DNA of 64,000 nucleotides from Circinella umbellata (taxonomy: Eukaryota > Mucoromycota > Mucoromycetes > Mucorales > Lichtheimiaceae). The notes below the pieces were generated by a model. It was not told the DNA's origin. It did not search any database and saw only the letters and a program-made list of their open reading frames with translations. The DNA lies in the NCBI GenBank assembly GCA_025093555.1, contig JAIWNF010000024.1:186001-250000 (forward strand), read 5' to 3'. Positions 1 through 64,000 of this stretch are shown here, piece by piece. Both the position numbers and the translations under genes were made by a program. The number at the start of each line of letters is the position of its first letter. The stretch's first letter is position 1.

Positions 1-838
1 TACCTTGACTATATTCTTGTGAGTGCATGCCGTTTTCCAAATGCGGTTGTGATGGCACGCCATGGTGGCGCACTTGGTTTTCTACAAAATAATGGATTGA
101 ATTTTTTACACTCAATGACTTTTGATCGATCCAATACAGATGAAAGAAGGGACCTTGCTGGCAGGTAAGTTAGATGATGATGCATAGGATAAATTACGGA
201 ATAAGGAAATATAATTTGATTATAATTAATTAAAATATATCATACACTATATTTTTTTTGAAGATTAAGGAAACATGTTATGAATCCAACAACATGGCCA
301 AATCCAATGATTATTTTTCCAGAAGGAACTTGTGTAAATAATAAATATACAATCCGATTTCAAAAAGGTGCTTTTGAGCTTGGCGTTAAAATTTGTCCTG
401 TTGGAATCAAGTAAGAAATAATGATATGGATGGATGATAATAATAATTATGAAGCATATGGATTACTAATTATTAAAAAAACTATGTTCTTTTCTATTGT
501 CTAGATATGATCGCTATTGGGGTGATCCATATTGGGACACCCGAAAGGTAAATTAAGAAGAATAAAGAGGAATTTATAGACCTTACACATTATAATGAAA
601 GAAGGTTACTTATAACAAATCATTTCTGTAGGGATTTCTTTATTATGGATTTTATCGCATGACTCGATGGATTACGCCCGTTGATATTGTTTATTGTACA
701 CCACAATCTTCTAATATAGGTGAAGATGCAGTAGAATATGGTGAACGTATAAAGGCGGTTATATCCCATGCCATTGGTTTAAAAAGTGAAGATTTTAATG
801 GAATGGCCAAAAGAGATTTACTCAAGATTTTAGACTAA
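1..838 (+). CDS. Glycerol-3-phosphate acyltransferase, GPAT3/4-like (3' part; 5' end outside window)
   Basis: Four exons are visible: 1-164, 264-410, 505-547 and 632-838, joined by GT-AG introns that keep one frame; the stop is at 836-838. The protein carries the PlsC-type acyltransferase block FPEGTC followed by a conserved F-x-K-G-A-F-E segment, then a DRYWGDPYWDTRK stretch and a C-terminal GEDAVEYGERIK block. That order matches animal/fungal ER GPAT3/GPAT4 (LPAAT superfamily). Such enzymes move an acyl group from acyl-CoA to sn-1 of glycerol-3-phosphate, the first step of glycerolipid synthesis, at the ER membrane. The catalytic HxxxxD motif and membrane spans should lie upstream of the window. 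A lysophospholipid acyltransferase of the same fold is the main alternative. Confidence 0.85.
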
Positions 839-3788
839 CAAAGAAAAAGTATAATTTTTTTTTATTTTTGTATAACTTACGCGAAACTTATGTATATAGC
901 ATTTTTGTTTTTTTTTCTCATATATATAATATTACTGCCCTTATCTCTTCTTCCCTCCCTCTCTCTCACATACACTCTCTCTTCGATTCTCAATCATAAA
1001 GATTATTTCATATCCCATACATTAAGGTTTTTTTTTCACTTCAATTTCCAATGCTTCTTATATATGCACTTCCGCTTTAGAGGACACAATGGGGATTTCG
1101 ACAAATACGCTTAGAGACGACAAATAGCCTGAGAATCTAATGACTCTTTAAAAAAAACTACCAGTACATGCTTCTCAGCACCATTCTCTATTCCTAGTTT
1201 CAAAAAGTATGTTGATACCACAACTAAGTTACGCAGTTGGTATCCGATGTTGATATTCTGTTTGATAGAAGTACATATATCGAAATCGACTTTAATCACC
1301 CATGATACCTTTTATATATATACCATTGATAATAGCGTTGCTTTGAATACGTGAAAGAGCCAGATATACATCTATCGAAGTTATGTATCAAGAGAAACTA
1401 AAAGAGGATCGCTAGAGCTAAATGTAAACTAAACATATAAATTCTGTAGACCGTTCGTTTAGTTATATATTGTGGATCTGAACTATATATCAGTAGTATG
1501 TACATATTAAAGTGGTCTTCTTCAATATGCATTATCAATTGTATTTTACTATAAAAATAAGGGAAAAACCATTACTAATATTTATATTTTACTGTATTTA
1601 TCGTTTTAATGTTACGTGGATCTTATTATTATGACATAGTCAGTCAAGTGTAATTGGACTGATTTTTGCATATAAAAAAAAAGCTGGATCCAAAAAGGAT
1701 ATAAAACTTGGGGCTATATGAAAAAAAAAATACTTCAGATAACAATAGTTTCAAATACATACATTTTTTATTTTATGGCAACCATATAAGTCAGCTTGTA
1801 GAAGTTGTTTTAATCCATTTTACAAAAAAAAAACATTTGAATGTATCTTTTCTCTATTATCGCATATCGCACTTACTCGAAATAAAAATAAAGTCTCAGA
1901 AAATGACACTGGTATTATATTCTTAATCTACAAAATTATATTAAGTACTACGGTTAATGATATATTATATAAATTCCATTGTATACATCTTTCTTTAATA
2001 CCATTATTATTATTATGTTATTTATATTAATACAACTTTACCAAAAAAAAAACTGCACTATTTACCCCACCCGCCCAGGTTTTTATTCCCATCACTGCTA
2101 TTTCACTTTTATTAGCTACATATAAAATGCTCAGTAATAATAAGAGTACATATATATATATATATATATATATTATTACTTTAATCATCACTTTTTCTTC
2201 TAATTATTTATAGCTCACTCTCATTTATTTCTATATGCTATTATTATTTTTTGTTAGTCTCTATTCAAAAATATATGATTTTCGCAGCGTTTGGGGAAAG
2301 AGAAATTTTTTTATAAAATTAAATCATGCTCTTAATTCGAGCGCCTGATGTCTACTCAAAAAAGCAATCGAACTTCTGGGTATTTATTTTAGATATTGAA
2401 AAAAAAGGTAGTGGCCCCAAAAGACATTGATTAAGTACTTTGTCTTATTTGAAAAGCCTCAGAAACCATATAGATAATACCCATTATATTTGGTAGTAAA
2501 AAAAGATATTTGAGGTGTATGATAGAAACATAGAATAAATAAATCAATTTAATAATAAAATACAATAAGTGACGAGGAGTACTACTACTACTTTGGAATA
2601 GAATTTTTTCTCAATAATAATATGAAGATTATTATTATAGTAGAATATATCCAGTATGTATTCTGAGGAGCATATATCCTAAATAACTCTATCTTAAGAT
2701 ATAATATAATAATCTTATTTTTAATAAGACTTTTCAGCTCTATCAGAAGAAGGCCCCTAAGAATCTCTAGTACTTTTACTCTCTTACATTTTTGATTCTA
2801 TAGCACTGTGATATTATTATTAAATTATCACAAGAGCAAACGGTATATTATTTTGAAGATAAAAATAATATAGGATAGAACTTAACCAAAATAATAATAA
2901 CTATATATTATTGATACTATTGAGAAATATTATATAAGTAGTAATAATTTTGATATCATATAAAAGTATAATCATCATTAGAATAATATAAGTGCTTAAA
3001 TGTAAAAAAAGATAATATGTAATATTTGATAATATAAAAAATAGAACGCTTCCATTGATGTATTAAATAAAAAATCGTATACAGAGATTTAACGCTTAAA
3101 TATCATAGCATAATAGATATCTAAATAAATGAATATTTTATTTTGAAGATATTTCATTATAACTAGACAAACTATATATTATAAGCTTGAGCCAAAGTTA
3201 TATATATCTTATATTATAGAAATATAAGCTTGGACTAAGAAGGAAAGCAACCAAAATAGAAACAAATATCTCAAAATAATAAATACTTAATAAATACCTA
3301 GCAACCAACATATTATAAATAGCTATTTTTATTTGACTTTATTGTTTTTACTTTATAGTATTTATAATAAAATATTATTTTTTTTCTTACTACTATTATT
3401 ATTATTATTATGTTAATGTTTGTCTTATATTTTATTTTTTACTTAAACTTTTTTTTTACTTTTACTGATACAAATAAAAATATTATTCCTCTTAATCTTA
3501 AAATAAAAAAAAAGGTTAAAAAATTCTAAAGAGCTTATGATATTATTAGTATTTATTATTAATTATAATATATACTCACTATTACTATTACTACTATGGT
3601 ATGTTCAATCGACTAATTTATATAAGAGATTATATTATAAAAAAAATAGGTAGAAAAGAGACCTAATATATATATATATATATAATCTAATTATATAGTC
3701 TCCTAAATATTTAAAAAAAATATATAGTCTTTTAATTTAAGCGCTTAAGGTACTTGGGCCTTTTAAAACCCTCCAAAATAAGAATTTC
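839..3788. other. Gene-poor AT-rich intergenic DNA
   Basis: No convincing gene is visible. The stretch is very AT-rich with many A/T homopolymers and short TATA runs, including a TA microsatellite near 2150-2173. A minus-strand open stretch at 1111-1299 (62 codons) reads like protein but has no start context, introns or family I recognise; it could be a gene relic. Confidence 0.5.
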
Positions 3789-3861
3789 GGGGGTATAACT
3801 CAGTGGCTAGAGTGGAAGATTGCAGATCTTCTGGTCCAGAGTTCGAATCTCTGTGCCCCCT
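3789..3861 (+). tRNA. tRNA-Cys (anticodon GCA)
   Basis: A 73-nt cloverleaf folds cleanly. The 7-bp acceptor stem is GGGGGTA against TGCCCCC. The D arm is CTC/GAG. The anticodon stem is GAAGA/TCTTC with loop TTGCAGA, so the anticodon GCA lies at 3822-3824. The T arm contains the B-box GTTCGAATC. There is no intron. The unpaired base before the CCA position is T, matching the conserved U73 identity element of tRNA-Cys. The gene stands alone in gene-poor DNA. Confidence 0.96.
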
Positions 3862-3871
3862 GAAATTTAAG

Positions 3872-3901
3872 CATCTTCGATTCGAAGATGTCAACATTTT
3901 T
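3872..3901 (+). terminator. tRNA-Cys trailer: palindrome followed by pol III T-run
   Basis: Eleven bases after the tRNA body lies a 9-bp perfect inverted repeat (CATCTTCGA / TCGAAGATG, 3872-3880 and 3882-3890) with a single central base. It is followed by TTTTT at about 3897-3901 and TTTTT again shortly after. The T-run is the likely RNA polymerase III terminator. The palindrome would sit in the primary transcript trailer. Its role is unknown. Confidence 0.55.
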
Positions 3902-4942
3902 GCTTTTTAAAAAAATATTTTACATTTTTTTTTGCTGCGCCATATTTTTATAAAAAAAAAATTAATAAAGTTGTTACTACTACTACTACTACGTTGTTGT
4001 TGTTCATTAATAAATAATTAAGCTTTTTTTATGCTTCTGCTTTTCATCTTTTAAAACAACTACTCTGATATTTTGGTGTTTGTAATATATTACATAACAA
4101 AGCAAACAAATCTGACAGCTAGTAGTAGCAAAGTGTTCTAGTTCATACATCATCTACTGTTATTCCTCTAATTATCATCAATCCCTTGCTAAAGTTTTAA
4201 GCAGCATATCGTGCCCATCAACTGCCTCCCAGACTAATGTTTTAATTATGGCTCTCTGCATTATTCTTCTCTCTCTGTTGCAATAAATTCTATTTTGCCT
4301 CTGCTTTTTCCTTGTTGGCTCTTATAACGCGGTATTCAGTTTTTTTTGTTGTCTGTTTTTGTTTTGGCGACTTGTTGCCTAAGAGAAAAGTATATAGCAT
4401 TTGATATGGAAGAATGGTTTGTGCCATGAGCTCTGGTCGGATTGCCAATAAATCTTCTACTATTATTGTTTTCCCACTTAGTGGACTTTAAGATACTCAT
4501 AATATTTTCCCTATTTTTTAAGTCCGTGGTAGGTGGATAAAATGCATTTCCATTGTTCTCCATCATCTCCATCTTTTTTCTTCCTCACTCGCATTCTACT
4601 CTTCTTTCTTTTATATAAAATTATATTGTTAATAAAAAATACGTCCACAATTTCTTTTTTATTTACAAATCCTTTTCGGTTATATACTCAACTCTCTGCC
4701 ATTAACCTTAAAGTTTGGGAGCTGTTAGAGTGGTCGATTTAAAATAGGGACAATATAAAGATTTTGTTTGTTCTCAGAACAGAATAATAAGGTATGATTA
4801 ATAGATTCACCGAGGTCGACGTAGTCAGATTAAGCACCGTGATAAGGGTAAATACAGGATGGTACGACTTTTAGTTGCCGTCAGCTATATCATATAGACC
4901 TTTTTTCGCACTTTCCAAACATCTCTTATTCCTATTATTCCA

Positions 4943-6165
4943 TAATGCCATCTAAACAAAAGCCATCAAAAGCAACAGAAAAAGCATCAAATCCAGCTGT
5001 TGGTAAAATATTACAATAACTTAATTCCATTGACCCAAAAGTCAAAAATGTAGCGGAAGGATTTTCCTCTTTATTCGATCCCTTTTGACTATACCCTGCA
5101 AAGCTAGTCAACAAAACTTTACCAAACAAGATATCCAAGTGTTGAGGAGCGTTTGTCGTTTTACAACGAAAAAAGGAAGATATTCAGTCTGTGCAAAATG
5201 GCGATGTTACTAGTCAACGTTTCTGATATGCAGAAAAATGTCTTCAATATTATCATCAAATTGAATTCAAACGACCACTCACTCTTCTTCACAAGGCAAG
5301 AAAATCCAAACTTGAAGACAAAAATTCAAAAATTTGGATGTCACGATTATCAGAACATGGCGCAACTAATGCTGGTAAATCGCTCGTACTGTCTTTAATA
5401 AAATCTCTTCTAATATTAAGAGGCCTCAAAGTTCTTCTTGGATTGAATACTTTCAGGATCCAATGCGAGTATCTGCTTGTTATTATTTGAAAAGGATTTG
5501 GAGGTTTGAGAGTTGAGACATCCTACTTAATGTAGGTTCTTAATATTATTCTACTATTACTACTATTTTGTTTTCGATATTTGTCTAAGCTAATAGTACT
5601 CAAGTAATTTTTAAAAGATTAAGACGAGTATAAAAAAGATACAACGCTTGCATATGATAGCTTTGATAATGATCGGTAATCATATGTAGGCTAAAATAAG
5701 CATGTTATCTTGAGTGAACTGGAATATATAATTCAAAAGCTGAATTGTGGAATGTACCAATCAAAAAATGCCATTTGACAGATCTCAGATGACACGGATA
5801 ATGATTATGGTAATGAATTATTATCGAATCATGGGCATTCATTATACAAGAAGCTAAAGCTCACGACTAAATAACTCACTGAAACCAGTTCTCGATGGTA
5901 TATAAAATTTCCATCAATGGCGGAAATGTCCATTCATCCACCCAAACAACAGCAAGAAAGCACGAAAGCTTTAAAGTCATTACAGCCTATATATACATAT
6001 GATTAATATATCTTCTGGATAAAACGATCAATATTATAAGGCTTTTGATAAACGTATGGAGAACGTATAGGGACTCTCCAAGTTGGGAACCTTGAGCAAC
6101 CATGGACCTTGTTAGAGTAATTTCACTGAAACTCACAGATTTCTGGGAAACGGTAAGTGTAAAGG
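4943..6165 (+). pseudogene. Decayed coding-like stretch, family unknown
   Basis: Plus-strand reading gives protein-like pieces in shifting frames: one beginning MPSKQKPSKATEKAS at 4944, broken by stops after about 25 residues; a long open run at 5153-5398; and later pieces near 5900-5990 and 6100-6151, the last ending in a good donor (ACG|GTAAGT). Stops and frame changes separate the pieces, so an intact product is unlikely unless many introns are present. I do not recognise the family; a transposon-related relic is possible. The rest of 3902-7750 outside this block shows no supportable gene. Confidence 0.25.
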
Positions 6166-7750
6166 ATTTTGAAAAGAAACAAGAGCAATTATTTTAGGCG
6201 CAAATTTTGAGTTATGCAAGAAAAGGTGTAGTGCATAATACTCATTACCTGTTTTACGAGTGATACACTTCTTGGTTCACTATAACCCCCTTTGTTTTGT
6301 TACTAAGCTGCTTTGGGGCGAAGGCTTTTTATTTTATAATGCCACGAAAGAGCATCTACAATATACCGCCCACATGGAACAAATACATTATATTAATAGC
6401 GATAGAAAGTCATCCTTGTCCTAACTATTTAGTTCTTTTACCATTTCTTCACGTCTCATGTCCTTCAGCATATTTATATCTTTATTCTGGAAAATTGGGA
6501 ACTTTTTGTAGAAAAAATGTACCAGGCACTTGATATAGGCTAACCATTTTTTTTATTGCTTAGCAACGGTGAAAATATGCTTCGCCAGTAAAATATTTAT
6601 AACAAATACAAAAAGTAGACAGGACCATTGGTGAAGTTTGTATAAAAGAAGTATAATAAAAAAAAGAGGAGAACGAGAAGGCCGAAAAAGCTAAATATGA
6701 CGATCATCAAAATTAAAAATAAAATCATCAGGTGGGGTAAATTAAAAAAGGCCTTTTTTATCGTCTCTGTAAAAACTTGAAGAATATATGTAGTTTTTTT
6801 CTTGTTTCGAATAATGTGTTATATGTACGCTTATTATTGAAGCCACTGATTACGCCTTTTCATATATAAAACCCACAAAGTAGTGTATAAATATACATAT
6901 ATGTAGGAAGTCGTAAAAATTAATGCTAGTTTATTAAAAATAAGCGCATGATAAAGTATGCACAAGAATCATTATGTAGGTATGACAGAAAAAAAGATAT
7001 TAAAATAATAAATCGATCAGTAAAGTACAGTTTGTGCTTCCTTATAAGGTATATCTTCAGTGATACACATACTTCCACTATTAATACTGAAATAACAAAG
7101 GTATTGCAAGTATAGATGATCAGTTTTTAGTGAATATCAAAAACCACTTATTGCATACTATATACGTGATGACTCGCTTTAAGCATTATTATTCGTTATA
7201 TAACACTGATAACCAATAGTGAGTAGAAGCAGAAATAATAAATAATGGGTATTCTTTTATCGAGTATTTTTGCCGAAATAATATCCGAGGTGTATTTTAT
7301 TTGTTGGAAAAGAAGTTGTCTACTTTTTTTTTGTTACTCAGAATAATAATGAAGAAAATAATATCATCTGATCGAATTATTTTCTTTTTTCAACTGTAAC
7401 AAACAGAACCAATTTACGGATATGATCTACAGAACATAAGGGGAAACACAACTAAGTTCTAAAACTGGGAATCTTTTTGATGGTGTGATGTTTAATTCAT
7501 ATATTTAACCCCGCGAAACTTGAGTACGCACTTGAAAGATCCATTTGTTTAGAAGGTGAACAGACCACATCCATCCTTTGCACCACGTTTCAAAAAAAAA
7601 TGGTGGGACGGAGTTTGTCATAATGAAAAAGTATGGTTTGTTTCCATCACGCCACCTCATTTATTTTATTTGCGCGTGTGTATAAAGTCTTCTTTTTCTA
7701 TCTTTAGTTGTTCCAAACATTTTTTTTTCACTTACAACTCTTGAAGAAAA
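6166..7750. other. AT-rich intergenic DNA and HEM13 promoter
   Basis: No gene is seen. A TATAAAG element at about 7680-7686 lies 65-70 bp before the coproporphyrinogen oxidase start codon and could be its core promoter. The rest is AT-rich with short homopolymers. Confidence 0.4.
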
Positions 7751-9260
7751 ATGTTGTCTGCGCGAATTTCTCGATCACTTGCAAGTCGTTGTAAGTTATA
7801 AACTAGAGTAAACTGCACCTTTTCCAAACATATTTTCTAATTGATAAATGTACGTCGCGTCATTTTTTTTATTATTATTATTATAGTACAAACTCAATCG
7901 ACACAAGCATTACGGTCATTGTATGTGTTTTAAATTTGTATTTTCAATTATGGTTCCTTTAAATTACATTTTTTTTCTTGATGCTAACGGTCGAAGGGCA
8001 AATCAAACTAGATCGTCCGGGTGCCAACGTCGTTCTGTGGCAACCGTTACTACAGCAACAGCTGGTTCACGACACCGTCGACGAAACATGGGATATATTG
8101 CCTTTGCAGCCACAACTGTAACATTATCTTACGGTTTATGGCGTCAAAATGAAGCCCATTGTGATGCTGTATCAGATGACAAGCAACGGGTAATTATAAT
8201 TAAACATCTAATTTTTTTTCGGCTCTATACCCCAGATTTTTTTCCAGGAAAGGACTTAAATTAATTATGTCATCTATACATTCAATTAATTTATTAGCGA
8301 GCCGAAGGACCTATCACAGACAGTGATCCCATGCGATTACGTATGGAATCTTTCATCAAGGGGTTACAAAATCGAATTGTTCAAGACATTGAAGCCATTG
8401 ATGGTAAACAATTTTCACGAACAGCATGGCAGCGAACTGAAGGTGGCGAAGGAATCACATGTGTTCTACAAGATGGCAATGTCTTCGAAAAAGCTGGTGT
8501 AGGCGTTTCTGTTGTCTACGGTCAATTACCTAAAGCTGCTGTCGAACAAATGCGCCATGATCGAGGCAAAGAAATTACAGCTGATGGTCCAGTCCCCTTT
8601 TTCGCTGCAGGCATTTCTTTGGTGATGCATCCACATAACCCCAACTGCCCTACTGTTCACTTGAACTATAGATATTTTGAAATTGAAAACCCCGACGGTA
8701 CACCTAAAATGTGGTGGTTTGGTGGAGGATCTGATTTAACACCAGCTTACTTATTCGAAGATGATGCTATTCATTTTCATCAAGTTTTAAAGGATGGTTG
8801 TGACAAAACAGATAAACGCTATTATAAGGATTTCAAACAATGGTGTGATAAGTACTTTTATATTAAGCACCGTGGTGAAGCCCGCGGTATTGGAGGTGTC
8901 TTTTTTGATGATTTGGATGATAAGCCCGCAGAAGAGTTGTTTGGATTTGTCAAGGAAATGGGTAACCGATTCTCGACCTCGTATATACCTATTGTCAAGA
9001 AACGTATGAATATGAAGTTTACACCTGAAATGAAGCGATGGCAACAAATTCGTCGTGGTCGTTATGTTGAATTTAATTTGGTGTGGGATCGTGGTACCAA
9101 ATTTGGATTACAAACTCCTGGTGCTCGTATTGAAGCCATTTTGATGTCGTTGCCATTGACTTCTCGATGGGAATATATGCAGGAGCCAGAGGCTAGCTCT
9201 GAAGAAGCTGACTTGGTAGAAGTACTTAAGAACCCACGGGATTGGGTTCCTTTGGATTAA
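7751..9260 (+). CDS. HEM13: Oxygen-dependent coproporphyrinogen III oxidase, mitochondrial type
   Basis: Exons 7751-7790, 7887-7920, 7997-8189 and 8298-9260 give about 409 aa. The third exon could instead start at 8012, also in frame. The last exon carries essentially the whole enzyme: it has the family blocks TAWQRTEGGEG, GVGVSVVYG, VHLNYRYFE, WWFGGGSDLTPAYLF, HRGEARGIGGVFFDDL and RYVEFNLVWDRGTKFGLQ. It converts coproporphyrinogen III to protoporphyrinogen IX using O2 in heme synthesis. The N-terminus is rich in Arg/Ser/Ala and contains a hydrophobic segment (YIAFAATTVTLSYGLW, near residues 67-82), as expected for import to the mitochondrial intermembrane space. This differs from the shorter cytosolic budding-yeast enzyme. 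The start is the first ATG, and it opens a typical presequence. Confidence 0.96.
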
Positions 9261-9528
9261 ATAATAAATGGATTATAAAGACAGGATAGATGCCTCTTTT
9301 TCTTATTCTTTTACTTAATTATTCTTTATTTGCTTTTATTCATTTTTAATAAAAAGTATTAAACAAAAAAACGACATACAGGCTTTTTATATCACGCAGT
9401 TAAGATTCTTGACAGGTCCACCAATTTTTATCGGACCTTATAAATTATTATTATTCAAAATTCTTTTATTGCTTTTCAACAAAAAAAAAAAAAGAAAAAA
9501 AAAATACACATAAGAAATACCCAAGACA

Positions 9529-11856
9529 ATGTTTGAAGAAGACGAAGAAGAACTTGAATTGCTTCGACAATATGAAAGTCAAAACAATTACGGTGATAAG
9601 CAAGACACTGCATCAGAGTAAATGTGTTTTCTTTGTTTACATTATAATTATGCTTTTTTTTAATTATAAATGCCAATAATATTTTTACATAATATATTGT
9701 TTAGGGAAGAGCTTGATAGTGATACAGAAGATAAGATCATGAGTTTAATCCATTACAGCTCTGGCTTAAAGAAAAAGAAGCAACCTCAAGTACAAATACA
9801 AACACTACAATCACTACCACGACAACGTACGACATCACCAATAACTAATACTCCTACACCTGATGATCTCGATTCAAAAGTGAATGAAACGTCAATAGCA
9901 CCCGAACGATCCATTTCAGATCAAAATGATGCATTTGTATTTAATACTATTCAGGCTCAAGTAAAAAGTAGTGACAACAATAATGACGACGATAGTAGTT
10001 TTTATGATGGCAGTAGCGATAGTGATAACGAAGATGCTGATGCTGGTAACTACAATGAAGAGGAAAAAGAAGAAGACGAAGAAGGAACAAGTGATGATGA
10101 TAGTGGACCAGCCGAAAAAGATAATTTGGAAGGCGAAGAGAATGAAAATAGTGACAGTGATGTTGATGGAAGTATTGATAACCATTTGCATGAAACCAGG
10201 CCATCGGTGACACGTATTATCAATTTGGATGAGGAAAGCCCTAGTTATATAGATGATGAAGAAGAAACAGATGAAGAGCTTGAACTTAATAATAAATTAC
10301 AAGATTTAATTCAGGATCAGGCAAGTGTCTGGAAAGGAAGGGGGTAAATGATTACATATTAAGAACAAAACCTCATTAAACCGGTATTTTGTTATGTATT
10401 TATAGATTGATAACCGTGAAAGAAACCGACGGAGGAGGAGGAGGACAGGACATATTCCAGTTTGCTTTGCTTGTAATATGCCAGGACATGAGAGATCGAA
10501 TTGTCCAATAGTAAGTTTCAGTGAAATAGTGTGTGAGGACTGATTACATGTATATTAATACAAAAACGTAAATATTATAGTGTGCAGAATGCGGTGAATT
10601 AAAACACGAATATCGATGTAACTCTTTGATTTATTGTAACAATTGTAAAAGAAGAGGGCATACTCAGCGTGTAAGTTTATTATAGATATTATGATATAGT
10701 GAGACAGAATGTAGCTGAAAATTATTTTATGTACTAGGATTGTGAATACCCGCGAGAAGCATCAACTATGTGTAATCGGTGTCGATCATCCGGTCATAGT
10801 TCTTCGGTAAGAAAAAATAAACCTTTTCTTTCGCACACACACATATATATTACATATTCGTTTACTTACAATATATACTGTTACACCATGGGAGGTAATT
10901 TAGCAATGTCCCACTATCGTTCATACATATATCAAATTAGATAATCCTACACCGCCTTCTGAGCCTATTGTTCGGTATTGCTACTCTTGTGGTAGTCAAT
11001 ATCATTATGGTGATGTATGTGATTCTATTATTTGAAAAGAAAGTGGAAGAGGAAGTAGATGGAATTGGTTTGTGTGGTGACCAAGCTTATTGTAGAGGCT
11101 AACTAGTTCATATTTTAGGAATGTCCAACGCTACCTGATCGCTTGAGGCAATTTCGTACACCATTTTCGATCGACAGTACCCGACATGACCAGCGATTTA
11201 TTTCCGAAACACCATCAAGAGGAAGTAGCTCTTCAGAATATCGACGAAATTATTCAAGTGAACGAAGGAGTGGAGATAGCCGGAGAGGAGGAAGAGAAAG
11301 AGATCAGAGTGATGATCTAGATGATTTCTTCGGAGCTAGAACTTTACGTTATGGACGACAACAACAGCAACCAGACCCACAGCAATATAATGGTAATAAT
11401 CGTCGCCACGAGGGATCAAACTCTTTACATCATCATCAACCAGTAGCGCAAGCACAGCGTAATCGTACTCGGCACCAACACGAACCTTATCCTAACAGCA
11501 GACAACAAAGAGAGCAAGTAAGAAATCAACCAAGGATACAACCATCACCACCAGTATCACAACCATCATATCGTGGCAGCTATAGCAACAGCAACAACAA
11601 TAATGTTAATCGCAATAATACACAATTACAAAGAGGTACAGGAAGTAATAATTGGAACGCAATCCCACAACCTACTCGTTCAGGCACCATGAATGTAAAT
11701 AATGCAGCAAGGCAACAAAGACAGCAACATGCAATGGATTTCCCACGGGGTAATAACAACACTAATGGGCTTCCTAGGCCCAGCTCAAGTGGCGTGATTG
11801 TTCCTCAAGTCAATAAGCAAACAGGATCTAGATATCGAGGGGGTTATCGAAGATAA
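9529..11856 (+). CDS. Five-zinc-knuckle RNA-binding protein, Air1/Air2-like (TRAMP complex)
   Basis: Seven exons are inferred: 9529-9617, 9705-10320, 10406-10510, 10581-10670, 10738-10807, 10904-11014 and 11119-11856 (about 605 aa). An acidic Asp/Glu/Ser-rich N-terminal half precedes five consecutive CCHC knuckles, among them CFACNMPGHERSNC, CNNCKRRGHTQRDC and CYSCGSQYHYGDEC. An Arg/Gln/Asn-rich tail ending RGGYRR follows. Five knuckles between disordered arms is the layout of Air1/Air2, which join Trf4/5 and Mtr4 in TRAMP to mark nuclear RNAs for the exosome. Two oddities: the second intron must use a GC donor (CAG|GCAAGT at 10321) to stay in frame, and the join 10807/10904 is one base off under the GT-AG rule although knuckle four would otherwise be complete. 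Other CCHC proteins remain possible. Confidence 0.82.
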
Positions 11857-13982
11857 AATAAATAAATGAGATTGATTGTAAAGCATGTAAAAAACAAGTG
11901 ATCAAATAAGTACAATTTAGTTGAAAAAAATACAAATAAACTGTTCGGTTTTTTTTTTCATCCAAGTAATCAAAGTCACTCAACTTACGTATAATAACAA
12001 GGTTCCACTTCGCTTGAATACCATTCAATCTTTAGGAACTTGTTTGCTCATTTTTCATTATTTTTTTTATTGCTTTACTATAATGCTATGAATTAGTAAT
12101 TATGTATTTATTATCATTTCTTCGGTCTTGCCAATTTCTTTCATTATTTTATATCTCTCTCTTGACATTGTGTGGTAACGTACAGAGTTCAGTAAGGTCA
12201 AAGTTCCTGCGGTAAGGATACTTTTAATCATCACCTTGATAGTTAAAATGCTGTTTATTGAACCAGTAATATATTTACAAAGCAAATATATTTTGGCAGA
12301 GTTAGTAAATCAAACTGAAAATAAATACCGCTACAGTACAATCTACAGTAAAAGCTGACGGGACTGTACATTATTGAGATAGCTACAGTAAATAGTGAAT
12401 AAATGCACGGCAGTATATTCGCCATGGTGTTCTTTTTTTGTTCCAAACCATAGACGCATGAGAAAACGTATACTACATATAAGTAGAGCAAATTATATTT
12501 TACATCTTGAATATAGGTAAAAAAAATTATTTATCCACTATGGCTACTTATATGAACGCACATGTAGAAGGCTAAATGTAGAAGCATTTTATTTTTTTAT
12601 AATAAATAAGAGGATACTAACCCGGACTGATAATATAGATATCTTGGTAACACGTCCATATATACAATCAGAAGCATAATAACTAATTACCACGGTGGTC
12701 AGTGGCATAGAAACAGCAGCGTCATATTGTGTGACATAGACTATAGCAACAAAAAAAGAAGCCACTTGTACAACAGTGATCAGCAGTATTTTTAAGATTA
12801 TGCAATAGTTTATGGAATATAAACTGACAGCCTCAAAATTAATGAACAAACTTTCAACGAATTAATAAATGTCAATATCAGAAACTAAACTCAACAAAAT
12901 AAGTCTTATCATGACGACATATTTGGCCATAAATTAATCAATAGAATGTTTGTAAGATAATAGAAGAGGAAAAAAAATAAGATAGACATATCCAAGATGA
13001 AAGTGATAATTAGTTATTTATAGTATATATAGTATCTTCTTGAAAAAAGAACAAACACAATTTTTTTTCGCTCGTTTGAATTGGTACCTTGGCCCCATTC
13101 AGGCCTGAAAAAAAAGACCAACAGTGTGTTAGATCCATCGATAATCCTTTTGGTTTTTAAAAAACATGAGCAAGTTATTGTATCAATAAAATACTGTATT
13201 TTTGATGACTCATCAACCGGATCCTTTATAATTCCTATCATTCAGCAGAGTTGTGAGTGAAAAGAGAGACCTCATCTGATCAGTCACGCATAGATATATG
13301 CAAACTAATCTGGAATGGTGTTCCGTGAAGAAACAACTGGTAGTATAATTCTACAGGTTCTTAATATTTAATTTATGGTATATTTTTTTCTTAATATTGT
13401 TTAAGAGTATAAAAAGCTATTGGAATGCTTTGTCTTGATAGCATAGGGCGTAAAAATGGCTTCCAGTATCTTTTTAAAAAAAGGTTTAGATAGGACGGTG
13501 AGAAGCGTTTACAAAAACAAATTATGTTTTAACAGCTCTTTCTTTGCAAAATCAGCAATGGTCGAGTCAAAGAAGTATCTTCTACTTTAGCACACGATAT
13601 ACTTACCTTTTAGCATTGACCAAGACGAAAAAGGAAGCCACTTATAAGACTTCTAAGTTTATCAAGTTTAATCAGAGTTCTGTTGCTCGTCATTGGATTA
13701 CTGCTACAACATTTATCAAAACGAAAATTCTGCTATCCTCTTATGATCGCGACAGTAAACTGTTCCACCAATTTTTTTTACTGAGTGGGAAGGCTTTTTA
13801 ATCTTACATCTTCCTGCGCTTAAGTCAATGTATATAGATGTGGAAGTTAAATGTAGATCCAGGCCGAATGGCACAAACTTCAATCCATTTTATTTAATCT
13901 CAGTTACCCTCATCTCGTTTTCCAGGAATTATTCAACTACCCAGCAATCTATTCTCTACACCTCCATTTATAAACATACACA
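11857..13982. other. Intergenic DNA with possible coding relics
   Basis: No intact gene is found. Two weak coding-like pieces occur: a minus-strand run at 13014-13241 and a plus-strand run around 13456-13800 that needs several frame changes. Neither shows a recognisable motif, and both look decayed. The last 200 bases would hold the promoter of the thiamine pyrophosphokinase gene. Confidence 0.35.
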
Positions 13983-15563
13983 ATGAACAGTTTCAAGTTA
14001 ATTACGCATTGGTGTCCTTCAAATATTCTCGCTAAAAATGCCAAAGTAAAACAGTTTGCACTTATTATATTAAATCAACCGATTAAGCATTTGGAGATCT
14101 TTAATCGTCTTTGGGCGAACGGTATGCAGCTTGGGTTTATATTATTTTATTTCGCCATGTACTTTATGCCACCCTTAACATAACAATACCCTTCTCCTCT
14201 CTATCGTTAAAATGTTTTTAGCTTCGTTTCGGTACTGTGCTGACGGTGGATCAAATCAACTTTATGATACGTTTAAACATGATAGACTTAAACTTCGATT
14301 GTATGTTAGGAAAAAATTGAGTTGGTGTTACCAAGAAGTCTATTATTAAGGAGCACAGACAATTCTATTTGTTTATTTATTTATTTATTATTTACTTACT
14401 TATATAATAGATATGTACCGGATGAAATTGGTGGCGATTTAGATTCCTTAAGACCAGATGTTAGAGAATTTTATGAAAGCATGGTAAAAATTTAGGATAA
14501 AACACAACACACATCGAAATAGATATAACAAAATCTCATCATATAATGTCACTTTTTGCCTCTGTTATAGAATGTAAAAATTACAAAGGTGGCAGAGCAA
14601 GATTCGACCGATTTTCAGAAGGTTATTTCTTTATTAAAGGAGAAAGAAGAACAAGTTGGCAAAGTGGTAAGTATTATGTATATCAAATGTCGTTCTATTA
14701 TTTAGTAAACCATTCATTCATCTGTACTGTTTAAATAGTTTGATATTGTTGCACTTCCTGCCATCGGTGGTCGATTTGATCAAACAATGCAAAATATTAA
14801 TATATTATATACTATGTTGGATGAAGTGGAACGAAGAACAATTCTTGTTAGTGATGATAGTTTAACAATCTTGCTGGATAAGGTAAATATTGTCATTAAA
14901 GTGGAGAGGGATAACCATCATATCCGTCCGTTATTTCCGAAAGTTTTTACGTGTTTTGATTTTGACTTCCTCCGTGTATATGTACAACGCACAGGGCACC
15001 CATCATATTCACTGTCAGCCTGATTATGAAGGTTTGTGATTATTCGTTAATAAATAAAAAAAAGAAGGGGAACGGGGAGGGGCGGGAAATCGTGGGGGAA
15101 GATTATAGAAGGAAAGATAAAAATGGTTGGTTGTACACTTTGTGGGACAAAAAAAATAAAGATAGAAGGCGCGAGGAACCGGTAATTAGTCAGATCGGAA
15201 GTTCTCAATTAATATATTAGGCCCTACCTGTGGGTTGATCCCTATCGGTGCCCCTGCTACCTTGACGACCCGAGGGTTGAGATGGAATCTGGGCAAGTAT
15301 TCTAAAGGAGTAAAATAATCTCACACAAAAAAAAAGTAGCGAATGTGTAATTAAAATTGACTCTAAATACTACCTAATGATTATATACTATAGTGAATCA
15401 TAAGTGTCATTTTGGAGGCATGGTGAGTACTTCCAATGCTATTGATCAAGATTTGATCGAAGTAGAAACGGACTCCCCACTTGTTTGGACAATCGAATTG
15501 AAAGAGGCTCAAAAGACTGATCAAGATATTGATGAGGATTACGTGGAGGACGATGATGAATAG
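13983..15563 (+). CDS. THI80: Thiamine pyrophosphokinase
   Basis: Eight exons (13983-14121, 14222-14300, 14411-14483, 14571-14666, 14739-14882, 14995-15031, 15221-15292, 15394-15563) encode about 269 aa. Family blocks appear in order: LNQPI near the start, CADGGSNQLYD, GGDLDSLRPDV, DSTDFQK, GGRFDQTMQNI, TTRGLRWNL and VSTSNAI. The enzyme transfers pyrophosphate from ATP to thiamine, making thiamine diphosphate in the cytosol; the Asp residues in GDLDS and DSTDFQK bind metal and ATP. The seventh intron begins GC, not GT (CTGG|GCAAGT at 15293). The GT alternative a few bases downstream (15309) leads straight to a stop, while the GC donor restores the spacing between RWNL and VSTSN seen in the family. 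The acidic C-terminus (DEDYVEDDDE) is an extension. Confidence 0.95.
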
Positions 15564-15999
15564 ATCTGATTTTCTTGTTTTCTTTTGAAACCTAAATAGA
15601 GATATTTACATTCAACTTCTCACAGTAATATTAATTAAAAAAAGAAGAAAAAGCAAGGCGTTCGGAGTAACAGATGAAAAGATATATAAAGTATTAGACA
15701 TAAACAGCATAGATACCTTAAAAATAAAATCTACTATTTTTCCCACATAAACTGAGAAAATAAAATGGGTGTTCCCGACACACTACCCCACAACAAAAGC
15801 AAGGTGTTTCATAGAAACTTTTTTTTCTCTTGCTCTCTCTTCTGATTGAGTTGAGTTAGAAGAATACCCATTTTTTTCTTTTTTCTTATATTTTTTTTCT
15901 ATTACTATATTTCTATATTCTTACCTATTTTTATTTGTATTATACTGCTACATATAATTACTACAGATATATAAAATAATATACTTTCAAAATATTCGA
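15564..15999. other. Intergenic: 3' end of THI80 gene and promoter of next gene
   Basis: 436 bases without a gene. It holds T-rich tracts (15826-15935) and a TATATAAAATAA stretch near 15968-15979, about 20-30 bp before the next start codon. Nothing else is seen. Confidence 0.4.
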
Positions 16000-18005
16000 A
16001 TGAGCCAGCGCAATACTACTCAAACTCTTCAACCTCCTACTTCTTCTTCTCTGGGTGATTATTGTCTTTTACATGCAACTGCAGGTCATTTGTATGAACC
16101 ACAAGCGGAAGATATACTATGTGACGAAAATCTATTAGATCTTTTTCGCATAATCAAGCAAGTACTTCGTAAAAAACGAGATCCAGAGCGTTTGGCTCGT
16201 CTATTCTTTTGTGTCTCCTATGCTCTAGGTGACCATGTTAAATTTCATAAACCTGTTCATGAAAATAAAATTGTTTTTGATGACCGAGGCTCTGGTGCTC
16301 ATGCAGTCCGATTGCCGGGAACAAGTAGTTGTTGTTCACGTAGCCCAAAAGAAAAATCATGGGCTGATACCGCTTCCATGTCTTCCTCGTCTGTTTCATC
16401 CACTTCTACATCAGCTTCTCCCGTTACAAAACTCTTATCAGTACCTTATATGACACATCAGCGCCATCAAGCTGAAGCAGGAGTAGCTCAAGCTCAACGA
16501 CAAACACCTTCAGGATCAACAACAAGATCATCACTACTTTCTGAAAATACCTCGACAGATGCTTATACAGTACGGCCTTATACCAATTTTCGCCCATTGT
16601 ATCCTGCTGATACAACTCCTTCGTCACCAACACATCCACTTCATTTGCCACCTCCTTCCACAGCAGCTAATTCTCCCGCTTCTTCAGTGAAAGCACCTAC
16701 ATTTACACCTCTTGGAGATTCTTTAGATTATAGTGAAGCAGCAGGTGAACATGCTAAAGAGATTGTGATGGAACCCAAACAACGTGGTTTCTATTATCAA
16801 GATGGTCGGATTACCCGGGAACCTGTATTACTTCAACGGTATGCTGAACATGGAATTCTAACCCATGCTTCATTAATGCGCAAGAGAAAGCGTCAAACAA
16901 GTGATCAACCTACGGATTTAATGACACCTTCACCCATCGTGACTAAAAAACCAAAGATACCCCATCGCCATGGTGAATTTGAACAAAGACGTAAGTAAAT
17001 TGAAAAAGAGGAGAGATAAAGAAGAAGTAAAAGCGTAAGGAAATCCAAGAGATATCCATAGAAAAAGTTTAAATTCTAAACCATAACAATTTTAATGCAC
17101 ATTTCTTAGGTGATGACATTATTGGACGTATGCGTAGCATCACTCTTACCGATCTGGAACAAAAAGCAGAACGATTACCAGAATGTTATTCATTAGCTAT
17201 TGAACAAATACAACCATTGACCGCTGAACCTGTTGGATCACCAGAAAGAGCAGCAGAGCTTTTGGAACCCTCTTTACGTATCTTGACCAACCACTCTAAC
17301 ATGAAACCTCATCTTGATAATGGTATGAATCAAAACGGCATTTATTATAATACCGATTATTTTCGACTTTACTTGGCATTTGAACAGTTTCAAACTACCT
17401 TTGCCGTTTTGTTCCCCAATGAAGTTGTAAAGATGCCACAATGGGGTAGCGAGGTATTCAACAATAATAGTGATTTTTTGGCATCTTATGCTTCGGACCG
17501 CGACCGAGACCGCGATCGAAATGCCAATATGAAAGCATACAGAAGTTGGATTGAACCATTATTAACGGAAACCAATTGGGCTGCTTTCCGAAGAAATATA
17601 GTAGTGGGTGAACGTATGATGCAATTGACCAAGGTGGTAGGACAAGGTGTCTTATTAATGACCAAGGAATTAAGTGGTTCTAAATTACACCTGACTTTTA
17701 CGAATAATGAGTGGGACGAGTTTATCACAGGCCTAAGCTCCGGCCGGTGGGATCAAACAATTCATTGGGATGTGACGCCTACGACAATGGTAAATAAGGG
17801 ACAAAATAGTGGGATCACATCACTTTTAGTGAATGAATTACAGCAAAAGTTTATGACGATCTATTGGTTCCATCCGAATGGGTTGGTTATGTCATCAGAA
17901 AACCGTCGAGCTGCTATCGCTGCAGAAAATAACAAAAACAACGACAATAACGACAATGAAAATGGTAACAAGATCAATATTATTACTAATAATGATTGTA
18001 ACTAA
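16000..18005 (+). CDS. Conserved-looking fungal protein of unknown function
   Basis: Two exons (16000-16990 and 17110-18005, clean GT-AG intron) encode about 628 aa. I do not recognise the family. The N-terminal ~90 residues look folded: alternating hydrophobic and charged residues with LLDLFRIIKQVLRKKRDPERLARLFF. A long Ser/Thr/Pro-rich region follows. A basic patch KKPKIPHRHGEFEQRR precedes the intron and could be a nuclear signal. The second exon is again compact, with EYR-type charged helices and aromatic motifs such as MPQWGSEVFNNNSDFL and MTIYWFHPNGLVM, then an Asn-rich tail. A short DRDRDRDR run sits at 17496-17520. Two ordered blocks joined by a linker suggest a scaffold or regulator, but no function is proposed. 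Confidence 0.85.
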
Positions 18006-18966
18006 AATTTTCAATTTTTCTCTTTCCAAATTCATAAACCCCTTATCCTTTTTCAAGGCATCTCTTCCCCTCATCGATTTCTCATAAAATTCATGCTCAA
18101 CTCCACTATATAACATACCACACTTACACCCATATTTATTCTTTTAAATTATTGTATATGCATTAATAATTCTGTTACCTTTTTTCTGTTGTTTTGCCTT
18201 TCTTATTTAATAATATGGTCTTGTTTTGTACGGCAAAAAGCACACACAAAACATACTACATTGATTCAAATTGGATTCACGAGGGCTCTTATATAAGTTT
18301 GAATTGTGATTTTTTTTTTGAAAAGGGTTACATCCGCAATATTCTTCACCCAATCAATATATTTGTTTCACTCATTTGACGATTGAGTTATAATTTATAT
18401 GTAATAATAATAATAATAATAACGCTTTGCATGAATTTTTCCACATTATACATATACAATATAAGTGAATTATTTGGTTGTACATATTTAACTCACAGTG
18501 CTATTCGCGAATCATATGGTAGATGTTAAGATTTATTGAACAGAATTTTTAAAAAAAGAGTTTACAAATAAATGTACATAAATGAATGGATGAAAAGATT
18601 TTTTCAATATGGTATTTTGGATTGTTCGAACAAATAGAGGAGACAGGATAAACAGAAAAAAAGGATGCAATTCATAAAGGTATAAAAAGAAGTAAATATA
18701 AAGAAGTAAGCATACAAATGTACAAATTAATAATACGAGGGAAGTCAAAAATAATATAGATGAGATATAATAAAAAAAGCTGATGAATTGAATATATAAA
18801 AATTGATAAGTGAATGTTAATGCTGTTCGAGGAAATTTTACATAATTGCTTCAACGATCGATACTAGATATTGTTAGTAATAATAAAAAGAGTGAAAAAT
18901 AACTAAAGTAAAGGAGTGGTTGATTATAATTCTTTGCTGCTTGATCATATTACAAGGAGATGCTGC
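18006..18966. other. Convergent intergenic region
   Basis: Lies between the tail ends of a plus-strand and a minus-strand gene. It is AT-rich with an AAT microsatellite at about 18401-18422. Several short open frames on both strands lack coding character. Likely 3' UTRs and terminators. Confidence 0.45.
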
Positions 18967-19761
18967 TTAAAATAGTAAAGAGCGAATAGAAGGTAACTTT
19001 GTTGCTGTGTTACCAATTGAAGCATTGTTATCATAAAAAGTTGGCGGAGGAGAAAGGGGCATGTATACTGTGCTGCACTCAAGTGGTGTAGGTTTCTTTG
19101 TTGCTGATTGTTGAATCAATATTGGCGGTAATTTCCATTGTTGTTCTTGTCGTTGCGAAGAAATATATGTTGGAGAAGGTGGTGGTAGTAAAGGACGTTG
19201 AACAGGCGAGGTTTCAGGTGTACGCAAAAATTCGCTATCAGAATCTGAACAACTGGAATATTGCGGTGATAAAGAAGAATAATGCATAATCGAGCGTTGT
19301 TTTTGTTGCTGCTGATGATAGTATTGTTGATGATGATTTTGGCATGCTTCTTCTTGCTCAGCAATCGCTATTGCTATGCATTCTTTACAAGAGTGGTGAC
19401 TGTTATAGTGACGATGATAATAATAATAGTCGTCATAATAAAACTGTTGTTGCTGTTCTGGTTGTTCATGACGTAAAGAATAATAAAAAGGGAATGGCGA
19501 TGACAGTGTTGAGTTTATAGGTCGACAATCAGATTGGTAACGTTTATTGCTTCCAGGTGAATTATGGATCCGAGCATGTCGAGTTAGTTCGTCACTTCGA
19601 GAGAATCGTTTTTCACAACCTGGAAAAGTGCATGAATGAGGCTTTTCACCTGTATGAGTTCGGATATGACGTGTTTGGTGTTCCAATCGATAAAATGCCT
19701 TTGAGCACATTGGACATTTATACGGACGAGGTGCAGTCTTGCTGTTCCGGATTGCTGGCAT
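18967..19761 (-). CDS. creA-like: CreA/Mig1-type C2H2 zinc-finger repressor
   Basis: A single-exon gene of 264 aa. Two C2H2 fingers occupy residues 13-67. Finger one is CPMCSKAF...HIRTH (C-x2-C-x12-H-x3-H) and finger two is [19 protein letters not shown] (C-x4-C). The linker HTGEKPH and recognition-helix residues RLEHQTRH and RSDELTRH match CreA/Mig1, which bind SYGGRG-type sites and repress genes for alternative carbon sources when glucose is present. The C-terminal part is rich in Tyr, His, Gln and Pro, ending in LPSIRSLLF. It is shorter than ascomycete CreA and lacks the long alanine and acidic regions. Mucoralean fungi often carry several paralogs, so this may not be the sole CreA. Confidence 0.9.
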
Positions 19762-22700
19762 ATTTTTCTCTTATACGTAAAAATTATATTGGTAATTAGC
19801 AACGCGTTGCTCAAACAAAGGGTTTATGTGATGTATAATAACACCTCTGGTGTTAATGATATATAGTACAATAAAATGGTTAGAAAAACAGAAATAAAAT
19901 AAAAATAAACAAGAACAAGAGCAAGGTATGAAGAATATGTGTACCTGTGATTTTTTATTGTATTGGGCATTTATAAGGTAATTGTAAATGGTTGGAAGAG
20001 CGATTGTCTATCAAGACGCATGTTGAACGGAACGAAACCGATCTGTGCGATAACAATTTTTGCATTTCGAGCCCTCTTTTTTTTTTTTTGGGGGGGGGAA
20101 CAGTGAAAGAGGAGGTATATATAATCCTTCTCTTAAATAATTTAAAGAAAAATAGGGGGGAGAGGAAGGAGAGAAAAGAAAAATATTATCTAGGAGTGGT
20201 TTCTCAATAGACTAGAACAAGAGAAAGTGTAGTTTATAATGTTATTTCCATGCTGATCTCTTTATAGTCCCCCCAAGTTTCTTTATGTGACACACACTGG
20301 AAGTATATATATATAATTATTGGGGGGGGGTGGAGAATAAATTAATAATAAAAGGTGTTCAAAGAAGCATGGCAAGGGATCATACAGCAGGCAAAAAAAT
20401 AGCTGTCTCTATACAACTCAAACCGTGACAGATTATAAGTAGCCGATCATTGGGAATGAGGACCTCATTTTAAAGAGAGATATAGATTGTTATCTTTTAT
20501 TGAAGCTTTTGTTTTTTAATGACGGACGATAAATCAAAATACTCATAAAAAATATATGTTTTAATAAAAGCATAATAAATACTTAATGTTCGTCTTCTTG
20601 TGATCTACCAAGTTCCCATTTTTTTTTCGTTATCTCTATTTTTCTCATTTATGGTAATCTTATTACTTACTCATTATAAGTTTTTTCTTATCGTAATTAT
20701 TCTAAAAAAAGTTGTTTACTCGTGTGTAATATGAAAACCAACAAATTTAGGGGGCTTTATGTATTTATGTCAAAAAAAGAAAATTAGAGATAACATCATT
20801 ACCATGTGTTTCCTCTTACTTTTCTTCTACTCTCAAAATCATACATTTCCTAAAAAAGTAAAACGGATAACAAAAGCATACTTACTCGTTTAAATTCGGA
20901 AAACATTTCTTTGTCAGTGTTTTTAAGAAGGGGTTAAATGTAGGGGCCAGAAAATTGTATAAAATTCTGTACGTATGTATGAAGCATTGACATATAACTG
21001 CAGAGCTTATAGAGTTTTATGCCCTGAAAACCAGTGGAATGAAAAACGGTCCGAGAAGCTCATGGTCTATACATTCTTCTGATTTTTATTACGCTCTTTA
21101 AATACTTAATAATAAAAGGCTGCGTTTTGTCTCATTTTTCATTTTATAACTACTAATCATTAATATAAAGTAAAAATATAGCAGTAGTTACCAACATCCA
21201 GGGATCACCGAATCAATTATTGATACGAGGTTACGTCCGATCCGACCTTACTAACGGATAATTTCTATATAAAGCCTATGTTTTATCTTTTGTTTACAAT
21301 GTGATGCATTAAAAAAGGCCAGAGACAAACTTATAATTGTTATTATATTAGGAGATATAATGCTGATATATTATATATATATATATTTGGGGGGTGGTGG
21401 GGATGAAGAGAAAAGAAGGATGAATCGTGGGGGAAACGTTTTTGCATAATTATTGGTTCACCATATGCAAAACGTTACAAAACCTACGTGCTTGCATAAT
21501 CTATCATGGAAGTCATTAGCCGACGAAAAAAAAAAAAAAAAACAAAGTTGCACACATGATGAATGAAGATCGGCTCGTTGTTTACACCAATGATACTCGC
21601 CATATTTTGCCAGTATGTATTTGTTACTCTTTTTGACAAGTCTACTTTCTTCCTTTTTCTTTATCTTTCTTAATTATTTATATAATAATATTAGCGGTGC
21701 CCCGTTTCCACCCCCAACACCCAGACTCGCAATTTATTCAAATATTTTCAGTTGATAACTGTAGACTAATATAAAAAGTAGTCTTGTTATTCAAAAATAG
21801 CCTGTAGTTATCATCGCTGGACTTTCTGTTATTCTGAATTTTTATGTATTTTTATAATTATATATAGAAAGTGGGAGTGGGAAACCATCCAAAATGAAAG
21901 TCGGTTTAGCTATTGTAAGTTGTTACGAGCAAAGCGATACAAAAAAAATCCAGATTTTCAATGTACCCTAGTTTCCGTACCTATTTTTTTCCTCTGCATA
22001 TTATGTCGTTATAATGCCAGCTTCAGGCTTTTCTAGCACGTTTTAATTTCTTAACATGAGAGGCTCATTTAATCAGGTTATAAATTTTACATGTGCCATT
22101 GTAATTATTTCCACAATAATTTGCTTTTATATGGTCATATTTCAGTTGATTTATCTACAAAACATAATATATTCTAATATATACAGTAGCCCAATAAACT
22201 ACTCCTTTTTAATAAGCTGTTTTTTTTCTTTTATTTTTGCTGAACAAAATACGATTGTGCAAATACTAAGCTTAAGATATCAACTGTCAAGTTTGAATAT
22301 GTTAGTCTTGAATTAAAAAGTAAAACAAAAAAGATCTGGACCGTCATTTCATTTCACTTTTGTGTTGTTGCCTTTCTTAGATAAAATGTGTAGTCTAAAG
22401 CATTTATACTTTTTTATTTCATAAGGTGGCTTCTATTCAGTGTTTATAGATATAAGTCTTCAGAAAATATGTTCTGTTGACATCTTATTAGTAAATGTTA
22501 CTCTTATTAATATTATGCATAAAGATTAAATAAATAAATTTATCAATATTGTTTGTATAGATTATCCATAATAGGTTAACTATCGCCTATCGATACTACG
22601 AAAGCTTTATTTAATCGGGTGTCGCAAAACTACCAATACCGTTACTTTTTTTTTGCAAATTATATATTTCTATTACTGACAAGGGTTCGTTTGATGTAGT

Positions 22701-24812
22701 TCTACCAAAACAACAAGCTTATATAGCTCAATGTTGTACGGGATGCTTTTATTGAAACAATATGCACTAGCCCATATAAAGGTAAGGAATGGTAGTAATA
22801 AAAAAACCAAAAAAACAAGCAGTTAACATGATACCAGAGTGTAGTAATAATAATAATAGATACCACATGTGAAATTTGATTTCTTTTATTCGTATCATAC
22901 GAGTTGCACGTCCGAACAATGTATGTTGAGCTTCAGAAACCTTTTTTTTTGAAATTAACCGATATATTATTTATTTCAGCAACGGCAGGGAAGCTATCAA
23001 AGTAATTCACCATCACCGAACAAATACTTTCAAAAAAAAAAACATTCTCGAGAAAACACAACGTACTACAATAAGCAAACAAGCGTGTCACCAATCAAGT
23101 CTACATATAATTCAATGTTGTCAGGCGGACTAAAGTTCAAAGTTTACTTGTCAGCTCAGTGTACAACCAAAAGCATTACAAAACTATTTCTCGGATCACT
23201 CCAACTAGGCCATGAATGTATATCATATATATTATCTAATGCTATTCTTGGATACAGACGTGACACACACATGCTGGTGTGCAGATAGATACAAATGCAT
23301 TACATACAAACGTATATATAGGTGCATGAACGGTATCCATACACACATAATTAATAATTATTGAAGGAGTATCATTGCAATTTGCTTTATAATTTAATCA
23401 CCTTTTATGACATTCCCACATCTAAATTTTTTCCTTTGTATAAATATACTATTCACTTAATAATAGTGATACTAATGATAGTAGTAATGATATTAAAAAA
23501 TATGCGTAGTAATATTTTTTTAGACTACAAACATGTTGAAGCGTACCCTCGCGCTTTCGCAGCACCCGCTCATTGCAAATAACTCAAATATATATAAACA
23601 TCTTTTGGAATTGTCAAATATAAAGTAGTGCTTATTAATTCATCACTCAATGCCAAACTGATGCATTTTTTCTCCTGTTATTATGAGTTAAAAAAATATA
23701 TTCCGTTATATGCCGTTTGTTTATCACCTGAGAATATATCAGTGCATGTAGACAGCTATAGTTCTTTTTGATTGCTTGGGATGGTAACAGCCTTTTCGAT
23801 GCATTGAATCGTCTTGTTGAATTTATATTATGATGAACATATTAGGTTATGTCACACATGTCATTTTATCCATCTTGTACATGTTACTATTTTTATGACA
23901 GCTCTATACATAATTAGAACCAGGTGGTCATTATTGTAACACACTATGACGTGAATATGAGTATAATCTCTCTTTTTTTTACATGCATGAACATTTATTA
24001 TTATTAATAATAATAATAAAAGTAGAGTTTGGCCATTTTATGATCTCGTAGATGTAGTCATGTTTGAATATATGACTACCGTACAAGATCTTTTAAGCGT
24101 TTATTATACATGTGTTAGTATGATGTAATATATATTATCTAAGTGTCATGATTTACAGAAGAGTATTCCTAGGTTGATAAAATGAAACAAATATAAGTTA
24201 CATTACTTTCTCATATAGAAATTCCTTTTAATCTACTTTCGGAGAAGTGAAAATTTTAATGTGTACAAGGTTAACTTTAAATTAATAATAGTAAGAGAAA
24301 AATGACATAATTTTCTATACACTTGTCCAAAAATGGGTACTTTACATTGTGGGAATCATTGTTTACTATTGTTGTGTTGTGGCACTATATAATACTCTAT
24401 ATACTCATATCCGTAGAATAATTTGACAAATGAACCACAAAACCAATAATACCAATGTGTATTTCATAAGATACTAACAACACGCCACATGTGTAAAATA
24501 CTTATTATTATTATTTATACTTCACGATTTCATTTCCTATCGGAATAGCAGTTTTAGTAATATAATACGTTTTAACTTTTTTTTCTGCTCATCAGACCTG
24601 AAATGAAATAAATTTACTTCAAGGATGAATATTTTACCTGTAATGTTGCATACATATTTGTTTAAATCTAATATAACTCTTTTTTTTCCCAGTACGCTTG
24701 ACTACGTATGTAATGTTTGTTTCTAACTTTTCCTTTTTTTACCACTTATATACTAATTTTATTATAAGCGTAAGTAAATGTATGTTGTTAATAGTAATCA
24801 TGGCAAAATATG

Positions 24813-24862
<50 letters not shown>

Positions 24863-25862
24863 GATGATGGTGATGTTGAGTCTAAAACTGTCATCATTGG
24901 AAATAAAAGAAATCATTATGAAAAATAAAATTGTGGAGTTTAATATGACTTTAAATGAATTAGATTTAAAACAAAATTGGATAGGTTTATTTGATAGGTA
25001 CATACATGTTATGAGCTACTATAGATGCCGATAAATTTATATACACAAGACTAATATATAAAAAGAAGTAGACGGTATCAAAAAAAAAAAAAACTCGCGG
25101 ACGGTATATAAACTTCTTTATTTTATTTCTTATATTACGAAAAAGGAGATGTGGGGTGTGAGTTGTTTTAAGCCAGTCGGGCATAGAGAAGAGTAATAAT
25201 GATGATAATAATAATCAAAGAAAGCATGTGTGCAGTACTTTGTTCACGAGGCTCAGTTGAACCAGTACGAAAATAAAATAAAATAAGCATGGTTGCAGAA
25301 ATAATAACAAAAGTCATCGAAAAAAGGAAGATTCTACTTGTTTGTATAAGTTTTTTTATTTACTTATTATAATATTTACCTTCGTAATAATAAAATACTA
25401 TACTTAATATATTACTTTTACTAAAGTACTTTTTATTAGTGTATGCTGAGATTAAGATTTTTTTATAACAACACACGCATACTGCACTTCATAAGAATAA
25501 GCTCTGAAGCATGCTGTGTGTTTTTTTTTGGTGTCACCTTCTGTACCTAAAAGAAAAAAAAAACGCCTTTTTCCCCCTCTTTTTCTTTTCTGTAAATCGT
25601 ATACTACATATTGTTATTAACTGAACGTCACAATATACCCTTCTTTCACTTAAACTATCAAACGCTCTATTTAACTCCTATATATTTATTATAACAACAG
25701 CAATAACTATAAATAATAATAATAATAATATTAATAAGAATAAAAAAAATAGAGTAGTTAGTTTTCATATCGTCGACGTCTTGCTACTTCTTCGCAACTC
25801 ACACCTCTCCCTCTTTCTCTCTCTTTCTCTTTCTTCGTCTTCTTCCACCCCTGATTGTTACA
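19762..25862. other. 6.1 kb intergenic desert between creA-like and histidine kinase genes
   Basis: No supportable gene. The part next to the creA-like gene carries runs of G on the plus strand (about 20090-20098, 20154-20159, 20322-20330 and 21389-21394) and C-rich stretches near 21697-21722, unusual in this AT-rich DNA. Short open frames at 22056-22316 and 23085-23288 have no recognisable features. A small start-like segment at 21559 ends at a possible donor but has no clear continuation. The right end is the leader of the histidine kinase gene, with CT-rich tracts at 25800-25840. Confidence 0.45.
24812..24861. repeat. AAT trinucleotide microsatellite
   Basis: An almost perfect (AAT)n array of about 16 units. 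Read in one frame it makes a false poly-Asn ORF, in others poly-Ile. Simple repeat, no gene. Confidence 0.95.
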
Positions 25863-28800
25863 ATGAACTTTCCAGCGACACCGATACCATGCTCGACAGC
25901 AAACAAGCAACAGCAAACAAGTAATACAAGTGAAATATTTACAGAATCTCAACCAACATCATCGTCACCATCATTACAACAACTACAACAGCAACCGCAG
26001 GCGATCCAATCTATATATACCAGCACGTTCTCATATATCGGAAATGATTTTATGGATTCTATAGTACACGAACTTCGTCATTGGACACAGGCTCAAGCTG
26101 TAATGGTGCTACAGTTTATGAATCAAGAAGAATACAAAAACTTAACTAATGATACACATGAAGAAACTTATTCACAATCGACCATTGCTTCTACTGCAAG
26201 TATAGGACGCACCATAGCAAATGTTCCTTCTACAAGTCACGAACGATCACCTATACAATCTACATTTACTTTGGACAATTCGCCGCCATCACTTTCCAAT
26301 AGCGATAGTACCACAACAACCAATACTACTCTCTATGATACGAGTAGCATTATTGGAAGTCATAACCATAGTAACGACAAGTATCTTATAATACGATCCT
26401 CTTCTTGCTCTTCACAACAGCAACAATTAGAAAACTAGTAAGTTAATATATTCATTCACATTTATTCGTAATGAGGGTGGGACAGGCCGGTGAGGGGAAT
26501 GAAATGGTGTGTGGATTCATACGGGTGGGGAATGCAGGTATATTATGCAATATATTAATAATGTAATTTACACATAGCTTACCCAACACTGCATTAAAAA
26601 TACCACCCAATCAAGACACGCCGTTTGCAAAAACATTACGTGATTCTAGTTGTAGTATTCCGGAAAAAAGCTTTTCTGGATTTTCGGCATATTCGACCAT
26701 CCAGAGTTTTGTTGGTGTACGATTGGATGACGATGGTGGAACTTCTGGCAGTATTAATAAGACTGTTGGTGTATTATGTGTCATGGATCCAAAACCGATG
26801 GATACAAAAGCAGTACAATTTACTGAAAAGTTATTGAAAGCAGTACAGTCAAGATTAGCTCGAGAATTAGGACGAGTGATCCACGAAGAGAAATTGACGC
26901 GAGCAAAAAACGCAGCTAAAATGGATGCCGAAAATAAGATTAAGTTTCTTGCGGATATGAGCCACGAGATAAGGTGTGTGTTGCTTTCATTTTGTGTGAG
27001 TGTGAGTGTGAGTGTGAGCGCGAGTAAGTGGATGTGTATTAGTTAAAAATATATATGCTTTCATTGGAAGGAGGGAAGAGAAAAGTTCGATATACAAAAG
27101 AAAAGAAATTTATTTGTTGTTATGGTTTTTCTTATTACTAACGTGAACAAGAACCCCGATGAATGCGGTTATAGCGTTGACGGATCTTCTTCTACGAGAA
27201 AGAGCCTCACTAAATGTAGAACAGACAGAGCATTTGGAGGTTATTCAAACCAGTGGGCACCATTTATTGACGGTATGGTTTATAGAAGAGCTAAAAGTGA
27301 TAGGAAGGATTATATATATGAGCGTGTGTGTACTTGTGTATATGGGTATAGGCCTCTGGGAAAAAAGATAGTTAATTTTGAATATATGTTACTAATGTAT
27401 AGGTAAACTGGATTATTTTATGATTTATTATAGGTTATTAATGATATTTTAGATATTTCTAAAATAAACCATGATCCTAAATTAAAGTTGGAGAATCGGC
27501 GGTTCAGTCTACGTAAATGCATGAAAGGTAAAACACGAATAAACAAGAAAAGAAAAAAAGTTCAATAAAATGTTTGTTTGTAATTCATTAGGTTAGAACA
27601 AAATATTAAGAATTTATATAAAACAAAATAATTCAGATGCGCTTAATATGGCAAGACATCAAGCATCCATGTCCCAGCCAGGAAAAATAGTCTATGTCAC
27701 AGAATATCCTGAAGAAATAAATGATAGTATACCTTTACGGCAAATGATCCATGAAATGGAAAAGTCAAATCTCCTACCACCACAAAAATCCCATCATACT
27801 GAAAAGACTCGATTAGAATTATTATGGAGAATTGACTCTGATGTACCGGATATCCTTATGGGTGATACAATGCGATTAACCCAAATTATGCTAAACTTAT
27901 GTTCCAATGCGGTTAAGGTATCTATCTAAAACTTTCTCTCATCTTCTATATTTTTTTTTGTTGCCCCACATTTTTCTTATATCCATCCCTCTTTTTCTTC
28001 TCTCTCTGTCTCAAAAAAAGGAAATTATACTATTCCCTTTTTACTGTATTGTTTTCTTCTTGCTTCAAACTCAATATTACATTTGTTTTTTTACACTGAA
28101 ACTTGTCTTGATTGAGTATAGTTTACAAAAGACGGAGGTATCCGTGTCAGGATAAAACGATGTGTACCGACCCCTGCACTCGAACAAGATCCATCAACAC
28201 AAACATCATTAAAGCAACGCTATAACGCAAAAATCGAAACAATGTGGACTAGGGCAATGCGTCGAACAGCATCGAATGACGGAAATAACGGAGAATCAAC
28301 AGCGATGACGGATGTGGGTGAATATAGTGATAATGAGGATGATGACGAGGGTCGCCCTTTAGAAAAAGCCATTCTTGAAATATCAGTTACCGATACCGGA
28401 ATTGGTATACCTGCTGACCGATTACCCAGACTATTTAAATCATTCTCACAAATTGATATCTCTACTGCAAGGCGTTATGGTGGCACAGGTCTTGGTTTGA
28501 CGATTTGCGGTAGTTTGGTTAATCATATGGGCGGGTGTTTATGGGTAGAGTCAGAAGAAGAAATTGGATCCTGTTTTGCATTAACATTGCCACTGCCTGT
28601 TGCAGCAAAAGGACATCATCATCATTGTCACCATCATCATTCCTCTTCTGTAACGACATTAGGTATGGATGATACAACGGGACTGGAAAGTGCTAGTACA
28701 AGTAGTATCTTGGCATCAGCGGATTCACCTGGTTTGAGTGATGCTGAATGTAATCTCAGTATCAACTCGGGTCTTGAAGAATCCGCAAGTGTTTCTTCAG

Positions 28801-30092
28801 ATGTATCAGCTTATCAAGCAGGAACATCACCGTCTATGGGATCGCCGCGAATGGCCACTTCACAGCACGAGACAACAGAACCACCTCAATGGAGCATGTT
28901 TGCACCACCTCTTGGAAATGAACAATCAGAGTTTATTCGACCTCATTCTTCACAAACACAAAGCAGTACTACCACTCTTTCAACAACAAAAGAGCCGATT
29001 GGACAGTCGCAATTTATACCCGGGCATAATACTTATACTGACATTAATACTACTACTAATACTACTACTCCATCATCATCAGTATCGTCATCACTGTTAT
29101 TACCAGAAATAGCATCTGATCATCCGATGGATATTTCTATTTGTAATGACGACATAACAAATATTGATACAAATAATACAACACCATCAGAAGAACAACA
29201 AATCCAGAAACATCAGCATAATAATAACAATAGTAACAATAATAACCATTATCCGCATCCTCCAAGTTCCAATAACTCATTTTCGTCTACCAAAACTGAT
29301 TCAAATAATGATAATAACCCACCTCGAAACACAAGACATCATTCATTTAAACAAACGTATCACTATCATCACCATAAAAAATCTACTACGGCAAAAGATG
29401 GTAATGAAGAGAATCTTGCCATGTTATATCCAATCAAAATTATGCTTGCAGAAGATAATGTTTGTAAGTGTATATTATATCAAAAAAAAAAATTCATGCT
29501 AGTATTGACGTGCTAAACCTTTTTTTTTGGATCTTTCTGGATTATTTATAGTAAACCAAAAAATTGCGATAAGTATACTTAAACGATTAGGTTATCATGA
29601 TGTCATGGTAGCTAATAATGGTTGTGAAGTACTTGAACTAATGCGAAAAGTTAAATTTGATGTTATTTTCGTAAGTTTTTCTTTTTTAATTTTGCTTTAC
29701 CTTATTTTCTATTTTTCATTTCATTTTCTTTTATATATATATATATGTGCTTGCATACATGATATATTGATGATTACAGTCATAATAATAGATGGATCTA
29801 TATATGCCTGATATGGATGGACTGGAAGCCACAAGAACTATTGTAGCAGAGCGAGAATCTGGAGCTTCTCAAAACAATAGTAATAATCGACCTTTATTGA
29901 ATGTAGCAGATGTATATATTATTGCATTGACTGCATCAGCTTCAAGACAAGATCGACAAATTTGTATTGATGCTGGTATGAATGATTTTATTAGTAAACC
30001 ATTTACTATGATGGAAATGAAAGCATCCTTGAAAAATTGTGTTAGTAAAAGAAAAAGGAGAAGAAAACAAGAAGATAATCATCATCATTCAC

Positions 30093-30126
<34 letters not shown>

Positions 30127-30433
30127 TAATGACCGATACTTTCAAACACAACAACATGCAAAAGATGATCCAATGATAGGTGTTGAACATACAATGATGA
30201 AAAAGTCTAATGGTGAAATGATTCATGCTCCTACCTCTGCTGGTAATAATAATAATGATGATGGAAATGATAAGAATGCTGGTAGTAATAATGATGGTAT
30301 TAGTAATAATAGTAGTAATGATAATAGTAATAGTAATAGTAATCGTGAGAGACCTGGAAATAATAATGTGAATGATGATAGCATTCCGATTTCTAGACGA
30401 AGAACTGTACCATCATCCAAAGCTGTAGTGTAA
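25863..30433 (+). CDS. Hybrid histidine kinase with GAF-like sensor and receiver
   Basis: Eight exons (25863-26437, 26578-26973, 27152-27272, 27434-27527, 27637-27917, 28122-29463, 29552-29670, 29792-30433) encode about 1189 aa. A Ser/Gln-rich N-terminus and a probable GAF-like region (about 60-290) precede the dimerisation helix with [16 protein letters not shown]; the phosphorylated His is near residue 321. The ATPase domain shows the N box (NLCSNAVK, Asn about 486), G1 (DTGIGIP, about 580), F box and G2 (GGTGLGL). A roughly 300-residue Ser/Thr/Asn/His-rich linker follows. The receiver has LAEDN, phospho-Asp in [10 protein letters not shown] (about 978) and SKPF Lys (about 1045). A poly-His run and Asn-rich tail end the protein. 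It autophosphorylates His and relays to its own Asp, then to an HPt protein of a stress-response phosphorelay. No membrane segment is seen, so it is probably cytosolic. The signal sensed is unknown. Confidence 0.94.
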
Positions 30434-30791
30434 AAAAATTGTTCATATTATATATAAATATACATATATACTTTAAATATTTTTTTCTTTCATATTTTAT
30501 ATTATTCTTATCTTTATTGTCGTTTCCTCTTTCTCTCATTCATAAAATACGTAGTCAAACAAAAAAGAAAAAAGAAATAACACCAATGAATGATATTCAT
30601 TTGTTTTGTTTGGACGACATAATAACTCAACAGGTCGGTGTTTTTATATTTTACGCATCGATCGTAACGGAATGCCTTTCCGAAAATAGTCAAAGCCGAT
30701 GCTGCGCACTTAGGGGAGGGGTAATCCTGGTTTCTTTTTCTTTTTTCTTTTTAAATATTTAACCATTTCCTCCCTTTCACTTTGCAGAACA
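30434..30791. other. Intergenic between histidine kinase and rad7
   Basis: 358 bases, T- and A-rich, holding the kinase 3' end and the rad7 promoter. No gene or clear motif. Confidence 0.4.
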
Positions 30792-33096
30792 ATGAATCGT
30801 CAAAATCGTAACCGACAGCAACAAAATCAAAACAATCAAGAGGGGGATGAGCAACAACAACAACCAAGACAAAGAAACCGTATTCAAGGTCCAACGTCTG
30901 CTCTTAGTAGCTTTTTACGGGTAATGTTCAAGATCCTCAACTTTTTTGTGTTTTATTTTTTGCTCCATAGATCCAACGATCATATTGATCTACAGTAAAA
31001 ATCAGTGGTTTATTCTCACACTTTTTCTTTTGATCCTTAGGAACATGGCATTCATATCGAGAATCGTAGTCGACGGCGACGACAAGAGGAGCGTGAAGAA
31101 CGACAACAACAGCAACAACAAGTGCCAGAGAATACTAGTGCCAGTGACAACAATAATACAACACTACCAGTAGAATCTACCAGTGCTTCGTCATCGACAA
31201 CAGGAACGCCTGAACCAGCATCTACTACTACTACTAGTATTCTTTATGCACCCCGCCAACGTAGAAGACAATTAAACGCAGCAGCTACTCAATTAATTGA
31301 AGCTGCCCAGGCTACATGTAGTAGTAGTAGTAGTAGCAGTTTGGCCAACAAAAAAAAAGGAAAGCGAAAAAGACCATCAAGTGATAGCGAAAGTGATAGT
31401 GATTATGATGATGGAAGCGAAACGGATAGTGGTCCTGGATCATCATCTAATCGACGACCTTTTCGTGAACGACGTAACGAAATTGTCTTTTGTGATAAAT
31501 GCAAAGGTCGTTTCGCTCGACCAGTAAATTCTGGAAATGATATCGAAACTGAAAATGTTTGTCCCCCATGTACATCAGGTGAAACTCCCAATAAGAAGAG
31601 AAAAAAAACTGCTGTCAGGAGACGTGTAAATGGAGTAGCACTTGGACATAATAAAGTACCATCATTACAGGATACGTGTATTATGGTAGGAATAATTTAA
31701 CTTTTCGCTTTTCTCAATCATGCTTACATATATAATGATAAATAGACTTATTTTTTTTTCATATATATAACTCATACAATGTTTTTATAGGTTGTTGCTC
31801 GGTACATCGATGATGTTGAAGCGTTTGGTGAAATTGGTCCAGCGAATTTAGATAAACTTTCAAAGATTATTAGCAAGAATCGAAAACTCACATCTCATAC
31901 TGCTAGGTTATTCATGGAACCAACTTCAAGAGACTTGGCATTGTATGATTGTACAAGTAAGTATGAAGGGAAAAGGGAAGGGGTATTGGATATGACAATT
32001 AAAGATATAGCATACTAAATCTTCTTCGCTTTCTTTTCTTTTTTTTTTTTTTTGCCTGGCGCGTGAATGATGATATGTAATTTAGATATCGATGAAACAG
32101 GACTTTCCAACATTTCCCATTTCTGTGCTCAACTTAAATCTCTCAAATTAATCTATTGTGGCCAAATGACATCCAAGGTTCTTGATATTTATCAATCTCA
32201 TTTGAAAAATTTACAATCCATCGAATTATCAGGTCCATATCTTGTCACAAAGGATGCGTGGATCGATTTTTTTAAAACAGTGGGCAAACGATTGGAGGTT
32301 TTCAAATTATCTCACTCTTTTCGGTTCAATCGGGAATGTCTTGAAGCATTGGCCGTCCATTGCCCGGATCTGAAAGAACTCGAATTTTCAAGATTAAATA
32401 TGATGCAGAATAACTGGATGGAAGTTATTCAAAACTTTAAACATTTGAAAACTTTGAAGCTTGCTTGGCCCGATCCAAAACAACCCAAGATCACTTCCAA
32501 ATCATTAGTTTCGTTTCTTAATTCATCAGGACAAGAGCTAGTCAAATTGTCATTTGCTGGTTTAACATTGGTGGATGATCAAGTTTTATTGGATGGCCTC
32601 TTGGAAAATTGTCCCAAGCTAAAAATATTGAATTTACGAGGTTGTGAGGGTATTACATCAGAAGGAATTCAAAAGTTATTCAATGGGTGGAATCAATTTT
32701 TACAGGATAATGAAGAAAAAGAAAACGAAGAACATGAAGGTGATCATGGTATCCCAGTCATTCAAAAGAAGAATCAAGGACTTGTTCGTCTTAATGTTTC
32801 TCGTATCCTTGATCTGGATGATGATGCTTTGAAGGCTATCCTAATTCATTCAAGTAAAACCTTGGAAAAACTTAACTTGCATAGCTTGGATAAAATTTCA
32901 GCTCGTGGGTTGGAAATGATTGCAGGAAAATACCCTTCAGACGATGGTAATACTATGAGTGGTATGAAAGCATGTGAAAAACTGAAGAATGTTAACTGTG
33001 GTTTCATTCGATCGATGGATGATCTTGTCTTAAAATTGCTTATCGAAAAATGTATTTCACTTGAACGAATTGATGTTTGGGGTTGTAACCAGGTAA

Positions 33097-33127
<31 letters not shown>

Positions 33128-33240
33128 GTTGCAAATGGATAAAGTATTTATAATTACTATTATTTATATAGCTGACGAGCCAAATCACAGCAGCAAAAAC
33201 TTACATTGTCGGTCGTGAACTTGAATCTGCTCAACAATGA
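30792..33240 (+). CDS. rad7: DNA repair protein Rad7-like (leucine-rich repeats)
   Basis: Five exons (30792-30920, 31041-31685, 31791-31956, 32086-33092, 33172-33240) give about 671 aa. The N-terminus is Gln/Arg-rich and includes the Rad7-typical GPTSALSSFLREHGI. A Ser-rich acidic region and a Cys4 zinc ribbon (FCDKCKGRF ... CPPC) follow. The rest is leucine-rich repeats of the F-box/Rad7 type, for example LKSLKLIYCGQMT, LKILNLRGCEGIT and LERIDVWGCNQLT. Rad7 with Rad16 recognises lesions in silent DNA for global-genome nucleotide excision repair and belongs to a cullin-linked ubiquitin ligase. An acidic insert interrupts the repeats near 32700-32760. The gene ends in a short 22-codon exon. 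Confidence 0.9.
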
Positions 33241-33467
33241 AGTGTGTATCTATATTTTCCAACATTCATGGATATTGTATGGCTTATTGGATTTAAAAGG
33301 AAAAAAAAACAATTACACTCATATTCCACTTGTTATATATAGCAAGGAGCAAAAAAAAAGAAGTAGTTTCATAATAAGCATTTGTATACATTTAAAGAGA
33401 ATAAAAAAAATAAAATTGTCTGTACTATGAAAATTATTTGTTTGATTTAACGTCAGTGAACACAGCG

Positions 33468-33813
33468 TCAAGTCTGACATATTTGTTCGAGACAGATTAC
33501 TAAAAAGCACAGAGAAGAGAAAAAACCCTGCTGTTGACACAGGGAAAAGGTCGAAGGAAGGGAACAGTACAAAAAAGAAAAATAAAGCTTTACCATATTC
33601 TGGATCAATGTATTGCTGGTAATTTGATCCTGGATGTCGGTGATAATCGAGTTCTGCTAAGAGGCGACACAGTACTGGCCATTTATTTTTGAGCTGTTGG
33701 ATTTTAGAAGCTGATTTGATTTGAAACGGGGTAAGTGGTTTTAAAAAATATGAGACTGGGTCATCGGTTTGATAGCGTGGTATTGACAGCTGATGATGCA
33801 TGAGTATCATCAA
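33468..33813 (-). CDS. Small hypothetical protein (possible relic), convergent to rad7
   Basis: A coding-like exon (33594-33813) plus a short terminal exon (33468-33499) across a GT-AG intron would make about 83 aa. It has a mixed, folded-looking composition (DDPVSYFLKPLTPF, LKNKWPVLCRLLAELDYH). Reading straight on without the intron gives a hydrophobic tail that looks non-coding. I recognise no family. It could also be the 3' end of a larger gene whose upstream exons I cannot find, or a decayed copy. Confidence 0.3.
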
Positions 33814-34388
33814 TATGTGATATTGGTGGGGTATTGGTGGGTATAGTAATTATTTAATATTTCAGGTCGTTTTTTCTTTTTTTAAAAAAAAGTAACCAAC
33901 AAAGCTGCCAGGTTCCTTTAATTATCACAAGTAAAACAAGAGAAACTATCACTATCATGAAGATATTTGTGTATTTTGAGAAAAAGGACCTCTTGTGATA
34001 CGTTTAAAGGACAATGCACAAACTTATTGTATGTCGTAATCCAAAATATAAAAATATAAGATGCAAAAATCATACCTGTAATAATGATTTTGTGATAAAT
34101 ACTTTTTTATTTAAAAGTCAATCTTATCTTTATAGCAATACTATAAAGTATTTAATTAATAATAGGGTTTATATATTATAATATTTAATAAAACTACTGT
34201 GAACAAGGGTAAATAATGCCTCATAAGGCTGTAGATACATGGTATCCGGGCCTATTTTTTTTACTTATTTTTTCACCTGCGCAAAATGACCTCAAACAAG
34301 AGACAGAAGATCACGACTTTTGATACAAAATGATGTATTAACAATACAAGCATTTTATCCGCTCAAAATTTCATTGAAGCTTTTAACT

Positions 34389-35105
34389 ATGGAGACAAAG
34401 TTGCGACCAACTCAAGATACCCTGATTTTAAGAGCTAAAATTTCCCAAACTCATGTTCGCAACACCAGGTAACTTGAGCAAGAATTCAAAAAGTGGAAAA
34501 AAAGCCAACAAGAACAAACTTACTGGAACAACAAAGTACTGGGACCAGCGCAGCAGACAACAGAAATCAATTTACGAGCGGCCGCTGTAGGTGCGGTGGG
34601 AAGATTGGGTGTTGAAGAAGGTCAGTAAATTGGTGTGAACAATATGATTGAATCCGAATCATCGAGCACGATAACGAGCCAATATGAGTTCTCAAGTAGT
34701 ACCTCCTCCATACCAGATGAAAGCAATATGATAGCAACTTTTGTAATAAACTCATACCTGCTTGTTGTTTCGTATTGAGGTCGTGACAGCAGGAGGGGAG
34801 CTATCCAGGTTGGGTGCTTTTGGGTAGTTTGGGCTCCTTCTGTGGCGAAGTACCCATAAACCGAAATTGGGAAGGTTTACTACGCAAAAATTTAGTGCAC
34901 CCTGGTAGTCCCTAGTGATTGGAATAACTTACCCGATTTCAGAAAGGTTCTTTTTATGGCTTTATCAATCAAGGGAATCGTATCACGAACACCGAAATTC
35001 TCACAAAGCAAGATTGGTAACGATATTGATGATCCTGGCAAGGTGATGGAGCCACCTAAAGTCGATTCATATCAATTACCTCAGACATTCGATTCACAAG
35101 AATAG
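34389..35105 (+). pseudogene. Decayed gene, unknown family
   Basis: Reading from the ATG at 34389 gives a helical, charged protein (QEFKKWKKSQQEQTYW, INLRAAAVGAVGRLGVEEGQ) interrupted in frame by TAA near residue 28 and again near residue 79. A further open piece with Ser-rich content follows to about 34780. A separate open stretch (ATG at 34956, stop TAG at 35103-35105, 49 codons) reads well and could be the last exon. By eye the first block resembles the FWQKK...A...R segment of the cargo pseudogene at 48.6-50.5 kb; this is a guess. The rest of 33814-35974 shows no gene. Confidence 0.3.
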
Positions 35106-35974
35106 TTGATCATGTATTCTTTTTTACATGAACTACCGCCCCTTTATTATCATATACGTATATATATACTGCACGGACTGGAGTATTTCTTGATATTTTT
35201 TGTCCTTCAGTTACATAGATACGGGTATATGACATGTGTATGAATAAAGCTACTTAAAAATACATTAGCAGACTTTTTTCTTATGCTATGCTATATGGTA
35301 GAAGTATGGACAACAATATAAGTCTTTTGTTCATTATTTATTATATGTTATTTCTAACATATTGATATATTTACATCCTGTTGTTGTTGGTATCATGGTG
35401 TGTTTTAATTACTTGAGAAAAAGATGAGTTGTCAAAAAAGCTACTTACTATGAAATGTATGGTTGTGATTGTGCTAATTGCAAAAACGTCTAGCTACACT
35501 ACACAATGCGCTAAATATAGAAAGTAAGTTGTATTTGTATTACGTTGATGTTAAGTGAACCCAAAAGGTGCAAAAAAAAAATACCAAGTGTTTTCATTTT
35601 TTTTACAGAGGTTTATATATATAATGGGTACAAACTGTTTTTTTATTCCATTATGACTTGAGTTAAACATATGTATTTTTGCGTGTGAATTCCTCATCTA
35701 GAAATAAATAATTCGAAATATGTAGTTGCTGCATAAATAACAAAAATCAACAGTTTCATATTGGATTAGTAAGCAAAACAATACATGGTAAAAAACAGTT
35801 ATTATTTTTAAAGTTGATCAATCCAGCAAACTCTTTTCTTTTTTTCAGCTTTTTCTTGCTGCTACATTTATTATTTATAAAAAAAAGGATCAGAATACAC
35901 TCGTAATTATTTCGTTTTATTTCATTTCATAGAATAATATCTAAGAGTTGAAGGTTTTTTTTCTTCCTTTGGTA

Positions 35975-36433
35975 TTATTCAGGTACAGTATTATATTGTG
36001 CAGCACCATCGATAGGCTTGACATAGGAAGGTCGGTCCTTGGTGAAGATTTCAGATGTAGGTTTTAACTGATCCAAGGGAGAAGAGCCTTTAAATCCAGG
36101 AGCAGTATCCAAAATACCAGTCTTTATAAATGATTTTTCGCCATTAAGGCTCATAGGGCGAGTGAAAAGAGGACTACCACAGTTACCACAAAACCATTTT
36201 TGTTTTTCAATACCAGAGAGTGTTTGCTCCTTGGGAACAAGATATAATTTAACATATCCTTTTGGATCTTCTAACTCAACATCAGAAGAGTTGAACATAG
36301 CGTTGCATTGATATGGACCACCGGCAGATTTTTGACAATCACTGCAATAGCAGAGTCCAACATCGTTTGCCGTACTATTAAGTTTGACTTTAATAGATCC
36401 ACAAAGGCAAGTTCCAGAAAGTGATTCTGACAT
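35975..36433 (-). CDS. GFA/CENP-V domain protein (Mss4-like zinc fold)
   Basis: A single-exon protein of 152 aa. I chose the Met of MSESLSGTCLCG rather than the upstream Met because the added 32 residues are not family-like and would lie in the leader. The seven Cys ligands of the GFA fold are present: C9-x-C11, C28-x-C30-x2-C33 and C82-x2-C85, the last within WFCGNCGSPLF. This family takes its name from bacterial glutathione-dependent formaldehyde-activating enzyme, but most fungal members have no proven substrate. Probably a small cytosolic zinc enzyme. Confidence 0.9.
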   Translation of the reverse strand: MSESLSGTCLCGSIKVKLNSTANDVGLCYCSDCQKSAGGPYQCNAMFNSSDVELEDPKGYVKLYLVPKEQTLSGIEKQKWFCGNCGSPLFTRPMSLNGEKSFIKTGILDTAPGFKGSSPLDQLKPTSEIFTKDRPSYVKPIDGAAQYNTVPE

Positions 36434-39400
36434 TGGGAGAAGTGTATATAAAGAAAGAGGAATAGAATAATAAAAGTAAAATTGGGTCAAATATATAGGA
36501 CCCTCTCTCCTTCCGACTGTCCCACCCACGTCCCTTGTAGAATGTTATTATTAATCAATTTAATGTTTGTTATATTTGCCATTGTTGCAACACAGTGATA
36601 CAGTGTATATGACGATTATCATAGCACAATAAACCACCGATATGGTACGACCAAAAAAAAAAGATTGATTTGTCAGAAAATTCTTTTAACTATTATCTTT
36701 CTGTGTATCATATCTATGATGTATGCTTCTTGGACACATACATAACTCTTGTATACCCTTTTTAAGTTATGCAAATTTCGATTGTAATCTTCATGATTTA
36801 ATTTTTCTTTTTATTGGAATTGTATATCATGCGGGGAGTATCAAATAAATTCGTAATCTTCAATGATAATACCATTGGTTGCATCACTTCATCATACCAA
36901 GTAGTATTAACTATTACTGTACAAGATGTTCAGGACCTTGTTCCCCGTCGAACTCCAAATACAGGTCAACTCGTGACTATATTGTGAACAAATATTTAGT
37001 ATATGATTCCATTTAAACAAACGCTTTAACCCCGTTATATAACAGGGATATTGGTCTCAAAGTTGAAGTTGATGAGAAAAAAAGAGCGTTGTTATTTGGT
37101 ATCATTTCCCACGCTAATATGCTTAAAAACGTATTGTTTCAAGCGTCGATTATTGTGAAGATTGAGTTGGTACCTGCCAAACTTTTTAAATATTTTTATT
37201 GGTGGTTGGGATGTACCACGGTATTTTGACATCGTGATAAAATCATGTCTATTACCATAGACCACTAAATAGGTGGTGCTCTTTGGGAAATTGCTCCCTA
37301 TTAATACAGTATACGAGTATTTTTTTGCCACAATTGCGTTATAATAGCTCGATAATAATGTTATCTTCCATATCAATAGTAAAAAATTGTTAGTATATCC
37401 CTAAATTCGATTACGATATCCTTTTGTACTCTCTTAATTTATTCGCAAACATAACACTGGATTTATAAGTTTTTTTTTTCTTCAATACGCTTGTTGCTTT
37501 CCGTTTGTGAATATTCTAATCGTTTCATTACTTTTCGTGCTGTTTGTTTTCTTACGTATTGCTCAGTAGGAAGCGCGCAGTTCAAGTCCTCAATATTACA
37601 TATGGATTTGCAATAATAGATATGGTGTTAAAGTTTATACATTAACAAAAAGAAAACCTTTATAGGAATACATATCTTACTGCCAAATTGTTGATATATA
37701 GGTTTATTGTTTGTTTCGATATTCATCACAAATTAATTCAAAGTATAATTCATTACCACTATGTGTGCGTAACCTGGGAGTATGGCTCCTTAGTGCTTTG
37801 GTTCCCATGTACGGTTGACCGTTGACCGTAAAGTTTTGAGTTTGTTTAATAAAGTTGTTTAACACCCAAGTTGGAAAGAGTGAGATATGTTATGTAACCA
37901 AGTTACACTGAGCCAAAAGCAACCACGTTTATCACCATGATACCCTTAAGTGTCACAATGTACGTCCTCTTAAATATATGCTTTGTATAAATACATCATA
38001 TCTGCACAGGTGTATACATAAAATGCTCTCAAAAAAAAAGAAGAAAAAAGTTTTTATTATTAATTAGGTGGTCATAATATCTTTCAACAAATATTTGTGG
38101 AGTTTTCTTCTGCAGACATAACCAATAATCCCTTATTTTTCTAGCAAGATCCATCGCTCTTGTAATTGATAATTTTTTTTTTAAAATCGCGTACCGGCAT
38201 CACGCGAAAACATCTCCGTTGTTTGTCAAAAAAAAATTAAGTCGGAGCAACTTGATATGCTGAGATTTTTTCTTATTGGGAGGCTTATGAAGAAAATTTT
38301 TTTATTGGGAAAAATCTATAAAAAGGGTTTCAGACAAAGAGCAAAAAAAAATTGTTTTCTTTCATATTCATATCAATTATGGATTAAGGCAAGTATTTAT
38401 TTTTATTATTATTAAAAGTAAAAACACTTTTTTGGACTGGTTGAGGGGAGTACGTTGATGAACCAAGCACTTTCCTGAATCACTTTAAGGGTTTATGTGG
38501 ACTTTGTACTTGTTAAATGGAATTCCTCGTATCTGAGTCTCTCTTTTTATATAAAAAAATTTGTTTTTATTTTTATAAAATAACTCGATTATTTTTTTCT
38601 TCAGTTAATTAACCTTATGATTTTTATTTCAAACAGATTTAACAAGTTTCTTTTGGAAAGGACTTCCTGTTATTCTTTTTTCTACATTGTTTTCATTTAT
38701 TCTTGTTAGAATGTAAGTAAACATCTTTTCTTTTTTCTAATTTTTACTCTACCCTTTTTCATTTTTACCCTTGGAACAAAAAAAAACTACAAGATGATCC
38801 AACCCACCTTTTCTTGATGTTTACGTGAAGAAAACTTTTTTCATGCATCACCATCTGAAGTGTTTTTTAAATCACTTATGTTTCATTGGACTTTTAACTT
38901 TGTTATAACCATGATTTACTAATTTGAATTGTTTCTTTTAACAGGTAATCAAAGTATATTTGATTTCATAATAACAAGCAAATGATTAAATTTATTCTCT
39001 CTATAAGGTAATTTTTCTATAATAATTTTCAAAAAACTAAAATTGATGAGTGGATATGATGAAAAAAAAGTATAATTCGTCAGTTCTGCTACTGAAGTAC
39101 CTTGCTGAAAACTTACTTCGCTTTTAACTGATGTCACTCATCAATTTTCATGTTTTTGATGTATAATATAAATTTTCTGTTTAATTTTAAAACGAAATCT
39201 AATCCTGTTTATTTTATTCAACAGAATGAAACATAATTATTGATAATTTGCAAGACTTATGGTTGGATTTTCTGGATTGGTATGTTTTATATATTTCCAC
39301 AACCTTTTTCTTATTTCTTTTTGGAAACGCCAAGGATGATACCTAAGTTATATCCATTCGATGAATTTTGTGGCTTACATTGTCTGCGGGCTTCTCTGTC

Positions 39401-40447
39401 TTTGGTATTATTGGGTTTTCTGATTTTACTTGGGGTAGATGTTTGCTTGTAGAGGGTGGGGATTGGTTACGGACGTTGGTTTATGTTCCGCTTTATTTTG
39501 GTTTTTGTCTTGGATTTTCTCTTTATTTTTTTATAAAAGATTTTTTGAGCAATTTACTATTTATATTCGGTTCGAGAACTTCAGATGTGTCTTTCTTTAT
39601 TGGCTTCAAGGATCTAAAACACCTTCCTGATTTTATATGTTTCCAATATTATTTATTTTTATAAATACTTTTGAAATATATTATTTATAATATAACTTGA
39701 TGTCACTAAAACGCGAGTATTATAACTGATATAGTTTCAAGTTCTTTTATTCAAGTTGAGTATAAAAATGAACAAGAAAGGGTAAGATTTTTTTCCTAAT
39801 AGTGTTTTAGTTAGCTAGTTATTATTTACTTTTTATAAATAAAATATAAATCTTATTTAAAATATAAAACATTGTCTTTGTTATGTTTGATTTTGTGATT
39901 ATTTACATGTGTGATAAGTGTTTAGTATGTCTTTCAATAAGCATGGACCCTTTTATATTATGAAGGTAGTTATTTAAAGTGTTCATTTCTGATTTTATAA
40001 ATATAAACTCTTCTGTGGAAATATAGGGTTTTTGTGTATGTATATGTAGAAGTCGTTGTAAAATACACCTTGTGTTCTCTAGTACTGATGATAATGTTGT
40101 TCATACTTTGGTTTATTATTTCTTAATAATAATAATATATACTTGCAAGAAAACTACGTAATACCATTTCTAAAGCTCTGATATATTTTCCAGTTATACG
40201 ACGAATGACTTCAATTATCTAAAAATTACATATTAAATAGTTAGGATAAGATGCGTCTATACATGTACGTAGTATTTTGTTTATGAAAATAAAATAGTAG
40301 TTTTGAGTTATATGACGTAAATAATGATCATATTAATAATAATAATAATGGTATTTGTCAATTGTGTATGTGATTTAGATATGTTACAACGAGAATGTGG
40401 AGGAAAGAATTGAGAGGTAAAAGGATAAAAAATAAAAGTTATCATTA
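36434..40447. other. 4 kb intergenic region with relic-like pieces
   Basis: No intact gene is found. A protein-like open stretch runs on the plus strand at about 37046-37230 (DIGLKVEVDEKKRALLFGII...), following a 50-codon open piece at 36830-36990; stops separate them. At 38340-39700 the plus strand is strongly T-rich; read on the minus strand, 39250-39600 gives Lys/Pro/Ser-rich peptide pieces (QSPPSTSKHLPQVKSENP) with stops, suggesting an eroded mobile-element or gag-like sequence. AAT/TAA microsatellites lie near 40121-40138 and 40333-40349. Confidence 0.35.
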
Positions 40448-43400
40448 TTATTCTGATATGGATATCTCATTTACAGCATTGATTACTGCATTTGAAGGTG
40501 GATCAATTCCATTCAATGTTGATAAACGCCTTGTGAAATAAGCTGCATCTTTAGCCAACCTAATATAGATTATATATTTTATCAATATTATTAGCCTTTT
40601 GGTTGCTGTTTATTGTCATTCAAGTTCATCAATGCCTCAAACTGTTACTTTCATGAACAGACACACATACCGATCTTTGCCAGCTTCTGTCTGTATTGAC
40701 AACTTATTAATTTCTTGTGATAATTGAGTCGTAAAAGAACCAAATACTTCTTTCATAATTGTCTAAGAATTTAATGAACGAGATATGTGTGTTTTGGTGA
40801 GTCCTAACGTATTATATCACAATAAACAAATTATATTTTTGAGAAATGCTTTCTTTTTTTATTTACCTGTAAATTTTGATGAGGCAAATACTTGCTAAGA
40901 ACTTTATGAAGCGTCATCGTTTCCTTTACCAAAGTCTCCATATAATTATTAGGGCTTTTCTCTGATGAATCATTGTGTTCGTCCCATTGGATGACCTGCA
41001 TCGCCTTGACGTGTACAAAAAAGCGCTCATTCATGATAGCCACCAGTTTGGCATGAATTTCACTTTGATGTTCTTGATAATCTTTTAATATTCTGTCAAA
41101 TTCCGACAGTAGTACAGTGTGTTTGGTAGGCATATGTTGTCTTACACACTCTTTTAATGAGGGTATCAAACCAATCATAATTCCAACAGATTGGGATGCC
41201 AATGCTATATTTATATACATATATAATATTGTTATTCTCCATACTGTAGACATGTATATAGTGATACTCGCACACATCCATCCTTGTTCTCTCTTTTTTC
41301 TTTCTAATTACCCAAGTGTTTAGCTGAGATGTTCTTTAGACCAGCCGAACGCATAGCTCCAGCACCTAAAATGACTTGACATACCCTTGAATTGAATAAC
41401 TATAATAGATAATTCTACTATCAGTCTTTTACGCTTATTAAATAGACGTTAACTTTTTCCTTTTTTTTATACCTTTAATAATTCTACTAATTTTTGCATG
41501 ATATCGGTTGTCATTCCTTCTAAATTCCATATACATCGTAGATATTCTTCAAACATTTTAATAATAAGTAAGCTACAACCAACAACAAAATAACTGGTTC
41601 CATGAACAATAAGAAACTTGGTACTCTTGCGTTCATCTTTTTGTTGTTGTTGAGGCTGTTGTGTACCATCATCTTGTGCCAAAGAGGATACACTTCCATC
41701 ACATATACGATCGACGATACGTTGAAAATCGGATGGTACCTCACTTGCAACCCATTGTTCATTTTCAATTAATTGAGCTTCTTGCTTAACACGTTCCATA
41801 TGGAAATGATCAACAAAGGCTTTTTGCTATGTGTTTTATTCAAAACCAAAAAAAAAAAAAACATTATTGGACCATTCAAAGCATATTTTACTTCCCATTC
41901 ATCCTGAAAACGAAAAAAAAAAATACCTGAGAAAGGACAGTACCGCGTAACCCAAAGCAAGTCCGTTCACAATAAGTTTCACATTGTTGTATGAAAGTTC
42001 GCATAACACTTGCCAATCGATAAAAATCGGTAGGGTTTAATTGAGCATTTTGTTCACTACGGAATCCAATCAATTTTGCACATCGTACATGAGCTAAATC
42101 AGCAGCAGCAAATACGATATCACTTGATTCTTTTTTCATATCCTTCTTCTTCTCCTCATCCTCGATCAAACATTGATCCACCACGTGACATAGTAGCTTG
42201 TGATATACAGCAGCTCGTTGTATGGCTCGAATTAACATAATAAATACATCCAAGAGCATTTTGAAGAAAGAATCGAATGGCATTGTACGTAGCTGTCGTG
42301 CTGGACTATTTTGTCTATATGATAATAATAGAACAAAAACGCATGGATTTTTTTTTTTGGTAAAAATTAATGCAGCCTTGTACACCACGTATCATTGATA
42401 TATATAGAATATAATATAACATAAAACAGAGTTGACAACTTTTTTTTTTAACACTTACCCTGAATCTTCCGTAGTAGGTGATACAGCTGGATATTTTTTA
42501 CGTACAATCTCTTTAATTTCTGCAAGTAATCGTTCTCTATAACCTTGCATGGTTGATAAAAACATATCTGTTCTTACTAAACCCGTTGTACTTGGCATTA
42601 ATCGATCCAATAATTCTTGTTCTTCATCATTTTCTATTTTATCTTTTAATGGTACAGAAGGTGGTGGTGATGATCGAGTCGACTTGATATGATCCAAAAT
42701 CTGTTCCTTGGCTTGATCAAAATCGATGGTTTCAATTTGATAGCTAAGATCAGATAAGAGAATGCTTAAAAAGTCATGTTGCATCATAATCCCTACAGCC
42801 TTTTGCATTTCATCCAATTGAGTAGCAAAATTGGTTAATGCACGAACTTCTTTCAAATCAATCACCCCGGCCTTTTTGTTATCTTCTAATACGGCATGCG
42901 TCTCATCAATCAAATCGAGTGCTGCAAAGTAATCGCCTTGACCAAGAAGTACTTGAATCATAGGTTGTGCCGCCCTAACTTCTTTAATAATACGAATAGC
43001 TTCTTTTAATCGTTCCAGGTTCCGTCGACGTACTTGGAGTCGCACTACTTGTAACCCTTCATTGCATTTTGTCGATTGAATATTTTTCATCTTTTGTCGA
43101 ATTGTATGTATCTGAGAAACACAATCAAGTGTTTGTTGATGAAGTGCTTGTAAGTTGGATAATGCTTCAAAAAATGACGAGGATCGATTCTCAATTTCCC
43201 GAATCAAATGGACTTCCACTGTATCTAAATAATACGATAGTTTTTCTTGTAATATACTGTTTGTTGATACAGGTGGATTAGGACCACTGTTGCCGATAAT
43301 ATCCGCACCTTCACATACAGCGTCAAATGTTCGTGGGTTTTCCAATTGAAAATCAGGTTCGAAAAAAATAGATGGGACATTTTCAAGCATGGGGAGCTCT

Positions 43401-44405
43401 CGTGGTGTTGGCTCAGGTGCTACAGTATCCAAAAGAGCCAAACTCTCACTCGATAACATTTGACCATAAGGATTGCGACCACTTCGACGTTGATGTACAG
43501 GTAAAGAAGATTCATCGAGTGTATCTAAAATATTATGAAGCGATCCATAAGGTGATGTAATGGGTGTTGCTGCTGCTGGTGTTGCATTCGCAGTTGTAGT
43601 TGTCGATGTGAGCGCATTATTTTCTTCGTCGTTGAGTTTGTTATGCTGATATCGATCAAAAACTGGGGTGATATGTTCTAAATAATTATCGAAATCTGAA
43701 GATCGTACTTTTTGAATGGATGCATGAGGTACAGGTGGAACATCCGCTTTACTTGGTTTTATCGATGTTTGTCCTCGTTTTGCTGGATCGTTCAAGACAC
43801 CTGTCCATTTTTTTTTTTTTTATAAAAAATAATAATAAATATCTATCAAGTTTTATTTTTTTGAACGGACAGATTAAAAAGAAAAGATAAAAAAAAAATT
43901 AATAGCAACAAACTTTACCAGAAATAGCATTGAAACCGATATCTCGTGTGGTCCAAGGTAAAGAAGTTTCACTCATGGTACTAAAGTTAGAGTAACTTGA
44001 ATGACGACGCGTATGAGCATTATGCATGAGTCGGTTTAATGGTCGACCGAAGGATGAAGCTGAACGAATGGAAGGAGGTCGACTTGAATTTCCACCTCCT
44101 TCATCACGATGCATGGATCGTTCCCGTACCATAGAATAAACCGAGGTATTTATATTATTGATATTATTATTATTATTATTATTGCGAGGAGACGTGGGTC
44201 GAGGAGGGGTTACATTGGTAGGTGAAATGGGTTGTGTCGAAGAAGAAGAAGAAGAAGAAGCAGCAGAGGTAACTACTATATTATTTGGACTGAGATGACG
44301 ACGAGCTGATGAAGTCCATGAGGGAGAAGGGTGATGTAATTGATTTCTAGATAATCCATTACCATTTTCTCCTTGTTGCCCTGCCGCGTGCGATCGCGGT
44401 TGCAT
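40448..44405 (-). CDS. VPS54: Vps54, GARP tethering complex subunit
   Basis: Eight exons on the minus strand (44405-43919, 43800-42459, 42314-41927, 41826-41473, 41399-41312, 41204-40867, 40762-40671, 40559-40448) encode about 1066 aa. After a Ser/Asn-rich N-terminus, VPSIFFEPDFQLENPRTFDAV and the following coiled coil (EVHLIREIENRSSSFFEALS) match the Vps54 N-terminal rod. The C-terminal Vps54 domain is clear: EQWVASEVPSDFQRIVDRI, then NSRVCQVILGAGAMRSAGLK. GARP (Vps51-54) tethers endosome-derived vesicles to the trans-Golgi network. All splice phases agree across the eight exons. Length is close to animal Vps54. Confidence 0.94.
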
Positions 44406-44732
44406 ATTGTATATTATATAAGTTTGAGAATAGAAAAGAGAAAAGAGGAGTTTCTTTTATATATTATATTACAGGGACAAGTTTACACAAATTGTAACCA
44501 TTTCTTTTTTTATTGAGTTCAAAAAGTCTAAAAAGGGTACTTGGGTTTATATTTTTTTTATCAGCCAATGGGTGCCTTAAGCTATTCACGAGAATTTGCT
44601 TGGCAACAGCATATTGTCATAAAAGCGATTGCTTTTATTTATTCATGAATTAATCTTATGTGCGAGTAGTTCTCTTTATATTATCATTATTTATATAACT
44701 ATTACTACTTTTATTGTTGTTATCTTTCAAGT
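44406..44732. other. VPS54 promoter / 3' end of coiled-coil gene
   Basis: 327 bases between two minus-strand genes. AT-rich; no further feature is seen. Confidence 0.4.
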
Positions 44733-46696
44733 TTAACCAGTAATACTTGGCGGTTTTATTAATAATTCCTCTTTACATTGTGAACGTCCTTCGCTGTTAT
44801 TAGATGTTTCTGGTGCTGCTGGTGCCGGTGCTGGTAATGAAATAAGTTGTTTTAAAGGCGCTGTTAATAATGATTTTGTTATTGATCTATTGTCGTGTAT
44901 TTTTGAGTTTATCTGTTGTTCCTCTTGCTGATCATTTTGTCGTCTTCGCCGTAAAATTTTACTCAACATTGTAGATGAGAATGATTTACGCATTATAGGT
45001 GGATTGTTACCACTATTATTATTGTGTATTTGGTTTGAAGGTGGTGTATTTGTACCGGTGTCATTATTATCAAGCTGAGAAAAAGTAACACGTTGTCCTT
45101 GTTGTTGTTGTTGCTGATCGACACTGAGTAAATATTCTAAATCTTCATTTTCAATTATCTTGATCAAAATTTTGCTTATATATAAATTCAACGCATTATT
45201 AGCATCTTTGAGTGATTTGATTTCACTATAAAGTTCTGCACTGTTTTGGCTTTGTGGTTGTTTTGTATCACCGTTGCTACTGGTACTACTGGTACTACTA
45301 CTACTGCTACTACTGGTGCTATAACTGCTATTGATGGTGACCGTTGACACATTGTGTAACTCTGCTGCCAAATTACTAAATCCTGTTATCGTAGTTCCGT
45401 GCTGGTTATAATTTTCTTTTCTTGTTGAATCCTGTATAATAATTGGAAGAAAAGTGTTCAATAAGTTTAACATTCCAGAAAAAGAGAATTAACGACATTT
45501 TATAGTTATTTATGTTTATAAACAAAAATTAATTGGAGAACCTGTTTATCACCAAGTAATAAAAATGAACCATTCATTGTTTTTTCATTTAATAAATTTT
45601 GATAACCTTCATTTTCTTCCATCAAAGATTGATTGATTTGTTTCATATTAGAAATTTCAGTTATTAGCTTTCTTATTCTTTTCGAATGCCGTTTATCTTG
45701 GTCTTCCATCTCTTTTACGAGTCGAGTTTCTTGAGTTTTTAATTGTTGTTTTAATTCTGTTACTTGACTTTCATGAGCTGATCGAACTGAACATGTTCGT
45801 CGTGTGGTAACGGTGTTGTTGTTATCGATAGTGACTGGATTGCTCAAAAGAGAATAAGAAGAAGGAGGGGATGATGATGACGTTGATTCTATTGGTTTTT
45901 GCTTTTTCTTTGATGAAGTATTATTTTTATTATTATTATTATTGTTGTTGTTGTTAATGGAAGATAATCGTTTGGTATTATTATTTTGAAGAGATCGTTC
46001 TGTTTCTGTTAGTCGTCGTATTTGCTTACACAGCGTTTCTTCTCGCTGTTCCCATTTTAATTGATTATTTTCAAAAGTATCTAGCTATATATATGATATT
46101 TTAAATAATGATGAGCTTATCCACTTTTAATAAACTTTTTTAAATTTTATATACTCGACTTTTCTCCTTGTTACCTCTAGTTTTAACTTTTTTTGCAGAT
46201 CATTTTTTTCTTTTGTCAATTGTGTAACCTCTTTACGCAAGTCTGTCAATTCTTGTTCTTGTGTATAATTATGGACTTCAAGACGCGATTGATTATTAAT
46301 ATATGTATTTAAATCTTGTTGTAATGTGACAATTTTCTAGTATATATATTAGTCTTATTATTAGAGAACTATGGAAAAGAAAGCATATTGTATATTTAAT
46401 TATACATCAGATTATTAGCATACTTTATGCAGTCGGTCATTTTCAATCCCAAGTTCCGATTGTTTTTCTTTTGAATCTAACAATTGTTCTTGTAGCTATA
46501 TAGTTTTTTTTATGCGATTTGTTTTGAGTTATCTTCTTTTTTTTTTCTTTAACGAATCACCAAGTGAATGGGGCAACCTTACATTAAATTTATCATTTTC
46601 GACATTTTCTAGCCTCTCATGTAAATTTTTAGCTATTCTTCCAATGTCAATGTCAGAAGTTGACAATGGCAATGTTTCTTCTGTTGGTTCATACAT
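44733..46696 (-). CDS. Coiled-coil protein, Uds1-like (up-regulated during septation family)
   Basis: Five exons on the minus strand (46696-46583, 46495-46424, 46336-46175, 46084-45542, 45431-44733) give about 529 aa. The first 130 residues are heptad-rich coiled coil (LQEQLLDSKEKQSELG, ELTDLRKEVTQLTKEK). An Asn/Ser linker leads to a segment, SLMEENEGYQNLLNEKTMNG, then FSNLAAEL and ALNLYISKILIKIIENEDLE, that in my recollection matches the Uds1 domain of fungal septation/polarity coiled-coil proteins. Poly-Ser, poly-Gln and an Arg patch (SKILRRRRQND) follow. The fourth intron uses a weak donor (CAG|GTTCTC). An in-frame ATG at 46729 would add 11 residues. The Uds1 assignment is tentative; coding status is firm. 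Confidence 0.8.
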
Positions 46697-47726
46697 ATTT
46701 GCACGTATATGATATATGCTTAAGTACAAGAGCAGAAAGAGAGAAATAGAGAGAGGGAGAGAAAGAGTAGAAAAATGTAAAGAAAAGAAAAAGTAGCTTG
46801 TGTATGTGCTATGTATCTATTAAGAAATATTTCTCTCTCTGTTAGCTGTCTGGTCTAAATGATGATAAAAAAAAAGGTTGCTTTTAAATTCTGTAGTGTA
46901 TTATAAAATAACATATAATATATTTGATAAAAATAATAATAATATTCATAGTATCTCATACAAAACACTGTTTATTTATTCATATATAAAATCAGTTCAT
47001 ACTACAGAGATATCAAGTATATTACACTGGTACATTGTACTATAATGGCTAAAATATGATTATATTGGTTTATTTCATTCATTATAAGTATATAAATATG
47101 TAATGTATGATACCATGGCGACGGGTTATAATGCATGTACCGTTACAGAAGGAGTTGATACGTGTACAGATATATTATATATATGCTTCAATGTTTTCAG
47201 AGGATGATAAGATACTTTTATTGCAAGCTCATATAAAGAAAGATACGCTTCACCAATCTTTTTAATAGCAATATAGTAGTAGTAGGTAAGTTATTCCCCT
47301 TTCAGAAAACACCCTGTGGTCAAATATGAAATTTCGTAATGGTTTTTTTTATTCATACGTATATGTAACCCACAGATTGCTTTTGTAAACCAAGGTTCTA
47401 TTAAATGATATGACGTGTTTGATATCTCCTTTCCTCCTGAAAAATAAATGATTATGCATATATTGACTTTTGGTAATGAGTAAGGTTTTTTTTGTCCTAC
47501 TCCACATTCTTTTGTTTTCTACATAATCTAGGGTTCACTGATACAATGTATACATAAAAAAAAACTTTTAATGAAACATAATATATAATACTGAATATAA
47601 AAAAGGAAATCAAAGTTATTATATATTAGAGTGAGTGAATGAACAAAAGTTATAATAATAAGTGCAACAAAACTTTTTCTATATATATATATTATATTTT
47701 AAAAATGCGAGATGTGTATATGTATA
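46697..47726. other. Intergenic DNA left of the transposon
   Basis: No gene. Contains the leader of the coiled-coil gene with a GA-rich tract at 46732-46768 and AT-rich DNA up to the left inverted repeat. Confidence 0.45.
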
Positions 47727-47830
47727 TACAGGTTTTATTTGCACCAAGCAGAAATAATTTTGCTTCAATGAGATTGAAATTTTGCGTTACCAGTTTTGCG
47801 TTTATGTTTTTGCGTCCTTTTTTGCGCTTT
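47727..47830 (+). repeat. Left terminal inverted repeat with TTTTGCG array
   Basis: About 70 bases align with the complement of the right end, including the shared blocks CCAAGCAGAAATAATTTTGC and ATTTTGCGTTAC. Beyond this, TTTTGCG recurs near 47790, 47808 and 47820, giving about five copies (one decayed to TTTTGCT) at 15-20 bp spacing, as expected for transposase binding sites. Confidence 0.8.
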
Positions 47831-48107
47831 TAATAATTATATATTAGCTTTTATTTTATTGAAAAGCTACATATAAAACAAAAAAAATCTACAGCAGCTT
47901 GTTACAAGATTTTTTCGAGGCAAGCATCAAAAAACAATTCCGCATGCTTGATCCATCCAAACACAGTCATCTTTAGTTACTCTTTTAACAGCTTCAGTTA
48001 TTCTCGGAGTCAATTGATCCTTCTCACTCGACTTGTCTCTTCAAACACCTACCGCGAAAATAATATTAAACAAAAACGCGGATGCAGTACTTTTTGAAGC
48101 ACGAGAT

Positions 48108-48500
48108 GCTTTGTATGAATAATTTTTGATGGCATTTCATTAGCATTAAGCGGGCTTCATAAACATCTTGTTGACAAAGCTCGTTTGTCTTTGAAAAAAC
48201 TGGAAAACTACCAATGGCTAGGGTGGCAGGCGTAACACTAGATAAATATACGAAGTTGATCCGTCAATGGAACAATGATCCTGAGTTTGACTTTGATAAT
48301 CGTCGTGTGTTTATCGATGAACCTGGTTTCAACCTCCATATACGTAGTAATTTTGGTCGATCCAAGAGAGGAAGTCCTGCTCGAGCTGTAATTCCTTCGC
48401 AACGTGGTGTATCGATTACTATCTTCGGTGATATCTGTGAGCTTGGAACAGCACTAATTACACTATTGCTTCCGTACTCTTTTTCGTTCTCTTCTCGAAC
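48108..48500 (+). pseudogene. DDE-type transposase fragment (IS630/Tc1-mariner-like)
   Basis: One frame gives SLALSGLHKHLVDKARLSLK, typical of the helix-turn-helix to linker part of fungal IS630-like transposases. After a frame change near 48215 the ORF continues through DNRRVFIDEPGFNLH, where the Asp of FIDE should be the first catalytic residue, then GRSKRGSPARAVIPSQRG and VSITIFGDICELG. It stops being transposase-like at about 48470. The second and third catalytic acidic residues are absent. So this is the broken 5' half of a transposase and cannot be active. Confidence 0.75.
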
Positions 48501-48578
48501 AATCTTTGACTCGTTGCATGCTTGTTCTCCTCTAAATATAACAAGTAAATATACACGTATATAAGTATAATGACAAAA

Positions 48579-50478
48579 TTACAATAAAGCAACCAAAAAT
48601 AATATGAAATATATTATAACTAGAGAAACACATACAACCGGAACCCTAAACTTTTTCCCACGGAAAACAATCTTGATAATATTTGCACAATCAGCCATAC
48701 AGTCCAATTCTGATTCATCTCCATCAGGCTTGTGAGTAATGTTCTTAATCCTATGGGAAACAAGCGGTAAACAATTAGATCACACTTTGCAAAATAACAA
48801 TAAATCAATAATGCAGCCACTTACAAGAATTCAAGTATATCGATAATTTGCAATTCTTGGGAATCAAAGTGAATTTGTATTTCTTCGACCTTCTTCATGG
48901 CTAAATATACAAGTGCTTCATGTTTTGGAGAACGAGTACAATCAGGAGATGTATCATTCAATATCTATATAATAAAGAATGGTTAGTTGGTATATGTGTT
49001 GCACAACGAACCCATCCATTCGTTTACTTACATTTATTACTCTATCAAAAATTTCATCTGATTTAGGCGTAAGTTTTACCATTACTATTGTCGGTTGATC
49101 GCATAAGCTTCTCTAACGAGAATCAGAAAATGAGCTTTTCATATAATGAGCTACCCAATCATGAGCGAGATCAATTACACCAGACAGTGTTATTCTAATA
49201 TAATGTATTTGTCAGTACCAAAAGTATAATCATGCTATATATTGAAAAAAAAACCCAATACCGTAATATTTGTTCTAATAAGTCATCCCATCCCGCCATC
49301 CCTCCATAATAGAAATGGACATACGATTCAAGTTGTCCAAATCCGTAACATACAATGCACGCATTGAGTCGATTATATCACTTGATGGCTCATATTGATG
49401 GTTGAGTTGCTAGAACAAATTGAACTCGAAATTAGTATACCATATACACCTAATTATAGCAACAACCGTCCAAATGTGCTTACCAACTTAAATGCCCAGC
49501 GGAAAAGTTCATGGCGAGCCAAATCCCCGCTTTTCAAGCTTGACTGTGCCTCCTCGAAATAGTCGGTCGTGGCATCATCAGTAGCGTCATCAATAATATC
49601 ATTGTTACGAACACTCAAACCACGGCCCCCTTCAAGAAGGTCCTCATCATCATGGACTTCATCATCACCACTCAAGACATCGCGGCTGCCATCACCATAG
49701 GATTCATTATTGTTATGCAAGATATCACGACCACCAAGATCATTATTATTGCGCTTATTTAATTTACTATTAATTGCGTGGGTTTCTTTGTTGAGCGTTG
49801 CAGTAACAAGTCTTGCCTAATAATAATAATAATAATAAATTATTTAGCACAACAAAAAGTGGATCAAAACACGCTGCTACAAGAAACGCGACAAGAAATA
49901 CAACACAAACAAAAAACAAACCTCTGCAATACGGCGTTCTTGGTTAGTAGCCGCATTCAATCTTTTTTTTTGCCAAAAGTCAGTGATCACTGGGTCACGG
50001 CTGGCAGCTATAAGGGGAAGAGAAACCGATTGTCAATATATATATATATATATATAAGTTACAACTATCGATCCATCAACTATTTTCCTTTGCACACGAC
50101 ATACCTTTCAAATCTCTTTTTAATCTGTTAATTCTTTTCATTCGGGCGCTTGATTTCAACAGAACTTTTGTCAAGGTTTTTAAATCATCAGAAAGTTCAA
50201 GATGAGCACTATATTTACTGATGGCAGGATTGTGTTTGACTGATGCTTCATCGAAATTATAAACGGTCCAATTACACCAGTCTTGCTCTATCCAAGAATC
50301 TTAATAAGATTGTTAGTTATCTGATTATCAGATAGAACAGCCAAGCAAGTATTATAATAGATATACCTGGAAGATTTAGCTCATCTCTTATTTCCTTGAT
50401 TTGATCGCTTTCATCGATACGCGCCTTTTTATTTCTTTCATTACAAGATGATGTTGTTTCTCGTTTTTTATTTGACAT
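48579..50478 (-). pseudogene. Intron-rich cargo-like gene, broken, family unknown
   Basis: Eight exons follow one another with good splice sites: 50478-50367, 50299-50105, 50007-49922, 49816-49484, 49409-49262, 49194-49032, 48964-48825 and 48750-48579. The product starts MSNKKRETTSSCNERNKKAR (basic, nuclear-signal-like), then has ASVKHNPAISKYSAHLELSD, RDPVITDFWQKKRLNAATNQ, an acidic Asp-rich region, DLAHDWVAHYMK and a final KPDGDESELDCMADC block. A tandem ATCCC duplication at 49285-49294 shifts the frame, and TAG at 49113-49115 stops exon six in frame. It resembles hypothetical proteins that I recall as repeated in Mucorales genomes; untested. It runs opposite to the transposase relic, and its 3' end stops about 80-100 bases from it. 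Function unknown. Confidence 0.6.
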
Positions 50479-50505
50479 AATGTATAAACTTTTGAGAGAT
50501 TGTTA

Positions 50506-50634
50506 GTGGACACAGTTGCAACATGGATAGCTATAGTTGACACGGTTGCAACATGGATAACTATAGTTGACACAGTTGCAACATGGATAGCTATAGTTGA
50601 CACAGCTGCAACATGGATAACTATAGTTGACACG
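50506..50634. repeat. 30-bp minisatellite, 4.3 units, 60-bp higher order
   Basis: Four consecutive 30-bp units (50506-50535, 50536-50565, 50566-50595, 50596-50625) plus a 9-base remnant. Each reads roughly GTTGACACAGTTGCAACATGG then ATAGCTATA or ATAACTATA. The last part alternates G/A between odd and even units, so the true repeat is a 60-bp dimer. It begins 28 bases upstream of the cargo pseudogene's start codon. It is open on both strands, giving false repetitive ORFs. Confidence 0.95.
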
Positions 50635-51619
50635 GAAAGAAAAATAAAAAAAAAAGGAGAGCGTGGGTTTCATGCATTTCACCACAGCATTATGATCTGG
50701 GAATAAATTTATGCTTGCGTGTTGTCAGAAGCTATGGCAACTACGAACATTTTCAAAACAGAGACCATTATTTTGTAGCTATTGACAACAAAATTTTATA
50801 TAATTCATACGCAATGTGCAAAGCATGATAAATAGTTCCAATAGCCAAGAAAACATAGATCATTGGTAATAAAATTCTTTTACGTGCATGTTATATCGAT
50901 TCGAATATTACCTGGTTTTTGGAAGTATAAGAAGTAAAGACACTACACGTTCGAATTTATATATAATATTACTAATGATAAAGTATAACAGACATGAAAA
51001 GAAAACCCACAAAAGACAGGTATTGTCCCAGCATATTATTATTTATGGAGAACCATGACAAGGAATTGAAATTGTAAGCTTTATTATATGAATAACTAAA
51101 AGATGTCGGTAATAATAGTAAAGAGGAAAGTGCCAATGTTCGTGGGAAGTGAGGCCAGTCTTGTACGAGACAGTGTTGGAAAAAAGAAAATTCAAACAAA
51201 TTCACCACCACGACCTGAAGGGTGTCCCCCGGTAGCTGACACTTTTCCATCCAAATAGCCATTTTATAACCCTATAAGTTAAAGCTAAGAAGATTTATAG
51301 TATCAGCGTGAGATGTTCGATTTTCTTATTTCTTGCGTAATTAAAAACCACCCCATCAAAGTCAAACATATTGCTTCTTGTTAGAATATAATAACACACA
51401 CAGATCTTACCTCAAGCTCTTTTTATTGAACGTTCACAAAATAAATTACACAGTCTGTAACTTGATACAGTCATATAATTAAATCATCAATCGGAAGCAC
51501 TGGTTCGATTAATACCTTGCGAATATAAAATAAAAAGTTGTTAATAAAAATGAAGGAAAGAAAAAGAAAAACTTATCTTAATCATCGTCCCCTGCACCAT
51601 ATTTGGCAAAAACCTATGC

Positions 51620-51871
51620 ATCGCGCTCTGGGGCTACGATACTTCCCATTCCTGTATGGCTGTGGTGAAGCAAATGCTTCATCGCAGCGACGGATGTTTC
51701 TCAGCTAAAGTTCCTCACGGATCAAGTTTGGAATACAAAATTGGTGGAATTCGGTTTTTCTGAATGTCATGACCACACCAACCTTGATGCTATTGAATAT
51801 TTGGGTTTTCCTTTATTCTCCACCAAGCAACAGCTGCATCAATTTTTAGAAAAACTTCTGTCGTCAATTCA
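51620..51871 (+). pseudogene. Probable LINE reverse-transcriptase scrap
   Basis: About 45 residues with AIEYLGFPLFSTKQQLHQFL followed by EKLLSSIQH fit the segment after the YADD motif in L1-like reverse transcriptases (the v-x-YLGfpl block). The preceding 100 bases are open in another frame. The sequence ends exactly where the right inverted repeat begins. Too short for certainty; no catalytic motif is present. Confidence 0.4.
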
Positions 51872-52000
51872 ACACGCAAAATTACTAGCGCAAATTTGTT
51901 TCTTAGGCAACGCAAAATCTTTAATGAGTAACGCAAAATTTTAATATCATTGACGCAAAATTATTTCTGCTTGGCGCAAATAATTTGGAAAAAACCTGTA
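51872..52000 (-). repeat. Right terminal inverted repeat with TTTTGCG array
   Basis: On the minus strand this reads TACAGGTTTTTTCC then the same sequence as the left end. CGCAAA-type motifs (complement of TTTGCG) occur near 51875, 51889, 51911, 51931, 51953 and 51975. It is better preserved than the left copy and probably shows the original repeat. Confidence 0.8.
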
Positions 52001-52095
52001 TATGTGAAGTATAATACAAAAAAAAAAGAAGTAGAAGAAGAAAAAGGTAGAATAGGATAGGATAGGATAGGTATATGATCTATTATTTTATTTAT

Positions 52096-52528
52096 TTACA
52101 AGGTACTTGGAATGCCACCGCCACTAGACCCAATGTTACCCATATTATTGGCAGCTTGTTCGTCCATTTTTTTACCCAATAATTTTTGTACTGCTCCATA
52201 TTTAAATACACAACGATCAATGCATACACTTTCTCCCTTGTGTAAATCAGGTTCATGATAATGAGGTGGAATACATTTATTACGACACGTTGTCATGATT
52301 CTATTATAAGTATAGTTCATTCATATTTTATTATTATTTATTTATTTATAACTGACTGACGAACTAACTAACTAACTGACTGACTTGAATATCTTTCTTT
52401 TTGTGTGTGTGTGTGTGTGTGTTTTTTTACCTTTGATATAAGTCCATAAAAGCATCATACTCTTGTTCAGCTTGAACTAAATTTTCTGGATTGACATAAT
52501 TTTGGGTAAAACTACCACCCCAACTCAT
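52096..52528 (-). CDS. TIM10: Mitochondrial small Tim chaperone Tim10
   Basis: Two exons (52528-52431 and 52300-52096) encode 100 aa. The twin CX3C motifs are present: C38-x3-C42 (CRNKC) and C59-x3-C63 (CIDRC). Between and after them lie PHYHEPDLHKGESVCIDR and KYGAVQKLLGKK, diagnostic of Tim10 rather than Tim9, Tim8 or Tim13. Tim9-Tim10 hexamers escort hydrophobic precursors through the intermembrane space; the Cys pairs are oxidised by Mia40. The start Met opens MSWGGSFTQNYVNP. The intron contains an (AC)n run just after the donor. Confidence 0.95.
52401..52421. repeat. GT/AC dinucleotide repeat inside TIM10 intron
   Basis: About ten GT units (AC on the coding strand) start only about nine bases from the intron's 5' splice site. 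A similar shorter GT run occurs near 52930-52945 in the intergenic region. Confidence 0.9.
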
Positions 52529-53318
52529 GTTGACAAGTTTGAAAAATAAGGAAAAAAATAAAAAACAACTACTTCACTTTGTTTCCTTAATGGGTTTCGG
52601 TGACTTACTTTTTTTTTTGGTACTGAGAATGAAAGCTAATATGTCAAAAACCTTAACCAATTATAATATAATTTCATAGCACAGTGAAAAGCTACTCTTC
52701 ATTATTATTATAAAATATATAAAGTAAAAAAAGAAGGTTGATGCAAGATCTAGTGGATTTGTCACACAATAAACTCAACCAAGAAAGCTATTTCGATTAT
52801 CATAAATTTGGTTTATTATTAGTTTATACAATAAACTACATGTCTTTTTTTTTGTTTTTGGAGAATGAGGGAGTTACTACGTAACAAATGTATTTTTTTT
52901 CTTGGTAATAAAAAGATAAGAAATAGAATGTGTGTGTGTGTGTGTGATGTTTGTCGAGTAAAATCTATTGTTTTGAAAATAATAATAGTAATAATATGTA
53001 CATGTTAAAAAGAAAAAAAAAAGATTTGGTGATAGAAAGAAGGAAGAAAACAAAACTTGTTGAAGTAAAAAATAGGACGCCTTATAAATAACAAAATATA
53101 TAAATGTAAAAAAAAAGGAGTATTCTGTAGGAGGAGTTTTTATAGCGATGAGCGGGAGAGAGTGAAGGAGGGTGAGATAATGACAACAATAAAAATAATA
53201 ATAAATGCATGCATAAATAATAAGACGGCACTGTAGGACATGTGATCCCACATCAACCCAAAAAAAAAAATTAAACAAAAACAAAAAAGTATATATAAAA
53301 TTTGTGCGTGTGTACTTA
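52529..53318. other. Intergenic between TIM10 and cyclin gene
   Basis: 790 bases, AT-rich, TIM10 promoter plus cyclin 3' region. The long minus-strand open frame here (52877-53395) is aromatic-rich read-through of non-coding DNA. No gene. Confidence 0.45.
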
Positions 53319-54580
53319 TTATGCAATATAGGGTATCCAGTCGCGTTGAAGTAATTTATCAAAATGCCGAATTGTTTTTTGTTCTTCATCACCACTCGTT
53401 TCTTCTTGTTCCATTTGTTCTTCTTCTTCTAGTACATTTCCTTTTTCTTTTCCTCTTTCTACATCTTCTTCTTCTTCTTCTTTATTAACCGTCATCGGTG
53501 TTGTGGATGATAATGTATTATTATTATTATTATTAAAATTACTACTATTATTATTACTATTACTTATTGATGATGATGTTGTTGATGTTACAGCGGCAGT
53601 GGCTGTTAATGCTTCTTCTGATACCAATGTACTACTTCGTTTTCTTTTGACTGATGTTGTTGCTTTCGTTGATGGTTCTCCTTCTCCTTCTTTTCCATCT
53701 TTCCATATAGATCCATTGGATAATGCTGCTGCAGCTACTGGTGCTACTACTGGTGGTGCTGCTGCTGCTGATGATGAGGACGTCGGTAATAATAACGAAG
53801 ATGATGTTATAGTTGAGGATAATGATGAAGAAGATACATCATTACTATTATTCCTACGTTGCTGTTTCATTCGTTCATAACAGGGATGTTGTTGAACTAA
53901 ATTCGTATAGTATTGTTGTAATACTGGACCCGAGCTTGATAAATTCCAATTTATTAACCTTAAGAACTCCAATTCAAGAGCATTTAGTTCTTGTGTTGAA
54001 ATACCCCCCACTTTTGCATAATGAGAATTGGTACAATAAGAGTCGCATAGTGATTTGGAAGACACTGTCACTGCGGTGATAAGGAATCGATGCACCGTCA
54101 AAGACGATATAGTAAACTGAGGATGTAATTCACATACACGATCAATGTAAATTAATAAAACTAACAAACATGCTTTTTCGACAGAGGCGTATTTAACAAT
54201 GCGTCGTAAATAATCGTTCAAAGAAATATTGGGTGGTGTTCGAGAATGAAATCGTGTCAAATTATTTGGTGTTAACGGTATAAGATCATTATGGGATATG
54301 AGTCGACCGAGCATGTCTGCTGTTAATATTAAATATATACGGACATAGAATAGAAATAAAAAATAAATAAATTGGTATGATTAATATTAATATATATATT
54401 AATAACATTAACACTGTAAAACAATATACATATAACAATGAAAGAAGAGAGATAATGCTATTTTTATTTATTTTTACCAATCATATGTGTTAAATAACTA
54501 ATGTCAACAGCATAAAAATATTCTGGCACTTGAATGACTTCAGTGTCGTTCATGGCCGTCGTGGATGGTTTAGTTGCCAT
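53319..54580 (-). CDS. Pho80-like cyclin (Pho85-type CDK partner)
   Basis: Two exons (54580-54478 and 54319-53319) encode about 367 aa. The cyclin box begins near NISLNDYLRRIVKYASVEK and runs through CLLVLLIYIDRVCELHP, VHRFLITAVTVSSKSLCDSY and AKVGGISTQELNALELEFL, the signature of Pho80/Pcl7-type cyclins. Such cyclins activate the Pho85 kinase; Pho80 itself controls phosphate response. After the box there is a long Ser/Ala/Asn-rich region and a highly acidic Glu-rich segment ending HFDKLLQRDWIPYIA. The tail is not part of the known fold. Exact subfamily (Pho80, Pcl6/7) is open. Confidence 0.88.
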
Positions 54581-55187
54581 GACATTGACCCGCTACCCAA
54601 TATATAAAGAGAGAGAGTGTGTATAAGAGAGAGAGAGAGAAAGAGGGAAAATAAAAGAAGGAAAAAAAAAGTTTAATATTAGCAATAATAATTCTATGCT
54701 TGTGTGTGCGTCTTTTTTTTTTTTTTTCTTTGCAAACAGTTTCCTTTTTTTGTTTTTCCGTTTGGAAGGAAAAACCAAAGTCCGATGAAGTTCTTTTATT
54801 AGCTGATCGAATCAAAAGTCCAAAATTATAAAATGCTTAAACGGAATTCAGCATTTATATTTCCAGTTTATCCCATTCAGGACAATTCTTACTATTTACT
54901 TGTAACTTCTTTGAACTTTACTCCTCCTTCCCCTCTCAATTCTTATCAGATTATTATGGCTTTATATATCCTATTATCATTAAAGTGTCAATACACTCCA
55001 ACTGACTTTTTTTTTTCACACGGTATTGTATAATTATATATACCGTTATCATCTCAACAGCAACAACAACAACAATAATAATATTGATAATCTATAGATA
55101 TATAGATAAGATTATTTCTTCTCACTACCTATACTTGCCGTCAAACATAAATTAAATGCTTTTGATTTGTATACTTTTTTATTATAA
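54581..55187. other. Cyclin promoter / J-protein 3' region
   Basis: 607 bases with GA-rich and T-rich tracts (54605-54665, 54712-54731) next to the cyclin start codon and AT-rich DNA elsewhere. Short open frames have no coding character. Confidence 0.4.
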
Positions 55188-56859
55188 TTAGAAGCAACAT
55201 AATAAACTCTTCAAAGTTGACCAAAACCCATTACTCGAAGCATCATAATTAGGTCGTGATTCAAGTCCACTATGTTGAAAACCAGGAACCCTAGCTTCAT
55301 GAGCAGGTCTATTATAATTATCTTGTTGTTGATTTGAGTCAGTAGGTCTTGGTGGTAATGGTTGATAACGTCTTCTGCTATTGTTAGTACTATTATTATC
55401 ATTTTCATCTAAAACTATTATTAAAATAAAAAAGATATATTAATAATAATATACAGAATACGTTTCTCTCAATTCCATAAGCTCACCTGGTATACTATGC
55501 CGGGTGTAGTTATTTGATGACGAGTTAATCTCAGGCCAACGGCCAGTTCGTTCTTGATCTTGTTGAATAGAGTTCGTAGGCATATTATTATTAACATTTA
55601 AACTTGAACTACGTCGTTGGTGACCCTTCAATGTGTTTTCTATTTCAATTCCATTATTGAGGACTCGTTTCTGTCCATCTCCATAATCTTCAATGACACG
55701 CGTCCCCTATATATCAAGTATATATGTTTTATGAAAAGGTAATAAGAATACTAGCATTCTATATATATATTACTTACATTTTGATTATGAATCGTTGTAA
55801 TAGTTACTGTTTCTCGATGACCATTTACATAACGAGTTGTAGTACTTGTTGATCTTCTTATACCTCCTCCGACTCCACTACCAAAGCTGGAGGACATAAA
55901 TAAACCACCTCTACCTAATGGTTGATTTATTTTTGAAGGTCTTCCAAACATGGATGGAAATTCAAAGGGGTCACTTGCTGGCGTTGTTGCTCCATTATTA
56001 TAAAAGAATGGATCATCTTAAAATAATACAATATTATACAACAATTTGAGAATGGGTTAATATATAGTAGTCAAAATAAAATAATAATAAAAAATACCAA
56101 GAAAATAGCTTACTATTAAACATTGAAAATGGATCTTTACCACCAAAGAACTGAGCAAAAACATCTTCTGGAGATCGAAACTATATAATGGTTTAAGTAT
56201 ATAAATCAAAAAATCAATTTGATATATATAAACATATACATATTTATGAGATGGTTGCTATAGTAACAATACTTTTTACCTGGAAACCCGTAAATGGATC
56301 ATGTGAATAAGTATATTTTTGTTGTGGTTGTGATTGTTGTCTTGGCATTGTATTAAAATGAAATGTGGGTACTGGTTCTTCATTTTTATCGTTTATATTG
56401 TTATCATATACTCGTCTTGTGGCTGCATAAAAATTTAAGGTTACACGATCCATACATATATACCCAGGATTTCGGAACTTGTTTTTTTTTTTTTTTACTT
56501 ACATTCATCTGAAAGTATTTCATATGCTCGACTTTTTATTCAGTAATAATGAGATTCAATGAGGAATAATTACTTTTTTTTTTTAACTTTAATTGATTCA
56601 CTTCTCCCAGTCAAAGTACCCTACCTAATATTTTTAAACTGTTTTTATTTTTTTTTGGTCATATTTTGATTGATTAATACTTTTGATAGATAAAAAAAAG
56701 TTTTTATTAGGGAAAAATAATAATATACATTACTTTTTCTATAGCTTCTGGTGAAGAATTTTTATCCGGATGATATTTTAAAGCAAGTCGACGATATGCT
56801 TTCTTTATATCTTGTTCCGATGCATCATGAGGTAATTCAAGTATTTTATAATAATCCAT
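55188..56859 (-). CDS. Class B J-domain co-chaperone (DNAJB6-like layout)
   Basis: Eight exons (56859-56734, 56638-56625, 56531-56503, 56422-56280, 56180-56114, 56016-55778, 55706-55487, 55408-55188) encode about 352 aa. Residues 1-65 form a J domain with HPD at 30-32 ([12 protein letters not shown]) and RAYEILSDE. Exon two is only 14 nt and encodes FKNIS across the joins; without it helix III of the J domain is incomplete. [18 protein letters not shown] follows the linker, typical of DNAJB2/6-type G/F regions, then a [21 protein letters not shown] beta-rich block. It would stimulate Hsp70 ATPase. The C-terminus ends LLCCF; the paired Cys could be lipidated, but it is not a standard CaaX box. 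Confidence 0.93.
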
Positions 56860-57195
56860 TATTTTATTTTTATTTAATTGAGGTATGTTGATGAATAGAT
56901 ATGAAAAAAGGGAAGTTAAAAAGAGGAAAGAACAAGGAATATAAATCATAAACACAAGGGTAAAATAAATCATCATTGTTTTATATAAAAATATAAATGG
57001 AACCCCCATCAACAATGCATTTACACAATACAACATTAACCCTCCTCCTATAAAAATTATATAATGGATTAATAAATCAAATATATATATCAAATATATA
57101 TTGTCTTGTTATTATAAGAAGGATAAATCAAATGAACTAGAAAACAAAATGAAAAATGTAGATAAAGAAAATAAAAGCCTGTGGAAAGTGGGAAA
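56860..57195. other. J-protein promoter / SAP30-like 3' end
   Basis: 336 bases between two minus-strand genes; AT-rich, nothing else seen. The open frame running upstream from the J-domain Met is hydrophobic read-through. Confidence 0.4.
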
Positions 57196-57756
57196 TTAAT
57201 TGATATTTAACGGTAAACGAAGTACACTATCTATTATATTTTTATAAAATGTCAAAAAAAAAAAGTAATGACAAACATATAAGTATTTCCCTCTCTCTTT
57301 TTTTTTAAAGATATAAACTAACAATAGTAAATACTTTTACTTACCTCTATATCGTGCAGTATAAAGAAAACAAGTAATGGCATCCACTTCTTTAACTGTT
57401 TGATTGGCAAAATGTCGAGAAACTGCTGCAACTAAATCTTCCTTATTACAATTGGGTGGTGACTTAATTTTATGTACACGGGCATATTTTCTTAATACTG
57501 TCATGTCCAATGAATTGAAGTTAATCTATTATTATAAGAAAAAAGTTACAATGGAATTGTTATAGTCTTTATAAACCTTATTGTTATGTCTACTATTACT
57601 CTTTGATATATTTACAGTTTGAAATTCTTTGCCAACATTATTATTTTCAGTTGTTCTACGTCGTTTATCACGTTCACGATCTACATGTTTCAAAGAAGAA
57701 CCATTATTCGGGGTGTTATTACCATTCACAGCACTGGTTCTTGGTTTGGCTTTCAT
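57196..57756 (-). CDS. SAP30-like Sin3-binding protein
   Basis: Three exons (57756-57616, 57525-57345, 57230-57196) encode about 118 aa. After a basic, Asn-rich start (DRERDKRRRTTENN), exon two encodes INFNSLDMTVLRKYARVHKI and KEDLVAAVSRHFANQTVKEV, ending AITCFLYTARYR. This fits the SAP30 Sin3-binding domain (L-x-x-Y-R/A-R-x-H and RHF-x-x-Q-x-V-x-E-V). SAP30 helps assemble the Sin3-Rpd3 histone deacetylase complex. The last exon adds only 11 residues. Shorter than yeast Sap30; the N-terminal zinc module of animal SAP30 is absent. It shares a promoter interval with the RING gene. Confidence 0.8.
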
Positions 57757-57982
57757 TACGTGCGTGTGTGTTTAGAAAAATAAAGTGAGGGAAAAAAAAG
57801 GGGCAAAAAGAAAAATGGAATGGGTAAAATAAAAAAGTTGTTTCCGGGTTACACAAAACTCTTTCAAATGAGACTTTTTTTTTTTTCTTCATTGATTTCC
57901 GACCCGCTCGTCACTCCTTCCTTTGTCCGTGTCTTTTTTTCTTTTTCACTTTGAATGATCTTAAAGTCACATTTATATTATA
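57757..57982. promoter_or_regulatory. Divergent promoter between SAP30-like and RING genes
   Basis: Only 226 bases separate the two start codons. It contains T-rich and A-rich tracts (57870-57888) and GC-richer patches near 57843-57855 and 57900-57913. No TATA box stands out. It must contain both transcription starts. Confidence 0.6.
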
Positions 57983-59156
57983 ATGGGTAAACGAAAACGC
58001 TTGGGAACAATCATAACAAAAACAGAAAATCTTGATAAAAATTGTAGTAACACTATCAGTAATTGCACTGATAGCAATAGTAGCAGCAGCAGCAACAGCA
58101 ACAGCAACTATAATAGTAATAAGGGAAGTTGCACTAACACTACTTCTACTGGTGGCAATAATAACAATAGAGAAGACAACAACAACAATAATAGTAGCAG
58201 CAACATAAAACCAACTTGCTCTATATGTATACAACCTTACATTCGTCGTACATTTCTACAGCCATGTTACCATTCATTTTGCTTTACATGTATTCGTCAA
58301 TGGATCAACATTGCACCTAACTGTCCATTATGTAAACAAGCTATTGATTCTCTTATTTACAATATGGATGAAAGGACCAATACTTTTCAAGAATATGTCT
58401 TACATGATCATGATAATCATAATCCTTCTCCAGAACCTCCACCAACCTCACTTCAAGATCGTATTTTACCCGTACGACGTCAAATTTATTATACCCAATA
58501 TAAAAATGTCATTTATCCTCCTGTAGCAAATCGATTTGCTCATGTACAATATATTACACCTAACCATATTCCAAAGGTAATTTTTTTTCTATTAAATACA
58601 ATAATGATGATAAATAGAAAAAAAAAGAAGAGAGAGGATATGACGACTGGTGTGTACAAGTAAACTATGATTAATAACATACGATTTACCGTTGTTCTTT
58701 TAGGTTAGCACGTTTATAACACGCGAAGTACCAGCCATTATGGGTAAAGCGTCCGATAGTTTTACCGAACGTCATATCAAAGCAATTCTTTTGACGCCAT
58801 ATGAAGCAAACAAACAACATAATAAACCTACTACTAGTACTGTTAGTAACAGTAGTAAATCATTCTCATTTTCGCCATCACCTTTTTCTTGTTCTTCTTC
58901 TTCATCACCATTATCATTCACATCTAATAACAGTAATAATCCCACCAAAAATAATCAACAACAGCAACAACGACAACAGAGGATGTCAATGTACGATTCA
59001 AACGTGATCCAAGAACTGGGAGAGTGGCTGACCATTGGTACCAAAGATTTGGATGGAAATAATGTGGCGCGAAGATTCATTGATGAAATCATGGCATATA
59101 TTAAAAGTGGAATGGATTATTGGACTTTTGTTGCTACTGTGATATATGAAGAATAA
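57983..59156 (+). CDS. RING-finger E3 ligase, TOPORS-like
   Basis: Two exons (57983-58576 and 58704-59156) give 348 aa. A Ser/Asn-rich start precedes a C3HC4 RING at residues 79-122: CSIC, then QPCYHSFCFTCIRQW, then CPLCK. The sequence after the RING (AIDSLIYNMDERTNTFQEYV and RQIYYTQYKNVIYPP) resembles the segment following the RING in TOPORS-type ligases. The C-terminal exon has a Ser/Gln-rich insert, then LGEWLTIGTKDLDG and RRFIDEIMAYIKSGMDYW, a helical block. It should act as a ubiquitin (or SUMO) ligase; substrates are unknown. RING assignment is firm, TOPORS likeness moderate. Confidence 0.87.
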
Positions 59157-59535
59157 TTGATTGATTATTCAATCAATAATAATAATAATAACCTTTCTTT
59201 TTTTCAATTTCTGTAAATAGTGTCTAACTAATTAGATAAATTTCATTTCCCCTCTATTTCCCCCCCTCTTGGGTTCTTTTTTTATTATAAAATTCTTTTT
59301 CTTGGAAATAAATGTACATAGATTTGTAATTTTTTTTTCTTTTCATTTAAATGAATGGATAAATTCATATAGGAATTTATAAAAGAAAGACTTTTGGTAG
59401 GGTAGGTAATGATGATGATAGAAGAGAAATAGTGGTGACGAGAAAGATTGGAAGGTATTAAGAGAAAGTTATTTACAAGGTCATAAATGTATAATAGAAT
59501 GGAGTAGGTTGAGGAAACATAAACAAAAAGAGAAA
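59157..59535. other. Convergent intergenic between RING and arrestin genes
   Basis: 379 bases, AT-rich with an AAT run at about 59176-59192; two converging 3' ends. No gene. Confidence 0.45.
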
Positions 59536-60972
59536 TCATCGTGATTCTTCATAGCTTGGTAAAATAGGTGGTCGTTGAGTTATAATAGCACTATAATCAG
59601 GTAAAGCCAAACTAAAATGATTACATGAAGACTGCTGTCGTCTATTGCGCAACAGTGCAATCATTGCCACAGGGTCATATGGGATTGAAGAGACCTGATC
59701 ATCATATGCTGGTAAATAATCATGTTGGACTTCACGAGCGGGGCATATTTTAATGGGCATCATTACTCTTAATTCTGAAACATCACCATCTTGATTGATT
59801 ACAGATAAAGAAAACTTTAATCGGTGACGAATTTTGACTTGTTCATTTAAACAATCGATTTGACAATCATCTGGTGATGTAGGTATAGGAAACGTTAATT
59901 GAATATCATTAAAATTATTTTTTACTTGCGTATAATAGATAATCCGACTATGGGTTCGTGGTTTTGATTGCTGCTGCTGATGATGATCATTAAGGAAGGA
60001 CATTGTAGTATTTTCTCGACAAGACATGTATTCCTTGAGATAACATGACAAATAACGAATTTGTATTTTATCAGAAATAGTAGAAATATTGGCCGACACC
60101 TGGACTTGACCTCCTTGAGGTACTAGTTTGCTCGGTGCAGTAAATGCATAATGAAGCTTATCTGACCACTGATCTGCAATAGCCACAGGATGTTGATCCA
60201 AAGTATAGTCTAGGATTGTTCGCCATGTTTCTTCTTCTTCTTCAGGTCGTCGTGATAGATGAATAGTACGTCGACACGTGTAATTTCGATAAAATAGCAT
60301 AGGTCGTTCAACAATGGCGTTTAATGTATATTGGACAATATAAATATTACCAACACGTGTAGATTCTGGTAAATGACCGGCCAAAGGTAGTTCAAAATCA
60401 AAAGTATGAGTTCCTGTTTCAAGGATTGAATATACTTCTTGTTTTTGGTGTCGTTGTCGTGATAAAAAGGACCATGTGTGACTCAAAATATTACTATCAT
60501 CTTCATAAATACGTTCATGTCCATTTCCAAGTTCTATTCAAAGATTTTAAAATTGCATATATTAAATTAGTATACTGATTCTGCAGGTTCAGCCACAAAT
60601 CAAAATATATATATAAAAAAAAAGGTCATAGTGATTGTAACACATAAAGATTCATAAACCCCATATTATTTTATTTCTCATCCATTTTCTCACTCTCTCC
60701 CCAAAGAAATAAGAATGAAAATGGTTGATGACGTATGATGCATATGTATTTGTATAATATAATAATGGGAACTTACGAATAGCTTGCCGTTTAATAATGT
60801 TTCCAGAGAATTTTAATTTAATCGCCTTTACTTTGGTTGGCTGTGAAAGATTTAAAGAGACAACACCACGTAAAACACAACCTGAGGATTGGGTTATACT
60901 TCCATACATCACAAGCTGATCAGTTTCTAGATCAATCCGTAATAAACGTTCTGTTTTCAACTTTGGAAGCAT
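59536..60972 (-). CDS. Arrestin-domain trafficking adaptor (ART-like)
   Basis: Two exons (60972-60777 and 60533-59536) encode about 397 aa. The N-terminal arrestin lobe shows DLETDQLVMYGSITQSSGCVLRG, then FDFELPLAGHLPESTRVGNIYIVQYTLNA, matching alpha-arrestins. The C-terminal lobe starts near KLHYAFTAPSKLVPQGGQV. Near the end are LPAYDDQ and LPSYEES, weakened PY motifs (L/P-P-x-Y) that could recruit a Rsp5/NEDD4-type ubiquitin ligase. Such adaptors direct ubiquitination and endocytosis of plasma-membrane transporters. Its own cargo is unknown. Confidence 0.87.
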
Positions 60973-63333
60973 CCCACTCTTTTGAAAAAATTAATAATAG
61001 AAAAATAAAGAGTAGAAATATAATTACTCTTTATCACAAAAGAAGTAAGAAGAAAGGGAAAAAAAGGTGAGAAGAAGTACGGGAGAATAAGAATTTGATA
61101 TTTTAATTCCGGGAAAACAGGGAGAAAGTGAGAAAAAAAAAGAAAGACGAAAGAAGAAAGGAATAATTATGTTCTTTCTTTCTGTGACATGATGCGTGTG
61201 CGTGTTATTAAGTCTTTATTTACTTTTTTGGCGTCTACCTATAATTCCTGCTATGTGGGTTGGGTGCACTTTTCTAGTGTTGATTCACAGGGCCGACCAC
61301 ACACCCGCGCGGAACGATTGTTTAACATATCACACACACTAAAGCTACAAGTTGCGTGTTCTATGATGGAGCATTTCCTCTCAGCTAAATACCTCGTTTT
61401 GCATAATAATAACTCACTTTTTTTTTTATTTCGTTGTTTGTTTATTTCTCCTCCCCAATACAATTTTTATCTTCCTCCTGCATGATAAATTCTCTTTTGT
61501 TGTTTGAGAGTTGCATCACAAGTGTTGACAAACTTTTTTTTTTGTATCGTTTTCGCACGAAAAAAAAAATGAAGGCGTAGCAGAAAAAAAACCATATGTA
61601 AAATTCTCACGTGATGTTAGTATTATTATTGTTATATGATTATATCACACCGTCATCCTCGCCGCCACCACCACTATCAACATGCCTTGTCCCGGCTCTA
61701 TAAAATAGAAAATGTGTAACAGTGGCCGCCATGGAAACTAGTTTTATACAATAAAGATTTGAGGCATTTTTTTATCTACCTTTTTGTCTACAAAAAAATC
61801 ATGTTGAAACAAATTTCATCGTTTTTTTTAAATAATAATAATAATAATAATACATATGTGTGTCTGTGTGTGTGGTTCCGTGTGGATGCCACAGAAAGAA
61901 TAGATAGACTGTAGGAGGTGGGTTCGTGATGGTCATTCATTATCAAAAAGCTGATACGTTTTGGTACTTAGGTTACACTTACTGTCGTGATCACTACCTT
62001 TTGAAAAAAAATCATGAGAATTTTTTTTTTCGGTATTTCAGGTTTTCGATGCGTTATATATGTATACACACGTAATAAGATAAATCAACTAAATAAGGGT
62101 TCATTCTCAGAAAGTTGAATGATTAAAAAATGATATAACTATAGACTATACTTCATCAATAATAAAAACCGATTGTGATGAAACAAATAAATGATTAACA
62201 ACAATTATCTTGACTGATACAGAGGATAAGGGATAGGTTTCTCAAAAAAAAGGAGAAACAAATAGAAATTGGTAAACAATACTTACAGAAGCAGAGAAAA
62301 AGTGGGGAAAAGGAAGTGCTTTTTTAATGGTGGCTATCACTCAAATCCAATTCACTGGGTCAATTTATTTCTATTGCTGTCATGTACGTATGTGCACATA
62401 ATCCCTGCTCGCGCGATTTCTCTCTTTCTCTAAACTTTTCAGCAGTAAAGAGACATAAGAGAAATATTTTTCTCTCGCACACAGACACAAAAGAATGCTC
62501 GTGTTCACACTTTCTTGTTATACAACCGCAATAGATTTATATATATAGTAATAGATGCTGACTCAATACTTCATACAAAAGATAATATTATAAGTATTTT
62601 TATGTCTATCAATAAAAAATTTTATCCTCTTATTCCTATAATACATATTCTATAATTGTTAAAAGGATTCGTCTCTGGGAAACGAGAATCAGAACTCTAG
62701 CTGTCGCTAATTACTACTAGATCTTATATAAGAGTAGTCTATATATAGAAAAAATGAACTGGAAGAGAAAGTTTCTGTCTCATTATGTGTTTATTATTAT
62801 ATTTATTATAGAGAAACAATCATTGATATATAAAAACAAATGTAACTGGCACACATATTTAAAAATGAATTTTGATATAAATCATTAAATACGTAATATT
62901 ATGTGAAAGCTTTTATTTTATTGCTGTTGTGTACAATATATCAATAATGACTCTGATAACTATATTACTGATGGTGTACATCAGAATACATTTGCATATG
63001 CCGCGTCTTCTCTCGATATCGTTGATTTATTACTATTCTATCATATATATACAAACTTTTTTTTAAAGAAATTCATCCATTGCATCATTCAATAATAATA
63101 ATGACTAATCTAAGAAGATGATATACATAGGTTATATATTTATTATTTACTTGATAAGAAAAAAAATCAATACATAAAAAAGACTAATGATAAAATACAT
63201 GATATATATATATATATATATTTAATAGAAGCGTATGTTGTTATTTTGAAATAAGAGGTTGAAAAAAAAAGAATATATGTATGTACGTATGTAATGGAAA
63301 AAAAAGCTTAAATAGATAAGATATAACCAGCTT
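60973..63333. other. 2.4 kb intergenic region
   Basis: Between the arrestin promoter and the 3' end of the RhoGAP gene. AT-rich with TA runs (63201-63222) and an AAT run near 61831-61850. The open frame at 61189-61485 and its antisense partner have no recognisable motif and no supporting splice signals; I see no gene. Confidence 0.45.
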
Positions 63334-64000
63334 TTAACCAAAGACTCGTTCATTATTTGTAATTAAGAATTGTACCAAACCAATGCCTTCATTTATTTGT
63401 TTCATATATAATGCTGCATTTGCCATTGCTTCTTGTTGTGTTGAAGGGATAGCTGATGTTGTCATATTAGTATCACGAATTAAGTTAGGTGTAAAAACAA
63501 CAGCCAAATTATGTGATGTCATACGATTCTTTTCAACATTTTTGACAACAATTCCCAAAAATCCAAAAAAGTATTGTAATATATTGAATTCTTTGGATTT
63601 TCCTTCATAAGCTTTTTGTAAAATATCTTTGACTCTTTTAATGTCATCATCGGAAATTTGGTCAGGATCTATAATATATATATATTATTAAACAAAAATA
63701 AGTATAATCCTTCATTTGTTCTGTATAAATCTTGTGTTTTTTAAACTGGGTGTTGGGATTGAGTACGACATGTACTATCTCCATGCTAGTTATTACCTGG
63801 AAATTTACCAATATCAGAGCAAAGTTGTAAGGAAATAAGTGGATTAGGTAATTCTTTGAAGAAAACCTTAAGCAATGAAGCTGATACATTGATATCGTGC
63901 TGTGTTAAATCGACAGGTTCACCTATATAGTGTATATTTCTTTTCAATATATTTCTTTCTTATTATATCAACCCTCGTCTTCTTTCTTCATTTACCTCGA
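63334..64000 (-). CDS. RhoGAP-domain protein (3' part; 5' end outside window)
   Basis: Visible exons on the minus strand: 64000-63996 (partial), 63922-63797 and 63668-63334. They encode the C-terminal half of a RhoGAP domain: VSASLLKVFFKELPNPLIS, LVDP-like spacing to QYFFGFLGIVVKNVEKNRMT, then SHNLAVVFTPNLIR. KVFFKELPNPL and NLAVVFTPNL are the standard RhoGAP helices. The catalytic Arg finger (GxxR) should lie upstream, beyond the window. The protein ends ITNNERVFG soon after the domain. Such proteins speed GTP hydrolysis by Rho, Rac or Cdc42. Subfamily cannot be judged. Confidence 0.92.

Follow-up and report, generated by a model that had tools for sequence, protein, structure and literature searches.

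We analysed a window of 64,000 nucleotides in the Circinella umbellata genome (50.8 Mb; contig C128, bases 186001-250000; C-numbers below denote contigs of the same genome), in which two inverted, motif-bearing ends enclose a mosaic interior. The features are as follows, in window coordinates.

47727..47728, no strand: TA target dinucleotide on the left, read from the sequence
47729..51998, no strand: whole composite element, 4270 bp, CAGG...CCTG, defined by inverted arms, termini and TA flanks
47729..47827, plus strand: left end, six TTTGC motifs starting at 47738, 47759, 47781, 47795, 47809 and 47821
47729..48069, minus strand: piece of the family 3' end (transposase C-terminus side), 84% identical to C145:857990-857662 and 80-82% to C127 and C172
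48070..48446, plus strand: inverted middle fragment of a Tc1-like transposase gene, 87% identical to C145:856934-857309, 77-82% to C101, C207 (twice), C165, C175, C161, C21 and C90, and matched by tblastn to the C21 transposase
48447..50478, minus strand: multi-exon gene without its C-terminal part, from homologues P0001-P0008 and exon matches, truncated at 48447
50504..50633, no strand: tandem repeat with a 30-bp unit in about four copies, upstream of the cargo gene
51542..51725, no strand: segment also found upstream of a related gene on C143 (C143:460526-460737; two pieces, 74 and 76% identical, in the same order and orientation)
51723..51875, plus strand: fragment of a LINE reverse transcriptase, 89.5% identical to C206 and C30
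51874..51998, minus strand: right terminal repeat, six TTTGC motifs with minus-strand starts at 51980, 51959, 51937, 51916, 51894 and 51880
51999..52000, no strand: TA target dinucleotide on the right, read from the sequence

The boundaries can be read directly: CAGGTTTT starts at 47729, and CCTG finishes at 51998. Over 56 nt, the arms at 47735-47790 and 51928-51983 show 93% complementarity in inverted orientation, with 4137 nt between them. The arm match covers the outer 62 nt, similarity ends beyond about nt 62 inward, and the left arm is 9 nt shorter than the right end near its tip. From the tip inward, the motifs are spaced by 21, 22, 14, 14 and 12 bp in the left end and by 21, 22, 21, 22 and 14 bp in the right end. 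The original prediction of two inverted ends about 4.27 kb apart, each flanked by TA and carrying a motif array, is therefore borne out, with six TTTGC motifs per end; the spacing it gave, 15-20 bp, has to be corrected to 21-22, 14 and 12 bp. TA also lies outside 10 of 10 other ends that have the CAGG tip. Since TA is expected beside any Tc1-type end, its presence is no proof that the window ends form one unit. TATA stands on both sides of the element, with TA as the minimum duplication length readable, and a 2-bp TA duplication at one locus is indistinguishable from chance. The outer part of each window arm is matched almost as well by some other ends of the family. Both window arms have one substitution in common in the second array unit, absent from the other ends with this unit, which we regard as a weak point in favour of one unit. 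Directly to the right of the element, on the minus strand, lies an open frame (52096-52320) whose product may resemble a small Tim10-type protein.

We searched the genome with the left end (16 matches), the right end (45) and two other variants of the ends (40 and 28 matches). These were pooled by hand into at least 83 ends, including one added from a separate sequence comparison and excluding a weak match at C113:175250; the counts are lower bounds, as 40 of 73 candidates were scored for the right end and 40 of 82 for the 40-match variant. Within 8 kb, 52 of these ends make 26 adjacent pairs, and 31 are unpaired. All 26 pairs face inward, compared with 0.27 inward pairs expected by chance; two additional neighbouring pairs, spanning 20 and 23 kb, are oriented otherwise. 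Thirteen pairs measure 422-425 bp, one 1.15 kb and eight 1.64-1.9 kb, again as lower bounds from the pooled ends, and four long pairs measure 2.88, 3.57, 4.26 (the window copy) and 7.37 kb. Inward pairs 2.5-8 kb apart thus number 4, against a chance expectation of 0.19 for 83 ends. The expectation that the two ends recur as a pair holds, although their usual distance is not that of the window copy: it is 0.42 kb (13 of 26) or 1.6-1.9 kb (8 of 26). The 422-425 bp copies represent a MITE with the same TTTTGCG-type ends in at least 13 places (for example C133:230892-231316 and C13:257040-257463), nearly constant in length. The 1.15-kb copy on C172 consists of two 3' ends inverted to each other, 92.6% identical over 430 bp. 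On C175, an inverted repeat (C175:190816-195203) is centred on the 1.9-kb copy; the arms of this repeat, about 1.4 kb long and including the flanks of the copy, are 99.7% identical.

Transposase matches were found inside each of the eight 1.64-1.9 kb pairs in a search that scored 107 of 358 candidates, and none of the four long pairs has a full transposase. The best open frame, in the C21 copy, has 383 residues and a DDE_3 domain (PF13358, 3.6e-23), with catalytic spacing of 104 residues between the two D residues and 34 between D and E, that is, DD34E. Annotated Tc1-like proteins in Circinella minor are up to 93% identical to it. TA flanks, DD34E relatives and terminal inverted repeats identify the family as Tc1-like (DD34E), within the IS630-Tc1-mariner superfamily. 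The family ends and DD34E relatives confirm that this Mucorales genome contains an element of Tc1/mariner type that has motif arrays and an insert the size of a gene.

The arrays are a property of the whole family. For the motif counts and the end tree discussed below, 32 ends were chosen from the compared loci, 28 of them distinct. The distinct ends hold a mean of 4.79 TTTGC motifs per 135 nt, compared with 0.23 in mononucleotide shuffles; 21 of 28 have 5 or 6, and the remaining 7 have 1 to 4. Among 106 spacings, 72 fall at 21-23 bp and a further 21 at 14 bp; of the other 13, nine (36, 43 or 44 bp) correspond to one missing site. Two helical turns of DNA take about 21 bp, so most motif sites would share one face of the DNA, where the transposase may bind.

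Inside, the window copy is a mosaic. Where a relative contains both the left piece and the adjoining transposase piece, the two match it on opposite strands. The transposase piece at 48070-48446 is 79-87% identical to sequence in C145, C101, C207 (twice), C165, C175, C161 and C21, eight other copies that substantiate the predicted DDE-type relic, and 70-77% identical to sequence in C90, C189 and C182. The window fragment itself scores 18.9 bits against Pfam DDE_3, under the cut-off of 28.6, and reading frames, Pfam and sequence comparison revealed no complete transposase between 47729 and 51998. At the right end, family sequence stops at the terminal repeat. As the left side is a 3' end and no family sequence continues past the right terminal repeat, the original 5' part is missing. 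The reading frames in C30 and C206 that match the segment at 51723-51875 contain GLRQGNLLSP and YADD, motifs that we take as a sign of a LINE reverse transcriptase. At three junctions, adjacent blocks share 2, 3 and 2 nt, and at 48446/48447 they share none. The four window junctions are spanned in no other compared locus (0 of 32, 12, 5 and 53 matches), and no other match genome-wide links two blocks of the composite; there is thus no evidence of movement after assembly. The 30-bp minisatellite of the window recurs at C166 (271834-272125), near the contig end at 272950.

The largest block is a gene whose family has matches in Mucorales only, according to our protein search. It is identical to BDC45DRAFT_131886 of C. 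umbellata over the 271 residues of that partial annotation. Gene homology stops at 48447, exactly where transposase homology, which extends to 48446, takes over. Relatives in Rhizopus microsporus (496 aa) and Choanephora (610 aa) extend past this cut, which costs about the last 190 of 610 residues relative to the latter, and the window gene also shows an in-frame stop and a frame break against both. Given the truncation, the stop and the frame break, we conclude that it is a pseudogene. The nearest relative of the gene comes from Phascolomyces articulosus (83% identity across 65% of the query), and no high-identity donor or close copy was found in the C. umbellata genome. The paralogues there are distant: P0004, on C143, is 46% identical to the window gene, and six exon matches on C167 are 42-61% identical to the Choanephora relative. 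Because the gene and the segment at 51542-51725 match C143 in the same order, about 3.3 kb probably came in one piece. An annotated Rhizopus arrhizus protein, P0008, contains both a fragment of a DDE_3 transposase and the C-terminal part of this gene family; it reflects either an independent neighbourhood or a gene-model fusion.

The other long copies have different contents. C178:585825-593191 (7.37 kb) has arms 98.9% identical over 261 bp, 3' subterminal sequence at both ends and an interior 152-bp tandem repeat of 9.4 copies that are 98% alike. The arms of C141:93241-96817 are 97.8% identical over 139 bp, and those of C68:392854-395732 reach 81.6% identity in a gapped alignment of 179 bp, or 98.1% over 107 ungapped columns. 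Compared with the C161 copy, all three retain terminal and subterminal sequence, with no transposase beyond 75 bp. The only interior DNA common to long copies is a separate high-copy repeat of 883 bp in C68 and C141 (C68:393078-393960, with edges CACGG...CCGTG; 40 places among the matches listed). Each of these two copies also has a gene from a common family, and both genes point the same way; their proteins are 24-35% identical. Along its whole length, the C68 protein (278 residues, exons joined) matches the Rhizopus arrhizus protein P0129 at 79% identity, and partial relatives occur in Apophysomyces (79% over 55%) and Thamnidium (74% over 53%). A 118-residue part of it has 24 other matches in C. 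umbellata, at most 49% identical, and horizontal transfer of this cargo gene is possible, judging from these identities. C178 has no match to the C68/C141 gene, and three window exons that we tested match C143 only among the compared loci. The conserved gene content that the original prediction anticipated is consequently not seen: the window gene was not found in C68, C141 or C178, and the long copies differ in what they hold.

Overall, we consider it probable that the window contains one old, non-autonomous composite Tc1-like element of Pack-type or transduplicating character, which would depend on relatives to move. This is where the inward-paired ends with TA flanks, the transposase-bearing relatives of about 1.9 kb and the mosaic interior point, and, like Pack-TYPE transposons, the element is non-autonomous, with ends of a known family and coding DNA of non-transposon origin. 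That two independent, truncated insertions of the family flank resident DNA, with the host gene in its own place and the ends never one unit, appears somewhat unlikely. It would agree with the tree of 32 ends, in which the arms of C161/C175, C178, C141 and C68 group together and the window arms are not sisters; this tree rests on a short alignment with partly misplaced array units, and the arms of C145 are likewise not sisters despite the transposase between them. The Phascolomyces affinity of the gene, with no close C. umbellata copy found, and the match of gene and upstream segment to C143 in the same order, as in resident DNA, also fit two insertions. However, inward pairing at such a distance is not expected by chance, and the internal inversion joined gaplessly to a truncated gene, together with the LINE scrap abutting the right repeat, would need several extra events. 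The original prediction also called for empty sites: in this one genome, the joined flanks match only the two flanks of this locus and one further 35-nt stretch, giving no empty site.

The high-copy 883-bp repeat inside C68 and C141 indicates that nesting occurs within the family, and an ordinary 1.9-kb element could have had its middle replaced in place later by nested insertions, deletions and local rearrangement. We find this quite improbable for the window, where the insert is mainly a multi-exon gene and no known mobile element, the original 5' part is gone and the right end has no family sequence past the terminal repeat. A Tc1/mariner family specialised in carrying cargo, its gene content conserved, would suit the one gene family in C68 and C141, in the same orientation, and the closeness of the C68 protein to Rhizopus arrhizus relative to its C. 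umbellata matches. It seems very improbable, as the tested window exons match C143 only, C178 lacks the C68/C141 gene, the two cargo proteins are so divergent, and the window gene is truncated and broken; since the long copies differ in content, the pattern looks like gene capture rather than a fixed-cargo family. For the composite element that we favour, transposase from the 1.9-kb relatives would bind the repeated TTTTGCG sites and move the element by cut and paste at TA. The interior could have been built by template switching during excision-gap repair or by joint mobilisation of neighbouring ends, either of which would leave the retained ends enclosing an inverted piece of transposase together with a truncated gene and a scrap of a LINE. 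The cargo would then be a by-product that has since decayed.

In the Mucorales genomes that one study examined, Tc1/Mariner forms the largest group of transposons (PMC7928374). The Circinella family resembles Tc1-like DD34E elements, which abound in the Mucorales covered by that study and by PMC4054914, in its DDE_3 domain, the 34 residues from the second D to E, the TA flanks and the CAGx ends. The superfamily typically has TIRs of 12-28 nt (PMC4054914), whereas in the Circinella family the terminal repeats measure about 125-175 bp and mostly hold 5-6 motifs. In rice, Pack-Mariner elements are Tc1/Mariner elements that carry other coding DNA, and the proposed model has neighbouring insertions moving together; the example shown has 15-nt TIRs around an insert of 260-280 bp that is 93% identical to a rice gene (PMC8903248). 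The window copy differs from that example in its ends of about 125 bp with arrays, its kilobase insert and the lack of a near-identical donor among the sequences found. The transduplicating Tc1/Mariner repeat of Pyrenophora tritici-repentis, with 46 members (PMC3538342), is a case from a fungus in which the TIRs enclose a further ORF; in contrast to it, the four long Circinella copies differ from one another and have no full transposase. As regards its kind, the suggestion that such a family was not described before is therefore untenable, since gene-bearing Tc1/Mariner elements are already reported in rice (PMC8903248) and Pyrenophora (PMC3538342). The kind is known from plants and other fungi, and it is the ends that are unusual.

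The less usual features are the five or six motifs per end at spacings of 21-22 and 14 bp, and the C68 cargo. IR/DR-type Tc1 elements such as Sleeping Beauty have two direct repeats per end. Sleeping Beauty thus has several transposase sites per end, as predicted for the Circinella elements, and differs in having two repeats instead of the five or six Circinella motifs. It is conceivable, though in our view unlikely, that helically phased arrays let this lineage mobilise long composites (to 7.4 kb) and that a C68-like branch carries a conserved non-transposase gene which travelled with the element between Mucorales families. The regular arrays clearly predict several transposase-binding sites per end. 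The C68 cargo gene, which resembles a Rhizopus gene far more closely than it does its C. umbellata paralogues, most deserves further study. With paired copies of 0.42 to 7.4 kb that are statistically well supported, gene capture in an early-diverging fungus becomes open to study and dating.
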